From Ignavibacteria bacterium (GTDB lineage Bacteria; Bacteroidota; Ignavibacteria; Ch128b): a DNA stretch of 64,000 nucleotides. The position numbers and the translations under genes were made by a program. The notes beneath the pieces were generated by a model, which did no database searches, was not told the origin of the DNA, and worked only from the letters and a program-made list of their open reading frames with translations. The stretch covers positions 2,374,983-2,438,982 of the forward strand of contig JABLYA010000001.1 of assembly GCA_013177855.1 (NCBI GenBank). Direction: 5' to 3'. Shown piece by piece: positions 1 through 64,000 of this stretch. Numbering within the stretch: the first letter of the stretch is position 1; each line of letters begins with the position of its first letter.

Positions 1-215
1 GCGGTGTTGATAGAGTAATGCTGGATAATTTTTCAATTGACTCAATTAGAGATGCAGTTAAACTTGTGAATGGCAAAGTTGAAATTGAAGTTTCTGGTGG
101 AGTTACACTCGATACCATCAGAGAAATAGCGGAATGTGGAGTAGATTATATATCAGTTGGTGCGATAACTCATTCAGCTAAAGCACTTGATATTTCGTTA
201 GAAATAATCGAATAG
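1..215 (+). CDS. nadC: Nicotinate-nucleotide pyrophosphorylase (carboxylating), C-terminal end
   Basis: This is the 3' end of a gene cut by the window start; the first full codon begins at base 3. The family transfers a phosphoribosyl group from PRPP to quinolinate, releasing CO2 and giving nicotinate mononucleotide in de novo NAD synthesis. The visible 70 or so residues carry the family signatures of the C-terminal barrel: VMLDNFS, then IEVSGGV with the phosphate-binding glycines, then ISVGAITHS. The protein ends naturally at a TAG nine bases before the next gene. Nothing can be said about its N-terminus or promoter. Assignment is by motif recognition and is fairly secure despite the short fragment. 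Confidence 0.88.
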   Translation, partial: GVDRVMLDNFSIDSIRDAVKLVNGKVEIEVSGGVTLDTIREIAECGVDYISVGAITHSAKALDISLEIIE

Positions 216-224
216 TTTTTTGTT

Positions 225-1136
225 ATGCTTCCCTCATACATTTCTGAAATCAGTTTGGAAGAACTAAAAGAAAGGCGGGATAAACTTTACGAATTTTTGG
301 AAGCCTGTAAGTTATGTCCAAATGAGTGTGGTGTTGACAGAAGAACATCCAATAATGGAAATTGCAGGTCAGGTTATTTGCCGATGGTCTCAAGTTACGC
401 ACCTCATTTTGGTGAAGAATCGCCGCTTGTTGGGCGATTTGGTTCAGGAACAATATTTTTTACGAATTGCAATCTTGATTGTAAGTTTTGCCAAAATTAT
501 GATATAAGTCATTATGGCATTGGAAGAGAAGTTTCTATTAATGATTTAGCTGATATGATGATTTATCTTCAGAATAGAGGATGTCACAATATAAATTTTG
601 TCACTCCAACTCATTTTACTCCTCAAATTGTAGATGCATTAATTATTGCTCGTGAAAGAGGTTTAGAAATTCCTCTGGTTTATAATTGTGGCGGATATGA
701 ATCAGTTGAGACTTTAAAATTACTGGATAAGATAATTGATATTTATATGCCCGATATAAAATATTCATCTAATGAAAATGGATTGAAATATTCTGGCATT
801 TCCAATTATTGGGATATTGTCCGACCAGCTGTTAAAGAAATGCATCGTCAGGTTGGTGATTTGAAAATAAGCACATCGGGGATTGCGAAAAGAGGATTGC
901 TTATTCGTCATTTGGTTTTACCGAATGATGTATCTGGGTCAAGAAAAGTTTTGGACTTTATCGCAAAAGAAATTTCAATCGATTCTTATGTGAATATTAT
1001 GGATCAATACAGGCCTGTATATTTAGCGAGCAAATTCCCTGAAATTGATAGGACAATTACAAGCAAGGAATACTTTCAAGTTGTTAATTACGCCAAAGAA
1101 ATTGGACTGCATCGTGGATTTGAGCTTGTATTTTAA
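225..1136 (+). CDS. Radical SAM protein, PflX-like (COG1313)
   Basis: A 303-residue radical SAM enzyme of the PflX type, a relative of pyruvate formate-lyase activating enzymes. The [4Fe-4S] motif is CNLDCKFC (C82, C86, C89), the CxxxCxxC form that binds S-adenosylmethionine. Ahead of it is a second cysteine set, C28, C31, C35 and C47, typical of this subfamily and probably a further metal or cluster site. A glycine-rich strand (YNCGGYES) and a late R/H region complete the barrel. The start ATG has no clear ribosome-binding site and lies nine bases after nadC, so it is probably co-transcribed. No glycyl-radical partner protein is encoded nearby, so the substrate is unknown; the PflX name does not establish activation of a formate lyase. 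Confidence 0.85.
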   Translation: MLPSYISEISLEELKERRDKLYEFLEACKLCPNECGVDRRTSNNGNCRSGYLPMVSSYAPHFGEESPLVGRFGSGTIFFTNCNLDCKFCQNYDISHYGIGREVSINDLADMMIYLQNRGCHNINFVTPTHFTPQIVDALIIARERGLEIPLVYNCGGYESVETLKLLDKIIDIYMPDIKYSSNENGLKYSGISNYWDIVRPAVKEMHRQVGDLKISTSGIAKRGLLIRHLVLPNDVSGSRKVLDFIAKEISIDSYVNIMDQYRPVYLASKFPEIDRTITSKEYFQVVNYAKEIGLHRGFELVF

Positions 1137-1160
1137 AATTTTTCAATCAGGAGATTTTAA

Positions 1161-2630
1161 TTGAAAAAAGAATTAAAGCAACTGGGCAAAGAAACTGCTA
1201 TTTACGGTATCTCAACGATAGTTGGAAGGTTCTTAAGTTTTTTACTTGTTCCATTCTTCACAAATGTTTTTTCTCAAGCTGAGTATGGAATAATCACAAA
1301 TGTTTATGCTTACATTGCTTTCTTCAATATTATTTATCTGTATGGAATGGATTCAGCTTATTTGAAATATGCTTCAACTCAAGAGCTTGGAAATGAGAAA
1401 CAAACTTTCAGTACAGCTTTTAATTCAGTTTTTTTGACATCTTTTCTTTTATCCATTTTGATTTTAATATTCAAAGAGCCTTTAACAATTTTATTTGGTT
1501 TAGAGAAAAGTCAATTAACCATTGTATATTTTGTTGCTGGAATTTTATTCTTCGATGCAGTCTCAAATGTAGTTTTCGCAAGATTGAGGTTTCATAATAA
1601 AGCTTTAAGATTTGCTTCTTTTAAATTGCTCAATATCATTTCAAATGTTGTATTGAACATCGTTGGAATTTTTATCTGGAAGCTTGGACCTTTAAGTGTA
1701 TTTCTTGCAGGTTTTGGTTCTTCATTGTTCACATTTGTTTTGCTTCTGCCAGATTTGATAAAATCTTATCAATCGAAAATAGATAAATCAATCCTTCAAG
1801 CATTGTTAAAGTTTGGTTTACCGTTCATTCCGGCTGGTCTTGCGTCGATTGTCACTCAAGTAATTGATCGACCTATTTTGCTTGCACTAACTGACGCAAG
1901 TACTGTTGGAGTGTATCAAGCTAATTACAAACTTGGTATCTTTATGATGCTTTTTGTCTCAATGTTTCAATACGCTTGGCAGCCGTTTTATTTGAAGCAG
2001 TCTCTAAAAGAAAATGCAAAAGAACTCTTCGCAAAAGTTTTTACATATTTTACTCTTTTTGCTTTTACAACTTTTATAATTCTCTCACTTTTCATAGAGG
2101 ACTTAGTGAGAATTAAATTCTTTGGATTCTATTTGATCGGGAAAGATTTCTGGGATGGTTTATATATCGTTCCAATAGTTTTACTTGCTTATGTGTTTAA
2201 TGGATTTTATATAAACTTTTTGGCGGGAATTCAAATTCAGAAGAAAACTCAATATATGCCGTTAGTCTCTGGTCTTGGCGCTATCGTTAATGTGGTTTCA
2301 AATTTTATTTTAATTCCATTAATCGGAATGTTAGGTGCGGCTTATGCAACTTTGTTGGCTTACTTTGCAATGGCTGTATTTCAGTATTTCTTATCTCAAA
2401 GGTTCTACAGAATTAAATATGAATGGAGAAAAATTTTTTTAATTGGGATTTCGTCAATTTTAAGTTATGTAGTCTTTTTGCTTGTAAATGATTTCAACCT
2501 TATTAATGCTTTACTCTTGAAAATTTTAATTATTGCTTTATACTTATTCTCTTTGGGAATATTTGGTTTAATTGAAATAAGATGGATTAGAGAATTTTAT
2601 TATTTTTTATTGAAAAGAATAGAGTTGTAA
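1161..2630 (+). CDS. Oligosaccharide/polysaccharide flippase (Wzx-like, MOP superfamily)
   Basis: A 489-residue polytopic membrane protein with the length and hydrophobic pattern (about 12-14 segments) of the polysaccharide-transport branch of the MOP superfamily, which flips lipid-linked saccharides across the inner membrane. The N-terminus (TAIYGISTIVGRFLSFLLVP) is the usual first helix of these flippases, followed by FTNVFSQAEYGI. The start is a TTG at 1161 preceded by CAGGAG with a suitable gap; no upstream ATG is available. No glycosyltransferase cluster flanks it, so its glycan cannot be named. It converges on the minus-strand beta-lactamase-like gene, with only AT-rich hairpins between. 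Confidence 0.87.
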   Translation: MKKELKQLGKETAIYGISTIVGRFLSFLLVPFFTNVFSQAEYGIITNVYAYIAFFNIIYLYGMDSAYLKYASTQELGNEKQTFSTAFNSVFLTSFLLSILILIFKEPLTILFGLEKSQLTIVYFVAGILFFDAVSNVVFARLRFHNKALRFASFKLLNIISNVVLNIVGIFIWKLGPLSVFLAGFGSSLFTFVLLLPDLIKSYQSKIDKSILQALLKFGLPFIPAGLASIVTQVIDRPILLALTDASTVGVYQANYKLGIFMMLFVSMFQYAWQPFYLKQSLKENAKELFAKVFTYFTLFAFTTFIILSLFIEDLVRIKFFGFYLIGKDFWDGLYIVPIVLLAYVFNGFYINFLAGIQIQKKTQYMPLVSGLGAIVNVVSNFILIPLIGMLGAAYATLLAYFAMAVFQYFLSQRFYRIKYEWRKIFLIGISSILSYVVFLLVNDFNLINALLLKILIIALYLFSLGIFGLIEIRWIREFYYFLLKRIEL

Positions 2631-2648
2631 AGTAAATTTCGCCCTATT

Positions 2649-2722
2649 GTGAAAAAGTAATTTTCACTAATCCAAATAATTTTTCTTTCAAAAAGAGTAT
2701 TAGAATAAACTAAATTTCTAAT
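2649..2722. terminator. Possible bidirectional terminator region between convergent genes
   Basis: Two AT-rich inverted repeats lie between the convergent flippase and beta-lactamase-like genes. The first is GTGAAAA / TTTTCAC (2649-2655 and 2661-2667, loop of five). The second is ATTAGAA / TTCTAAT (2699-2705 and 2716-2722). Both stems are weak and neither has a clean U tract, so termination is inferred mainly from position. Confidence 0.3.
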
Positions 2723-3676
2723 CTAATTCTGATTAAAATAATCATATATAAGTCTCGCAGTCTTGGCAACAGCATTTTGAGCTTTATTATCATGTGTCCA
2801 GGATGTATCGTTGCTTTCATCAGCAAAAATTGCAATCACAAAATCACACTTTGGTGAATAAACAATGCCTACATCAATTCTTGCGCGATCAACAGCACCA
2901 GTTTTGTTTGCCACAACAATATTTTCATTCTCTTTTAATTGATCATAGGGTAAAAATCTTCTAATCATTGTATCGTCTTGTTGATTTTTCAAAATCTTTA
3001 TAATCCATTCTGAATAATTTGAATCAATTATCTGATGACGATAAATCATCTCAAGTAATTGCCCCATCTCGAATGGTGTTGAATAACCCAGAGCGAATCT
3101 TTTTGCTTCGGGAGTATTTTTCTTTGTTGCGTAAGAGAAAACTTTATTAAGTAATTTAGTGTGTCGAAGTCCTAATTTCTCCATTGTTGAATTTACAGCT
3201 TCCAATTTATCATCATGTTTCTCAGCAAATTGATCGATCACTGCATTGGTTGCAGTATTATCAGAAAGAATAATCATTAATGTTGCTGCGTCTATCAGTT
3301 TTATTTTTGTATCTCCATCAAAATATTGAATTACGCCTGCACCACCAACTTTATCTTTTTCAGGAATTAATATTTCTTTGAGAATATCTATTTCTCCGTT
3401 TTTTACCTTTTCAAATAAAGTTACAAGAATTGGTAGTTTAATCACGCTTGCTGTTGGGAATAAAGAATCAGCATTAATTTTTATTTCTTCACCCGTATTT
3501 AATTTTTTTGCGTATACTCCAATGCGTCCAGAATAAGTATTTGAAAGATTGATTATTTCTTCTTCAAGTTGATACTTACTTTTTGATTTGCTGTCTTCAA
3601 GACTTTTAATTTGTTTAGTGGATGAACAAGCAATCATAAAAATTGAAAGTGATAAAACTATTACGATATTTTTCAT
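2723..3676 (-). CDS. Class A beta-lactamase-like serine hydrolase, lipoprotein
   Basis: A 317-residue exported serine hydrolase of the class A beta-lactamase fold. The start chosen is the ATG at 3676, preceded by GAGAGG seven bases away. The longer reading from a TTG at 3703 overlaps the proposed promoter box and would bury the signal. The N-terminus is a lipoprotein signal with lipobox FMIAC (Cys17). The three active-site motifs are present: SVIK (nucleophile Ser, general-base Lys), SDN in LSDNTATN, and KTG in ANKTGAVD. The omega-loop Glu166 needed for deacylation in true class A enzymes is not evident in the stretch before STPFEM, so this may be a slow or non-classical member (peptidoglycan or ester hydrolase) rather than a resistance enzyme. 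It is the only minus-strand gene here. Confidence 0.8.
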   Translation of the reverse strand: MKNIVIVLSLSIFMIACSSTKQIKSLEDSKSKSKYQLEEEIINLSNTYSGRIGVYAKKLNTGEEIKINADSLFPTASVIKLPILVTLFEKVKNGEIDILKEILIPEKDKVGGAGVIQYFDGDTKIKLIDAATLMIILSDNTATNAVIDQFAEKHDDKLEAVNSTMEKLGLRHTKLLNKVFSYATKKNTPEAKRFALGYSTPFEMGQLLEMIYRHQIIDSNYSEWIIKILKNQQDDTMIRRFLPYDQLKENENIVVANKTGAVDRARIDVGIVYSPKCDFVIAIFADESNDTSWTHDNKAQNAVAKTARLIYDYFNQN

Positions 3677-3700
3677 TTTTTTCCTCTCACTCTTTTTGTA

Positions 3701-3708
3701 CAAAATTA
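3701..3708 (-). promoter_or_regulatory. Bacteroidota-type -7 box for the beta-lactamase-like gene
   Basis: Read on the minus strand this is TAATTTTG, a perfect match to TAnnTTTG. It predicts a transcript starting about 20 bases before the ATG at 3676, enough to include the GAGAGG ribosome-binding site. No good -33 TTTG is visible at the expected distance. Confidence 0.45.
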
Positions 3709-3790
3709 TATGAATAATTCATAAATATCCCATATTATGACCAATGATTAACTCTATACGAATTTTTTAAAGATCATTTATTGGCGATTT

Positions 3791-3822
3791 GTTGACTTTA
3801 AAATTTAAAAATGATAAATTTG
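3791..3822 (+). promoter_or_regulatory. Bacteroidota-type promoter for the T9SS cargo block
   Basis: GTTG (3791-3794), exactly 20 bases, then TAAATTTG (3815-3822) matches the TTTG-N(19-21)-TAnnTTTG arrangement of Bacteroidota sigma-A promoters. It would give a leader of about 125 bases before the giant BNR gene at 3953. The 249-base gap 3704-3952 otherwise holds only the divergent promoter and the AGGAGG site at 3942-3947. Confidence 0.5.
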
Positions 3823-3952
3823 AATAAAAGAGATGGTGAGGATGATCAATATCTTGACAGTGGGGCTTCGTTAATAAATAGATCGATGAAAATTAAGTCT
3901 TCTTCAAAAAATTTGTTCGTAAAATAATTACAAAAATCATCAGGAGGATTTG

Positions 3953-6900
3953 ATGAGACAAAAAATTTACTCATTGGTCTTAGTAACTTTCTTGTTACTA
4001 AATTCTTTCTTGTTTGCTCAAGATGAAGAAAGATGGAGCAAACCTTTCCTTCGATTAGAACCAGCCAAAACAGGGAATCAAGAAGAGATTAAAATTGATT
4101 TTGAAGCAATTCAAAATGAATTAAAAAATATTAAACCAATACGAACAGTTACTGCAGATAAAACTTATACGGTATATCCAAATATCCGTGTTTGGCCTAA
4201 TAGTGGAATGACGCAATCAGAAGTGCACATTGCAGTCAATCCCAATAATCCTAATATTCTCTTAGGTGGGTCAAACGCTGCGAACAATTCATCCACAGTT
4301 TCATATGTCAATCAAGGTTTTTATGTGACTACTAATGGTGGACAAACCTGGTATGGAAGCGACTCATTACCAGGAATACCTTCAGGTTATTATCGTTCTG
4401 ATCCTGTTGTTGCGTTTGATCAATACGGAAATATGTATTTCAATACACTTGAATACAGCAGTACGGCAGGTGATCTTGTAACATTAAAATCAACAAACAA
4501 TGGATTAACCTGGCCCATTAAAGTCGCAGTACCAAATCCAGGTCCTGATGAAGATAAAAACTGGGTTGCAATTGATGTAAATCCAGCTTCACCATATTAT
4601 GGATATATTTATACAGCATATACTGAGTTTGGAAGTACGGATCCAAACTACAGAAAACTTGAGTTCTCACGTTCGACAGATGGTGGATTGACATTCTCTG
4701 CACCTGTAAATATGAGTGGTACATCGGGATATTTGCACCAAGGTGTAAATTTAGCTGTCGGAACTAATGGTGATGTTGTTGCTGCATTTACTCATTATCC
4801 AACAAGTACATTAACAACTTCACATGTAGCTTTTGCTAAATCTACTGATGGTGGTTTAACCTGGACGCAACAATTAGTTGTTCAGAATATTAACGATATT
4901 CGTGGTAACTTAACGAAAGGTGGAAATTCTATTCGTGTTAATTCATTCCCATATATTGCAGTAGATCATAGCAATGGACCTCGCAGAGGATGGATTTACA
5001 TCACTTATGCTGCAAGACCAGCAACTGGTCAACCACCAGATGTTTATCTTATAAAGTCAACTAATTTTGGAGCTACTTGGTCAGCACCAGTAAAAGTTAA
5101 CTCCGAGCCAGCAAATCGTGACCAATGGTTCCCAGCAATAGCAGTTGACCCAGCAGATGGTTCGGTAAATATCGTTTATTATGACAGCAGAAATTATCCG
5201 AACAATGATTCAACAGAAGTTTATTTATCCAGATCTCTTGATGGTGGCAATACCTGGGAAGATATAAAAGTATCTGATAGAGCCCACTTACCAAGAGCTA
5301 TTGCGGGTCTGGCATCAGGGTATCAGGGAGATTATATTGGAATAACAGCTAAAAATGGTGTTGTCTGGCCATTCTGGAATGATAATCGATTAGGATATCA
5401 TCAAGCATATACAGCAAAAGTTTTCTTTATTCAAATTAATCATACAAAATTACCAAACACAGAAAATCTTAATGGGCCCTACACTGTCGCTGCTAAGATT
5501 ACTGGAAGTGTAGGAATTCAAGAAGCAAAAGTTTTCTGGAGAAGAGGAACAACAGGGGCATTTGATTCTCTTCTAATGTCAAGAGTTGCAGCAGATAGTT
5601 TTGTTGCAAACATTCCAGGAAATGGGCTACCTGCGATCTATCAATATTATATTTATGCAAAAGACAGCGTTGGAAGCTTTGCAACTTTACCAGGTGGTGC
5701 ACCCGGTGAAGTCTTCCAATTTGAAGCTGCAACAGATAATCAACCTCCTGTAATTACACATACTGTTTTACCAAATCAGTATCGAGAGACCTGGCCTCCT
5801 CAGGTAACCGCTACAGTTACTGATAATATTGGGGTTGATTCTGTTTGGGTTGTTTATAAAGTAAATTCAAATGGTGTAATTAGACAATTTAGGTTATATG
5901 GACAGGGTAATAATGTTTATAGTGGCGCTTTTGATATTTCATCCACTCTGTTAAATGTAGGAGATACAGTTTATTATAGGATAGGTGCTAAAGATTTAGC
6001 AACTTCACCTAATTTTGGATATCACCCGAGTTCTTCAGGATACAACAGTTTCTTAATTATTCCAGATACAGAATTTCCAGTTATTACTCATAATGCGCTC
6101 GGTGATCAAGCATTCATAAGATGGCCAGCACAAGTAAGAACAGTTGTTACTGATAATATTGGAGTTGATAGTGTTTGGGTTGAGTGGTATAAAAATACAA
6201 CAGCAAATTGGAAACGATTTAACTTATCAAAAACTACAGGTAACAATTGGGAAGGTTTCTTTAATTCAGACACGACCCAAGTAGCAATCGGCGATTCTAT
6301 TTTTTATAGAGTTGTTGCAAGAGATATTTCATTAAGTCAAAATATAACTTACTTACCTGCCAGTGGATACTTTAAGTTTAATATAATTCAAACGAGAGGA
6401 ATTGTTCTGGTTGTTGATGATGATGTAAGTGAATTTGAGAGAATTAGTCCTGAAAAAGGGCAATTTAAAGCTGATTTGACAGCACCGCTTGGTGCATCTG
6501 CAATGTTATTCAAATCGACTTTGGATAGTGTTGGTTTTCTTGCAGATTATGTAACATTTGCAAATCTCGATACAAATACTTTAATGAATTATGATATTGT
6601 AATTCTCTCGGCTGGAACAAAGACATCTGCGATCTTTAATGATCAAGGTAAACGAGATGCAATTAGAAATTTTGCGAAGCTGGACGGAAAGAAAACATGG
6701 GTTGAAGGCGGTGAAGTTGGATATTTCTACAGATCAACGGGAACAAATGATCAATTATTCAGACAAGAAGTTCTCTTTACGGAAGCCTGGGTTAGTGATG
6801 CTTCCAGTGGATTATTGAACAAGAAAATTCCAACACATCCAATTAATAATTATCCACATTCAATCCCTGATAATATCGAGTTTACAGGAACTGGATTTGG

Positions 6901-9900
6901 CGTAAGGGATGCGATGAGAGTCTTGCCTGGTGCTCGTGTATTTCCAGTAAGTACCTGGTCAACACATCCGGATAGCGGCGGTATAATTATACGGGATAAA
7001 AATCCTAATCCAACAAGTGCAGATAATGTATTCTTTACATTCAGCATTGGTTCGATGACCAATCAGGAAATTGCGAAGAAATTAATAGAAAATACAGCTG
7101 AATTTTTAATGGCAAGGGAAACACCAGCTGTAGGAAGAATATCGGGAACTGTTACTCTTCAGGGCGCAACAAATCATAGTGGTGTTGTTGTCAATTTAAC
7201 TGGAACAGCAAATAAATCAACTGTCACTGCAGCAGATGGTAGTTATTCATTTGATTCATTATACAACGGACCATATAGAGTAACAGCAATCGCACCAACT
7301 GGATATTTCCCCGCAAGTAAATTTGTTGATACTGTGGTAAATGATAATCAAATTTCCAATATAAACTTTACATTTGTTCCGATTCTTCCTGGAACAATTT
7401 CTGGCCAGGTTACACTTCAGGGTCAAAGTGATCATAGTGGTGTTTTAGTTCAGGTACTAAATCAACCTGGTAAACAAGCTACAACCAATGCTGCTGGTAA
7501 TTATCAGATTGATAGCGTAATGCCAGGACAGGTACTTGTTAAATTCTCAAAACAAGGTTATGGAAGTAAGACAAAAGATACAGTGCTGGCTAATGGTGGA
7601 ACACTTGTTTTAAATATGACATTGACACCAACTCTTGGCAATATATTGGTTATAGATGATGATGTTGCTGAAGCTGATAGAATTAACCCTGAAAAATCTA
7701 CAGAAGCTGATCTAACTACACCATTAGGTGCATCGGCAACATTATTTAAGACAGTTCTCGATTCTCTTGGATATAATACCGATCTTGTAACTTTCGCAGC
7801 ACTTGATACAAATGCGTTAGCCAATTATGATCTGGTTATTCTTTCAACAGGGTCAAAAACAACTAATATATTTAACGATGCAGCTAAGAGGGCCGCAATC
7901 AGAAGATATGCAACAACTATTGGTAAGACATTAGCAGAGGGTGGTGAACTTGGTTACTTCTTTAGAAGCACATCAACGACTGCAGATTCAATGTTTAGAA
8001 AAGAAGTCCTTTATACAAGTAGATGGGTAAGTGATGCAACAACTGCTGCACTGAAAAAGAAATTACCTGATCATCCAATATGGAATGTTCCAAATGTTTT
8101 ACCAGATAATATTGCATTTACAGGTACAACCTATTCTATAAGAGATGCGATGAGAGTGGACTGGGAGCCAAAGACAATTTACCATGCTGGAACCTATACT
8201 ACTTATCCTGATAGTGGATCAATTATTATTCATGATAAGACACCCAATCCATCAAGTGCGGATAATGTGTTCTTTACATTTAACATATCATTAATTACTG
8301 ATCAATCTCTAGCTAAAAAGTTGATCGAAAATGTTGTAAAGTATTTATTTAATCAAGAAAGTGCACCACTCGGTCGAATTTCTGGTACGGTAACATTACA
8401 GGGTGCTCCAAATAGCGGTGGTGTTGAAGTAAGACTAAGTGGAACTGTAAGTAAGACAACTTATACTGCACCTGATGGCAGTTATAGTTTTGATTCATTA
8501 TATGCCGGTCCTTATAGAATTACCGCTTATGCACCAACTGGATGGTTTCCATATACTCAAAAAGTGGATACAACACTTTCAAGTGGACAGCAGATTAGCA
8601 ATATTAACTTTACTTTCGTCCCACTTGTAACTGGTACTGTTAGCGGTACTGTTACCTTAGATGGTCAAACTGATCATAGTGGAGTTGAAGTAAAAATTCT
8701 TAATCAACCTGATAAAGTAACAACAACAGATGCATCAGGAAATTATTCCTTGACAGGCGTAAATCCTGGTGATATTTCAGTCCAATTCAGAAAACAAGGA
8801 TTTAGAACAACCAAGAAAGATACGTTACTACCAAATGGCGGCAGTTTAACAATAAATGTTTTTATGCCAACTTCATTAGGAAATGTTTTGGTTGTTGATG
8901 ATGATGCAACATTAGAAGGAAGAATATCCAATGAAAAACAAGGAGCAGCTGATTTAACTTCACCTCTTGGTGTTTCAGCTAATTTATTCAAAACAACTTT
9001 AGATTCTTTAGGTTATAATACTGATTTGGTCACATTCTCTGCTCTGGATACTAATTCCTTAACAATATATGATGTATTAATTCTTTCTGCAGGACCAAAA
9101 ACAGCAGTTCAATTCAATGATCAGGCAAAGAGAGATGCTATAAGAGCATTCGCTAAAACTCCTGGAAAGAAAACTTTGGTCGAAGGTGGTGAAGTTGGTT
9201 GGAACTATAGATCAACAGGAACTAACGATCAATTATTCAGACAGGAAGTTCTTTTCGTCGATAGATGGGTAAGCGATGTAAGTGGCGGAAATTTGAATAA
9301 GAAAATAGCCTCTCACCCAATTAATAGTGTTCCGAATTTGATTCCAGATAATTTAGCTTTCAGTGGAACTGGATTGGGTGAACGAGATGCTATGACTGTT
9401 CTACCAGGAGCAAGAGTGTATCCAGTCAGTACGTGGTCTACTTATCCCGATAGTGGTGGTATTATTGTGAATGATAAGAATCCTAACCCATTGAGTGCAG
9501 ATAATGTGTTCTTTACTTTCAATATTGGTGGAATGACTGATCAGGCTTCAGCTAAAAAGCTGATTGAAAATACAATTAAATACCTGTTTACGGTTGAACC
9601 TCCGCCAACTGGTGTAATAGCAGGTCAGGTCACTCTAAATGGTGCACCAAATAATGCTGGCGTAACTTTGAAATTGTATCAGATGCCTGGAAGTAATTTG
9701 CTAATGTCTCAAGTGACAGATTCAACCGGAAGTTATTTATTCAGTGGATTATATTCAGGAAGCTATAGAGTAGAGGCTTCTGCACCAACAGGATTTTATC
9801 CAGCGAAAGCCTTTGTTGATACAGTTGTAGGAACTGATACAGTTTATAACATTAACTTCTCATTTGTTGATGTTAATACACCACAAACCGTTTCTTTCTG

Positions 9901-10996
9901 GACGACAGGTGGTTGGAATTTATTATCTGAGCCTGTAAAAACTTCTAATATGAGTAAAGGTGAACTATTCCCGTCAGCCACTTCAAATGCATTTACATTT
10001 AGTGATGATCTCGGTTATGTTAAGCACGATACATTAAAACCAGGTGTTGGTTACTGGCTGAAATTTACACAACAAGAACAACATACATTCCAGGGAATGG
10101 TTGATTATGTATTAAACATTCCAGTTAAAAAAGGATGGAATTTAATTGGTTCAGCCTATAAGTCAGTTCCAGTTAATAGTGTAACAACATCTCCAGCAGG
10201 TATAATTCAGTCGCCATTCTTTGAATACAACAATGGTTATTTACAGGCAGATAATTTGAATGTTGGTAAAGGATACTGGGTGAAAGTCAAACAGAATGGA
10301 ACTCTCACTCTGCCAACTACATATCCGATGATGCTTGCAAAGGAAAGCATTTATGCTCAGAAAGTTGACGATAAATGGCCAACAATAGTAATTACAGATG
10401 CAGCTGGAAAACAGACAAGACTTTATCTTGCTGAATTAAATAGTATAAATGCAGAATATGAATTACCTCCTCTACCTCCAGCAGATGCATATGATGTAAG
10501 GTTCAATTCTAATAAATATGTAGAGGATAAAGCAGTTGGTAACTATATTGTTTCACTAAATGCTGTGAGTTATCCAATCAGAATTAGATTAGAAAACTTC
10601 AGCGATGAAGTGTATAGAATTAGTGATGGAGTAGGTGGACAAATTTATGAAGATTTGATTAGAAACGGAGAAGAGAAAGAGGTTAATGTCAAAGGTCTTA
10701 ACGCATTAACATTACAAAAAGTTATTATTCCAGCTAATTATGAATTAAGTCAGAACTATCCAAATCCATTTAATCCATCTACGATTATTAAATTTGGATT
10801 ACCGGAGAATTCAAAAGTATTGCTCGAAGTTTATAATGTTCTTGGAGAGAAAGTAGCAACTTTGATAAATGCAGAGCTTAAAGCTGGTTATCATTCGATT
10901 ACATTCGATGCAAGAAATCTTACTTCTGGTGTTTATTTCTATAGAATCGAAACTTCGAAATTCAACGATGTAAAGAAAATGATTTTGGTGAAATAA
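3953..10996 (+). CDS. Giant T9SS-secreted mosaic protein: BNR propeller, triplicated VDDD/carboxypeptidase-regulatory-like modules
   Basis: A 2347-residue exported protein. The ATG at 3953 is five bases after AGGAGG; a TTG at 3950 is too close. A signal peptide ends near LFAQ. Order: BNR/sialidase-type repeats (about 83-500, e.g. STDGGLTW), a NLNGPY domain (505-595) also found in the S8 protease, two Ig-like domains with GVDSVWV (598-812), three copies of a VLVVDDD flavodoxin/amidotransferase-like domain each followed by carboxypeptidase-regulatory-like repeats (from 818, 1231 and 1645), the two-lobed GWNL module (1980-2127), ELPPLPP (2170) and the T9SS sorting domain LSQNYPNPFNPST to KMILVK. 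The function is unknown. The BNR units are the generic kind and show no proof of sialidase activity. The protein is probably surface-anchored or released. Confidence 0.88.
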   Translation: MRQKIYSLVLVTFLLLNSFLFAQDEERWSKPFLRLEPAKTGNQEEIKIDFEAIQNELKNIKPIRTVTADKTYTVYPNIRVWPNSGMTQSEVHIAVNPNNPNILLGGSNAANNSSTVSYVNQGFYVTTNGGQTWYGSDSLPGIPSGYYRSDPVVAFDQYGNMYFNTLEYSSTAGDLVTLKSTNNGLTWPIKVAVPNPGPDEDKNWVAIDVNPASPYYGYIYTAYTEFGSTDPNYRKLEFSRSTDGGLTFSAPVNMSGTSGYLHQGVNLAVGTNGDVVAAFTHYPTSTLTTSHVAFAKSTDGGLTWTQQLVVQNINDIRGNLTKGGNSIRVNSFPYIAVDHSNGPRRGWIYITYAARPATGQPPDVYLIKSTNFGATWSAPVKVNSEPANRDQWFPAIAVDPADGSVNIVYYDSRNYPNNDSTEVYLSRSLDGGNTWEDIKVSDRAHLPRAIAGLASGYQGDYIGITAKNGVVWPFWNDNRLGYHQAYTAKVFFIQINHTKLPNTENLNGPYTVAAKITGSVGIQEAKVFWRRGTTGAFDSLLMSRVAADSFVANIPGNGLPAIYQYYIYAKDSVGSFATLPGGAPGEVFQFEAATDNQPPVITHTVLPNQYRETWPPQVTATVTDNIGVDSVWVVYKVNSNGVIRQFRLYGQGNNVYSGAFDISSTLLNVGDTVYYRIGAKDLATSPNFGYHPSSSGYNSFLIIPDTEFPVITHNALGDQAFIRWPAQVRTVVTDNIGVDSVWVEWYKNTTANWKRFNLSKTTGNNWEGFFNSDTTQVAIGDSIFYRVVARDISLSQNITYLPASGYFKFNIIQTRGIVLVVDDDVSEFERISPEKGQFKADLTAPLGASAMLFKSTLDSVGFLADYVTFANLDTNTLMNYDIVILSAGTKTSAIFNDQGKRDAIRNFAKLDGKKTWVEGGEVGYFYRSTGTNDQLFRQEVLFTEAWVSDASSGLLNKKIPTHPINNYPHSIPDNIEFTGTGFGVRDAMRVLPGARVFPVSTWSTHPDSGGIIIRDKNPNPTSADNVFFTFSIGSMTNQEIAKKLIENTAEFLMARETPAVGRISGTVTLQGATNHSGVVVNLTGTANKSTVTAADGSYSFDSLYNGPYRVTAIAPTGYFPASKFVDTVVNDNQISNINFTFVPILPGTISGQVTLQGQSDHSGVLVQVLNQPGKQATTNAAGNYQIDSVMPGQVLVKFSKQGYGSKTKDTVLANGGTLVLNMTLTPTLGNILVIDDDVAEADRINPEKSTEADLTTPLGASATLFKTVLDSLGYNTDLVTFAALDTNALANYDLVILSTGSKTTNIFNDAAKRAAIRRYATTIGKTLAEGGELGYFFRSTSTTADSMFRKEVLYTSRWVSDATTAALKKKLPDHPIWNVPNVLPDNIAFTGTTYSIRDAMRVDWEPKTIYHAGTYTTYPDSGSIIIHDKTPNPSSADNVFFTFNISLITDQSLAKKLIENVVKYLFNQESAPLGRISGTVTLQGAPNSGGVEVRLSGTVSKTTYTAPDGSYSFDSLYAGPYRITAYAPTGWFPYTQKVDTTLSSGQQISNINFTFVPLVTGTVSGTVTLDGQTDHSGVEVKILNQPDKVTTTDASGNYSLTGVNPGDISVQFRKQGFRTTKKDTLLPNGGSLTINVFMPTSLGNVLVVDDDATLEGRISNEKQGAADLTSPLGVSANLFKTTLDSLGYNTDLVTFSALDTNSLTIYDVLILSAGPKTAVQFNDQAKRDAIRAFAKTPGKKTLVEGGEVGWNYRSTGTNDQLFRQEVLFVDRWVSDVSGGNLNKKIASHPINSVPNLIPDNLAFSGTGLGERDAMTVLPGARVYPVSTWSTYPDSGGIIVNDKNPNPLSADNVFFTFNIGGMTDQASAKKLIENTIKYLFTVEPPPTGVIAGQVTLNGAPNNAGVTLKLYQMPGSNLLMSQVTDSTGSYLFSGLYSGSYRVEASAPTGFYPAKAFVDTVVGTDTVYNINFSFVDVNTPQTVSFWTTGGWNLLSEPVKTSNMSKGELFPSATSNAFTFSDDLGYVKHDTLKPGVGYWLKFTQQEQHTFQGMVDYVLNIPVKKGWNLIGSAYKSVPVNSVTTSPAGIIQSPFFEYNNGYLQADNLNVGKGYWVKVKQNGTLTLPTTYPMMLAKESIYAQKVDDKWPTIVITDAAGKQTRLYLAELNSINAEYELPPLPPADAYDVRFNSNKYVEDKAVGNYIVSLNAVSYPIRIRLENFSDEVYRISDGVGGQIYEDLIRNGEEKEVNVKGLNALTLQKVIIPANYELSQNYPNPFNPSTIIKFGLPENSKVLLEVYNVLGEKVATLINAELKAGYHSITFDARNLTSGVYFYRIETSKFNDVKKMILVK
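6404..9875 (+). repeat. In-frame tandem triplication inside the giant BNR protein
   Basis: Three units start at the VLVVDDD-type strand at 6404, 7643 and 8885, so the periods are 1239 and 1242 bases (413 and 414 residues). Units 1 and 2 each hold one VDDD domain plus two carboxypeptidase-regulatory-like domains (GRISGTVTLQGA..., then GTxSGxVTL.GQ.DHSG). The third keeps one such domain before the C-terminal modules. The copies are diverged, so the duplication is not recent. Confidence 0.85.
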
Positions 10997-11033
10997 GATG
11001 GATATAACTCAGAGAATATGTAAAGATATTTCA

Positions 11034-11074
11034 GTTAATAACCCGTGCATTCAATTTGAATGCACGGGATTAAC
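11034..11074. terminator. Long perfect hairpin between the two giant genes
   Basis: CCCGTGCATTCAA (11042-11054) and TTGAATGCACGGG (11056-11068) are perfect inverted repeats around a single T. The stem extends with GTTAAT (11034-11039) and ATTAAC (11069-11074) across a two-base bulge. There is no U tract after it. It could be an intrinsic terminator of the U-poor type, an attenuator or an mRNA-stabilising end. Confidence 0.6.
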
Positions 11075-11099
11075 AATAAAAAGCAAAAAAGGAGAGTCT

Positions 11100-14000
11100 A
11101 TGAAACGAGTAATTTTATCACTTGTTCTTTTAGTAACTTTCTTCACAATGGCATACAGCCAGTATGCTGAGAGTTTCTTTACCTCAAATCCAAATTATAA
11201 GCAGGAATTAGAAAAAGCTGGAGTTACGAAATTTTCTATACCGGCTACGGTTAATTATAAACCCTTAGGAGTTATTAATTGGTCAGAAGGATTTGAGGGA
11301 ACAACATTTCCACCTACGGGTTGGGCGGTTCACCAATTAGATGGAGGTACTAATACCTGGATAAGGTATACAACTAGCCCAATTTTTGGAACAGCATCAG
11401 CCGCAGTAAGATGGGAAAGCTCGACTTTGCGCAATGATGATTGGTTAGTAACTCCCCAATTTCAAGTAAATCCCGGTGCCTTTCTAAACTTTTATGCAAA
11501 GAGACAATCAACTTCTTATTTCGACTCTGTAGAAATTTATTATTCTACGACAGGTGGGGTTCCTCCAACTGGTTACAATTATATAACTACGATTATGCCT
11601 GCTGGAACTACTCCTGAATTATTTCAAATACCGTTAAATGCTCTAGCAGGACAGAATATTTATATTGCTTTTAGATACAAAGAATTAGAGGAATATAGAT
11701 TTTATCTTGATAGCGTATATGTTGAAACTCCAGTTGCATTGGATGCAGGGATTGCTGCAATAAATAAACCCAAAAGTATTGAAACAACTCTTGGCACAAC
11801 ACCTCAATTTGTAGTAAAAAATTTTGGAGCTAATCCAACTGGTGCATTTCAGGCAACATTTACTATTCAACCAGGTGGATATACCCAGACAGTTAATGTT
11901 AGTTCATTAAACAGTGGTGAAAGTGTTACAATTGATTTACCTGCCTGGGTACCAGCAAATGCGGGTAATTATGTCGTGACTGCTTATACCAATTTATCTG
12001 GTGACTTAAATCCACAAAATGATACACTGCGAAAATTTGTAAGTGTAACTCAGGAACTTCCAAAAGACTTCACCTATAATGTCTCATCATTATATCCAGG
12101 GGGTGTTTCGCTTTATGGCTTGGAGTTTGATGGAAATTACTTCTATGTATCTAAATGGAATGAAAATAAAATTTATAGAATAAATAAGACAGGAACTCAA
12201 CTTGACTCATTTACTATAAATGGAATAAGTTCAACTTCAGGTTTACGAGATCTTGCCTGGGATGGACAATACCTGTATGGAAGTACAACTACGACAACTG
12301 TTTACCAGATAGATGTTTCAACTTTCAATGCAACAACTGCATTTACTTCACCAATTTCAGTTAGAGGAATAGCTTATGATAAAGCTAATGATGCTTTCTG
12401 GGTATGTAACTGGAGTACAGATTTAAGATTAGTAAGTCGTACTGGAACAACTTTACAAACAATCACCGCAGCTTCCCATGGTCTGACAGGCATGTCTGGA
12501 ATAGCTTATGACACTTTAACTGCTGGCGGACCATTTATCTGGGTTTTAAATGGCGGAAGTGCAACTGATGAAAAGATACTATATAAGATTCTTGCATCAT
12601 CTGGTTCTAAGGTTGACAGCTTCTTAATTACTCATCATTTGCCTGAAGGTGCAATTGGAGGTGGCGTATTTGTATCTGATAAGGTTGTTCCCGGTTCAAT
12701 TACTTTAGGAGTGCTTAACCAAGGTACACCTCACTTAATTAATGGTTACAGAATTGGAGGTGCTGCACTCCAACCATCTATCACAGTTGTTCATCCTAAT
12801 GGTGGTGAAGTATTCAATACAAATTCAAAAGAAATTATTGTATGGAAATCGCAAAATTATAATGGAAATGTTGATATTCTTGTAAGTCTTGATGGTGGAC
12901 TAAACTTCCAACCATTGGCTTTGAATGTAGCTAATACTGGATTTTATTCTACAACAACTCCTGAAATTACAACCAATAATGGTTTAATAGCTATAAGAGC
13001 TGCTGGTCAATCAAATCCATTTGATGTAAGTGATGGACCATTCAGTATAGTTTCTGCAACAAATGCACAGGTTAATTTCCCAATTGTTGTGACGGATGGA
13101 ATGTTTGCGCAGAGTTTAAGAACGGGATTAGATCCAACAGCAACCGATGGATTTGATTCTAATTTAGGTGAATATGAATTACCACCTGTACCTCCTGCAA
13201 CAGTATTTGATGCTCGATTAATTGGTGAAGATATTGGTGTTCCACAATTGGGTAATGGAACATATAAAGATTTCCGTCAGGGTACAAATGAGTTTAATGG
13301 ACAAAAGATTCATGAAGTAAAATATCAGGTAAGTCAGGTTGCAAGACTTAATGGTAATCCAATCACTCTTTACTGGGATTTACCATCAAATGTAACCGGT
13401 AGATTACAAGATTTAGTAACAGGTTCTATTATTGATGTTCAAATGACAGGGAGTGGTTCCTACACCGTTGAGAATCCGTCATTATATAATAAATTAAAAA
13501 TAACTTATACTTATACCTATACACCGCCGGTTACTGGTCAAATTAAAATTTTATATCCAAACGGTGGTGAAGTTCTGAAAAGAGGTTCTAATTTCGTAAT
13601 GGCGTGGTTGTCAAATGTTCCTGGTAAATTAGATTTGTATGGTTCAACTAACGGAGGTGCAAATTGGATATTGCTTGAGGATAGTTTGGATAATACTGGA
13701 GTATATGGTGGAGATATTGGTTTCGATACACCAGAAGGCAATCAATGGAAATTGAAATTAGTAAGTCAAGCAAATCCAACAATTTTTGATGAAACTGACG
13801 GTACTTTCTCAATTCAGGGTACAAAGTTAGTCTATTTAGATAATCCTTTTGTAATTAGTGATGGTAATTCTTCTGTTGGATTGTTCTATGGAATTGATCC
13901 AAGCGCAACTGATGGACTTGATCCAGCTCTTGGAGAAGCTGAATTACCACCACCACCGCCAACCGGTGTATTTGATGGAAGATTTGTAGGTACTGATATT

Positions 14001-17000
14001 GGTATTCCACAACTTGGACAGGGTACTTTGAGAGATTATAGGCAAGGTGGTAGTACATTTGCTGGAAATAAAATTCATGAAATTCAATATCAAGTTGGAA
14101 GTGGAGATTCATTAAGATTATTCTGGTATTTACCACCAAATGTAACCGGTTTATTACAGGATTTCTTCGGTGGTGCATTAGTTAATGTACCAATGAATGG
14201 TGCTGGTAAATTTACCGTTCCAAATCCAGGAATATTGAACAAGTTAAAAATAACCTTAACTTATACTGCAGCCCCGGCAATGGTTCAAGTTGTTCAACCA
14301 AATGGTGGTGAAAACTTATTTGTCGGGCAAACATATCAAATTGTCTGGAATGCAAGTGGAATTAATAACGTAAAATTAGAATATTCGACTAATGGTGGTT
14401 CAAGCTGGAATTACATTGCAACAGTTCCAGCTTATACAGCAAGTAAAGTAAAACTTTCAGGTAAACATCCAAAAGATCCTGATGCAGTAATTGAAGGCAC
14501 ATTAGGAACCTACTCATGGGTTGTGCCAAATACTCCATCGAATCAATGCTTGGTTAGAGTTTCAGATAATGATAATCCTTCTGTATTCGATGTCAGCGAT
14601 AATTTCTTTTCTATTTCTGCACCAATGTCAGAAGGTTGGGTTGTTCAAAATAGTGGAACTACAGCTGAATTGTATTCAGTAAGCGCAGTAAATGAAAATG
14701 TTGCCTGGGCTTGTGGTGCTGGTGGTGTTGTGATTAGAACCACAAATGGCGGTCAGACCTGGCAAACAGTTACTGCTCCACGAGCAGTTGATGCTTATGT
14801 AATCTGGGCACTTAGTGCAGATAAAGCATTTGTAGGAACAAGTGGTACATCTGATGCAAAGATTCATATGACAACTAATGGTGGTCAAACCTGGACAGAT
14901 GTTTATACAATAGCTGGTGGCTTCTTAAATGTAATTAGGTTTATTGATAATGATAATGGTTGGGCTCAAAGTGATCCCGTTGGTGGTAACTGGGTATTAC
15001 TCAAGACAACAAATGGTGGTTTAAACTGGTCATCAATGGCGACAGTACCACAGGCAGGTAGTGAATATGGCTGGAATAACTCTGGATGGGATAAATCAGG
15101 TTATATGTGGTTTGGTACAAATAATTCCAGAATTTATTATTCAACTAACAATGGAACAAATTGGTCATTTGCACCAACTACTTCAGCAAATGCTTATGCT
15201 GTAGCTTTCGATGGTAATTTAAATGGACTTTCTGGATTCGCTTCAGGTATACTTAATAAATCAACAAATGGTGGAGCCAGCTGGTTCTCAATTACCTCAC
15301 CGACAAGTGCAGATGTCACTGGTATTTCTACAGTTGATAATAATGAATTCTTTGTAGCCGCAGGTGGAAGTGTATGGAAAACAACTGACGGTGGAAATAA
15401 CTGGACAATGAGTTATGGCTCGGCTTCAAGTATTTATCATTTGTCATTAGTTCCAACTTTAACTGAAGCACAAGCTGCAGCAGGTTGGGCTGTAGGTGCT
15501 GGTGGATTGGTAATTAAGTACAGAAGACAAATTCAACAACCATCAGTTCATGTGGTTCAACCGAATGGTGGTGAAAACTGGCCCGTTGGTTCAACACAGA
15601 ACATTATCTGGGATGCACAACTAATTTCTAATGTTAAACTTGAATATACAACAGATAATGGTGCAACATGGATTAATATTGCGACAGTTCCTGCTGCAAA
15701 AGTCAAAAAAGTTAAACTTGATGGATATTCTCCAAAAGATCCGAATGGTGTTATTGAAGGTAACTTAGGTGTTTATGCCTGGACAATACCTAATACTCCA
15801 TCAACTCAATGCAAAGTGAGAGTATCGGATGCATCTAATCCTGCAGTATATGACGAAAGTGATAATGTGTTCACAATAAGTGAAGGTGTAATAGGTGAAA
15901 ATTGGATTGTGCAAAATAGTGGAACAACAGCTACACTTTATAGCGTATCGACAGTTAATGCTAATGTTGCCTGGGCGACAGGTGTTGGTGGTGTTGTTAT
16001 TAAAACAACAAATGGTGGTGCAACCTGGCAGACAGTAACTCCACCTCGTGCGGTTGATGCTCATGTAATTTGTGGAGTGAGTGCAGATAAAGCTCTAGTC
16101 GCAACAAATGGAACTTCTGACGCGGTAATCCACATTACAACAAACGGCGGTCAGACCTGGCAGAATGTTGTGACTGTTCCAGGTGGTTTCATTAATGTAA
16201 TCATAATGTTTGATGATATGAACGGATTTGCTCAGGGTGATCCTGTTGGTGGTAACTGGACGTTATTAAAGACCACTGATGGTGGATTTACATGGACACC
16301 TGCTGCTACAGTTCCTCAGGCAGGCAGTGAATATGGATGGAATAACAGTGGATGGAATGTTGGTAATACATTGTGGTTTGGTACAAATAATTCAAGAGTA
16401 TATAAATCTACAGATGGCGGTGCAACCTGGACTTATGCACCCACAACAGTTGTAAATAGTTACTCAGTTGCATTTGGTAATGCATTGAAAGGTGTTGTTG
16501 GTTCTGCAACCGGAACTGCTAACCGCTCGACAGATGGTGGTAATAGCTGGATTTCAATAACAACACCGGCAACTGGAAATATTTTAGGAATGACTTCAGT
16601 TAGTGAAAACGAATATTGGTTCACTTCAAACACATTTGTTTATTATTCAAGCGATCATGGTACAAATTGGTCGACTGGCTTTACTGCTACACAATCGCTT
16701 TATCACTTGCATTTCAAAAGCCTTGGTGGGCAGAATGCAGTAGGTTACGCTGTTGGTGCAAACGGATATGTAGTGAAATACTTTAGAGGACCAGTTACAC
16801 CTCAAGTTGTAGTTGTTGCTCCTAATGGTGGTGAGAATTGGACTGTTGGTTCTACAAGACAAATTGTCTGGAATGCACAAGCAGTACAAAATGTAAAGCT
16901 TGAGTATTCGACCAATAATGGTGCAAGCTGGAATTACATTGCAACAGTTCCAGCTCTTGCAAATAAATTAAATAATGCAAATGATGCTGAAACTTCGAAT

Positions 17001-19259
17001 AAATCAGTTGAAGGAACTCTCGGCACATATAACTGGGTAATTCCAAATACTCCATCTAATCAATGCTTGGTTAAAGTATCTGATGCTTCAAATCCAGCAG
17101 TCTTTGATGTAAGTGATAATGTCTTTACGATTAGCACTGGAGTTCCTGGACCTCAATTACAATTTAATTACGATATTTCTGCATTAGCTCCAACTGTTTA
17201 TTCACTCTATGGTTCAGAATTCGATGGAGAATATTTCTATATCACAAGATGGAATGAACCTAAAATATTTAGAGTAAATAAATCCGGTACACAAATCGAT
17301 TCGTTTAATGTGACAGGATTACCAAGCGGTGGTTTTAGAGACTTAGCATTTGATGGTCAATATTTGTATGGTAGTAATAACTCTACAACCGTTTATAGAA
17401 TTGATAGAACTACCTTTGCTGCAACTGCTGCGTTTACATCGCCGATTGCGGTGCGTGGTATATCTTATAACGCTGCACAAAACGCTTTCTGGGTAGCTAA
17501 TTGGTCAACGGATATTGTCCTTGTTAGCAGAACTGGTGCAACTTTATATACAATACCAGCTGCTCAACATGGATTTACTGGAATGTCTGGTAATGCATAT
17601 GATACATTAAGTCCTGGTGGTCCATATCTCTGGGTCTTTAGTGGTGGAACAGATACTGATCCAAAAGTTCTTTATAAACTTAATCCAACCAATGGTCAAA
17701 GACTTGATAGTATTGATGTTACAGGTATTTTACCAGATGGTGCAATTGGTGGTGGTTTATGGGTAACTGATCAGTATGAGCCCAATACTATAACTCTTGG
17801 TGGTAGCTCTCAAGGAGTTCCACATAGATTATTCGGTTATAAGATTCACGAATTTGGACCTATTCCAGGAACAGTTACTGTTTTGAGCCCGAATGGCGGT
17901 GAAAAATATTATCGTGGACAATGGCAGTTAATTGTGTGGAAGTCTTATGAATTTGATAACAGAGTAAAAATTAAAGTTTCTTCTGATGGTGGTAATACAT
18001 ATATGGAATTAGCAAGCAACGTTCCAAATAATGGTGTATTTGCTGTTCAGGTTCCAAATGATGCTTCATTAGGAAATCAATATAAGATTAGAATAGAATC
18101 ACAAAGTGATCCTACCAAGTATGATGAAACAGATGGAACTTTCGAGGTTGCAGCAGCACCACATACTCTTCCATTAGTAGATCTTCCAATGGTTATTACT
18201 GATGTTGATAAGAGCAGATTATTAAGGTTTGGTCTTGATCCTCAAGCAACAGATGGTATTGATGCTCAATTTGGTGAGGAAGAATTACCGCCAGCTCCTC
18301 CAGCTGGTGTACTTGATGGTAGATTTATAGGTGATGACATTGGCTTGCAGTTGGGTCAAGGTCTGGCATATGATTATAGAACAGGTCGAACAAATGTACC
18401 AAGCATCAAAGTACATGAATTGAAATTCCAGAAAGGTTCTGGTCCTGTAATAGAAATTAATGTTTACCTGCCAAATGATGTGACAGCAAGATTCGAATCA
18501 TTTACTCCTGGTTTCGATACAACTGTCAGCGGAACTGCAAAGGTAGTAGTGTTTGACTCTACATTGAACAAACTTAAAGTAACTTTGAATTACTTCCCGG
18601 GTTCAGCACTAGGTACATTTAACCTATTTGGACCAATCAACAACGCCTTAGTAACAGCTCGACAGAATGATTCTACAGTCATAACATTTAGATGGTACAA
18701 AGCAAAGAATGCAGTATCTTACAGACTGAGAATGGGAGTTCCAACAATTCCACCATTTATGCTTGATACACCTTCAAATAATAGTGGTGCTGATTCATTG
18801 TTTACAATAAGACAATATGAGCTGTTTAATATTTTCTCTAAACCTTCTTATCCAGTTGATACAACAGTAACTGGTCAATGGGCGGTATGGGCTTATGGTG
18901 CTGGTGGTGATTCTGTAAGAAGTAATAGTGTTTATTCAATAAGATTAAGACTTGTAAAGTTCACAGGCGTTGACGAGGAATTTGAAGGTGTACCAACCAA
19001 ATTCGTAGTTTATCAAAACTATCCGAACCCATTCAATCCATCGACAAAGATTAAATTTGGATTGCCTGAAGATGCCGATGTAACAATTGAAGTATTTAAT
19101 GTTGTCGGTGAAAAAGTCGCAACTCTTCTGAGTGGCAATTTGAAGAAAGGTTATCACGAAGTGAATTTCGATGCAGCTGGATTGCAAAGCGGTGTTTACT
19201 TCTATAAAGTTAATGCTGGTAAATTCAGCACAGTTAAGAAAATGTTGCTAATCAAGTAA
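11100..19259 (+). CDS. Giant T9SS-secreted mosaic adhesin-like protein
   Basis: A 2719-residue exported protein. The start is the ATG at 11100 after GGAGAG. The ATG at 10998 would place 34 residues before the signal peptide and read through the hairpin. Order: signal peptide (to MAYSQ), cleaved-adhesin/choice-of-anchor J-like domain (59-211), CARDB-like domain (214-316), six-to-seven-bladed propeller-like segment (322-556), six PNGGE domains (near 565, 818, 1067, 1488, 1908 and 2262), three DPxATDG...ELPPxPP modules (659-804, 912-1057, 2359-2501), two YCF48/BNR blocks (1178-1476, 1599-1897), a second propeller-like segment (2019-2254) and the T9SS domain YQNYPNPFNPST to KMLLIK. It lacks the GWNL module found in its six neighbours. 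No catalytic site was recognised. An adhesive or structural surface role is inferred. Confidence 0.87.
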   Translation: MKRVILSLVLLVTFFTMAYSQYAESFFTSNPNYKQELEKAGVTKFSIPATVNYKPLGVINWSEGFEGTTFPPTGWAVHQLDGGTNTWIRYTTSPIFGTASAAVRWESSTLRNDDWLVTPQFQVNPGAFLNFYAKRQSTSYFDSVEIYYSTTGGVPPTGYNYITTIMPAGTTPELFQIPLNALAGQNIYIAFRYKELEEYRFYLDSVYVETPVALDAGIAAINKPKSIETTLGTTPQFVVKNFGANPTGAFQATFTIQPGGYTQTVNVSSLNSGESVTIDLPAWVPANAGNYVVTAYTNLSGDLNPQNDTLRKFVSVTQELPKDFTYNVSSLYPGGVSLYGLEFDGNYFYVSKWNENKIYRINKTGTQLDSFTINGISSTSGLRDLAWDGQYLYGSTTTTTVYQIDVSTFNATTAFTSPISVRGIAYDKANDAFWVCNWSTDLRLVSRTGTTLQTITAASHGLTGMSGIAYDTLTAGGPFIWVLNGGSATDEKILYKILASSGSKVDSFLITHHLPEGAIGGGVFVSDKVVPGSITLGVLNQGTPHLINGYRIGGAALQPSITVVHPNGGEVFNTNSKEIIVWKSQNYNGNVDILVSLDGGLNFQPLALNVANTGFYSTTTPEITTNNGLIAIRAAGQSNPFDVSDGPFSIVSATNAQVNFPIVVTDGMFAQSLRTGLDPTATDGFDSNLGEYELPPVPPATVFDARLIGEDIGVPQLGNGTYKDFRQGTNEFNGQKIHEVKYQVSQVARLNGNPITLYWDLPSNVTGRLQDLVTGSIIDVQMTGSGSYTVENPSLYNKLKITYTYTYTPPVTGQIKILYPNGGEVLKRGSNFVMAWLSNVPGKLDLYGSTNGGANWILLEDSLDNTGVYGGDIGFDTPEGNQWKLKLVSQANPTIFDETDGTFSIQGTKLVYLDNPFVISDGNSSVGLFYGIDPSATDGLDPALGEAELPPPPPTGVFDGRFVGTDIGIPQLGQGTLRDYRQGGSTFAGNKIHEIQYQVGSGDSLRLFWYLPPNVTGLLQDFFGGALVNVPMNGAGKFTVPNPGILNKLKITLTYTAAPAMVQVVQPNGGENLFVGQTYQIVWNASGINNVKLEYSTNGGSSWNYIATVPAYTASKVKLSGKHPKDPDAVIEGTLGTYSWVVPNTPSNQCLVRVSDNDNPSVFDVSDNFFSISAPMSEGWVVQNSGTTAELYSVSAVNENVAWACGAGGVVIRTTNGGQTWQTVTAPRAVDAYVIWALSADKAFVGTSGTSDAKIHMTTNGGQTWTDVYTIAGGFLNVIRFIDNDNGWAQSDPVGGNWVLLKTTNGGLNWSSMATVPQAGSEYGWNNSGWDKSGYMWFGTNNSRIYYSTNNGTNWSFAPTTSANAYAVAFDGNLNGLSGFASGILNKSTNGGASWFSITSPTSADVTGISTVDNNEFFVAAGGSVWKTTDGGNNWTMSYGSASSIYHLSLVPTLTEAQAAAGWAVGAGGLVIKYRRQIQQPSVHVVQPNGGENWPVGSTQNIIWDAQLISNVKLEYTTDNGATWINIATVPAAKVKKVKLDGYSPKDPNGVIEGNLGVYAWTIPNTPSTQCKVRVSDASNPAVYDESDNVFTISEGVIGENWIVQNSGTTATLYSVSTVNANVAWATGVGGVVIKTTNGGATWQTVTPPRAVDAHVICGVSADKALVATNGTSDAVIHITTNGGQTWQNVVTVPGGFINVIIMFDDMNGFAQGDPVGGNWTLLKTTDGGFTWTPAATVPQAGSEYGWNNSGWNVGNTLWFGTNNSRVYKSTDGGATWTYAPTTVVNSYSVAFGNALKGVVGSATGTANRSTDGGNSWISITTPATGNILGMTSVSENEYWFTSNTFVYYSSDHGTNWSTGFTATQSLYHLHFKSLGGQNAVGYAVGANGYVVKYFRGPVTPQVVVVAPNGGENWTVGSTRQIVWNAQAVQNVKLEYSTNNGASWNYIATVPALANKLNNANDAETSNKSVEGTLGTYNWVIPNTPSNQCLVKVSDASNPAVFDVSDNVFTISTGVPGPQLQFNYDISALAPTVYSLYGSEFDGEYFYITRWNEPKIFRVNKSGTQIDSFNVTGLPSGGFRDLAFDGQYLYGSNNSTTVYRIDRTTFAATAAFTSPIAVRGISYNAAQNAFWVANWSTDIVLVSRTGATLYTIPAAQHGFTGMSGNAYDTLSPGGPYLWVFSGGTDTDPKVLYKLNPTNGQRLDSIDVTGILPDGAIGGGLWVTDQYEPNTITLGGSSQGVPHRLFGYKIHEFGPIPGTVTVLSPNGGEKYYRGQWQLIVWKSYEFDNRVKIKVSSDGGNTYMELASNVPNNGVFAVQVPNDASLGNQYKIRIESQSDPTKYDETDGTFEVAAAPHTLPLVDLPMVITDVDKSRLLRFGLDPQATDGIDAQFGEEELPPAPPAGVLDGRFIGDDIGLQLGQGLAYDYRTGRTNVPSIKVHELKFQKGSGPVIEINVYLPNDVTARFESFTPGFDTTVSGTAKVVVFDSTLNKLKVTLNYFPGSALGTFNLFGPINNALVTARQNDSTVITFRWYKAKNAVSYRLRMGVPTIPPFMLDTPSNNSGADSLFTIRQYELFNIFSKPSYPVDTTVTGQWAVWAYGAGGDSVRSNSVYSIRLRLVKFTGVDEEFEGVPTKFVVYQNYPNPFNPSTKIKFGLPEDADVTIEVFNVVGEKVATLLSGNLKKGYHEVNFDAAGLQSGVYFYKVNAGKFSTVKKMLLIK
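14298..17140 (+). repeat. Tandem PNGGE-YCF48 duplication inside the giant adhesin-like protein
   Basis: PNGGE domains recur at 14298, 15561 and 16821 (proline codon), 1263 and 1260 bases apart. The two intervening YCF48/BNR blocks begin with WVVQNSGTTAELYSVS at 14637 and WIVQNSGTTATLYSVS at 15903, 1266 bases apart. The copies keep high protein identity over long stretches such as QAGSEYGWNNSGW. Confidence 0.85.
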
Positions 19260-19295
19260 TCACGAATCATTGGTTACTTGCAATGGTTCTTTTTA

Positions 19296-19323
19296 ACGAA
19301 AGCCCGTTAATTCGGGCTTTCGT
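19296..19323. terminator. Rho-independent-type hairpin after the giant adhesin-like gene
   Basis: ACGAAAGCCCG (19296-19306), loop TTAATT, CGGGCTTTCGT (19313-19323): a perfect 11-bp stem. There is a T run before it but no clean one after it. It separates the giant gene from the subtilisin gene. Confidence 0.75.
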
Positions 19324-19355
19324 ATTAATGTTTAATTAATATAGGTAAGCTGAAA

Positions 19356-22187
19356 ATGAGAAAAATTTTTCTTTATCTGTTATTATTCCTAACTGTATCA
19401 GATTTAGTTGGAAGTGAAAAAATTGGGAAATACTTAAAAAATTATCTTGAACTAAATAATAATTCTGAACCAGTAAAAGTATGGATATACTTCACAGATA
19501 AAGGTGATAATCTTGAACGTTTCTATTTAAATCCCGAGCTTGTTGTAAGTAAAATTTCACTTGAAAGAAGAAGAAAAGTTTTACCAGAAAATAATTTAAT
19601 CGATTATCAAGACTTACCTGTAAATTCAAATTATATTAATCAGATAAAAGATTATGTACTGGAAATAAAACATCCATCAAGATGGTTTAATTCTATTAGT
19701 GCAATTGTCAATCCGAACCAGATTTATGAATTGATTAATTTTCCTTTCATTAAAGAAATTGAACTTGTTGAAAGGTTTAGGAAAGCACCTGAACCTCAAA
19801 CCGAAGGAGATGAGTTTCCTCAACCACCCATTGAAGTAGAGAATCTTACTGGCTTCAATTATGGTTCATCTCTAACTCAAAATCAACAAATTAATGTTGT
19901 AGCTGTTCACAATACTGGTAATTATGGACAGGGTGTTAGAATTTGTTTAATGGATGCTGGTTTCAATCGATTGTCTCACGAAGCTTTTCAAACTATGAAT
20001 ATCATTGCAACCTGGGACTTTGTTAACAATCGTCCATATGTAGGTGATGGACAGGGTGGAATGGGTGAAGGAAGTCATGGAACTCAAACTCTTTCAACTA
20101 TTGGTGGATTTAAGGATGGTCAATTGATCGGTCCTGCGTTTGGTGCAACTTATATTCTTGCTAAAACCGAAAACACAGAAAGTGAAACTCCAATTGAAAT
20201 GGATAATTGGATTAGAGCACTTGAGTGGGCTGACAGCATCGGTGTAGATGTTACCAGCACATCGCTTGGTTATCTTGAATTTGATCCACCATATCCGAGT
20301 TATAGCTGGATGGATATGAATGGCAATACAGTTCCAATAACAATTGCAGCAGATTTAGCAGTAAAAAGGGGAATTGTAGTTGTAAACTCAGCCGGCAACG
20401 AAGGATATAATTCAACGAGAAATACTTTAGTTGCCCCTGCTGATGGTGATAGTGTAATAGCAGTAGGTGCAGTTACTTCTTCTGGTTCGAGAGCTTCTTT
20501 TAGTTCTGTTGGAAACACAGTAGACGGAAGAGTAAAACCAGATGTAATGGCAATGGGGAGCGGAGTTAGAGTCGCAAGTCCTTATTCAGATAATGGCTAT
20601 ACATCTGCCAGCGGAACTTCATTTTCTTGTCCACTTGCTGCAGGAGTTGCCGCTTTGATTTTAAGTGAAAATCCATCATTAACTCCAATGCAAGTTCGTG
20701 ATGCAATGAGAAATACAGCTAACAATGCTTCATCACCAAATCGAGAATATGGATGGGGCATTTTAAATGCATTTAATGCAGTCAATTATTTTAATATTAA
20801 TTTTTCTCATACACCGCCAAACGATTCTACTAACCTAAATGGTCCTTATCGAATTGCAGTTAAGATTACTTCAAGACTCGGAATTGACCCAGCATCTGTT
20901 AAATTATATTGGGGAAGAGGTGTCATTGCAGATTCAATTTTGATGAATGAAGCTCCCGGTGATACCTTTTATGCTTTTATTCCTGGAAATGGTCAATCAG
21001 CTGTTTATAAATACTATATTCAGGCGAAAACAGCTGATGGTCAGGTCATTAAAAATTATCCTAAGCGTGCACCACAAGAACTATTGGAGTTTAGAGTTGG
21101 AAGTTTTGCAAGTGTGAATGTTTCATCAGGCTGGAACTTAATGTCTATACCTGTTCAAAATCAAAATTTACTCTTGAATGGTGTATTCCCAGATGCAATT
21201 TCGAACGCATATTTTTATGATGGAAGATATATTTCGAAAGATACTCTAATCAGTGGTTATGGTTTCTGGTTAAAATTTAATTCGTCTAAAAATTATACGA
21301 TTAGCGGGACACCCTTAACTGGAATTTCAATTCCTGTCAAAGCTGGATGGAATTTAATAGGTTCACTTAATTCAAACATACCTGTATATTCAGTTATAAG
21401 TAATCCTTCAGGAATTATATCTACTCCATTTTACGGTTACAATGGCGGATATTTTAATTCACCACAGATTGAAAAGGGGAAAGGGTACTGGGTTAAGGTA
21501 AGTCAGAATGGTTATTTGATTCTAAATTTAAATTCAAAAAGCAGTCTGAATTCAAGTAATTTCTTTAATGATGTTCCAGACAAATTAGTATTTAAAGATA
21601 ATTCGAATAATCAAACTGAATTATATTTAAGGAATTTGGATTTTGAAGGTGAGTTACCTCCAGTTCCTCCATCAGCAATATTTGATGTAAGATTCTCGAA
21701 TTCCAGAGTTTATTCAGAGAATGGAGAAGATTTTATTCAATTGCAGGGAATAAATTATCCATTAACTGTCAGTCTCTCACCAAAATCGGAATTAAAAGTT
21801 GAGTTAATTGATCCAGTATTAAATCAAGTAATTGGTAGATTGATGCCTGGTGGCTCTATAACAATCAATGAATTAACTGGCAATATCTTAAAAATTAAAA
21901 CGGTTCGAGAACAAATCTCTTACAAATTATATCAGAATTATCCCAATCCTTTTAACCCAGTAACTAATATTAAATTTCAGATTCCAAAACAAACAAGGGT
22001 AACTTTGAAATTATTTAATTTGATTGGCGAAGAAATTGCAACTTTAATTGATGAACAAAAAGAAGAGGGTCTTTATGAAGTTAAAGTTGATATGAGTAAA
22101 ATTTCTGCTTTAAGTTCAGGCATTATTTTTTATCAGTTAAAAACAAATGATTACATATCAACTAAAAAAATGATATATCTTAAATAA
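19356..22187 (+). CDS. T9SS-secreted subtilisin-like serine protease (family S8)
   Basis: A 943-residue exported endopeptidase. After the signal peptide (MRKIFLYLLLFLTVSDLVGS) comes a propeptide-like region of about 150 residues, then the S8 catalytic domain with the full triad: Asp200 in MDAGF, His241 in GSHGTQT and Ser422 in SGTSFSCP. Asn348 in SAGNEG is the oxyanion-hole residue. The C-terminal part holds the NLNGPY domain shared with the giant BNR protein, the two-lobed GWNL module (from about 21130), ELPPVPP and the T9SS domain YQNYPNPFNPVT to KMIYLK. The start ATG has only a weak upstream site (TAGG). It is followed 15 bases later by the M28 peptidase, so the two are probably co-transcribed. 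It likely makes the first cuts in extracellular proteins. Confidence 0.92.
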   Translation: MRKIFLYLLLFLTVSDLVGSEKIGKYLKNYLELNNNSEPVKVWIYFTDKGDNLERFYLNPELVVSKISLERRRKVLPENNLIDYQDLPVNSNYINQIKDYVLEIKHPSRWFNSISAIVNPNQIYELINFPFIKEIELVERFRKAPEPQTEGDEFPQPPIEVENLTGFNYGSSLTQNQQINVVAVHNTGNYGQGVRICLMDAGFNRLSHEAFQTMNIIATWDFVNNRPYVGDGQGGMGEGSHGTQTLSTIGGFKDGQLIGPAFGATYILAKTENTESETPIEMDNWIRALEWADSIGVDVTSTSLGYLEFDPPYPSYSWMDMNGNTVPITIAADLAVKRGIVVVNSAGNEGYNSTRNTLVAPADGDSVIAVGAVTSSGSRASFSSVGNTVDGRVKPDVMAMGSGVRVASPYSDNGYTSASGTSFSCPLAAGVAALILSENPSLTPMQVRDAMRNTANNASSPNREYGWGILNAFNAVNYFNINFSHTPPNDSTNLNGPYRIAVKITSRLGIDPASVKLYWGRGVIADSILMNEAPGDTFYAFIPGNGQSAVYKYYIQAKTADGQVIKNYPKRAPQELLEFRVGSFASVNVSSGWNLMSIPVQNQNLLLNGVFPDAISNAYFYDGRYISKDTLISGYGFWLKFNSSKNYTISGTPLTGISIPVKAGWNLIGSLNSNIPVYSVISNPSGIISTPFYGYNGGYFNSPQIEKGKGYWVKVSQNGYLILNLNSKSSLNSSNFFNDVPDKLVFKDNSNNQTELYLRNLDFEGELPPVPPSAIFDVRFSNSRVYSENGEDFIQLQGINYPLTVSLSPKSELKVELIDPVLNQVIGRLMPGGSITINELTGNILKIKTVREQISYKLYQNYPNPFNPVTNIKFQIPKQTRVTLKLFNLIGEEIATLIDEQKEEGLYEVKVDMSKISALSSGIIFYQLKTNDYISTKKMIYLK

Positions 22188-22202
22188 GTGTTGAGGACTA
22201 AA

Positions 22203-24209
22203 ATGTTTAGAGGAATTTTCAAATCGTTAATCTTCATCCTAATTTTTACATTTTCGGTTTATGGTCAATCACCTCAGATAATTCAATTAGTAAATAAAGT
22301 AAACAAAGATAGTTTATCATTGTTCATCAGACAGCTGTCAGGAGATACATCTTGTGTAATTGGAGGTGCACCATATACAATTGTGTCAAGACATAAGAAT
22401 CAACCCGGTAATGATAAGGCAGCACAGTTTATTTATGAAAAATTTCAATCTTATGGTTTACAGGTTCAGTATGAATCTTTCAGTTCTACTGGTAAAAATG
22501 TAATTGCGACGAAGCAAGGACTAAATGATTCTCAGGCATATTTTGTAATATGTGCACATTATGATGATATGCCTTCGGGTACGACTGCTCCTGGAGCCGA
22601 TGATAATGCCAGTGGAACAGCAACGGTCTTAGAGCTTGCGAGAGTATTTTCTCAATATAATTTTAATTATACAATAAAATTTATTTGCTTCGATGAGGAA
22701 GAGCAGGGTTTAATTGGAAGTAATTATTATGCAACGCAGGCAAGAAATAGAAATGATTCAATTATTGGTGTGATTAATCTTGATATGACTGCATATGACG
22801 CAAATAACGATGGAATGGTCGATGTTCATTCTAACAGCGTTGCTAATACATCACAAATTGCAAATGAGTGGATTAATAATATTTATCAGTATGGTGTAAA
22901 TCTTACTCCGAGAACAGTTGCATCTCAACCTTACAGTGATCATTACAGTTTTCAACAGAAAAATTATGGTGCAATTTTAGTTATTGAATATGATTTAGAA
23001 TTCAATCCAAGATATCATACTGTTAATGATAAATTTCAATATCTGAATATGGATTATGCGACTAAGATCGCAAAAGTTACGGCAGCAACAGCCGCTGAAT
23101 ATGCTCAAATACAATCTGCCAATATTGTGAATCTGTTTACTTCTTCGGGCTGGAATTTAATTTCTATTCCTATAAAACCTCAAGATGGAAGAAAATCTGT
23201 CTTATTCCCAAGTGCTGTATCTTACGCTTATTCGTATGATAATTTTTATGTCATATCAGATACATTGAATATTGGCAAAGGTTATTGGTTAAAATTTAAT
23301 GCGGCACAATCACACCAATTACAGGGACAATTAGTTAATCAATTGCAGATTCCGGTTAAAGCAGGTTGGAATTTAATTGGTACCTTGAACAGCAATATTT
23401 CTACTTCATCAATATCAACACAGCCACCGAATATCATCTCTAGTTTATTCTACGAGTATAATGGTTCATATTCACCATCTAATGTTTTAAATCCAGGTAA
23501 AGGTTATTGGGTTAAATGTTCTCAGAATGGTTATATAAATCTTGTTAGTAGTTTTACCAAAATATTTGACGATGCAGCTTTTGAGATTAAAAATTATGAT
23601 TATGAATTGAATTTTATCTCCAATGAAAAAACAATGAAACTTTACTTACTGTCTTTTAATACAGATAAGGAAAAATTTGAACTTCCGCCTGTCCCACCTG
23701 CTGGAAGTTTTGATGTTAGATTTTCAAATAATTCATTTGTTGAACAAACAGGCGAAGATGAAAAGATTATTAACATAAACAGCAATAATCCATTAACGCT
23801 TCAGTTGAGATCGAATAAAACAGAACCTTTGTTAATAAGTTATAATAGTTCTGGTATTGAAAAACAATTGATTTTATCTCCTCACGAAAGAATTTTACTG
23901 GATGAAAATGTAAGTTTAATTAAATTAAAAAGAATTTCTTTACCGCAACAATTGATCTTATATCAGAATTATCCTAATCCATTTAATCCAACAACACAGA
24001 TAAAGTTTTATTTACCAACTGATGGTCTGGTTGAAGTAAATATCTATAATTTACAAGGTCAGTTGATACAATCATTAATAAATGAAAAACTTGATGGTGG
24101 CTTCCATTCATTGCAGTTTGATGGCAGCAAGCTTTCATCTGGCTTGTATTTTTATGAACTTAAATTTGGTCAACAAAGACTTATACAAAAAATGTTGCTT
24201 GTAAAATAA
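22203..24209 (+). CDS. T9SS-secreted zinc aminopeptidase (family M28)
   Basis: A 668-residue exported aminopeptidase. The ATG at 22203 sits five bases after GAGGA; the GTG at 22188 lies on that site's wrong side and is rejected. A signal peptide ends at VYGQ. The M28 di-zinc site is visible: His119 in ICAHYDD, the Asp pair in GADDNASG (133-134), the acidic DEEEQGL with the catalytic Glu, the Asp in VINLDMTAYD, and the late His in YSDHYSF. The catalytic part covers about residues 30-310; the rest is the GWNL module (from about 23150), ELPPVPP (about 23680) and the T9SS domain YQNYPNPFNPTT to KMLLVK. The enzyme would release N-terminal amino acids from peptides made by the upstream subtilisin. 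Substrate preference cannot be read from sequence. Confidence 0.92.
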   Translation: MFRGIFKSLIFILIFTFSVYGQSPQIIQLVNKVNKDSLSLFIRQLSGDTSCVIGGAPYTIVSRHKNQPGNDKAAQFIYEKFQSYGLQVQYESFSSTGKNVIATKQGLNDSQAYFVICAHYDDMPSGTTAPGADDNASGTATVLELARVFSQYNFNYTIKFICFDEEEQGLIGSNYYATQARNRNDSIIGVINLDMTAYDANNDGMVDVHSNSVANTSQIANEWINNIYQYGVNLTPRTVASQPYSDHYSFQQKNYGAILVIEYDLEFNPRYHTVNDKFQYLNMDYATKIAKVTAATAAEYAQIQSANIVNLFTSSGWNLISIPIKPQDGRKSVLFPSAVSYAYSYDNFYVISDTLNIGKGYWLKFNAAQSHQLQGQLVNQLQIPVKAGWNLIGTLNSNISTSSISTQPPNIISSLFYEYNGSYSPSNVLNPGKGYWVKCSQNGYINLVSSFTKIFDDAAFEIKNYDYELNFISNEKTMKLYLLSFNTDKEKFELPPVPPAGSFDVRFSNNSFVEQTGEDEKIININSNNPLTLQLRSNKTEPLLISYNSSGIEKQLILSPHERILLDENVSLIKLKRISLPQQLILYQNYPNPFNPTTQIKFYLPTDGLVEVNIYNLQGQLIQSLINEKLDGGFHSLQFDGSKLSSGLYFYELKFGQQRLIQKMLLVK

Positions 24210-24227
24210 ATTTAGAAAGGAGTAAAA

Positions 24228-27017
24228 TTGAAGCATCTATTTTTACTGCTAAATTTTATTTTGATTTCCAATCTTTTTTCTCAAGAGATTCAAATTCCAA
24301 AAGGTTCAAAATATTGTTATGAAAAGAAAATAAATCAGCAAAGTCTGGTCCAATTTAATTTAATGAGTCCACCACCAACTCATTCCTTTGATGTGCTTGA
24401 TTATAAGTTAGATATAGATATTTATAATTGTTTTTTAAGCCCGTATCCTAAAAATTTTAGTGGGATTGAAGTTATCACAATTAAAGCAGATTCAACAATA
24501 AATTCTGTTAAACTTGATGCCTCTAATTCTTCACTGATTATTGATGGAGTTGGTCTGGCGGGAGTTAACTTCACTCATAATTCAAATGTATTAAATATAA
24601 ATTTAAATCGAACTTATATGCCTGGAGAAATATTTCAGGTTCAAGTAAAATATCGGCATCAGAATGTAAGTGACGGTGCATTTTATGTTTCAGGTGGATT
24701 TGTTTTTACTGATTGTGAACCAGAAGGTGCGAGAAATTGGTTCCCATGCTGGGATAAACCATATGATAAAGCAACCTGGAATTTGAAAGCAAAAACCCCA
24801 GCCAATGTTTTATTAGGGTCAAATGGCAGACTTGCAGATTCGATAAAAGTTGGTGATACAATTTATTATAATTGGATAAGCAGAGATCCAATTGCTACCT
24901 ATTTAATGGTTATTTCAGCAAGGGTGAGTTACAAACTTGATATTATTTACTGGACAAAACCTTCAACAAATGAGCAAATACCCATTAGATTTTATTACAA
25001 TCCAAATGAATCAGTTGCGTCGATAAAACCCAAAGTTCTTCAGATGATAAATCATTATTCTAATCTTTTTGGTGAACATCCTTTCGAAAAAAATGGTTTC
25101 GCTACATTGAACAGTCAATTTTCTTGGGGAGGAATGGAAAACCAAACGCTTACAAGTTTATGTCCGAATTGCTGGAGTGAAAATTTAATCTCTCACGAAT
25201 TTGCTCATCAATGGTTTGGAGACATGATTACTTGCGCAACCTGGGCTGATATCTGGTTGAATGAAGGATTTGCGACATATTGTGAAGCTTTATGGTATGA
25301 ATATACTTCAGGTTACTCAGCTTATAAATCTGATATCAATTCGGATAAAAATTCTTATATGTCTGGAAATCCAGGCTGGCCTATTTATAATCCTCAATGG
25401 GCAATTACAACTCCTGATATAAATACTTTATTTAATTATGCGATTACTTATGCTAAAGGTGCTTGTGTTTTACATATGTTAAGATATACACTTGGTGATT
25501 CCACTTTCTTCCATTTAATTAAGTCTTACGCAACAGATCTAAGATATAAGTTTAAATCAATTACAACTGCAGACTTCGTTAATCTTGTAAATGAAGTGAC
25601 CAATCAGGATTTATCCTGGTTCTTTAACGAATGGATATACTCTCCTAATCATCCAATTTATCAAAATACTTACAGCATCTCTTCGGCAGGAAATGGTAAT
25701 TGGTTCGTATCTTTTACAGCTAAACAAACTCAGACAAACACTGTATTTTTTAAGATGCCAATTGTTATAAAAGTATCGTTCAGTTCTGGTCCTGATACAT
25801 TGATTAGAGTTTTTAATGATCGAAATAATCAAACTTTTAGCTTTATGTTTAATCGTCAACCAGTAAGTCTAACATTTGATCCTAATGATGATATAGTCTT
25901 AAAAAGTGCAACTACTACACAAACAACAACACTTTGTCGGGAAGTTAATGTAAATGAAGGCTGGAATATTTTATCAGTCCCATTGAATTCAAATATATTC
26001 TCGACATCTGGACTCTTTCCAACAGCAATTTCACCAGCTTATGGTTATTCAAATGGTTATTTTGTTTCTGACACTCTGCTCTTAGGTAGAGGTTATTGGT
26101 TGAAATTTTCGTCAAGTCAATCAATCCCTGTATGCGGCAGTGCATCCACAATCAATAGTGTACAGGTAAAAACAGGCTGGAATATGATTGGTGTTTACGA
26201 TAAAAATGTCAATGTCTCTAATATTACATCTACACCACCTGATATAATTCTAACACCGTTCTATGGATTTGAAAATGGTTATGTAGTTTCAACCACACTA
26301 AATGTCGGGAAAGGATATTGGGTTAAGGCTTCACAGAACGGAGTAATTAACTTCAACACAACTGCGAAGAATGTTATAACCAAAAGTCAGTTCGATGAAG
26401 GTTTGACTAAATTAGTTTTCAGCGATGCAAATGGGTATAAGCAAACTCTTTACTTCACCGACGAAAATTTCAATAAAGAAAAATTTGAATTGCCACCTTC
26501 ACCACCTTACTCAGTAAGTGATATTAGATTTATTGATGATTGTCTGCTCAGCAGAAATGGTGAATCGAATTATATAAAATTGCAATCAATTGTTTATCCA
26601 TTAAAAATAGAATTAGTTGGTGCTGTAAATAGTCTCAAACAGCTAATATTGGTGGACGAATTAAATAATGAAAGTTATTATCTAAATTCATCATCACCAC
26701 TTATTTTGAGTAAACCGGTTGAGCAATTAAAAGTAGAGTTTGAGGGAATTCCATCTACATTTAAAGTATATCAAAATTATCCTAATCCTTTTAATTCACA
26801 AACCAACATTCGTTTTGAATTACCCGAATCTGGACATGTTAAATTTTCTTTAATAAACTCATTGGGACAAAGGCTCTTGAACTTAGATAGAGAATTCACA
26901 CAACCGGGTGTTTACACAGAAAGATTTTTGTTTGATGGGATGTCAGCGGGAGTTTATTTTGTTGAAATAAACTTTAAATCTTCAACTCAAAGAATTAAAT
27001 GTATTTACATTAAATAA
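24228..27017 (+). CDS. T9SS-secreted M1-family zinc aminopeptidase
   Basis: A 929-residue exported metallopeptidase. The TTG start at 24228 follows AAAGGAG; a signal peptide (MKHLFLLLNFILISNLFSQ) begins directly there. The exopeptidase motif appears as GGMENQ (GxMEN), the zinc motif as HEFAHQWFGD, and the third ligand as the Glu in WLNEGFATYCE, in the normal spacing. An N-terminal beta-domain typical of M1 precedes them. After the catalytic part come the GWNL module (from about 25960), ELPPSPP (about 26487) and a T9SS domain starting YQNYPNPFNSQT. The final residues (RIKCIYIK) are slightly atypical against the KMxLxK of its neighbours. It lies 18 bases after the M28 gene, which suggests one operon. 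Confidence 0.93.
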   Translation: MKHLFLLLNFILISNLFSQEIQIPKGSKYCYEKKINQQSLVQFNLMSPPPTHSFDVLDYKLDIDIYNCFLSPYPKNFSGIEVITIKADSTINSVKLDASNSSLIIDGVGLAGVNFTHNSNVLNINLNRTYMPGEIFQVQVKYRHQNVSDGAFYVSGGFVFTDCEPEGARNWFPCWDKPYDKATWNLKAKTPANVLLGSNGRLADSIKVGDTIYYNWISRDPIATYLMVISARVSYKLDIIYWTKPSTNEQIPIRFYYNPNESVASIKPKVLQMINHYSNLFGEHPFEKNGFATLNSQFSWGGMENQTLTSLCPNCWSENLISHEFAHQWFGDMITCATWADIWLNEGFATYCEALWYEYTSGYSAYKSDINSDKNSYMSGNPGWPIYNPQWAITTPDINTLFNYAITYAKGACVLHMLRYTLGDSTFFHLIKSYATDLRYKFKSITTADFVNLVNEVTNQDLSWFFNEWIYSPNHPIYQNTYSISSAGNGNWFVSFTAKQTQTNTVFFKMPIVIKVSFSSGPDTLIRVFNDRNNQTFSFMFNRQPVSLTFDPNDDIVLKSATTTQTTTLCREVNVNEGWNILSVPLNSNIFSTSGLFPTAISPAYGYSNGYFVSDTLLLGRGYWLKFSSSQSIPVCGSASTINSVQVKTGWNMIGVYDKNVNVSNITSTPPDIILTPFYGFENGYVVSTTLNVGKGYWVKASQNGVINFNTTAKNVITKSQFDEGLTKLVFSDANGYKQTLYFTDENFNKEKFELPPSPPYSVSDIRFIDDCLLSRNGESNYIKLQSIVYPLKIELVGAVNSLKQLILVDELNNESYYLNSSSPLILSKPVEQLKVEFEGIPSTFKVYQNYPNPFNSQTNIRFELPESGHVKFSLINSLGQRLLNLDREFTQPGVYTERFLFDGMSAGVYFVEINFKSSTQRIKCIYIK

Positions 27018-27031
27018 AATGTAGGTTGAAT

Positions 27032-30000
27032 ATGAAAAGAATTAACATTATCATCTTGGTTTTATTACTTTTCGTTAATTTAATTTTCGCCCAATCTGGA
27101 AAATATGCAAAAGTAAGAATCTATATTAACAATCTTTCAGATCTAAATAAATTAATTGAAACTGGTGTTGATATAGATTGTCAACTTGATCCAAAGAATA
27201 TTGATAAACCTGAAATTTGGGTCTCTTATGATGAAATAAAGTTAATTCAAAACGCTGGTTTAAATCTTGAAATAGTAATTCCAGATTGGAATGCATATTA
27301 TAACCATATGAAATCACTGGAGAAAGTGGAGGAGAATTACTTCAAAGAAAAATATGGTATTAAAGGTTTTGGATTTGGTTCGATGGGGGGATTTTATACT
27401 TTTAATGAAGTTGTAAATCAACTTGATTCAATGAAAATTCTTTATCCAAATTTAATTACAGAAAAACAGACAATTGGATATTCAATTGAAAACCGGCCAC
27501 TCTGGATGGTTAAAATTTCGGATAATCCTGATTTAAATGAAAATGAACCTCAGGTTCTTTATACAGCTCTTCATCACGCAAGAGAACCACAAGGAATGAT
27601 GACTGTTCTCTATTATATGTATTATCTTCTTGAAAAGTATGGAATTGATCCTGAAGTTACTTATCTCGTAAATAACCGAGAAATTTACTTTATACCAGTA
27701 GTGAATCCTGACGGATATGAGTATAATCGAACCACAAATCCTAACGGCGGTGGAATGTGGAGAAAGAACAGAAGAAATAATGGCGGAAGTTTTGGTGTGG
27801 ATTTAAATCGCAATTATGGACCTTATGCTTACTGGGATGCACCAAATGGAGGTTCATCTACTACTCCAAGTTCTGATACATATCGTGGAACTGCACCATT
27901 TAGCGAACCAGAAACAGCAACGATCCGTGACTTCCTTTTAACAAAAGGAATTAAAGCCTGTTTGAATTATCATACTTATAGTAATCTTTTGATTTATCCT
28001 TATGGTGCACTAAGCAGAGAAACTCCCGACTCACTTATTTTCAGAGAATTCGCCAGAGATATGACTGACTTTAACGGTTATGTTTACGGGACTGATCAAC
28101 AAACTGTTGGATATTCAACTCGTGGAAATTCGGATGATTATATGTACGATGGTGAACCTGTAAGTATAAGACCTAAAATTTTTGCAATGACTCCAGAGGT
28201 TGGCAGTTCATCTGATGGTTTCTGGCCCAGTCAATCTAGAATTTTTCCACTTGCAATAGAAAATTTAAGACCTAACCTTTATTATACATGGATAGTTGGG
28301 GAATATCCTTCTATTGCATCAAAAAACATTATTTCAAGTTCAGGATATATTAAAAATGGAGATACTGTTCAATTTGTGATTGAATTAAAAAATAAAGGTT
28401 TAGGGAATGCATACAATGTTAGTCTCCAATTTGAATCCCTTTCACCTCAATTAACTTTAATAGGAAATTCATTAATTCAATTAGACACTTTACCAGCACG
28501 CACATCTAAAACAAATCAATCGAATCCATTACTAATTAAAGTCGCTAACAATGTTCAAAATGGAACAAAACATAAAATCGTTGCCAAGATTTCAATCAAT
28601 GGGACCGTATTGATTAAAGATACTACTTCAATTTTAGTTGGTCAGCCAACACAAGTTTTCGCGGATAATTTTGAAACGGGAACTACAAATTGGCAATTAA
28701 TGAATACATGGGGACTAACAACATCAACTTATCAATCACCGATTAATTCAATGACAGACTCGCCAGTTGGTTCCTATCCAAACAATGCCAATACTTATAT
28801 TATTTCAAGTCAATCAATTGATCTCACTCAATCAAATGCAGCAATGCTTGAGTTCTGGACAAAGTGGGATATTGAAGCTGGCTGGGATTTTGCTCAAGTA
28901 AAAGTTTCAACAAACAATGGTTCAACCTGGATACCGCTCAGTGGTAAATATACTAAAGCAGGTGCTGGTAAAGGTGCTCAACCAGCGGGCGAACCTGGTT
29001 ATGATGGAACGCAATCGACCTGGGTTAAAGAAGAAATGGACTTATCGAATTTTCTTGGTTATAACATCAAACTTCAATTCTTGTTGAAATCTGATGGTTC
29101 AGTGACTAAGGATGGATGGTATATTGATGATATTGTTATAAAAAGTTATCAGCCAACTTCTAATGTTGTTACATCAACATTTTCAACTACAGCCGGATGG
29201 AATTTGGTTTCTGTTCCACTTGTTGTAGATGATTTTAGAAAAAATGTTTTGTTCCCAACAGCAGTTTCATCAGCTTACGCGTTTAATAATCAGTATATAA
29301 TGAAAGACACACTCGAGAATGGAGTTGGTTACTGGTTGAAATTTAATGGTGATAATGAACATACTCTTTCAGGTCAGGATTTACAATCACTTACTATCAA
29401 TCTTAAACAAGGTTGGAATCTGGTCGGTGTTGTTAATGGAAGTGTGCCAGTTACAAGTTTGACAACTAATCCACCAAATATTATTCAAAGCCAAATATAT
29501 GGATATCAAAATGGTTATGTCCCTGTAAATCAATTGCAAAAAGGAAAGGCTTACTGGATAAAGAGCTCACAAAATGGAACTCTTACAATGAATTCTGTTT
29601 ATGTAAAAGAAAACCCAGAAAATGTAATTTATGGTAATTTAATCTTCATAAATGGTGATGGACAAACAAGCAGATTGAAAATCGAGACTTCAGATAATTA
29701 TGTGAGTTATGAATTACCGCCAGTTCCACCATCAAATGTTTTTGATGTGAGATTTGAAGATCAGTCATTCAACTCAAGAATTGAGAATTCACAGATAATA
29801 ATTTTGTCAGGACTTATTCCACCAATTCGAATTAAGCTCGTCGATGATAACTCAATTTATAAAATTGAAGATGCACTGAATGGTAAACTAACAAGTGAAA
29901 TATTAACTAAAAATAATGAAGCAATTATCAGTCAACCTATTGATAAGATTATTATTAAGAAATTGAATAAACCTGTCTATACTTTTAATTTAAGTCAGAA

Positions 30001-30241
30001 TTATCCGAATCCTTTCAATCCAACAACTTATATTACATTCACATTACCGGAAAGAACGAATGTGAAATTAAAGATTTATGATGTATTAGGAAATGAAATT
30101 GTTACAGTTATTGACTCTGAGTTGGATGAAGGTAAGCACACAATAAAATTCGATGGAACTGATCTTTCATCCGGAATTTATTTTTACAAATTAATCACAG
30201 ATAAATTCACTGATGTGAAAAAAATGATTCTACTTAAGTAG
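27032..30241 (+). CDS. T9SS-secreted zinc carboxypeptidase (family M14)
   Basis: A 1069-residue exported carboxypeptidase. The ATG at 27032 follows a weak TAGG; the TTG at 27026 adds two residues only. A signal peptide ends at FAQSG. M14 signatures: HHAREPQG (zinc His and Glu), VDLNRNYG (substrate-binding Asn-Arg), NYHTYSN (third zinc His) and TPEVG with the catalytic Glu. Next come a CARDB-like segment, a jelly-roll domain of the immune-inhibitor/MAM kind (ending DGWYIDDIVIKSY), the GWNL module (29198 on), ELPPVPP (29714) and the T9SS domain LSQNYPNPFNPTT to KMILLK. It would trim C-terminal residues and so complements the two aminopeptidases upstream. A terminator hairpin follows directly. 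Confidence 0.93.
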   Translation: MKRINIIILVLLLFVNLIFAQSGKYAKVRIYINNLSDLNKLIETGVDIDCQLDPKNIDKPEIWVSYDEIKLIQNAGLNLEIVIPDWNAYYNHMKSLEKVEENYFKEKYGIKGFGFGSMGGFYTFNEVVNQLDSMKILYPNLITEKQTIGYSIENRPLWMVKISDNPDLNENEPQVLYTALHHAREPQGMMTVLYYMYYLLEKYGIDPEVTYLVNNREIYFIPVVNPDGYEYNRTTNPNGGGMWRKNRRNNGGSFGVDLNRNYGPYAYWDAPNGGSSTTPSSDTYRGTAPFSEPETATIRDFLLTKGIKACLNYHTYSNLLIYPYGALSRETPDSLIFREFARDMTDFNGYVYGTDQQTVGYSTRGNSDDYMYDGEPVSIRPKIFAMTPEVGSSSDGFWPSQSRIFPLAIENLRPNLYYTWIVGEYPSIASKNIISSSGYIKNGDTVQFVIELKNKGLGNAYNVSLQFESLSPQLTLIGNSLIQLDTLPARTSKTNQSNPLLIKVANNVQNGTKHKIVAKISINGTVLIKDTTSILVGQPTQVFADNFETGTTNWQLMNTWGLTTSTYQSPINSMTDSPVGSYPNNANTYIISSQSIDLTQSNAAMLEFWTKWDIEAGWDFAQVKVSTNNGSTWIPLSGKYTKAGAGKGAQPAGEPGYDGTQSTWVKEEMDLSNFLGYNIKLQFLLKSDGSVTKDGWYIDDIVIKSYQPTSNVVTSTFSTTAGWNLVSVPLVVDDFRKNVLFPTAVSSAYAFNNQYIMKDTLENGVGYWLKFNGDNEHTLSGQDLQSLTINLKQGWNLVGVVNGSVPVTSLTTNPPNIIQSQIYGYQNGYVPVNQLQKGKAYWIKSSQNGTLTMNSVYVKENPENVIYGNLIFINGDGQTSRLKIETSDNYVSYELPPVPPSNVFDVRFEDQSFNSRIENSQIIILSGLIPPIRIKLVDDNSIYKIEDALNGKLTSEILTKNNEAIISQPIDKIIIKKLNKPVYTFNLSQNYPNPFNPTTYITFTLPERTNVKLKIYDVLGNEIVTVIDSELDEGKHTIKFDGTDLSSGIYFYKLITDKFTDVKKMILLK

Positions 30242-30247
30242 TCTTAA

Positions 30248-30272
30248 TAAAGCCCCAGTTGTTGGGGCTTTA
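30248..30272. terminator. Hairpin terminator after the M14 peptidase gene
   Basis: TAAAGCCCCA (30248-30257), loop GTTGT, TGGGGCTTTA (30263-30272), a perfect 10-bp stem followed by ATATTTT. It lies seven bases after the stop codon. Confidence 0.8.
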
Positions 30273-30302
30273 ATATTTTAAAAACAATTTATGGTCGTAC
30301 AG

Positions 30303-32726
30303 ATGAAAAAAATTATCTTTTTAATCTCTGTAATTGCTTCAACTGTTTTTGCGCAATTTCCAAATATCAGAGTGAGTCAACCATCAAGCACGGATCCAAA
30401 TGAGACAAGCATTGCAATAAATCCACTCGATACACTGAATCTTGTCGCAGGTGCGAACATTCGTTATTACTATTACTCCACAGATGGAGGTTATACATGG
30501 TTTCAAGGAAATCTATCATCACCGCTTGGTGTTTGGGGTGATCCATGTGTAGTTTTTGATTTGAATGGACATTGTTACTTTGGACATTTATCAAATCCAT
30601 CAAGTGGTGGGTATTGGATAGATAGAATTGTTGTTCAGAAGTCAACAAATAAAGGAATTTCGTGGTCGAGTGGTGTTGGAATTGGTTACAATCCACCAAC
30701 TAGAAATCAAGATAAAGAATGGCTGGCAGTCGATTGGACAAATAGCTCATACCGAAATAATATTTATATGGCCTGGACAGAATTTGACTCTTATGGAAGT
30801 TCGAACCCACAAGATAGCTCACGAATTTTATTTTCGAGATCAACCGACGGCGGAGCAACTTGGTCTGCTCCCGTGAGAGTAAGTGATAAAGGCGGAGATT
30901 GTATAGATGAGGACAATACAGTTGAAGGAGCAGTTCCAGCCATTGGACCCAATGGCGAAGTTTATCTTGCTTGGGCTGGTCCTCTTGGATTAGTCTTTGA
31001 TAAATCAACTGACGGCGGTTTAAGCTGGGGAATTGATAAAGTTATTACCTCAATTCCAGGAGGCTGGGACTTTAATGTTCCTGGAATATATCGCTGTAAT
31101 GGACTTCCCGTAACTGCTTGTGATATAAGTAATTCACCTTATCGAGGAACGATTTATGTTAATTGGTCAGATCAGAGAAACGGAACTAACAATACAGATA
31201 TCTTCCTTGTAAAGTCTACTGATGGAGGAAATACATGGAGTCAACCAAAAAAAGTAAATCAAGATAATACTCAGACACATCAGTTCTTTACCTGGATGAC
31301 AGTTGATCCTGCCACGGGCTATCTTTATTTCGTCTACTACGATAGAAGAACTTATACAGATAATCGAACAGATGTATATCTGGCACGCTCCACTGATGGA
31401 GGAGAAACTTTTACAGAATTTAAAATATCTCAATCGCCATTTACTCCAACTTCATCAATCTTTTTTGGTGATTACACTGGAATTACCGCACTAAATGGTA
31501 AGGTTTATCCAATATGGACAAGGTTGGAAAATAATCAGAGAAGTGTCTGGATTGCAATCTTTCAAGATACAATTAAAACTTTACCAACAACTTCTTTCTC
31601 ATTAACTGAAGGTTGGAATTTGCTTTCTGTTCCTTTGAAAAAACAAAATATGTTTTACAAAGATTTATTCCCTGCTTCTAATTCTTATGCTTATAATTAT
31701 CAAAACGGTTATCAGAAAGTAGATACACTTGAAGTCGGAAGGGGATATTGGTTAAAATTCCCTGCTGCTCAAAATGTTACAATACAAGGTTTGAACTTAA
31801 ATGAAATCACAATTCCAATTAATGCCGGCTGGAATTTGGTCGGTGGATTAAATGGTATAATCCCTGTTACTTCAATTCAGACTAATCCTCCTGGAATATT
31901 AACTTCTCCATTTTATGAATACAATGCAGGTTATCAGACATCTAGCCAAATCACAAAAGGAAAGGGATACTGGATAAAGTCAGCATCAGCTGGTGAAATT
32001 ATTTTGAATCTTTCTGGATTGGTAAGGGGCAACATAAATGAAGATTTTGAGATTGAGAAAATTGCTTCAATTGAAATTTCAGACAAAAATAATTCGATGA
32101 GATTATTTGTTACTGATAAAGTTGTTAATAAAGAATTTTTAGAATTACCGCCTCTGCCTCCTTCAAATATTTTTGATATTAGATTTGATGATAATACAAA
32201 TGTGATGTTTAAATCTGAAAGAAGATTGGTTCGAATTCAAAGTGAGAGTTCTACAGCGATATTAAATTACAAATCATTTAATGATGTGTATTTGAAAATT
32301 ATTTTTCTGGATGGGAAAGAATTATTAGTTAAAAGTGACGAAAGAATATCAATCGATCTCACGAAGAATAAAGAATTCTATCTTGAGATTTTAGATAAAC
32401 TTTCTAATGCACAAAAAGAGAAAGAAAACTTTTTCGTAAGTGAAGTTTTTCCTAATCCATTTAATTCTACAACTAAAATCAGAATTTACATTCCTCAAGA
32501 AGTCGGTGAAGACAATAAATTTTTCGCAGAGATTAGAATTTATAATTTGCTCGGTGAATTGGTAAGTCACAATTCAAAAGTTGCAACTTCTGGTTATAAC
32601 GAATTCAGAGTTGAATTTAATGAACAAAAAGTTTCGTCAGGTTTGTATTTTTGTGAAGTGATCATTCAGGATTTAAAGAAGAATTTAATTCATAGAGAGC
32701 TGAAGAAACTAAACTATATCAAATGA
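30303..32726 (+). CDS. T9SS-secreted BNR-repeat (sialidase-fold-like) protein
   Basis: An 807-residue exported protein related to the N-terminal third of the giant BNR protein at 3953. The signal peptide (MKKIIFLISVIASTVFAQ) starts at the ATG at 30303. An ATG four codons earlier (30291) cannot be excluded, as neither has a clear ribosome-binding site. Asp-box repeats such as STDGGYTW, STDGGATW, STDGGLSW, STDGGNTW and STDGGETF form the likely propeller (about residues 15-420). They are followed by the GWNL module (31613 on), ELPPLPP (32143) and a T9SS domain starting VFPNPFNSTT that is longer and more diverged than the others. The sialidase catalytic Arg triad was not identified, so no enzymatic name is given. 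The gene overlaps fmt by four bases (ATGA). Confidence 0.86.
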   Translation: MKKIIFLISVIASTVFAQFPNIRVSQPSSTDPNETSIAINPLDTLNLVAGANIRYYYYSTDGGYTWFQGNLSSPLGVWGDPCVVFDLNGHCYFGHLSNPSSGGYWIDRIVVQKSTNKGISWSSGVGIGYNPPTRNQDKEWLAVDWTNSSYRNNIYMAWTEFDSYGSSNPQDSSRILFSRSTDGGATWSAPVRVSDKGGDCIDEDNTVEGAVPAIGPNGEVYLAWAGPLGLVFDKSTDGGLSWGIDKVITSIPGGWDFNVPGIYRCNGLPVTACDISNSPYRGTIYVNWSDQRNGTNNTDIFLVKSTDGGNTWSQPKKVNQDNTQTHQFFTWMTVDPATGYLYFVYYDRRTYTDNRTDVYLARSTDGGETFTEFKISQSPFTPTSSIFFGDYTGITALNGKVYPIWTRLENNQRSVWIAIFQDTIKTLPTTSFSLTEGWNLLSVPLKKQNMFYKDLFPASNSYAYNYQNGYQKVDTLEVGRGYWLKFPAAQNVTIQGLNLNEITIPINAGWNLVGGLNGIIPVTSIQTNPPGILTSPFYEYNAGYQTSSQITKGKGYWIKSASAGEIILNLSGLVRGNINEDFEIEKIASIEISDKNNSMRLFVTDKVVNKEFLELPPLPPSNIFDIRFDDNTNVMFKSERRLVRIQSESSTAILNYKSFNDVYLKIIFLDGKELLVKSDERISIDLTKNKEFYLEILDKLSNAQKEKENFFVSEVFPNPFNSTTKIRIYIPQEVGEDNKFFAEIRIYNLLGELVSHNSKVATSGYNEFRVEFNEQKVSSGLYFCEVIIQDLKKNLIHRELKKLNYIK

Positions 32727-33655
32727 AAATAATTTTTTTTGGCACACCAGAATTTGCAATTCCTTCTCTAAATGCTTTGTTGGAAAATGGATATGAAATA
32801 TCTGCAGTTGTAACTGTTCCCGATAAAGAGAAAGGGCGAGGTTTAAAGCCTGAACCATCACCAGTAAAAAAGTTTGCTCTTTCAAAAAATTTAAAAGTTC
32901 TTCAGCCAGAAAAATTAAAAGATGAGAATTTTTTTCATCAGCTTAAAGAAGTAAATCCCGATTTGGGAATTGTAGTTGCTTATAGAATTCTTCCTAAAGA
33001 AGTTTACACTCTACCAAAGTTTGGTACCTTTAATCTTCATGCATCACTTCTGCCAAAGTATCGTGGTGCTGCACCTATTCAATGGGCATTAATTAATGGG
33101 GAAAAAGTAACTGGTGTAACAACCTTTTTTCTTCAAGAGAAAGTTGATACTGGAAATATAATTTTGCAAAGAGAAGTTCTAATTGATGATGAAGATTATT
33201 TCCAGACTTTGCACGATAAACTTGCGCAGATTGGCGCTGAACTCGTAATTGAGACAGTTAAATTGATTGAAAACGGTTCATATAATTTGAAGGTTCAGGA
33301 TGATTCAAAAGCTACACGGGCTCCAAAGATTACTAAGGAAATCTGTCAAATCAATTGGCATCAAAGAGCGCAACAAATTCACAATTTGGTTAGAGGACTT
33401 TCGCCTGTTCCTGCAGCATTCACATATCTCGGGAATAAATTAATTAAGATTTACAAAACAAAACTTACGAATGAAAATTCAGATGCAGAAGCTGGAGTAA
33501 TAGAAGTTAAAAATGACGAAATTCTTGTAAGCACATCAGATTATAAAATTTCCATTCTTGAATTACAGCCTGAATCTCGAAAAAAAATGAGTGCAAAAGA
33601 ATTTTTATTAGGTTATAAAAATTTAATTGATCAATACAAGAAATTTTCGTTTTGA
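32723..33655 (+). CDS. fmt: Methionyl-tRNA formyltransferase
   Basis: A 310-residue enzyme of normal family length. It formylates initiator Met-tRNA with 10-formyl-tetrahydrofolate. The N-terminus IIFFGTPEFAIPSL is diagnostic. The catalytic Asn and His are in FNLHASLLPKYRGAAPIQ and the catalytic Asp is in VDTGNI. The C-terminal tRNA-binding domain (from about residue 205) includes QIHNLVRGLSPVPAAF. Its ATG overlaps the stop of the upstream T9SS BNR gene (ATGA), an unusual coupling of an essential cytoplasmic enzyme to a secreted protein. No promoter box of the TAnnTTTG kind was found just upstream, so a promoter may lie inside the preceding gene. Confidence 0.96.
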   Translation: MKIIFFGTPEFAIPSLNALLENGYEISAVVTVPDKEKGRGLKPEPSPVKKFALSKNLKVLQPEKLKDENFFHQLKEVNPDLGIVVAYRILPKEVYTLPKFGTFNLHASLLPKYRGAAPIQWALINGEKVTGVTTFFLQEKVDTGNIILQREVLIDDEDYFQTLHDKLAQIGAELVIETVKLIENGSYNLKVQDDSKATRAPKITKEICQINWHQRAQQIHNLVRGLSPVPAAFTYLGNKLIKIYKTKLTNENSDAEAGVIEVKNDEILVSTSDYKISILELQPESRKKMSAKEFLLGYKNLIDQYKKFSF

Positions 33656-33693
33656 AATCATTAAAAAAATTAGAGATAAATTTTAAGCTTTCT

Positions 33694-33701
33694 TAAATTT
33701 G
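33694..33701 (+). promoter_or_regulatory. -7 box TAAATTTG before the SpeD-SpeE fusion
   Basis: TAAATTTG is a perfect TAnnTTTG and ends eight bases before the ATG at 33710, with TTAG at the -33 position (33670-33673). The predicted transcript would have almost no leader, which fits the absence of a Shine-Dalgarno site. Confidence 0.5.
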
Positions 33702-33709
33702 CAAGTGAA

Positions 33710-34780
33710 ATGAATCCATTAGGCACACAACACATCGCAGAGTTTATTGAGTGCAATAAGACTTTCTTAAACGACCCTCAGAAGTTAGAGCAAATTATTC
33801 GAAATGCAATTGAATATTCGGGACTGCATTTTGAGAAAATCATTACTCATAAATTTAATCCAGTGGGTGTAACTCTTCTTGCAATTATCTCTGAAAGTCA
33901 CATTGGTTTGCATACTTACCCCGAAGCAGGTCATCTTTCGCTTGATGTTTTTACCTGTTCCCATCCGAGCAAACAAATTAAATTGATTGAATATCTACAA
34001 AAAGCTCTAAAACCTACTTCAGTTAAAATTGCAGAAATTACAAGAGGCAACCCAATTGAATTCAAACAGGATGATTGGTTAACGTCCAGGTCAGAATATG
34101 GTTTTGAGGTTAAATATCATATTCAGAAAATTCTTTATTCTAATAAATCTTCCTATCAATTTATTGATGTTATTGAAAATGAACATTTCGGGCGAATGCT
34201 TTTTTTGGATAAAGATTTACAAATTTCTGAGGTGGACTCTGAACATTATAGTCATGCAATGATTGATCCTGTACTTCAAAAAAAGAAAAAGCTAAAAAAT
34301 GTTTTGATACTTGGTGGTGGTGATGGTGGACTTTTGAATTTTCTATTAAAACACAATCCTGAAAAAGTTACACTCGTCGAAATTGATGAAGAAGTAATTA
34401 AAGTTTCGAAAAAATATTTAAAGAAAATTTGTGGTAATTCCTTTAATGATAAGAGAGTAAATTTACTTATTCAGGATGCACTGCAATATCTTCAATCAAC
34501 AAGAGATAAGTACGATGTTTTACTTTATGATTTAACTATGCATCCTGAATCATTTATTAAAGTTGAACGTGAAAAGTTTTTAAATGATGTTTTCTACCAC
34601 ATCTCAAGGATACTTAACCCCAAAGGTATAGCGACATTCCAGGTTGGTTCTGAATATGACAAATTAACACTCCGACTTGTACAAAAACTATTAAAGAAGC
34701 ATTTCAAACAAGTAAATTACTCCCTCCATTTTTTAAGAAGTTATTGTGAACGCTGGGTTTTTGCTGATGTATTAAAGTAG
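33710..34780 (+). CDS. S-adenosylmethionine decarboxylase-spermidine synthase fusion
   Basis: A 356-residue fusion. Residues 1-125 are a prokaryotic SpeD: the pyruvoyl-forming cleavage site is Glu62-Ser63 in SESHIGLHTYPE, with His68 and Cys83 (DVFTC) at the same numbers as in the Thermotoga enzyme. Residues 130-356 are an aminopropyltransferase with LGGGDGGL for decarboxylated SAM and VEIDEEV for its ribose. Together they would make decarboxylated SAM and pass its aminopropyl group to a diamine. The usual catalytic DxTDP motif reads DLTMHP: the first Asp is kept and the second, which contacts the amine, is lost. The gatekeeping YHE..H.PL segment is also altered. The amine accepted is therefore uncertain. 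No Shine-Dalgarno site is visible. Confidence 0.88.
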   Translation: MNPLGTQHIAEFIECNKTFLNDPQKLEQIIRNAIEYSGLHFEKIITHKFNPVGVTLLAIISESHIGLHTYPEAGHLSLDVFTCSHPSKQIKLIEYLQKALKPTSVKIAEITRGNPIEFKQDDWLTSRSEYGFEVKYHIQKILYSNKSSYQFIDVIENEHFGRMLFLDKDLQISEVDSEHYSHAMIDPVLQKKKKLKNVLILGGGDGGLLNFLLKHNPEKVTLVEIDEEVIKVSKKYLKKICGNSFNDKRVNLLIQDALQYLQSTRDKYDVLLYDLTMHPESFIKVEREKFLNDVFYHISRILNPKGIATFQVGSEYDKLTLRLVQKLLKKHFKQVNYSLHFLRSYCERWVFADVLK

Positions 34781-34817
34781 AGGGTTTCATCTTTTTTAAT
34801 GGCCAAATCAATTTTCG

Positions 34818-34825
34818 TAAATTTG
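34818..34825 (+). promoter_or_regulatory. -7 box TAAATTTG before the transsulfuration genes
   Basis: Perfect TAnnTTTG match 50 bases before the ATG at 34876. The -33 position holds a T run rather than TTTG. The predicted start lies at the front edge of an inverted repeat (34832-34849). Confidence 0.4.
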
Positions 34826-34831
34826 TTTTGC

Positions 34832-34849
34832 AATGAATTCAAATTCATT
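34832..34849. promoter_or_regulatory. Inverted repeat in the leader of the transsulfuration genes, possible operator
   Basis: AATGAATT (34832-34839), CA, AATTCATT (34842-34849): a perfect 8-bp inverted repeat with a two-base spacer, lying right after the predicted transcription start. Position and symmetry suggest a dimeric regulator site, but no regulator gene is nearby. Confidence 0.35.
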
Positions 34850-34875
34850 TAATCATAAAAAATTCGAGTAGAGTT

Positions 34876-36009
34876 ATGGGCTTTTCAACCGACGCAATTC
34901 ATGGTGGACAAAAACCTGATCCTTCAACCAACGCTGTAATTCCACCAATTCACCTTACCACAACTTTTTATCAAGAGGAAATTGGTAAACACAAAGGTTA
35001 TGTTTATTCAAGATCAGGGAATCCAACTCGAGATGTACTTCAAAAAAATATTGCAACTCTTGAAAAAGGCAAATATGCACTCGCTTTCTCAAGTGGATTA
35101 GCAGCAATTCACGCAATGTCAAATCTTTTAAAGAATGGTGATCACGCCATCGTTTCTAACGACGTTTACGGTGGAACATATCGTTTATTTGAGAGAGTTC
35201 TAACAAATTTCGGAATTACTTTCACTTTCGTTGATACGACAAAAGTTGAAAATGTTGAAAAAGCAATTCAACCAAATACTAAACTTGTTCACATCGAAAC
35301 CCCAACAAACCCACTTCTGGCAATAAGCGATATTGCAGAGATTTCAAATCTTTGTAAATCTAAAAATTTGATTCTGAGCGTCGACAACACTTTTATGAGT
35401 CCTTATTTCCAAAATCCTCTTGAGCTGGGGGCAGATATTGTAGTTCATAGTGCGACAAAATATTTAGGCGGTCATAGTGATTTGCTTGGAGGAATTTTAA
35501 TACTTAATTCTGATGAACTTTACGAGAAATTAAAATTTATTCAAAATGCAATCGGGGCTGTACTTTCACCTTTTGACAGCTGGCTTCTTTTAAGATCTGT
35601 TAAAACTTTGGCAGTAAGAATGGAACGACATAACCAGAATGCAATTAAGATTGCCGAGTTTTTGAATTCACATCCAAAAGTTAGAAAAGTTTTTTATCCA
35701 GGTCTACAATCTCATCCTCAGCACTTAATCGCAAAAAAACAGATGCGTGGATTTGGTGGAATGGTTTCATTTGAAGTAGATGATTTTGAAACTGCTAAAA
35801 ATATTATTTATAAATTTCAAGTCTTCACACTCGCTGAAAGTCTAGGCGGTGTTGAAAGCCTTGTCTGCCATCCCGCGACTATGACTCACGCTTCGATACC
35901 AAAAGAAATCAGAGAAAAAAATGGTCTTACCGATGGTTTAATCAGATTATCTGTTGGAATTGAAGATATTGAAGACCTGCTAAATGATCTTGAACAAGCA
36001 TTAAAATAG
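34876..36009 (+). CDS. Cystathionine gamma-synthase/lyase-type PLP enzyme
   Basis: A 377-residue enzyme of the Cys/Met-metabolism PLP family (fold type I), normal length. Recognisable parts: the N-terminus STDAIHGGQ.PD, YSRSGNPTRD (phosphate and substrate tyrosine/arginine region), FSSGLAAIHA, SVDNTF, and HSATKYLGGHSD with the Schiff-base lysine. The late SLGGVESLVCHPATMTHASIP is typical of cystathionine gamma-synthase, cystathionine gamma-lyase and cystathionine beta-lyase alike, so the reaction is not resolved from sequence. The start ATG has a weak GTAGAG upstream. The next gene encodes a second, diverged member, so the pair may catalyse consecutive steps between cysteine, homocysteine and methionine. 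Confidence 0.88.
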   Translation: MGFSTDAIHGGQKPDPSTNAVIPPIHLTTTFYQEEIGKHKGYVYSRSGNPTRDVLQKNIATLEKGKYALAFSSGLAAIHAMSNLLKNGDHAIVSNDVYGGTYRLFERVLTNFGITFTFVDTTKVENVEKAIQPNTKLVHIETPTNPLLAISDIAEISNLCKSKNLILSVDNTFMSPYFQNPLELGADIVVHSATKYLGGHSDLLGGILILNSDELYEKLKFIQNAIGAVLSPFDSWLLLRSVKTLAVRMERHNQNAIKIAEFLNSHPKVRKVFYPGLQSHPQHLIAKKQMRGFGGMVSFEVDDFETAKNIIYKFQVFTLAESLGGVESLVCHPATMTHASIPKEIREKNGLTDGLIRLSVGIEDIEDLLNDLEQALK

Positions 36010-36019
36010 AGAGGTTATT

Positions 36020-37312
36020 ATGAATTCAAATGATAAATATTCAAAAGAGACTCATCTAATTTATGGGAAAGCTTTCACTACAAAGTGGGATTATAATCAT
36101 CATGTAGTTCCACCTGTTTCGTCATCAACTACATTCCGACTTGACTCAGTCGAGAGAGGGGCGCTTGGATTTTCAGAGTTCGGACATTTTTCAGAATTGC
36201 CTGACACCGAACCGCCAATTTACATTTACGATCGACTTGGTGAGCCAAATAAAGAAATTTTGGAAGAGAATCTTGCTGCTGCTGAATCAGGAGAAACAGC
36301 TGTCACATTTGCAAGTGGTATGGGTGCTATTTCTGGTGTTCTTGGAATTCTTACAAAATCGGGTGATGAAATCGTTGCTCATAAAACTCTTTATGGTTGT
36401 ACTTTCTCTTTGTTAAATAACTGGTATCCAAGATATAATATCAAAACAATAAAAGTTGATTTAACCAATCCAGAAAATCTTGATGCTGCAATCTCTGAGA
36501 AAACTAAAGTTGTTTATTTTGAAACTCCTGCAAATCCAAATCTTGAATTAATTGACATCGAAGCTATTGTAAAAAAAGTAGCTGAATACAATAAAAATCG
36601 TTCTGAAGAAAATCAGATTAAAATTGTTGTTGATAATACTTTTGCAACTCCTTATTGTCAGAGACCCATCGAATGGGGAGTAGATTTTGTCGTTCATTCA
36701 TTAACAAAAAATATTGGTGGATTTGGAACTGATATTGGTGGAGTTGTAATAGGTAAAAAGAAATATCGAGACATTTTAATGTTGTATCGAAAAGATTTTG
36801 GTGGTGTTCTTTCTTCAAAAAGTGCCTGGCCAATTATGGTTTATGGTTTACCATCTCTCGCTATTCGAATGAAAGTAGAAATAGCAAATGCGATGAAAGT
36901 CGCAGAATTTTTAGCTCAACATCCTAAGGTTGATTTTGTCAATTATCCTGGACTTCCTTCTTTCAAATTTTATGAACTTGCCCGAAAACAAATGATAGAT
37001 TTTCATGGAAATTTTGCTCCTGGTAATATGATTTATTTTGCTTTGAAAGGAAATACTCCAGAAGAAGGACGAGAAAAAGGTAGAGCTATGATGAATTACA
37101 TTGCTCAAAATGCTTATACTCTTACACTTGCTGTTAGTCTGGGACACGTTCGAACGTTAATTGAACATCCCGGTTCGATGACTCACTCTATGATTCCAGC
37201 TGAAGAACAAATAAAAGAAGGAATTGATCCTGCTGGAATTCGAATGTCAATTGGACTTGAAAATGCTGATGATATCATTAAAGATCTGGAGGATGCATTA
37301 AATCAGATTTGA
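36020..37312 (+). CDS. Second transsulfuration-family PLP enzyme (cystathionine gamma-synthase-like, long form)
   Basis: A 430-residue member of the same PLP family, longer than usual and diverged from its neighbour. It has FASGMGAISGVLG, VVDNTFATPYCQ, HSLTKNIGGFGTDIGG with the PLP lysine, and SLGHVRTLIEHPGSMTHSMIP. An N-terminal extension (PPVSSSTTFRLDSVERGA) and a longer insert around residues 180-200 separate it from classic CGS. The best general label is a cystathionine gamma-synthase or methionine gamma-lyase-like enzyme; specificity is unknown. GAGAGG precedes the ATG, and it lies ten bases after the first PLP gene, so the two are one operon. Its stop overlaps the next start (TGATG). 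Confidence 0.85.
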   Translation: MNSNDKYSKETHLIYGKAFTTKWDYNHHVVPPVSSSTTFRLDSVERGALGFSEFGHFSELPDTEPPIYIYDRLGEPNKEILEENLAAAESGETAVTFASGMGAISGVLGILTKSGDEIVAHKTLYGCTFSLLNNWYPRYNIKTIKVDLTNPENLDAAISEKTKVVYFETPANPNLELIDIEAIVKKVAEYNKNRSEENQIKIVVDNTFATPYCQRPIEWGVDFVVHSLTKNIGGFGTDIGGVVIGKKKYRDILMLYRKDFGGVLSSKSAWPIMVYGLPSLAIRMKVEIANAMKVAEFLAQHPKVDFVNYPGLPSFKFYELARKQMIDFHGNFAPGNMIYFALKGNTPEEGREKGRAMMNYIAQNAYTLTLAVSLGHVRTLIEHPGSMTHSMIPAEEQIKEGIDPAGIRMSIGLENADDIIKDLEDALNQI

Positions 37313-38043
37313 TGAAACCGTTAATTATTAAGAGTTATTTGCTTGGTCAGTTTAAGAATGTCGTTCACGGAATCAGCACTCGAATTGGTTCTGTGAACGA
37401 CTTTAATTTTAATCTTGGAAATTTTTCCAATTCAAGCGAAAAGCAGATTCAAAAAAATCGAGATAATTTTTTTAAAGCACTAAGAATTGATAAAAATAGA
37501 GTTGTCTTTCAGCAACAGGTTCATTCCGATAAATTTTCATTCGTGACGGAACCGGGCTTGATAAAAGAAAATGATGCATTGGTAACAAATCAAAAAAATT
37601 TATTTCTTATAGTGACCATTGCCGATTGTATCCCAATTCTCTTCTATGATGATCAAAATAAAATCGCTGGGGTTGTTCATTCTGGTTGGCGAGGAACTCA
37701 ATCTCAAATCCTTTTAAAAACAATTGAGTTTTGTAAAAACGAATTTAACTTAAGTTTAAAGCACACTTATTTTTACTTTGGTCCTTCAATTTGCAAAGAT
37801 TGTTTCGAGGTTGATGAGGATGTTGCAGTGAAATTCGATCAGCAATTTGTAAGCAAAAAAGGAAACAAGTTTTTAGTAAATCTGCCAGAAATCAATCTTA
37901 AATATTTGCTCGATTCTGGTTTCAAAAAGGAAAACATACATATTTCTAAACTCTGTACATTTGAAATGACAAATTTATTTCATTCTTATAGGCGGGATAA
38001 AGAAAATTCTGGAAGGATGCTTGGAGTAATTGGTATGGTTTAA
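37312..38043 (+). CDS. pgeF: Peptidoglycan editing factor / laccase-domain protein (YfiH family)
   Basis: A 243-residue protein of the YfiH/PgeF laccase-domain family, normal length. The three metal-type ligands are in place: His in FQQQVHSDKF, Cys in ADCIPILFYD and His in VHSGWRGT. Supporting motifs are FGPSICKDCFEV and HSYRRDKENSGRMLG near the C-terminus. Members were first called polyphenol oxidases, then shown in E. coli to remove mis-incorporated serine from peptidoglycan precursors; related proteins act on purine nucleosides. The ATG at 37312 overlaps the previous stop by one base (TGATG); the TTG codon before it is ignored. It is probably translated by coupling. Confidence 0.9.
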   Translation: MKPLIIKSYLLGQFKNVVHGISTRIGSVNDFNFNLGNFSNSSEKQIQKNRDNFFKALRIDKNRVVFQQQVHSDKFSFVTEPGLIKENDALVTNQKNLFLIVTIADCIPILFYDDQNKIAGVVHSGWRGTQSQILLKTIEFCKNEFNLSLKHTYFYFGPSICKDCFEVDEDVAVKFDQQFVSKKGNKFLVNLPEINLKYLLDSGFKKENIHISKLCTFEMTNLFHSYRRDKENSGRMLGVIGMV

Positions 38044-38044
38044 A

Positions 38045-38962
38045 ATGAGCGAGAAAAAAATTTTTATTCCATTAATGTATTTTCTTATTTGTTTTTTCTG
38101 GGGCTCAAGCTGGTATGTGATAAAATTGAGTCTTGAGTACGTTACACCTTTCATTAATCTCGGATCAAGATTTTTAATATCGGCAGTTGCAATTTTAATC
38201 GTGATGAAATATACAAATACTAAACTGGATTTATCTGCCGAGTCAATCAAACTTTACTTAATACTTGGATTTTTCTCTTATAGTATTCCATTTTCACTTG
38301 TCTATTGGGCTGAACAAACAATTCCATCATCACTTGCTTCTATTCTTTTTGCGATGAATCCATTTTTTGTCGCAATTCTCTCTAGCATCTTCATCAAGGA
38401 AGAATCGTTAAGCTTAACAAGAATTGTGGGAATTATTTTATCATTTACAGGGATTGTATTTATCTTCAAAGATGGATTGAAAATTGAACTTTCCCATTAT
38501 TTGCCTGGAATGATCGCTGTAATTTTTAGTGCTTTGATGCAAGCAAGCATTGCGGTAACTATTAAGAAAAAAGGTGGTCACTTAAGTCCACTAAGTATGA
38601 ACTTTATCCCAACTTTAATCGCGGGGATTTTTCTTGTCTTCATTGGTTTGGCGTCTGAAAATCTGAAATCTAATCATTTTAATATCGATGCAATTTTAAT
38701 GATCATATATCTGGCGGTTTTTGTGACAGTCTTTAATTTCACAGCTTACTACTCGTTGCTTAAAAAGATGAGTGTTGTAATTCTATCTCTTACCTCTTTT
38801 ATCACGCCGTTAATTGCGACCTTTATTGGAGTTTTTATTGGTGGTGAGAGATTATCAAAAAATATTTCCACTGGAGCTTTCTTTGTTCTCACAGGAATTT
38901 TAATCGCAAATTGGGAAGGAATTAAAAAGTTTTATCATCAAAAGAAGGTTAAAAGCTTATGA
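38045..38962 (+). CDS. EamA-family (DMT superfamily) transporter
   Basis: A 305-residue protein with about ten membrane helices in two EamA repeats. The N-terminal LICFFWGSSWYVIKLSLEYV and the mid-repeat IPSSLASILFAMNPFFVAIL are typical of drug/metabolite exporters. The second repeat runs from about residue 150 (LPGMIAVIFSALMQASIAV) to the end. The ATG at 38045 starts one base after the pgeF stop; the TTG at 38030 would add five residues inside pgeF and is no better placed relative to GGAG at 38023. The transported compound cannot be predicted. The gene overlaps folB by four bases (ATGA). Confidence 0.86.
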   Translation: MSEKKIFIPLMYFLICFFWGSSWYVIKLSLEYVTPFINLGSRFLISAVAILIVMKYTNTKLDLSAESIKLYLILGFFSYSIPFSLVYWAEQTIPSSLASILFAMNPFFVAILSSIFIKEESLSLTRIVGIILSFTGIVFIFKDGLKIELSHYLPGMIAVIFSALMQASIAVTIKKKGGHLSPLSMNFIPTLIAGIFLVFIGLASENLKSNHFNIDAILMIIYLAVFVTVFNFTAYYSLLKKMSVVILSLTSFITPLIATFIGVFIGGERLSKNISTGAFFVLTGILIANWEGIKKFYHQKKVKSL

Positions 38963-39321
38963 AAGGTACATTGAAAATTCAGAACGCAGTTTTTTATGCT
39001 TATCATGGTGTAATGACTGAAGAACAAAATCTAGGTAGAAAATTTGAAGTTGATGTTGAACTAAAATATGATTTCTCTAAAGCAGCAGAAACGGATAAAC
39101 TCGAATATGCTGTAAATTATGAAAAAGTCTATCAAGCATTAAGAGAAATCCTGACTGAAAATAAATTTTATCTGGTGGAAAAACTTGCAGTGATTATCGG
39201 TAAAAGAATACTTGATAAATTTATAAATGTAGAAGAAGTTAAAGTCAGTGTTAGAAAACTGCATCCGCCGATTGGTGGATTAATTGATTATGTTGAAGCC
39301 TCAATCGAGTTGAAAAGATGA
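38959..39321 (+). CDS. folB: Dihydroneopterin aldolase
   Basis: A 120-residue protein of normal family length that cleaves 7,8-dihydroneopterin to 6-hydroxymethyl-dihydropterin in folate synthesis. The signatures are IQNAVFYAYHGVMTEEQ near the N-terminus, the substrate-binding Glu in EQNLGRKFEVDVEL, the NYEKVYQ strand, FYLVEKLA with the anchoring Glu, and the catalytic Lys region VSVRKLHPPIGG. It overlaps the transporter upstream and folK downstream by four bases each, so the pathway order FolB then FolK matches gene order. Confidence 0.94.
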   Translation: MKGTLKIQNAVFYAYHGVMTEEQNLGRKFEVDVELKYDFSKAAETDKLEYAVNYEKVYQALREILTENKFYLVEKLAVIIGKRILDKFINVEEVKVSVRKLHPPIGGLIDYVEASIELKR

Positions 39322-39803
39322 GCATTGTTTTCCTTTCGCTTGGTTCAAATAAAGGGAACAGATTTCTAAATTTGATTGCCTCACTAATAAAAATTAGTCA
39401 GTTATCAAATACGAGGATTGAAAAAATTTCTTCGATATATGAAACAGAACCTTATAAAATTAAAGATCAGCAGAATTTCTTAAATCTTGTAATTTCCTTG
39501 ACTACTACATTCGATCCGACTGACCTGCACAGAAATCTTTTAATGATTGAAAAAGAAGTTGGGAGGAAAACGAAAGGAGATTTTGGACCTCGCGAGATTG
39601 ATATCGATATTTTGTTCTATGATGATTTAACAATTGATTTTCCAGAATTAAAAATTCCTCATTATGATTTGCACAATCGTAAATTTGTCCTAATTCCATT
39701 TGTTGAAATAGAACCCGATTTTATTCATCCTGTTTTCAAAAAAAATATAAAAGAACTACTTTCGCAATTAAATGTCAATCTAAAAGTAACCAAATTGACT
39801 TGA
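39318..39803 (+). CDS. folK: 2-amino-4-hydroxy-6-hydroxymethyldihydropteridine diphosphokinase
   Basis: A 161-residue HPPK of normal size. It transfers pyrophosphate from ATP to 6-hydroxymethyl-dihydropterin. Diagnostic parts are FLSLGSNKGNR at the N-terminus, SSIYETEPY, the FLNLVI strand, and GPREIDIDILFYDD, which carries the Mg-binding Asp pair. The C-terminal PHYDLHNRKFVLIPFVEI is also typical. It is translationally coupled to folB through ATGA. No folP or folE is in the window. Confidence 0.95.
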   Translation: MSIVFLSLGSNKGNRFLNLIASLIKISQLSNTRIEKISSIYETEPYKIKDQQNFLNLVISLTTTFDPTDLHRNLLMIEKEVGRKTKGDFGPREIDIDILFYDDLTIDFPELKIPHYDLHNRKFVLIPFVEIEPDFIHPVFKKNIKELLSQLNVNLKVTKLT

Positions 39804-39806
39804 AAT

Positions 39807-40475
39807 ATGACAGAAAAAAATAAAAGAAAAGAATTACAATATATCGCTATAGAAGGCGTAATTGGAGCTGGAAAAACTACTCTTGCAACCTTACTCTCTG
39901 AGAGACTAAACGCCGATCTTGTTCTGGAACAGTTCGAAATTAATCCATTCCTTGAAAAATTTTATAAAGATAGAAGAAGATATGCATTCCAGACTCAAAT
40001 CTTTTTTCTTGTCAATCGTTACATTCAACAGCAAAATCTTCTTCAGGCGAATTTGTTTAAGCAATATCTTGTTAGTGATTATATTTTTGAGAAGGATAGA
40101 ATTTTTGCTTCGATTAATCTTGAGGGCGACGAACTAAAGCTATATGAGACGCTTGCCTCACAGCTCGAGAAAAATATTCTCAAACCCGATCTGGTAATTT
40201 ATCTTCAATCTTCAGTTGATAGATTAATGGAAAATATTAGAAAACGAGATCGAACCTTCGAAAGAAATATTCAAAGGTCATACATTGAGCAATTAAACGA
40301 AGCATACAATCACTTCTTTTTCGCTTATAAATCGACACCTTTACTTATAGTTAATACAAATGAAATTGATTTCATTAATAATAAAGAAGATCTGGAAAAC
40401 TTAATACAACTTATATTCAGAGAAGACAGAGCATATATTGAATATTATTCTCCAAAACCGAAAGGGTTATTATAA
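39807..40475 (+). CDS. Deoxynucleoside kinase
   Basis: A 222-residue kinase of the dCK/dGK/TK2 family that phosphorylates deoxynucleosides for salvage. The P-loop is GVIGAGKTT, the catalytic Glu lies in LEQFEINPFLEKFY, the substrate-binding Arg region is FQTQIFFLVNRY, and the DRx-type motif appears as VSDYIFEKDRIFA. The LID region is KRDRTFERN. Such proteins are common in Bacteroidota and often labelled deoxyguanosine or deoxyadenosine kinase; base preference cannot be fixed here. It starts three bases after folK and its stop overlaps the start of a tiny membrane protein (TAATG). Confidence 0.9.
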   Translation: MTEKNKRKELQYIAIEGVIGAGKTTLATLLSERLNADLVLEQFEINPFLEKFYKDRRRYAFQTQIFFLVNRYIQQQNLLQANLFKQYLVSDYIFEKDRIFASINLEGDELKLYETLASQLEKNILKPDLVIYLQSSVDRLMENIRKRDRTFERNIQRSYIEQLNEAYNHFFFAYKSTPLLIVNTNEIDFINNKEDLENLIQLIFREDRAYIEYYSPKPKGLL

Positions 40476-40648
40476 TGTTTAGACTGATTTTCTTTTTATT
40501 TTTAATGTATCTTGTTTATAAAGCTTTAAGATTTTTTTATCGTATATTTATCGGCATTAATAATTCACAAAATATTAGCAGAGAAAAAAGAGAAGTAATT
40601 GATATTGATTATGAAGAAGTAAAAGAAGACAAAAAATCTTCTGAATAA
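40475..40648 (+). CDS. Small membrane protein (57 residues), DUF4834-like
   Basis: A short gene starting at the ATG that overlaps the kinase stop (TAATG) and ending with TAA at 40646-40648. The product has one N-terminal membrane helix (FRLIFFLFLMYLVYKALRFF) and a charged tail ending in DIDYEEVKEDKK. The layout, a helix plus a tail with a D/E-Y-E-E-V motif, resembles the small Bacteroidota family DUF4834. That family has no known function and the match is from memory. Coding potential is supported by the overlap with the preceding gene and by the clean amphipathic composition. The next gene begins seven bases later. Confidence 0.6.
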   Translation: MFRLIFFLFLMYLVYKALRFFYRIFIGINNSQNISREKREVIDIDYEEVKEDKKSSE

Positions 40649-40655
40649 TCTTTGA

Positions 40656-41756
40656 ATGAAGAGATTAATCATTCACCTATTAAAAGCTTTTCTGAAATCC
40701 AAGAATAAAAATCTTCCAGCTCCTTCTGAATTAATAGAAAGACTCGGAAATAAACCAAGAATTCTGGTTGTCAGGCAGCATAATCAACTTGGTGATATGC
40801 TGCTTTCAAACTCGCTTTTTCGTGCGATGAAAGAGAATTTGCCAGAATCGTTTATTTGTGTCGTTGCAAGTAAAGAGAATTATGATGCAATTATTTCAAA
40901 TAAATTTATTGATTGTGTGGTTCTTTTTGACAAACAAAAATTATGGAATCCCATCAGATTAATAAAATTTTTTCATGATCTTAAAAATTTCAAATTTGAT
41001 CTTGCGATTGTACCTGTTACAGTTTCGATTTCTTTTACAAGTTGTTTGATTGCTCGTTTATCTAAAGCAAAATTTACTGTCGGTCCAAAGTCTTTAGATG
41101 GAAGAACGAACAAATACTCTTTCATGTTTGATTATGCGATAGATGTTGGTTCGGACGAAAATGACAACAGACATATTTCAGAAAAAATTCAGGATATAAT
41201 AAAACCTTTTGGAATTTATACTAATGACCTGTCTGAACATATTTTAATCACAGATGAAACAAGGAAATTTGCGCAGGATTTTTTTTCAATAGTGAAAGAG
41301 AAGAAAGTTGGTCTTCACATTGGTGCAGGCAAGATTCCAAATCGATGGAGTGTTTTCAAGTTCGCCGAAGTAATTAATTATCTTTATACTGAATATGACG
41401 CATTCGTTTTTTTGACCATCGGAAAATGGGATGAAGATTTATTAAAACAAATTCTACCATTATTAAAGAAGGAACCAGTGGTTCTTAAAAATTTTCCTAT
41501 TCCAAAATTAGCTGCAATTATAGATGAAGCGGATCTTTTCATCTCTAATGATACTGGTATAATGCATGTTGCAGGTTCGACAAAAACTCCATTGATCGCT
41601 TTATTTGGTCCAACAAATCCTGAACAATGGGCTCCAGTTGGTTTTAATAAGTTTTATATAAGAAAAAGTACCAACATTGACGATATAGATATCGAAGATG
41701 TTATCACATTAATTGACAAGATTTTTTCTAACCAAACAATAAATGAAGGAAAATGA
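40656..41756 (+). CDS. Glycosyltransferase family 9 (heptosyltransferase-like)
   Basis: A 366-residue GT9 protein. The N-terminal Rossmann-like domain begins ILVVRQHNQLGDMLLSNSLF, the usual GT9 opening. The C-terminal donor-binding domain has GLHIGAGKIPNRWS and the signature ISNDTGIMHVAGSTKTPLIALFG with FGPTNPEQWAP. Family members add ADP-heptose to lipopolysaccharide core; the acceptor here is not predictable. No strong ribosome-binding site precedes the ATG. It overlaps the Ppx/GppA gene by four bases (ATGA). It is the only clear lipopolysaccharide-type glycosyltransferase in the window. Confidence 0.88.
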   Translation: MKRLIIHLLKAFLKSKNKNLPAPSELIERLGNKPRILVVRQHNQLGDMLLSNSLFRAMKENLPESFICVVASKENYDAIISNKFIDCVVLFDKQKLWNPIRLIKFFHDLKNFKFDLAIVPVTVSISFTSCLIARLSKAKFTVGPKSLDGRTNKYSFMFDYAIDVGSDENDNRHISEKIQDIIKPFGIYTNDLSEHILITDETRKFAQDFFSIVKEKKVGLHIGAGKIPNRWSVFKFAEVINYLYTEYDAFVFLTIGKWDEDLLKQILPLLKKEPVVLKNFPIPKLAAIIDEADLFISNDTGIMHVAGSTKTPLIALFGPTNPEQWAPVGFNKFYIRKSTNIDDIDIEDVITLIDKIFSNQTINEGK

Positions 41757-43381
41757 ATCCACAACGAATTGCAGCTATTGATTTAGGAACAAATTCATTT
41801 CACTTAGTTATTGTTGAACTTAAAAATTTAGAACGCCTCCGCTCAATTGAAGAACTCGAAGCGTCAAGGAATTTTGAAATTCTATACAGACAACGAGAGA
41901 TAGTTAGAATAAATTTTGGTTCTGGTAAAGAAACAGATTACTTGACCGAAGATGGGATTCAAAGAGCGCTTAAGGTTTTGAAAGAATTCAAAGAAAAAAT
42001 CGATGAATATGGTGCAAAAGTTCACGCAATTGCAACAAGTGCAATTCGGGAAGCTAAAAATCGAGATGAGTTTATTTCTTTTGTAAAACAAAATCTTGGA
42101 ATTGAAATCAAAATTGTCTCTGGATTTGAAGAAGCTCGATTGATTTATCTTGGCGTCTTGCAAGGATTAAATGTCTACGATAAACAAATTCTTTTAATTG
42201 ACATTGGCGGAGGAAGTACTGAATTACTCGTTGGCAAAAGAGGAAAAATTCTTTATGCTGGCAGTTTTAAACTCGGCGCTGTTAGATTGACGCAAGTTTT
42301 TTTTGATGGTGGAAAAAATTTTTCTGATGATAGAAAGCGTGATTGTGAAGAATTTATTAGAAAAACTATTGATCAAAATTTGAAACCGATTAAAGATCTT
42401 GGTTTCGAATTAGTGATAGGAACATCAGGGCAAATTCAATCTATTGCAAGGTTGTTATATCTCTCTGGTACTGATGCAGAAAAATTTAAAACCTTTCATG
42501 GTCAATATTTTACATCTAAACAATTTGATAAAGTATCTAAGAAGATTTTAGGTGCAACATCACTTGAAGAATTACAAATAATTCCTCAACTCGATGAAAA
42601 GCGCGCAGAAATAATCGTGCCTGGTACTCTGATTCTAAAAGTAATTATGGATGCTCTAAAAATTGATCGAATAACAGTGAGTGCATACGCTTTAAGAGAA
42701 GGAATTATAATTGATGCAATTGAAAAATATTATAAGGAAGAACAAAAGCTAAAAGAAATTTCTGACGAAGCTGAAAAAATCAAAGAACAAAAACTGAAGG
42801 AAGTCATAGAATTTGCAAAATCATACAATGTTGATTTAAAACACTCCTTACAGGTGAAGAAAATTGCGTTAAAAATTTTTGATGAACTAAAACCTTTACA
42901 TAATCTAGATGAAAATGCAAGAGAATTACTCGAGTATGCAGCAATTTTGCATGATATTGGTTACTATATTTCAGTCGCTAAGCATCATAAATATTCTTAC
43001 TTTATAATTCGAAACTCAAATCTTGTTGGTTTTTCAGAAAAAGAGATAGAATTAATTGCCAATGTCGCTCGTTATCATCGAAAGGCAACTCCTAAGGAAA
43101 AACATCCGAATTTCACTCAACTTAATGAAGATGAAAAAAGAATCGTTCAGATACTTTCAGCGATTTTAAGATTGTCAGATGGACTTGAAAAAACACATTC
43201 TGCGTTAATTAACGACATTAAAATTATTCCTGACAATGGAAATAAGTCATACATTATGATTTTGAGATATTTAACTTATCCGCCCGAGACAGAATTATGG
43301 GCTGCAGAAAAAAGAAAAAAAATCATTGAGAAGTTACTGGATATCAAAATTCAATTAAAATTAGAGCAATTAAACTATTAA
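41753..43381 (+). CDS. Ppx/GppA phosphatase with C-terminal HD domain
   Basis: A 542-residue protein of the exopolyphosphatase / guanosine pentaphosphate phosphohydrolase family. The ASKHA-fold N-terminal half (1-310) shows AAIDLGTNSFHLVIVE, the Gly-rich LLIDIGGGSTEL and the ATSAIREAKN strand. A linker rich in Lys and Glu leads to an HD-type domain (about 350-530) with HSLQVKKIA, AAILHDIGYYIS and ARYHRKA, which supply the His/Asp metal ligands. The two-domain form is the same as in E. coli Ppx. It probably degrades polyphosphate or pppGpp; which one cannot be told from sequence. No polyphosphate kinase gene is nearby. Confidence 0.9.
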   Translation: MNPQRIAAIDLGTNSFHLVIVELKNLERLRSIEELEASRNFEILYRQREIVRINFGSGKETDYLTEDGIQRALKVLKEFKEKIDEYGAKVHAIATSAIREAKNRDEFISFVKQNLGIEIKIVSGFEEARLIYLGVLQGLNVYDKQILLIDIGGGSTELLVGKRGKILYAGSFKLGAVRLTQVFFDGGKNFSDDRKRDCEEFIRKTIDQNLKPIKDLGFELVIGTSGQIQSIARLLYLSGTDAEKFKTFHGQYFTSKQFDKVSKKILGATSLEELQIIPQLDEKRAEIIVPGTLILKVIMDALKIDRITVSAYALREGIIIDAIEKYYKEEQKLKEISDEAEKIKEQKLKEVIEFAKSYNVDLKHSLQVKKIALKIFDELKPLHNLDENARELLEYAAILHDIGYYISVAKHHKYSYFIIRNSNLVGFSEKEIELIANVARYHRKATPKEKHPNFTQLNEDEKRIVQILSAILRLSDGLEKTHSALINDIKIIPDNGNKSYIMILRYLTYPPETELWAAEKRKKIIEKLLDIKIQLKLEQLNY

Positions 43382-43386
43382 GTTAA

Positions 43387-43418
43387 TTTGACATTCAGTT
43401 ATTCAAGAATTAATTTTG
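43387..43418 (+). promoter_or_regulatory. Bacteroidota-type promoter before a small exported protein gene
   Basis: TTTG (43387-43390), 20 bases, TAATTTTG (43411-43418): both elements match consensus at the ideal distance. The ATG at 43425 is only seven bases from the box, so the mRNA would be leaderless or nearly so; no Shine-Dalgarno site is present. Confidence 0.6.
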
Positions 43419-43424
43419 CAGCGT

Positions 43425-43820
43425 ATGAAAAAGGTCTTAACAACATTATTATTAATTGGTCTTACAACTTTAGTTTTTGCTGGTGCAACCCTTGAATTTT
43501 TTAGGGGCAGAAGTGAAAATGATAAAGTTATTTTAGAATGGAAGAGTCGAGAAGAGGCGGCTGTCAAAGAATATATTATTGAAAGAAAATCACTGAACAG
43601 CGATTATATTCCTCTTGCAACCGTCCAGCCAAAAGGAAACAATTCTTATTATTCATTCATTGATGAAACTGCCTTCAAATCCCTTGGTTCAATTTATTAC
43701 TATCGTTTGAAAATAGTTGATTACAATGGTTCAATTTCTTATTCAAACGAGATTTCAATATTTCATAGTGTGTCAAGCGTAAAGAGAACCTGGGGAAGTA
43801 TCAAGGCAATGTTCAGGTAA
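43425..43820 (+). CDS. Small exported FnIII-like protein
   Basis: A 131-residue protein with a signal peptide (MKKVLTTLLLIGLTTLVFAGA) and one fibronectin-III-like domain (VILEWKSREEAAVKEYIIERK ... YYYRLKIVDYNG), the kind often seen just before T9SS sorting domains. Here it stands alone and there is no sorting domain, so it would stay in the periplasm or be exported another way. The ATG at 43425 is preferred over the TTG at 43416, which lies inside the promoter box. The function is unknown. Maf follows 36 bases later. Confidence 0.75.
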   Translation: MKKVLTTLLLIGLTTLVFAGATLEFFRGRSENDKVILEWKSREEAAVKEYIIERKSLNSDYIPLATVQPKGNNSYYSFIDETAFKSLGSIYYYRLKIVDYNGSISYSNEISIFHSVSSVKRTWGSIKAMFR

Positions 43821-43856
43821 TGCATATCTTTCATCACACCTTTTTGATTAATCGAA

Positions 43857-44444
43857 ATGAGTTTGGAGAGACTTAAAAAATTTCAATATATTTTAGCATC
43901 TCAATCACCTCGGAGAAAACAACTTTTAAATTTGCTTGGGCTTAGCTTTAAAGTCTTCCATCCAGAAATTGAAGAAAATCACAGAGGTGAAAAACCATTA
44001 ACCTATGCAAAAAAATTAGCTCAAGAAAAGGCTGAAGAAGCGAATAAAAAATTTAAAGACAAAATTATAATCGCTGCTGATACAATTGTAGTGCTCGAAA
44101 ATCAAATTCTTGAAAAGCCTAAATCAAAGGCTGATGCAAAGCGAATGTTAAAAACTTTAAGTGGAAGAACTCACATTGTTTATACAGCAGTTTGTGTAAT
44201 TAATCAACTAAATGGTAAAAAAATTATAGATTACGAAAAAACATTTGTGACTTTCAGAAAACTTAGTTCCGTTGAGATAGATGAATATGTCGAAACTGGA
44301 AGTTGTATGGATAAAGCAGGCGCTTATGGTATTCAGGATGATCTTGGAGCGGTATTTGTCAGTAAGGTAAATGGATGTTATTACAATGTTGTTGGATTAC
44401 CCCTCCAGAAATTGTATTTAATTTTGAATTCGATTACAAAATAA
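43857..44444 (+). CDS. maf: Maf-family nucleoside triphosphate pyrophosphatase
   Basis: A 195-residue Maf protein, normal length, which hydrolyses non-canonical or canonical NTPs (dTTP/UTP or modified forms) to monophosphates. The signatures are ILASQSPRRKQLLNLLG at the N-terminus, the basic and acidic HPEIEENHRGEKP, IIAADTIVVLENQILEKP and LSGRTHIVYTAV, then GSCMDKAGAYGIQDDLGA with the catalytic Asp/Lys set. The cited residues fit the YhdE-like, dTTP/UTP-type subgroup, but specificity is an inference. The start ATG lacks a clear ribosome-binding site. Confidence 0.93.
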   Translation: MSLERLKKFQYILASQSPRRKQLLNLLGLSFKVFHPEIEENHRGEKPLTYAKKLAQEKAEEANKKFKDKIIIAADTIVVLENQILEKPKSKADAKRMLKTLSGRTHIVYTAVCVINQLNGKKIIDYEKTFVTFRKLSSVEIDEYVETGSCMDKAGAYGIQDDLGAVFVSKVNGCYYNVVGLPLQKLYLILNSITK

Positions 44445-44520
44445 TTTTATATTGAGGAAAACTCCTACTTTCAAACACATTTTATAATCTTAATATAAAA
44501 AACTGAAAAGTTTATTGATT

Positions 44521-45495
44521 ATGAAAAATCTTCAAAAGAAAATTATTCTTGGAATTGTCATTGCAGCTGTAGTTTATCTTGGTTTTTCACTTTATATTGA
44601 TTTTAATAAACTTCTTGAGGCTTTCTCACTTTTTGACTTTAAATATTTCCCGATCGTACTGGCACTAAGTTTATTCAACTATCTTTTGAGGTTTGAACGC
44701 TGGCATTATTACTTAAATGTTCTTGAAATTAAAATTCCAAGAAAAATTTCTTATTCAATTTTTTTTGGCGGATTGATAATGTCCATCACGCCTGGAAAAG
44801 TAGGAGAACTTCTTAAATCATATTTAATCAAAGAGTACAATGGAACCTCTATTCACAAGTCGGCACCAGTTATCTTGGTTGAAAGACTTGGTGATTTTGT
44901 TTCATTGTTATTGGTCGCGATGGTTGGAGCAATATATTTTAATTTTGGACGAAATATTGTCTTAATTACATTGATTATCTTTGGTGCATTTTTGTTTGGA
45001 TTATCATATCGTCCAATTGCTGAACCTGTTATTAAATATATGAGTCGATTAAAATTCTTACATAAGATAAGTGAAAAAATTTTAGTGGCCTATGAAAATT
45101 CATATAAATTATTAAGACCCGTTCCGCTTTTTTCTATGCTTATACTTGCAGCAATTGCCTGGGGCTTTGAAGCTTTGGGTTTGTATGTTATTCTGAAAGT
45201 ATTTAATACAGATGCGAGCTTTTTCTGGTCACTTTTTGTGTATTCGTTTTCAACAATAATTGGTGGTTTATTGCTTGTGCCTGGTGGAATTGGTCCAACT
45301 GAAGGAAGTCTTACTTTATTACTTGTCAGGACAAATATTCCATTAAATATTTCCTTTGTTGCGACATTTTTAATAAGAGTTGCAACTTTATGGTTTGCGA
45401 TTTTAATGGGAATTGTTGGACTAATTTATTTCCAGAAAAAAATTGTTCACAAGAAAGTTTTTGAGATAGAAACAAACGAAGAAAATGGTCTTTAA
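44521..45495 (+). CDS. YbhN/UPF0104-like integral membrane protein (lysylphosphatidylglycerol synthase TM region)
   Basis: A 324-residue protein with about eight membrane helices, matching the membrane half of MprF-type flippase/synthases (UPF0104, AglD2/YbhN). Characteristic parts are LRFERWHYYL after the second helix, SITPGKVGELLKSYLI, VERLGDFVSLL and the late VPGGIGPTEGSLTLLL. The soluble lysyl-transferase domain is absent, so it is more likely a lipid-handling transporter than a phosphatidylglycerol aminoacylase. The ATG at 44521 is preferred to the TTG at 44515. It stands between maf and the YtxH pair. Confidence 0.85.
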   Translation: MKNLQKKIILGIVIAAVVYLGFSLYIDFNKLLEAFSLFDFKYFPIVLALSLFNYLLRFERWHYYLNVLEIKIPRKISYSIFFGGLIMSITPGKVGELLKSYLIKEYNGTSIHKSAPVILVERLGDFVSLLLVAMVGAIYFNFGRNIVLITLIIFGAFLFGLSYRPIAEPVIKYMSRLKFLHKISEKILVAYENSYKLLRPVPLFSMLILAAIAWGFEALGLYVILKVFNTDASFFWSLFVYSFSTIIGGLLLVPGGIGPTEGSLTLLLVRTNIPLNISFVATFLIRVATLWFAILMGIVGLIYFQKKIVHKKVFEIETNEENGL

Positions 45496-45510
45496 ACTTT
45501 GTGTTTTTAC

Positions 45511-45522
45511 TTGATCGATCAA
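45511..45522. promoter_or_regulatory. 12-bp palindrome directly upstream of the YtxH promoter
   Basis: TTGATCGATCAA is a perfect palindrome ending five bases before the -33 element at 45527. An operator for a dimeric regulator of the YtxH pair is possible; nothing else supports it. Confidence 0.35.
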
Positions 45523-45526
45523 ATTT

Positions 45527-45558
45527 CTTGAAACTCAGAGTAGTTATAGTTAATTTTG
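45527..45558 (+). promoter_or_regulatory. Bacteroidota-type promoter for the YtxH pair
   Basis: CTTG (45527-45530), exactly 20 bases, TAATTTTG (45551-45558). The start would fall near 45562, leaving a short leader with GGAGG at 45568-45572 before the ATG at 45578. Confidence 0.6.
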
Positions 45559-45577
45559 AATAAAAATGGAGGAAGCA

Positions 45578-45997
45578 ATGGCTTCTGATAAAGGCGTAGC
45601 AAAAGGATTAATAATTGGTTTTTTAGCTGGCACAGTTGTCGGCGGTCTAATTGCACTTCTCTTTGCTCCAAAAAGTGGGAAAGAATTACGAGAAGATATC
45701 AAAAACAAAGCAAACGACTTAAAAGGCGATATTGATGAAATTTATTCCCAGACAAAGGAAAAAGTACAGGAACTTATAAACGAAGGTAAAAAAAAATCAG
45801 AGACTTTAGTTCAGGAAGCAAAAGAGAAAGCTCAGAGTATTTTGGCTGAAGCAGAAAAAGTATTGCAGGAAGCAAAAACAAAAGCATCGGAGAAAGTTGA
45901 AAAAATTAAATCCGATGCCTCTAAAGAAGCCAGCAAAGTTAAGTCGGCCATTGATGCTGGAATTGAAGCATATAAATCTGAGAAAGAATCAACTTAA
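45578..45997 (+). CDS. YtxH-domain protein
   Basis: A 139-residue protein with one N-terminal membrane helix and the YtxH signature GFLAGTVVGGLIALLFAPKSGKELRE. The rest is a long Lys/Glu/Ala-rich helical tail, resembling apolipoprotein or LEA-like coiled coil. Homologues in Firmicutes belong to general stress regulons. GGAGG with a five-base gap sets the ATG at 45578 rather than the ATG at 45566, whose second and third codons contain the GGAGG itself. It is followed nine bases later by a DUF948-like gene; the pair commonly occurs together. Confidence 0.86.
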   Translation: MASDKGVAKGLIIGFLAGTVVGGLIALLFAPKSGKELREDIKNKANDLKGDIDEIYSQTKEKVQELINEGKKKSETLVQEAKEKAQSILAEAEKVLQEAKTKASEKVEKIKSDASKEASKVKSAIDAGIEAYKSEKEST

Positions 45998-46006
45998 GAT
46001 TTTGAA

Positions 46007-46402
46007 GTGGAATTAATTCTATCTATTCTTCTGGTTTTGGTTTATCTTGCCCTTTCGGCTTTTCTTGTCTATTTAATCTTTTTCCTGAAAGAGTTATTGA
46101 ATTCCATAAAAAATATTGATAAGAATATTACCAATTCTACCAATCAGTTAAACGAAACCCTTGAACAATTTAAAGATACCCTGAATGAAGTTTCAATCCT
46201 TTCAAAAAATATCAGGCAAGAACTTGACCAACTGGATTCAGCTTTTAAAAGTATAAAAGAGACAGCTGAAGATTATAAACGAATCAAAGACAAAATAGTA
46301 AACACAATTGAAGAGCCAATTGATGAATTACAATCGAACGCAAGAGCGATTGTCAAAGGAATTAGAGTTTTCTTTCAAACTTTGTTCAAAAGGTCGAATT
46401 AA
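46007..46402 (+). CDS. DUF948-like membrane coiled-coil protein
   Basis: A 131-residue protein with an N-terminal membrane helix (LILSILLVLVYLALSAFLVY) and a predicted coiled coil (KNIDKNITNSTNQLNETLEQ onward). It resembles DUF948 and related small proteins that accompany YtxH genes. The start is a GTG at 46007 with no strong ribosome-binding site; an alternative internal start is not needed because the helix begins at once. The function is unknown, possibly envelope stress. A 137-base AT-rich gap with only a weak GAGAT/ATCTC hairpin follows before the EF-G paralogue. Confidence 0.75.
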   Translation: MELILSILLVLVYLALSAFLVYLIFFLKELLNSIKNIDKNITNSTNQLNETLEQFKDTLNEVSILSKNIRQELDQLDSAFKSIKETAEDYKRIKDKIVNTIEEPIDELQSNARAIVKGIRVFFQTLFKRSN

Positions 46403-46539
46403 ACTCGGAAATTATTTTTTTTTAATTATTCAAAAGAGATATAAAAATCTCAAAACACTTTTAAGTAAAAAATTCATTTCATTAAAATTAACCTATCAAT
46501 ACTTAATTAAACCCAAAACTAAAGTAGCGGAGGTGTGAC

Positions 46540-48627
46540 TTGAAAGAGTATAAATCAAAGAATATAAGAAACATTGTTTTAGTAGGTCACGGTGGTGCGG
46601 GAAAAACTTCCTTAGTCGAAGCAATGCTTTTTACTGCCGGCGTCACCACAAGAATGGGTAAAGTAGAAGACGGAAATACTGTATCAGACTTTAAACCAGA
46701 AGAAATTGAAAGACAGATTTCAACTTCTGCTTCCTTAATGAATCTTGAATGGCAGCAAAATAAAATTAATATAATTGATACGCCCGGCTACGCTGATTTT
46801 ATCGGTGAGGTGTTAAGCGGTTTGAGTGTAGCAGATACGGCAGTGCTGGTTCTGAAAGCCGTTGAAGGCATTGAAGTAGGTAGTGAAAAAGTTTGGAAGT
46901 TAATCAATCAAAATGGACTTCCAAGAATGATAGTGATTAATAAATGCGATAACGAACGAGCTGACTTTGAAGGAGTTTTTGAATCAATTAATCAAAAACT
47001 GACTCATGATGGAGTTATTGTACAATATCCTGTAAATCAAGGATTGAATTTTAATGCGGTTATAGACTTGTTGAAAATGAAACAACTTGTTTATGAAAGA
47101 AATGGAAATGGTAAATATAAAATCGAAGATATTCCCGAGAATTTAAAAACAAAAGCTGAGAGTCTAAGAAGTCAGCTTGTTGAGAAAATAGCTGAATCAG
47201 ATGAAGAACTGATGAATAAGTATTTTGAAAATGGCGAATTAACCGAAGATGAAATTTTGAATGGTTTGAAGAAAGGAATATTAAATCGAACAATCGTACC
47301 TGTTCTACCAGTAGCTGCAACATCAAATGTTAATGCAGCTGGATTTATGGATTTCATTGTTTCTTACCTTCCATCTCCTGCTGATAGAAATAAAGTAAAA
47401 GCATTTCAAAATGGCAATGAAGTTGAGATTGAAATTAAAGAAGACGGTGAACCTGCATTGTTCGTCTTTAAGACAATTGCAGAATCAGCTATTGGCGAGT
47501 TGTCTTTATTCAAGGTTTATAGTGGAACCATAACTCATGGCCTTGATCTATTCAACACCTCAACAAATAAATTTGAAAGAACCAGTCAGATTTATATCCT
47601 AAATGGAAAAAACAGAACAGAAGTAGCTCATTTATATGCCGGAGATTTAGGTGCAGTTGTTAGACTTAAAGATACCCATACGAATAACACTCTCTGCTCA
47701 AAAAATCTTAATATTAAATTCAAAGAAATAATTTTCCCTGAGCCAATTATTCATTTTGCGGTTAAATCAAAATCTCAAGGAGATGAAGATAAAATTGCAA
47801 ACGGCTTCCATTCTTTGCATCAAGAAGATCCAACATTTATAATGTATTACGATGCAGAACTTTCTCAAACCGTAATTGGTGGTCAAGGTGAATTACACTT
47901 ACAGCTTGCAGCAAAAAAATTAAAAGATAAATTCGGTGTTGAAGTTGATTTAGTTGAACCTAAAATTCCTTATCGTGAAACAATTAAGGGAGTTTGTGAA
48001 GACGCAGAATATAAGCATAAAAAGCAAACAGGTGGTCGTGGCCAGTATGGTCATGTTCATTTAAAGCTTGAGCCTTTAAAACGAGGTGAAGGTTTCCAAT
48101 TTGTTGATGCTATAGTTGGTGGTGTTGTTCCCGGCAGATTTGTCCCTGCCGTCGAAAAAGGAATTTTAGAAACAATGGCAAAAGGTGTTTTAGCAGGTTA
48201 CAAAGTGGTTGATGTTAAAGTCACTTTGTTCGATGGTTCACACCATCCAGTTGACTCGGATGAATTGTCATTTAAGATTGCTGGATCTCAGGCATTTAAG
48301 AAAGGATTTTTAGCTGCTAATCCTTGTCTATTGGAACCAATTCAGGAAGTTACCATTCGTGTACCTGATGAATTTATGGGCGATGTTATGGGAGATGTAT
48401 CAAGCAGGCGAGGAAAAATTCTTGGAATGGATTCAGATGGTGAATATCAAATCATTCGTGCATTAATTCCACTTGCTGAAATGTTTAAGTATGCAACTCA
48501 ATTAAGAAGCTTAACTCAAGGTAAGGGTACTTATGAGATGAAGTTGTCTCATTATGAAGAAGTACCAAAGGAAATCGAAGCGAAGATTATTGCTGCAGCC
48601 GAGAAAGAGAAGGAAGAAGAAGCTTAA
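46540..48627 (+). CDS. Elongation factor G-like GTPase (EF-G paralogue)
   Basis: A 695-residue translational GTPase. G motifs: GHGGAGKTS (G1), DTPGYADF (G3) and NKCD (G4). The middle and C-terminal domains follow the EF-G order, ending with domain IV/V parts such as TGGRGQYGHVHLKLEPL and the VMGDVSSRRGKILGMD loop. The start is TTG at 46540, seven bases after GGAGG. No ribosomal protein genes flank it, unlike str-operon fusA, so it is probably the second paralogue (EF-G-like FusA2 group), whose role may be ribosome recycling, stress translation or another function. It abuts the HIT gene by one base. Confidence 0.85.
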   Translation: MKEYKSKNIRNIVLVGHGGAGKTSLVEAMLFTAGVTTRMGKVEDGNTVSDFKPEEIERQISTSASLMNLEWQQNKINIIDTPGYADFIGEVLSGLSVADTAVLVLKAVEGIEVGSEKVWKLINQNGLPRMIVINKCDNERADFEGVFESINQKLTHDGVIVQYPVNQGLNFNAVIDLLKMKQLVYERNGNGKYKIEDIPENLKTKAESLRSQLVEKIAESDEELMNKYFENGELTEDEILNGLKKGILNRTIVPVLPVAATSNVNAAGFMDFIVSYLPSPADRNKVKAFQNGNEVEIEIKEDGEPALFVFKTIAESAIGELSLFKVYSGTITHGLDLFNTSTNKFERTSQIYILNGKNRTEVAHLYAGDLGAVVRLKDTHTNNTLCSKNLNIKFKEIIFPEPIIHFAVKSKSQGDEDKIANGFHSLHQEDPTFIMYYDAELSQTVIGGQGELHLQLAAKKLKDKFGVEVDLVEPKIPYRETIKGVCEDAEYKHKKQTGGRGQYGHVHLKLEPLKRGEGFQFVDAIVGGVVPGRFVPAVEKGILETMAKGVLAGYKVVDVKVTLFDGSHHPVDSDELSFKIAGSQAFKKGFLAANPCLLEPIQEVTIRVPDEFMGDVMGDVSSRRGKILGMDSDGEYQIIRALIPLAEMFKYATQLRSLTQGKGTYEMKLSHYEEVPKEIEAKIIAAAEKEKEEEA

Positions 48628-49124
48628 TGCAAAGACTTTTTTCACCCTGGCGTTCTGAATACATTGAATCTTTTCAAAATCCAAAGGAAGAAGGTTGTGT
48701 ATTCTGCAATGCTCAGAATGAAGATGTTGAAGATGAAAATTCTTTGCTCGTTTACAAAGGCAAAGAAGTTTTTATTTTAATGAATCGCTATCCCTACAAT
48801 AATGGTCATCTGCTTATTATTCCTTATAGACACATTGCAAAAATTTGCGAGATGACTGATTCAGAACGCCTTGAAACATTTTATCTAATCGAAAAATCAA
48901 TTGAAGCTCTTGAAAATACAATGTCTGCGCAGGGACATAATGTTGGTACTAATCTTGGAAGAGTTGCTGGTGCAGGAATTGACGATCATATCCATTTTCA
49001 TGTTGTTCCGAGATGGAATGGTGATACTAACTTTATGCCTGTCTTAGGTGATGTAAAATTGATTTCTGAAGATATGAAAAAAACCAAACTAAGACTTTAT
49101 AAATTTTTTAAGGAGAACTTATGA
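48627..49124 (+). CDS. HIT-family hydrolase (Ap4A phosphorylase-like)
   Basis: A 165-residue histidine-triad protein. The catalytic triad motif is HIHFHVVPRW (HxHxHxx), preceded by NVGTNLGRVAGAGIDD. The N-terminus RLFSPWRSEYIESF and the zinc cysteines in GCVFCN are typical of the branch that includes diadenosine-tetraphosphate phosphorylases. It likely hydrolyses or phosphorolyses dinucleoside polyphosphates or nucleoside phosphoramidates. It starts at the ATG overlapping the EF-G stop and overlaps ugd by four bases. Confidence 0.9.
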   Translation: MQRLFSPWRSEYIESFQNPKEEGCVFCNAQNEDVEDENSLLVYKGKEVFILMNRYPYNNGHLLIIPYRHIAKICEMTDSERLETFYLIEKSIEALENTMSAQGHNVGTNLGRVAGAGIDDHIHFHVVPRWNGDTNFMPVLGDVKLISEDMKKTKLRLYKFFKENL

Positions 49125-50467
49125 GAATTGCTGTAATTGGAACTGGTTATGTTGGATTGGTTACAGGAGTTTGTTTAGCTGAGACTGGTAATAAAGTTAT
49201 ATGCGTTGATAACAATCAAGAGAAATTAGAAAGATTTAGAAAAGGTGATCCAGTTATTTATGAGAAAAATCTTGCTGAACTTTTAAATCATAATCTTCAA
49301 AAAAATAGAATAGAGTTTACTGATGATTTAAAATATGCAGTAGAGAATTCAGAAATTATCTTTTTCTGTTTGCCGACACCTCAGGGTGAGGATGGTGCTG
49401 CTGATTTAAAACATGTTCTTGAAGTTGCTGACCAATGCGGTGAAATTTTAAATCAAATTGAGGATAAGTCTTACAAAATTTTCGTTAATAAAAGTACCGT
49501 CCCAGTTGGCACGGCTGAATTAGTCAGACAAAAGATTAAAGCAAAGGCTGGTGATTATCCCTTTGATGTTGTCAGCAATCCAGAATTTTTGCGTGAAGGA
49601 TTCGCTGTCGAAGATTTTATGAAACCTGATCGAATTGTTATTGGCACCTCATCGGAAAAAGCCAGAGAAATGATGAAAACTTTATATGAGCCTTTCGTTC
49701 GAAGCGGTAATCCTATTTATTTTATGGATGAAAAAAGTGCCGAGATAACCAAATACGCAGCTAATTGTTTCCTTGCGACTAAAATTACATTTATGAATGA
49801 AATTGCAAATTATTGTGAAAAAGTCGGTGCTAATGTAGATATGGTCAGAATTGCAATGGGTGCTGATAACAGAATTGGGAAAAGATTTCTATTCCCCGGA
49901 ATTGGTTATGGTGGAAGTTGCTTCCCGAAAGACATTAAAGCATTACAAAAATCTTTTAGAGAAGTAAGTGTTGACTCAAAAGTTATTGATGCTGTAATTG
50001 AAACAAATGAGAAACAGAAACTTGTCTTGATTGATAAAATTTTAAAACACTTTAATCAAGACGTTAAAGGTAAACGGTTTGCTCTCTGGGGACTTGCATT
50101 TAAACCAGAAACAGACGACGTAAGAGAAGCACCGGCATTTAAGATAATTGATAAAATTCTAGAACTCGGTGGTAAAATAGCAGCTTATGATCCAGAAGCA
50201 ATGGATAATACCAAACGAGTTTATGGTGATAAGATTGAATATGCACAGGATGCACTTTCTGCCTGTAAAGATGCAGATGCATTAATTATTGCAACCGAGT
50301 GGAATGAATTTAGAACACCAGATTTTGAAGCGATGAAAAATTTAATGAAAGAATTTGTCATCTTTGATGGAAGAAATGTCTTTGACAATGAGAAAGCAAA
50401 GAAATATAAATTCGTTTACTATTCAATCGGAAGAAAACCTGTCTTAAAAGAAGACTTAGAAAAATGA
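49121..50467 (+). CDS. ugd: UDP-glucose 6-dehydrogenase
   Basis: A 448-residue NAD-dependent dehydrogenase of normal length that oxidises UDP-glucose to UDP-glucuronate. The N-terminal NAD site is VIGTGYVGLVTGVCLAETG; FCLPTPQGEDGAADL and SNPEFLREGFAVEDF follow. The catalytic Cys is in GIGYGGSCFPKDIKAL. The C-terminal UDP-binding domain has LWGLAFKPETDDVREAPA. ATGA overlaps join it to the HIT gene upstream and the bi-domain oxidoreductase downstream, which suggests it supplies uronic acid for a surface glycan. Confidence 0.93.
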   Translation: MRIAVIGTGYVGLVTGVCLAETGNKVICVDNNQEKLERFRKGDPVIYEKNLAELLNHNLQKNRIEFTDDLKYAVENSEIIFFCLPTPQGEDGAADLKHVLEVADQCGEILNQIEDKSYKIFVNKSTVPVGTAELVRQKIKAKAGDYPFDVVSNPEFLREGFAVEDFMKPDRIVIGTSSEKAREMMKTLYEPFVRSGNPIYFMDEKSAEITKYAANCFLATKITFMNEIANYCEKVGANVDMVRIAMGADNRIGKRFLFPGIGYGGSCFPKDIKALQKSFREVSVDSKVIDAVIETNEKQKLVLIDKILKHFNQDVKGKRFALWGLAFKPETDDVREAPAFKIIDKILELGGKIAAYDPEAMDNTKRVYGDKIEYAQDALSACKDADALIIATEWNEFRTPDFEAMKNLMKEFVIFDGRNVFDNEKAKKYKFVYYSIGRKPVLKEDLEK

Positions 50468-52593
50468 AACAATTAGTTCAGAGAATTAAAGATGGGGAGA
50501 TGAAAGTTGTTGATCTCCCCATTCCTTTTTTAAAACCAAAAGGCGTTCTTGTTAAAAATTATTTTTCACTTATTAGCGCTGGTACAGAAAGAACGACAGT
50601 TGAGTCGGGCAAAGAAAATCTTCTTATTAAAACATATAAAAATCCCGATGTAGTCAAACAAGTTTATCAAATAGTTCGGCGCGATGGCTTAATTCCAACA
50701 ATTGAAAGAATTCTGGGTAATCTGAATGATTATAAAACTCTGGGGTATAGTTCTTCTGGCGTAGTGATAGAATCATCAAGTGATAAATTTAAACCAGGTG
50801 AGCGAGTTGCTTGTGCAGGTGCAGGCTATGCAAATCATGCTGAAATTGTTTTTGTTCCAGAAAATCTATGCGTTAAACTTCCTGATAATGTCAGTTTCGA
50901 GGAAGGTGCTTTCACAACTCTTGGAGCAATAGCTCTTCAGGGTGTGAGACTTGCAAATCCAACTCTCGGTGAAAATGTCGCTGTTATCGGATTAGGATTG
51001 CTCGGATTGATTAGTGTGCAATTACTTAAGGCAAATGGATGCAAAGTAATAGGATTAGATATTTCTGAACAGGCTCTTGATTATGCAAAAAAAATGGGCT
51101 GTGATTATGTTTTGAAGAGTTCCAAAAGTGAAAAAGAAACAATTTTAAATCTGACAAATGGAATTGGGGTTGATAAAGTTCTAATTACTGCCGCAACAGA
51201 AAGCAATGAACCTATTGAACTTTCAGGTTTGATCACCAGAGAAAAAGGAAAAGTGGTTGTAGTTGGTGCAGTAAAAATGGATATTCCTCGTGGCCCATTT
51301 TATAATAAAGAGATAGAAGTTGTTATATCAAAATCGTATGGTCCCGGTCGTTATGATCCAATGTATGAAGAAATGGGAATTGATTATCCAGTCGGATATG
51401 TAAGATGGACGGAAAACAGGAATATGCAAGCTGTTGTAGAATTAATTTCTCAAGGTAAACTTGACTTTAAATCTTTAATCACTCACAAGTTTTCTATTGA
51501 TGATTATCAAAAAGCTTATGATTTGGTTTTAGGAAAGACCCAGGAGTTTTATCGTGGGATATTATTCGAGTATGCACAAGAAAAAATATCAGAGATAAAA
51601 AGTATTGATGTTTCGACAAAATCAAAACCAACCTCTAAAATTAAAATTGGATTTATTGGAGCTGGTAGTTTTGCTCAATCTTCACTTCTACCTCACCTTA
51701 AAAATTTAAATGTGGAATTGGTAAATGTTTGCACAACTGATGGACTTTCCGCAAGTAATGTTGCCAGAAAATTTGGATTTCAAAAATTTACAACCTCACC
51801 AGAGGAAATATTAAAAGACGATGAAATAAATGTTGTCTTTATCGCAACCCGTCATGATAGTCACGCGGAATATGTGAAAGAGGCACTCCTTGCAGGTAAA
51901 AAAGTTTTTGTTGAAAAACCACTTGCAACAAATTTTGACGAGTTAAAGAAAATAATTGATTTAGAAGTAGACGAAAAATTTTTATTAGTTGGTTTTAACA
52001 GGAGATTTGCAAAAAGTATTGTTGATATCAAAAATCATTTTCCTTCAGGTCCTTTTAATTTTCTTTATCGTGTGAATGCTGGCAAGCTTCCTCTTAATCA
52101 TTGGACTCAATGGGAAGAGCAAGGTGGAAGGATTATTGGGGAAGTCTGTCATTTTGTGGATACATTATCATTTATTTGCAACTCTAATCCAAAGCAGGTC
52201 TTTGCTCAATCAATTTCATTAAAACAGGGTCTGGATAAGGAAGAAGATACAGTTCACATCATTTTGAAATTTGAAGATGGCTCAATTGGAACTATCATTT
52301 ATCAATCAAATGCAGATTCATCAATTCCTAAAGAATATCTCGAAGTTTCAGCATTGCAGAAGTCAGCTGTATTGCACAACTTTGAAAAAGTTGACTTTTT
52401 CTCAGGAGGTAAAATTAAATCCAAAAAATATTTTGGCAAAGGACACAAAGAAGAAGTTGAAGCTTTCATAAATGCAATTAAAAATGGGGGAAAATCACCA
52501 ATAGATTTGAATTCATTGTTTTTAACGACACTAACAACTTTTGCAATCATTGAGTCTCTCAGAACAAACAAACCTGTGGATATAAGTCTATAA
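50464..52593 (+). CDS. Bi-domain oxidoreductase: MDR dehydrogenase fused to Gfo/Idh/MocA oxidoreductase
   Basis: A 709-residue fusion. Residues 1-375 are a medium-chain dehydrogenase/reductase: SAGTERTTVESGKENLL, GYSSSGVVIE, the nucleotide motif VIGLGLLGLISVQLL and a proline-rich KMDIPRGPFYNKE. The usual catalytic zinc cysteine is not evident. Residues 390-709 are a Gfo/Idh/MocA oxidoreductase: IGFIGAGSFAQSSLLPHL (NAD site), FVEKPLATN (EKP motif) and a C-terminal sheet domain. Such fusions occur in polysaccharide gene clusters but have no settled reaction. Overlap with ugd suggests a UDP-sugar or uronate-derived substrate; this is an inference. Confidence 0.87.
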   Translation: MKQLVQRIKDGEMKVVDLPIPFLKPKGVLVKNYFSLISAGTERTTVESGKENLLIKTYKNPDVVKQVYQIVRRDGLIPTIERILGNLNDYKTLGYSSSGVVIESSSDKFKPGERVACAGAGYANHAEIVFVPENLCVKLPDNVSFEEGAFTTLGAIALQGVRLANPTLGENVAVIGLGLLGLISVQLLKANGCKVIGLDISEQALDYAKKMGCDYVLKSSKSEKETILNLTNGIGVDKVLITAATESNEPIELSGLITREKGKVVVVGAVKMDIPRGPFYNKEIEVVISKSYGPGRYDPMYEEMGIDYPVGYVRWTENRNMQAVVELISQGKLDFKSLITHKFSIDDYQKAYDLVLGKTQEFYRGILFEYAQEKISEIKSIDVSTKSKPTSKIKIGFIGAGSFAQSSLLPHLKNLNVELVNVCTTDGLSASNVARKFGFQKFTTSPEEILKDDEINVVFIATRHDSHAEYVKEALLAGKKVFVEKPLATNFDELKKIIDLEVDEKFLLVGFNRRFAKSIVDIKNHFPSGPFNFLYRVNAGKLPLNHWTQWEEQGGRIIGEVCHFVDTLSFICNSNPKQVFAQSISLKQGLDKEEDTVHIILKFEDGSIGTIIYQSNADSSIPKEYLEVSALQKSAVLHNFEKVDFFSGGKIKSKKYFGKGHKEEVEAFINAIKNGGKSPIDLNSLFLTTLTTFAIIESLRTNKPVDISL

Positions 52594-52622
52594 TTCATCT
52601 CTATTGATGGAATTTTTAATTG

Positions 52623-52654
52623 TTTGCAAATCTGATGATGGAAAGATATATTAA
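52623..52654 (+). promoter_or_regulatory. Possible promoter before mutL
   Basis: TTTG (52623-52626), 20 bases, TATATTAA (52647-52654). The -33 element is perfect; the -7 box matches TAnnTT but not the final TG. It falls in the 81-base gap before mutL, which holds nothing else recognisable. Confidence 0.3.
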
Positions 52655-52674
52655 ATTCAAAATTATCGAAGGCT

Positions 52675-54519
52675 ATGCAGAGAATAAAAATATTACCTGA
52701 AAATGTTGCTTCAAAAATTGCAGCTGGTGAAGTTGTTCAAAGACCTGAATCGGTTGTAAAAGAATTAATCGAAAATTCCATCGATGCTAAGGCTCAACAC
52801 ATTACATTGATTATTAAGGATGCTGGTAAGACATTGATCCAGGTAATTGATGATGGGATCGGAATGTCAGCTGAAGACGCAAAACTAGCCTTTTATCGTC
52901 ACTCTACCAGTAAAATTTCTGATATTGATGATCTTGAAAGAATTACGACACTTGGTTTTAGAGGAGAAGCTCTTTATTCAATTGCATCTGTATCGAGAGT
53001 TGAACTGAAAACGAAAACTGCGGAAGAAGAACTCGGTACTCAGCTTATTATCGAAGGCGGAAATATTTTAGAACAAAATCAGATAAACTGTGAAATAGGA
53101 ACGAACATAAGTATAAAAAATTTATTCTTTAATGTCCCGGCTAGACGAAATTTTCTCAAATCAAATGCAACAGAGTTTAAACATATCTATGATACTTTTC
53201 AAAGAATTAGTTTAAGTTTTACAAATCTTCGTTTTACTTTTATCGATGATGAAAAACTTGTAGTTGAACTTCCCCCATCTTCAATTGAAAAAAGAATACA
53301 ATATTACTTCGGAGAGTCATTTTTAGAATCTCTAATTCCAGTAAATTTTGAGTCTGACCAAATTAAATTATGGGGCTACATCGGTGCACCACATTTTGCC
53401 AAAAAGGCAAAAGGACAACAATTTTTATTTTTGAACGGAAGATTTGTGATTAACGAGTCTATTTCACATGCCGTTTACAGAGGCTATGAGCATTTGCTTG
53501 AGAAAGGTGAATATCCGTTTTATCTTCTTTACCTGAATCTTGATCCAAAACATATTGATGTCAATGTTCATCCTTCAAAACTAGAAGTTAAATTTGATGA
53601 CGAAAATTTAATTTACTCATCAATTTATACAGCAGTTAAAGAGGCGCTCTCAACTAAAGATTTCACACCTCAGATTGAATTATCTGAGCTTGATGATTTC
53701 ACAAGAACAAGATTTAAGAATCCTGTTGTCGATCCAAATAGTTTTATCGCCAGAGAAATTTATGGTGAGCCGAAAAAACCTGTTTCTTCTACAATTTCAA
53801 TTCCGATTCAACCAGCTCAAAAAAAATCAGAATTAAGTGGTGATTTAGACTCGATGATTGATATTGTGGAACACACCAAACAAATAGTTAATTCCTTCTC
53901 GTTTGAAAAATCAGAAGAAGAAAAAGAAACAGTAGTAACTCGTCAGGTTTGGCAGCTTCACAATAAATATATTTTAACTCCAATCAAAAATGGTTTGATG
54001 ATAATTGATCAACATATCGCTCATGAAAGAATCCTTTATGAAAAAGCAATTCAAAGTATAGAAAATTCAATTCCACTTTCACAGCAATTATTATTTCCAC
54101 AGACAATTGAGCTATCAAAACCAGATTTTGAATTGGTTCTGGAATTGAAAGATTATCTGGAAAAAATTGGCTTCGATATCAGACCTTTTGGCAAAAACAC
54201 TTTAATTATAAATGGAATTCCACAGGATATCAAACCTGGTAAAGAGAAAGAAATTCTTCTTGAGATTTTAGAAATGTATCGTGAATTTGCATTAACGAAT
54301 GTAACCAATGAAAAAGATAATCTTGCAAAATCATTCGCATGTAAATCTGCAATCAAAGCTGGGGATCCATTGACCGAAAAAGAGATGATTTCTCTTATTG
54401 ATAATTTATTCGCGACCAAAATTCCTTATGTGTGTCCCCATGGAAGGCCTGTTTTCATTAAACTCACTATCGATGAACTCGATAGGAGATTCGGCAGAAC
54501 CGTAAATAAAGAAGATTAA
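52675..54519 (+). CDS. mutL: DNA mismatch repair protein MutL (nickase type)
   Basis: A 614-residue MutL of normal length. The GHKL ATPase motifs are ELIENSIDAKA, DDGIGMS and GFRGEALYSI. The transducer domain follows, with the HIDVNVHPSKLEVKF segment. The C-terminal domain has the endonuclease signature as DQHIAHERILYEK (DQHAxxExxxxE with Ala replaced by Ile), ACKSAIKAGDPL and CPHGRPVFIKL. MutL proteins of this kind nick DNA themselves, so a MutH partner is not needed. The Ala-to-Ile change in the DQHA motif is minor because the metal-binding Asp, His and Glu remain. mutS is not in the window. Confidence 0.96.
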   Translation: MQRIKILPENVASKIAAGEVVQRPESVVKELIENSIDAKAQHITLIIKDAGKTLIQVIDDGIGMSAEDAKLAFYRHSTSKISDIDDLERITTLGFRGEALYSIASVSRVELKTKTAEEELGTQLIIEGGNILEQNQINCEIGTNISIKNLFFNVPARRNFLKSNATEFKHIYDTFQRISLSFTNLRFTFIDDEKLVVELPPSSIEKRIQYYFGESFLESLIPVNFESDQIKLWGYIGAPHFAKKAKGQQFLFLNGRFVINESISHAVYRGYEHLLEKGEYPFYLLYLNLDPKHIDVNVHPSKLEVKFDDENLIYSSIYTAVKEALSTKDFTPQIELSELDDFTRTRFKNPVVDPNSFIAREIYGEPKKPVSSTISIPIQPAQKKSELSGDLDSMIDIVEHTKQIVNSFSFEKSEEEKETVVTRQVWQLHNKYILTPIKNGLMIIDQHIAHERILYEKAIQSIENSIPLSQQLLFPQTIELSKPDFELVLELKDYLEKIGFDIRPFGKNTLIINGIPQDIKPGKEKEILLEILEMYREFALTNVTNEKDNLAKSFACKSAIKAGDPLTEKEMISLIDNLFATKIPYVCPHGRPVFIKLTIDELDRRFGRTVNKED

Positions 54520-54534
54520 AAAGCGAGGGTAAAA

Positions 54535-56190
54535 ATGGGAAACAATGATTTAAAGGAGAAAAAACTCCAATGGAAAAAAGAGGCTGAATCTCAGCCAACA
54601 ATTCCAATCACTTTCAACTCAATCAGCGGCAATAAGGTAGAAATTCTTTACACTCCTGATGATCTTGGAGATTTTGATTACGAAAGAGATCTTGGTTTTC
54701 CCGGTGAGTTTCCATTTACTCGTGGAATACATAAAAATATGTATCGGGGAAGATTGTGGACAATGCGGCAATTTGCAGGATTTGGAACACCTGAAGACAC
54801 AAACAAAAGATTTAAGTATTTACTTGAACATGGGCAAACGGGTCTCTCTGTTGCATTTGATTTACCAACTTTAATGGGCTGGGATGCAGACGCTCCAATG
54901 TCAGAAGGTGAAGTCGGAATTTGTGGTGTTTCGGTTTCTTCACTTGTTGATATGGAAAAACTTTTTGATGGAATTCCACTCGGTGAAGTTTCAACTTCTA
55001 TGACTATTAACTCACCAGCTGCAATGATTTTCGCTTTTTATCTTGCTGTTGCTGAAAAACAGGGCGTTGATTTCAAAAAATTAAGAGGAACTTTACAGAA
55101 CGATATTTTGAAAGAATACATCGCTCAAAAAGAATACATTTTTCCGCCGAGACCTTCGCTTAAAATTATTGTCGATATGATTGAATACTGCACCAATGAA
55201 GTTCCACAATGGAATCCCGTCTCAATTTCAGGTTACCACATTCGTGAAGCTGGTTCAACTGCGGCTCAAGAACTCGCATTCACACTTGCTGATGGATTTG
55301 CTTACATCGAAGCGTGTATTGAACGAGGTATGGATGTAGACTCATTTGCACCACGACTTTCGTTTTTCTTTAATTCTCACTTAGATTTTTTTGAAGAGAT
55401 AGCAAAATTTAGAGCGGCTCGAAGAATTTATGCTCGACGGATGAAAGAAGTTTACAAAGCAAAAAATCCGAGAAGCTGGTGGCTAAGATTTCATACTCAA
55501 ACTGCGGGATGTTCGTTGACAGCTCAACAGCCTGAAAATAATATTATTAGAACAGCTTTTGAAGCACTTGCAGCTGTATTAGGCGGAACTCAATCTTTAC
55601 ATACAAATTCAATGGATGAGACACTCGCACTTCCCAGTGAGAAAGCTGTTAAAATCGCATTGCGGACTCAACAAATTATTGCTTATGAAACGGGTGTGAT
55701 TAATACAATCGATCCACTCGGAGGAAGTTATTATATCGAAGCTTTAACAAATCGTCTGGAAGAAGAAGCAAATGAATATTTCAGAAAGATTGATGAACTT
55801 GGCGGGGTAATCCCAGCTATTGAAATGGGATTCTTCCAGAAAGAGATCGCAAATGCAGCTTATCGTTATCAGAAAGAGATTGAAGAAAAGCAAAGAATAA
55901 TTGTTGGTGTTAATGAGTTTGTGGAGAAGGAAGAAAAAATTGAAATTCCAATTCTTTACATTCCGCCAGAAGTTGAAATCAAACAAAGAGAAGCTTTAGC
56001 AAAACTTCGTCAGGAAAGAAATAATGAAATTGTAAAAGAAAAACTTGAAGCATTGCATCAGGCTGCTGTTGATGAGAAAAATATTATGCCTTATGTGCTT
56101 GATTGTGCAAGAAATTATGTAACTCTAGGTGAAATGGTTGATGAACTCAAAAAAGTTTATGGTATTTATGAAGAAAGCATTGTTTTCTGA
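54535..56190 (+). CDS. Methylmalonyl-CoA mutase, large (catalytic) subunit, split form
   Basis: A 551-residue protein that matches only the catalytic TIM-barrel half of methylmalonyl-CoA mutase. Motifs: [19 protein letters not shown] (substrate tyrosine region), [34 protein letters not shown] (active-site His), [20 protein letters not shown] and [12 protein letters not shown]. The cobalamin-binding DxHxxG domain is missing, as in the archaeal and Bacteroidota split enzymes where it is a separate gene. That partner is not visible here. Isomerisation of methylmalonyl-CoA and succinyl-CoA (propionate metabolism) is most likely; related mutases such as isobutyryl-CoA mutase differ in the RLWTMRQ region. 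The UbiA gene overlaps its 3' end. Confidence 0.92.
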
Positions 56191-57079
56191 AATAAAAGAT
56201 CTTTTACAGCTTATTCGTGTAAAACAGTGGATTAAAAATTTTTTCTTATTTGCACCGCTGATTTTTTCGCATCATTTGTTTCAGACTGATTATTTGTTTA
56301 CAGTTATTCAGGCATTTATTGCATTCTGTTTTATTTCAAGCGTAGTTTATATAATAAATGATATAGCCGATCTTGAACAGGACAAAAATCATCCAGTAAA
56401 GAAAAATCGTCCATTACCTTCAGGCAAAATTTCTAAATCAACTGCAATTTTGATTTCATTAATTTTCTTCATTGGAATGGTCAGCCTGGCTTACAATTTG
56501 AACACGAAGTTTAAAATTGCTATCGCAACTTATTTCATTATTAATATCCTGTATAGTTTCAAATTAAAGCAGATTGTTTTGCTCGATATTTTTTTCATTG
56601 CTTTCGGTTTTATGATTAGAATAATTGCCGGTGGTTGGGTTATCAATGTTTACATTTCAAGCTGGTTAATCCTTACAACTTTATTTCTCTCATTATTTCT
56701 TGCAGTGACTAAAAGAAGAAGTGAGCTTGCTGTAATCGATAATAATTCAAGCACGAGAAAAGTTCTGGAACAGTATTCTATCAATTTTGCAGATCAAATG
56801 GCTACAATTGCAGCTGCGGGTACTGTAATCTCTTATGCGCTTTATACTGTCTCCGAAAGAACAAAAGAGTTATTCCATACAGAAAATTTGATATTTACAA
56901 CTCCGTTTGTTGTGTATGGAATTTTCAGATATCTTTATTTAGTGCATAAGAAGAATCTTGGAGAAAATCCAACATATATTGTGACTTCAGATTTACCAAT
57001 GATCATTAACATTCTGCTCTGGATTTTGTTTTCAATTGGCATTATATATAAACAAAAGTTTAATATTTCGTTGTGGTGA
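56168..57079 (+). CDS. UbiA-family prenyltransferase (decaprenyl-phosphate phosphoribosyltransferase-like)
   Basis: A 303-residue membrane prenyltransferase with about eight or nine helices. [18 protein letters not shown] at the start and the first Asp motif [24 protein letters not shown] match the subgroup that includes decaprenyl-phosphate 5-phosphoribosyltransferase. Those enzymes join a polyprenyl phosphate to PRPP; the substrate here is not proven. The second Asp motif was not sharply defined. Several in-frame ATGs exist (56129, 56159, 56168). The ATG at 56168 gives the usual short N-terminus but still overlaps the mutase gene by 23 bases, and no ribosome-binding site settles the start. 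Confidence 0.8.
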
Positions 57080-57540
57080 TGCGAAGTTTTTTAATTTTGA
57101 TTTTAATTTTTTGTGCTGGATGTTTCATAATTTCAAAAACAGAAGATCCAAAAGTCTTTGAAATAAAAAATGAACAGCTTGATATGTGGTTTGATGCAAT
57201 GCCTAAAGTCGATTCAAAATCATTGTTTCGTGTCAATCTGGATTTAGAATTGAAAAATGTTTCAAGCAAAGGAGTAGAGATTGATTCAATAATTTATGAA
57301 CTTGTTTTATCTAATGATCAGGTATTATCATTCAAAGATGGGAATTACTCTTCAAGTTTTTTCTTAGATTCAGGGGAAATTAAAAATCTTAAAACTTTGA
57401 AACATCTTGGACTTATTAGACAAATTCCTCAGAATGCTAGACAGGTGAATTTTTCTGTAACGATCTTTTTTAGAATGGATAGTAAGACTTACTCACAAAA
57501 ATTTTTCTTAAAGTCACAGGAATTTGAGATAGTTTATTAA
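57079..57540 (+). CDS. Putative lipoprotein, function unknown
   Basis: A 153-residue protein with a lipoprotein signal (lipobox [20 protein letters not shown]). The mature part begins with ISKTEDPKVFEIKN and forms a predicted beta-sandwich (FRVNLDLELKNVSSKGVEID), reminiscent of LEA-14/WHy-type domains. The ATG at 57079 overlaps the prenyltransferase stop (TGATG); a TTG-free upstream extension from 57073 is possible but unneeded. It was not recognised as a named family. It lies two bases before the CorC-like gene, so all three are probably co-transcribed. Confidence 0.72.
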   Translation: MRSFLILILIFCAGCFIISKTEDPKVFEIKNEQLDMWFDAMPKVDSKSLFRVNLDLELKNVSSKGVEIDSIIYELVLSNDQVLSFKDGNYSSSFFLDSGEIKNLKTLKHLGLIRQIPQNARQVNFSVTIFFRMDSKTYSQKFFLKSQEFEIVY

Positions 57541-57541
57541 A

Positions 57542-60223
<2,682 letters not shown>

Positions 60224-60243
60224 ATTGAATTTATCTTTCTTAT

Positions 60244-60275
60244 AGCCGGGAATTTTTCTCGGCTTTTTTATTTTT
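60244..60275 (+). terminator. Rho-independent terminator after yajC
   Basis: AGCCGGGA (60244-60251), loop ATTTT, TCTCGGCT (60257-60264) with one G-U pair, followed by a T-rich run (TTTTTATTTTT). It is the clearest classical terminator in the window. Confidence 0.9.
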
Positions 60276-60299
60276 AAATAAAACTTTCGAATAGAAAAT

Positions 60300-60722
60300 A
60301 TGTCGTACAAATTTCTGGATCACACTTCAGATATCGGAATTGAGGTTAAGTCTTCAAGCATTCAAGAAGCATTTGTTGAATCAATCTATGGTTTGCTTGA
60401 AATAATTTTTGGTAAATCTCTGATAGAATTCGATTCCAATTCAGATTACGAAGTTTTGGAGGTTTCGAGCATTGATAGAGAAAGTCTGCTTGTCGATACT
60501 TTGAATGAAATCTTATTTTTGATTGATACAAAAAAAATAATTCCATTGAAACCAGAAATTCTTGAAATGAGTAATAATTTTTTGAAATTAAGATATAAAC
60601 CTTGTCAATTTGATTATCAGAATTTCCCAATTCATCTTTATGTTAAAGCTGTAACTTTTCATCAACTTGAAATCAAAGAAATCGAAAATCAAACAGAAAT
60701 TAAATTTTTCGTTGATATATGA
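60300..60722 (+). CDS. Archease (RtcB activator)
   Basis: A 140-residue protein of the archease family, normal length. The N-terminal YKFLDHTSDIGIEVKS holds the conserved Asp residues of the metal site, and the C-terminal part ends with the typical VKAVTFHQLEIKEIE. Archease speeds guanylylation of RtcB and broadens its nucleotide use. It overlaps rtcB by four bases (ATGA), which makes the functional pairing secure. It starts 24 bases after the U tract of the yajC terminator. No clear ribosome-binding site or promoter box of the TAnnTTTG kind was found in the gap. Confidence 0.93.
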   Translation: MSYKFLDHTSDIGIEVKSSSIQEAFVESIYGLLEIIFGKSLIEFDSNSDYEVLEVSSIDRESLLVDTLNEILFLIDTKKIIPLKPEILEMSNNFLKLRYKPCQFDYQNFPIHLYVKAVTFHQLEIKEIENQTEIKFFVDI

Positions 60723-62146
60723 TAATCGAAAAAATCACTGACTATAAATACAGAATTCCGAAATCTAATTTCCCGTTCATGCGGGTTGACGGCATTGTTT
60801 ATGCTGACGAAGACTTGCTCGAATCAATAAAAAATGATAAAACTATTGAACAAATTGCAAATACTGCATCATTGCCAGGCATTGTTGGATATTCACTTGG
60901 TATGCCCGATGCACATCAGGGTTATGGATTTGCAATTGGCGGAGTTGCTGCAGTTGATTTGAAAGAAGGAGTGGTCTCACCAGGTGGAATTGGTTACGAT
61001 ATTAATTGTGGTGTGCGTTTGCTTGCAACTGATCTTGAATTTGACGATGTAAAACCGAAATTAGAAGAGCTGGTTAAACAACTTTTTCACGAAATTCCTT
61101 CTGGTACAGGTCGAGGCGGTGATTTGAAATTGAGCTACGCTGAACTGGATGAAGTTATGAAACTCGGAATTGATTGGGCAATACAGAATAAATATGCAAA
61201 ACCAGAGGATAAAGATTTCATCGAAGAATACGGTAGACTTCCAAATGCTAATCCCGATATGGTTTCTAATAAGGCAAAGGAAAGAGGTCGTGATCAATTA
61301 GGTACACTTGGTTCAGGAAATCACTTTGCTGAAGTGCAAATTGTTCAAGAAATTTTTGATGAAGAAGTCGCGCGCGGTTTTGGTTTACACAAAAATCAAA
61401 TTGTTGTATTGATACATACAGGTTCGAGAGGACTTGGTCATCAAGTTTGTACAGATTACTTAAAAGAAATGGACGCAGCAATGAAAAACTATGGAATTAA
61501 GGTTCCAGATAGAGAGCTTGCATGCGTTCCAATTGATTCCAGAGAAGGAAAAAGATATTTGCAAGCAATGGCTTCGGCGGCAAATTTTGCATTCAATAAT
61601 CGTCAATTGATTACTTTCAATGTCAGGAATGTTTTTAAACGATTATTTAAAACTGACAAAGTACGAATTGTTTATGATGTCTGTCACAATATTGCAAAAG
61701 TTGAAGAGCATAATGTTTTTGGAAAGAAGATGACAGTTTTAGTTCATCGTAAAGGTGCAACACGCGCATTTCCGAAAGGGCATCCAGCATTACCAGAAGT
61801 TTATCGTGAGATTGGTCAACCAGTAATTATTCCTGGAAGTATGGGAACTTATTCTTATGTTCTGGTTGGAACCGAGAAAGCAATGGAAGAAACATTTGGC
61901 TCAACCTGTCATGGTGCTGGTAGAACTCTTTCAAGACACAAAGCAAAAAAAATGATGTCAGCTGAAGAAGCTGTTAGTAAACTAAAAGAAAGGGGAGTTT
62001 TCATTCAAGCGACAACTAAATCGGGAATCACCGAAGAAATTCCAGAAGCATATAAAAATGTTTCCCAGGTTGTAGAAGTTGTACATCAAGCTGGCATTTC
62101 TAAAAAAGTCGCCAAATTAAAACCAATCGGTGTAATTAAAGGTTAA
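60719..62146 (+). CDS. rtcB: RNA-splicing ligase RtcB
   Basis: A 475-residue RtcB of normal length that joins RNA 3'-phosphate or 2',3'-cyclic phosphate ends to 5'-OH ends using GTP and Mn2+. Metal and nucleotide motifs: GYDINCGVRLLATDL (Cys ligand), GSGNHFAEVQ, HTGSRGLGHQV, VCHNIAKVEEH, HRKGATRAFPKG, GSMGTYSYVLVG, and TCHGAGRTLSRHKAK with the guanylylated His. All parts are intact. The gene is coupled to archease upstream. No RtcR-type sigma-54 regulator or RtcA cyclase is near, so it may be constitutive. Its substrate in this organism is not known. Confidence 0.96.
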   Translation: MIIEKITDYKYRIPKSNFPFMRVDGIVYADEDLLESIKNDKTIEQIANTASLPGIVGYSLGMPDAHQGYGFAIGGVAAVDLKEGVVSPGGIGYDINCGVRLLATDLEFDDVKPKLEELVKQLFHEIPSGTGRGGDLKLSYAELDEVMKLGIDWAIQNKYAKPEDKDFIEEYGRLPNANPDMVSNKAKERGRDQLGTLGSGNHFAEVQIVQEIFDEEVARGFGLHKNQIVVLIHTGSRGLGHQVCTDYLKEMDAAMKNYGIKVPDRELACVPIDSREGKRYLQAMASAANFAFNNRQLITFNVRNVFKRLFKTDKVRIVYDVCHNIAKVEEHNVFGKKMTVLVHRKGATRAFPKGHPALPEVYREIGQPVIIPGSMGTYSYVLVGTEKAMEETFGSTCHGAGRTLSRHKAKKMMSAEEAVSKLKERGVFIQATTKSGITEEIPEAYKNVSQVVEVVHQAGISKKVAKLKPIGVIKG

Positions 62147-62148
62147 TT

Positions 62149-63486
62149 ATGATTAAAAGGTTTTTTCTGATTTTAACATTCTTTTCTTTCATAGCTTCAT
62201 TTTCAAATGCTGAAGAAGTAAAGAGGAAAGTTTATTTGATTGACATAAGCGGAGACATTGATCTTGGCATTGCTCCTTATGTTGAACGAGTTATTAAAGA
62301 GGCAGAAGAAAATAATGCATCCGCAATTGTTTTAATGGTCAATACTTTTGGCGGCAGAGTTGATGCGGCAACTCAAATTCGTGATGCAATTATTAACACA
62401 AAGATTTTGACAATTTCATATGTTAATAAAAGAGCTATATCTGCCGGTGCTTTAATTTCAATCGCGGCAAAAAAAATTGTAATGTCTCCAGGTTCAACTA
62501 TTGGTGCAACAACCGTCGTTGATCAATCTGGAACAAAAGCAACGGAAAAGTATCAGTCATATATGCGTTCAGAAATGAGGTCAACTGCAGAACGGAACGG
62601 CAGAAGACCAGATATTGCTGAAGCAATGGTCGATGAAAAAATTGTTGTTAAAGATTTTCCTGAATTAGATGACTCAACTAAATTACTCACGCTTACAACG
62701 GAAGAAGCCGTCAAAGTTGGATACTGTGATTTCGTTGCTTCGGACCTAAAAGAACTTCTAACTCATTTTGATCTTCAAAATTCCGAAATAATTTCTTCCG
62801 AAATAAATTGGGCAGAAAAAGTTGTTCGATTTCTTAGCAATCCAATTATAAGTGGAATTTTAATAATGCTTGGCATTCTTGGTTTATTGACTGAAATCAA
62901 AACTCCCGGATGGGGAATTGCTGGAACGATTGGTTTAATCTCCCTTGCATTGTTCTTTGGAACCAACTACATCCTTCAACTGGCAAACATCTGGGAAATT
63001 TTAATTTTTATCATTGGACTTGCATTGTTGTTAATTGAAATTTTTTATATACCAGGTTTTGGATTGGCTGGTATACTTGGAATAATAATGATGGTTGGAG
63101 CAATCTTTTTTAGTTTGATTGGCGATTTCCCCATAGTTTCTGAAAATGAAATTTCAAATGCCTTGATTCAGCTTGCCGCTTCACTTGTTGCTTCTGTTAT
63201 TTTTCTTTTTATTCTCTGGAAATTTTTACCCGGAGTTCCTGTCTGGGGAAGATTAATTCTTTCGACATCCGAAACTCAAAACGAAGGGTTTGTTTCTAAT
63301 CCTGATTTATCATTTCTGGTCGGAAAAAAAGGAAAAGCAATATCACTTCTCAGACCTGCAGGTATTGCGCTGATTGATGGGAAAAGATATGATGTTGTAT
63401 CGGAAGGCGAGTTTATTAAAAAGGATGAAGAAATTATCGTGACTGAGGTTATTGGCTCGAAGATCATTGTTAGAAAAATAAATTAA
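62149..63486 (+). CDS. Long NfeD-family membrane serine protease
   Basis: A 445-residue NfeD1b-type protein: signal peptide (to SFSNA), ClpP-like protease domain (about 25-215; VNTFGGRVDAATQI, then the catalytic Ser in KRAISAGALISIAA, with Lys in ATEKYQSYM), four or five membrane helices (about 225-345), and a C-terminal OB-fold NfeD domain (about 385-445). Archaeal homologues cleave the C-terminus of the slipin (stomatin) partner encoded next door. Here no slipin gene adjoins; the next gene is an unrelated surface protein. The ATG lies two bases after rtcB, so it is likely in that operon. Confidence 0.9.
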   Translation: MIKRFFLILTFFSFIASFSNAEEVKRKVYLIDISGDIDLGIAPYVERVIKEAEENNASAIVLMVNTFGGRVDAATQIRDAIINTKILTISYVNKRAISAGALISIAAKKIVMSPGSTIGATTVVDQSGTKATEKYQSYMRSEMRSTAERNGRRPDIAEAMVDEKIVVKDFPELDDSTKLLTLTTEEAVKVGYCDFVASDLKELLTHFDLQNSEIISSEINWAEKVVRFLSNPIISGILIMLGILGLLTEIKTPGWGIAGTIGLISLALFFGTNYILQLANIWEILIFIIGLALLLIEIFYIPGFGLAGILGIIMMVGAIFFSLIGDFPIVSENEISNALIQLAASLVASVIFLFILWKFLPGVPVWGRLILSTSETQNEGFVSNPDLSFLVGKKGKAISLLRPAGIALIDGKRYDVVSEGEFIKKDEEIIVTEVIGSKIIVRKIN

Positions 63487-63523
63487 GGAGAAGAAACAGG
63501 CATTCTTTTTTTTACCTTTTTAA

Positions 63524-63531
63524 TACTTTTG
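63524..63531 (+). promoter_or_regulatory. -7 box TACTTTTG before the last gene
   Basis: Perfect TAnnTTTG match ending four bases before the ATG at 63536. No -33 TTTG is in place. If used, the transcript would start at or beside the start codon. Confidence 0.35.
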
Positions 63532-63535
63532 AGAA

Positions 63536-64000
63536 ATGAAATCAAAAAAAAGATTTTTAAATAAACTAATTTTAGTCTGCCTGTTTCTTTTCAGTTTTTC
63601 TTCTTTATATGCTCAATCTGAAAAAAATATTTATACCGATACCATCCAACTAAAATCAAAAACAATTTCTCTTAATGATTTTCCATTTCCTGTAGATTCA
63701 ATTATTTCTATGAAAATAGATTCAATTGAGCTTCTTAAAGATGATTATGTTTTTGATAGATTAAATCAAACACTCAATGTGAATAATGACAGATACATTA
63801 ATAAAAATTTGATAATTACCTACAAGGTTTTCCCGATTAAAAGAGAAATAATTAAAAAAAATTCTCCTCAAATATTTTCTGATACCATTTCTAAACGTCA
63901 AATCATAGCGATAAAAAAAACTCAATCAACAAATATTGCAGACGATATTTTTGGCTCTAAAATTGAAAGAAGCGGAGTTTTAACTCGCGGTTTTTCCGTT
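63536..64000 (+). CDS. N-terminus of a large exported, probably outer-membrane, protein (cut by window end)
   Basis: The frame is open from the ATG at 63536 to the last base (155 codons). A signal peptide (MKSKKRFLNKLILVCLFLFS, cleaved near LYAQS) is followed by Asp/Ile/Lys-rich beta-strand sequence and then IERSGVLTRGFSV. That last stretch resembles the opening of a family of very large Bacteroidota/Ignavibacteria surface proteins that begin with a GSLTRGxxVG-like segment; some resemble the SprA translocon. This link is from memory and weak. Its length, domains and T9SS relation cannot be judged from the fragment. Confidence 0.6.
   Translation, partial: MKSKKRFLNKLILVCLFLFSFSSLYAQSEKNIYTDTIQLKSKTISLNDFPFPVDSIISMKIDSIELLKDDYVFDRLNQTLNVNNDRYINKNLIITYKVFPIKREIIKKNSPQIFSDTISKRQIIAIKKTQSTNIADDIFGSKIERSGVLTRGFSV

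Follow-up and report, generated by a model that had tools for sequence, protein, structure and literature searches.

A SpeD-SpeE fusion of the human spermine synthase type in Ignavibacteria, a predicted source of spermine

The closest bacterial relatives of animal spermine synthase (SMS) are mostly fusions of an S-adenosylmethionine decarboxylase (AdoMetDC) with an aminopropyltransferase, with 30-32% identity (PMC12803844, December 2025). Two of these fusions, MBW2649524 from a deltaproteobacterium (358 residues) and MCK4773364 from Candidatus Krumholzibacteria (376 residues), display AdoMetDC activity and lead to spermine and some spermidine in E. coli, spermine exceeding thermospermine about 60- to 10,000-fold (PMC12803844). 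The authors found no SMS-type homologue with spermidine synthase activity only. Homologues of human SMS from corals produce thermospermine (PMC12803844). GGGD(G/C)G is the spermine synthase form of the motif that binds decarboxylated AdoMet (dcAdoMet), as against that of thermospermine synthases; by the motifs of the same study, spermidine and spermine synthases cannot be told apart (PMC11107197). As for the chemistry, Asp173 of human spermidine synthase deprotonates putrescine, aided by the Ser174 backbone carbonyl, Tyr79 and Tyr241 (PMC12812037). Because Ser174 comes directly after it, Asp173 is the first Asp of DSSDP. The equivalent base is Asp276 in SMS numbering, and the second Asp of the motif (D176) is a substrate-binding residue (PMC7298707).

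A gene of this type lies in an Ignavibacteria bacterium, in a stretch of 64,000 nucleotides (assembly GCA_013177855.1, contig JABLYA010000001.1, positions 2,374,983 to 2,438,982) that was analysed as a whole and that we name the window. The open reading frame at 33710-34780 is real and complete from ATG to stop, and it is a SpeD-SpeE fusion: a single chain with a class 1b AdoMetDC followed by an aminopropyltransferase, its 356 residues fitting the ~350-380 of the SMS-like fusion type. Pfam places AdoMet_dc at residues 9-113 (6.9e-31), Spermine_synt_N at 123-174 (4.8e-14) and Spermine_synth at 180-351 (3.5e-38). Domain order and size are like those of MBW2649524 and MCK4773364, and identity to human SMS is similar (28-33% in the clade of the window protein, 30-32% for these two fusions). 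The window protein belongs to another class, Ignavibacteria, and from size, architecture and likeness to SMS we infer that it is directly kin to them. The features are as follows, in window coordinates.

32723..33655, plus strand: fmt, methionyl-tRNA formyltransferase, upstream neighbour (TIGR00460 over cutoff)
33710..34780, plus strand: speD-speE fusion gene, 356 residues, ATG start, stop at 34778-34780
33710..34048, plus strand: class 1b AdoMetDC (SpeD) domain, residues 1-113 (PF02675; SAM_DCase_Bsu; alignment with T. maritima SpeD)
33893..33898, plus strand: Glu62-Ser63, expected self-cleavage site and pyruvoyl-forming serine, invariant in 11 fusions
33911..33913, plus strand: His68, invariant in 11 fusions
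33956..33958, plus strand: Cys83, invariant in 11 fusions
34076..34231, plus strand: aminopropyltransferase N-terminal beta domain (Spermine_synt_N, PF17284), residues 123-174
34247..34762, plus strand: aminopropyltransferase catalytic domain (Spermine_synth, PF01564), residues 180-351; Tyr180 is SMS Tyr177
34313..34330, plus strand: GGGDGG dcAdoMet-binding motif; Asp205 is SMS Asp201 by residue mapping
34529..34546, plus strand: D274-LTMHP motif; Asp274 is the catalytic Asp276 of human SMS
34739..34762, plus strand: SYCERWVF C-terminal motif, with 5 residues after it; Glu347 is SMS Glu353
34876..36009, plus strand: PLP enzyme of cystathionine gamma-lyase/synthase type, downstream neighbour

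No gap is needed to align the AdoMetDC half with Thermotoga maritima SpeD (residues 1-113), and at 106.1 bits this half exceeds the NCBIfam SAM_DCase_Bsu cutoff of 75.65. Glu62-Ser63, His64, His68, Glu72 and Cys83 are all kept, the Glu-Ser cleavage motif being present in nearly all SpeDs compared. As in class 1b AdoMetDCs, His68 presumably plays a role in processing, and we take Cys83 to be the proton donor in decarboxylation. The initial annotation had noted that Glu62-Ser63, His68 and Cys83 were retained, and both the alignment and the invariance of these residues in the 11 fusions bear this out. It had also evoked SpeDs with changed decarboxylase activity, a suggestion that finds no support here: the processing and catalytic residues are kept, the family cutoff is passed, and to judge by its residues this half carries no sign of lost activity. 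A neofunctionalized SpeD acting on ornithine or arginine is similarly unsupported: the genome contains no PF02675 match besides this one, which forms a single chain with the transferase, and it has separate pyruvoyl arginine decarboxylase genes. Finally, the SMS-type fusions differ from other SpeDs in this half. Residue 55 (window 33872-33874) is Thr in all their readable sequences and Ser in nearly all other SpeDs of the set, and they have HTYPE, HTFPE or HSYPE where nearly all others have HTWPE. The change is peculiar to this clade and lies close to where processing occurs, and we list Thr55 as a point against the main reading proposed below.

The transferase half departs from the textbook pattern. 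DLTMHP, beginning at Asp274, does replace DxTDP, and the gate YHE..H.PL is altered to YSHAMIDPVL, as had been remarked at the outset and as the letters confirm. The canonical DxSDP/DxTDP motif, the YHExxxHxPL gate and the full C-terminus are all absent, the chain ending with WVFADVLK, and the scores fall below the NCBIfam speE equivalog cutoffs (TIGR00417, 154.5 against 249.55 bits; NF002010, 180.3 against 260). Relative to DxSDP, DLTMHP comprises one inserted residue and a D-to-H change at the second Asp. DLTM(H/D/N)P is a conserved trait of a clade, not an isolated mutation: D274, L275, T276, M277 and P279 are invariant in 11 aligned fusions, which represent four or more families within the class, and the motif holds at 41-85% protein identity. 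Position 278 is His in nine of them, Asn in one (L039) and Asp in one (L049), which reads DLTMDP and has retained the Asp before Pro. The human SMS sequence used, identical to PDB 3c6k from residue 5 to residue 366, has D276-LTAVP as its motif, and the second Asp is absent there too. Mapped onto the window protein, SMS D201 falls on D205, D276 on D274, Y177 on Y180, Q148 on Q150 and E353 on E347. The idea that the missing second Asp is the one that positions the attacking amine thus fails, because the published mechanisms assign this role to the first Asp, D274, which is present and invariant. Most likely, then, what looks altered is simply how this motif reads in a family described only lately, and the enzyme is neither broken nor exotic.

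Kinship with human SMS appears in several ways. With the intact fusions SMS scores between 82 and 110 bits, whereas no other aminopropyltransferase tested gives more than 60, in a set that took in stand-alone SpeEs of the same class and SpeD-SpeE fusions of the DSTDP type. The profile of the fusions matches SMS with an E-value of 6e-29, and identity reaches 33% across the 243 columns aligned. A maximum-likelihood tree of 42 sequences groups SMS with the 11 fusions (support 100/99), and its placement with eukaryotic spermidine synthases is rejected (p 0.016); after removal of the motif, gate and C-terminal columns, as well as of odd rows, the grouping persists at 99/97, with the spermidine synthase alternative not rejected (p 0.18). 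The SMS branch is long, at 2.5 changes per column, which is why shared discrete traits matter here. DLTxxP with its one-residue insertion is common to the fusions and SMS and absent from the other rows compared. The equivalent of SMS Glu353 (E347) is found in SMS and 10 of the 11 fusions, and in none of the other rows. The C-terminus of the fusions and SMS ends 2-6 residues past the WVF strand, whereas other bacterial enzymes run 42-65 residues further. These comparisons place the transferase half nearer to the animal enzyme than to spermidine synthases, a placement that carries the caveat of the long SMS branch.

The predicted structure points in the same direction. A fold search with the best AlphaFold model (mean pLDDT 91, replacing an earlier poor one made from six closely related sequences, mean pLDDT 70) gave human SMS chains as its six best PDB matches, over ~360 columns and both domains (E ~1e-28), ahead of all spermidine synthases. 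The whole-chain TM-score to SMS is ~0.6, with an rmsd of 9 Å, a low value that is probably due to a differing orientation of the two halves in the model. Animal SMS (PDB 3c6k/3c6m) shares with the window protein a SpeD-like N-terminal domain followed by an aminopropyltransferase, DLTxxP, the equivalents of D276, D201, Y177 and E353, and the short C-terminus. Yet the window SpeD half keeps its pyruvoyl and catalytic residues, whereas its SMS counterpart is devoid of AdoMetDC function. No sequence kinship between this SMS domain and SpeD is detectable with profiles of either SpeD type, in agreement with the literature; the likeness emerges from the fold search alone. One might be tempted to go further, placing the Ignavibacteria clade close to the bacterial donor of SMS to the ancestors of animals and choanoflagellates, with the conserved DLTMHPE loop preserving the SMS active site in its pre-animal form, within an enzyme that has kept both functions; we deem this scenario quite improbable.

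A second kind of SpeD-SpeE fusion occurs in the same class and phylum (L040-L042, L051, L054 and L058, 425-446 residues). It too has SpeD then SpeE in one chain, but its SpeE half displays YHEM, D(S/G)(T/S)DP and a C-terminus of full length, and falls among ordinary spermidine synthases. SpeD-SpeE fusion therefore seems to have arisen more than once. In another case, a 617-residue ORF (L043:1363-3213), a region that looks SET-like by eye is apparently joined, at the N-terminal side, to SpeD and SpeE. Long SpeE-like proteins (ORFs of ~1000 residues, such as L002/L034 in this genome) share a distant Spermine_synth domain but, unlike the window protein, are long and multi-domain. Bacterial membrane-protein/APT-like relatives are reported not to be involved in spermidine or spermine synthesis (PMC12803844).

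The search for homologues covered the genus, the family and the class. Of the 391 genomes sampled from the class, 12, in at least four families, have a close fusion homologue (E ≤5e-93); one is cut by a contig end, the rest being full length or nearly so, and the nearest named record, 85% identical, comes from an Ignavibacteria metagenome-assembled genome. The plasmid, phage and IMG/VR collections yielded no SMS-type fusion, and a phage or plasmid origin of the gene was rejected. The order fmt, fusion, cystathionine gamma-lyase/synthase-type gene is kept in the genus and family (L004-L006) and lost in the more distant L007. There is no Rfam match within the window, which led us to discard a riboswitch or other RNA control. 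A gene of the PgeF/YlmD family (TIGR00726) lies near the fusion, at window 37309-38043. Enzymes of this family are reported to cleave purine nucleosides. Methylthioadenosine, which aminopropyl transfer leaves as a by-product, is among these.

In this genome the fusion holds the only PF02675 match and is the single aminopropyltransferase of stand-alone size; the other Spermine_synth matches are a 1048-residue ORF, a weak one in a 791-residue ORF and one below cutoff. A carboxyspermidine route to spermidine was rejected: no carboxyspermidine decarboxylase match exceeds the cutoff in the genome, where the two large PLP decarboxylases resemble LysA and a LysA/FslC relative. Since no other SpeD, no other stand-alone transferase and no carboxyspermidine decarboxylase above the cutoff was found, we predict that all spermidine and spermine would come from the fusion. 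Neither arginase nor agmatinase was found in the genome. A pyruvoyl arginine decarboxylase passes its NCBIfam cutoff, and two adjacent genes resemble agmatine deiminase and N-carbamoylputrescine amidase, both below the NCBIfam equivalog cutoffs. A second, divergent homologue of pyruvoyl arginine decarboxylase (L078:1483-2004; G000:C7:57988-58479) sits on a small contig with hypothetical and mobile-element-like ORFs, and may be carried by a phage or a plasmid.

Taken together, we propose, with a probability of roughly three in four, that the product of the gene is a bifunctional AdoMetDC-spermine synthase akin to human SMS, which forms dcAdoMet and then converts putrescine to spermidine and spermidine to spermine. 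Behind this proposal stand the domain order, the catalytic residues in both halves, the grouping with SMS, the likeness of fold to SMS across the two domains and the presence of a single copy. By analogy with characterized relatives, the SpeD half would cleave itself at Glu62-Ser63, form the pyruvoyl group and decarboxylate AdoMet; it would probably also hold the dimer together, like the N-terminal domain of animal SMS. In the transferase half Asp274 would act as the base for the attacking amine, and the aminopropyl group would be moved to putrescine, giving spermidine, then to spermidine, giving spermine, with release of methylthioadenosine. Arginine would supply the putrescine, through the action of pyruvoyl arginine decarboxylase, agmatine deiminase and N-carbamoylputrescine amidase.

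The alternative that best withstands these data is an enzyme with an SMS-like sequence that makes mainly spermidine from putrescine, spermine being a trace product. As the sole candidate aminopropyltransferase of the genome it must supply any spermidine, the published bacterial fusions leave detectable spermidine (PMC12803844), and the motifs of PMC11107197 do not tell the two activities apart. We nevertheless hold it to be unlikely: DLTxxP, Glu347 and the short C-terminus match animal SMS, the bacterial relatives of which make spermine, and the search for an SMS-type homologue restricted to spermidine synthesis was fruitless (PMC12803844). It had been proposed that the fused enzyme may use another amine. 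This stands if that amine is spermidine, the best predicted acceptor after putrescine, and nothing points to an unusual product. Agmatine, cadaverine or some other acceptor, or thermospermine as the product, would be very unlikely, even though coral SMS homologues make thermospermine and the putrescine route passes through agmatine in a genome where no agmatinase was found. Without agmatinase, aminopropylagmatine would have no obvious path to spermidine. GGGDGG fits the published spermine synthase pattern, not that of thermospermine synthases, a function rejected as GGGEGA is absent, and the two characterized fusions strongly favour spermine over thermospermine. As for an enzyme inactivated by loss of the second Asp, a substrate-binding residue in spermidine synthases (PMC7298707), it is scarcely credible when the equivalents of SMS D201, D276, Y177 and E353 are all kept, the motif is conserved down to 41% identity and human SMS is active without the same Asp. 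With catalytic residues conserved and this human precedent, neither an exotic product nor a dead enzyme was retained as the main reading.

The bifunctional AdoMetDC-spermine synthase reading extends to Ignavibacteria a type of fusion that has just been described in bacteria. It predicts that these organisms make spermine, while automatic annotation would give spermidine synthase. The signature made of DLTxxP, S-(Y/F)-x-E-x-W and a short C-terminus separates SMS-type enzymes from spermidine synthases, and it could help trace the origin of animal spermine synthase.
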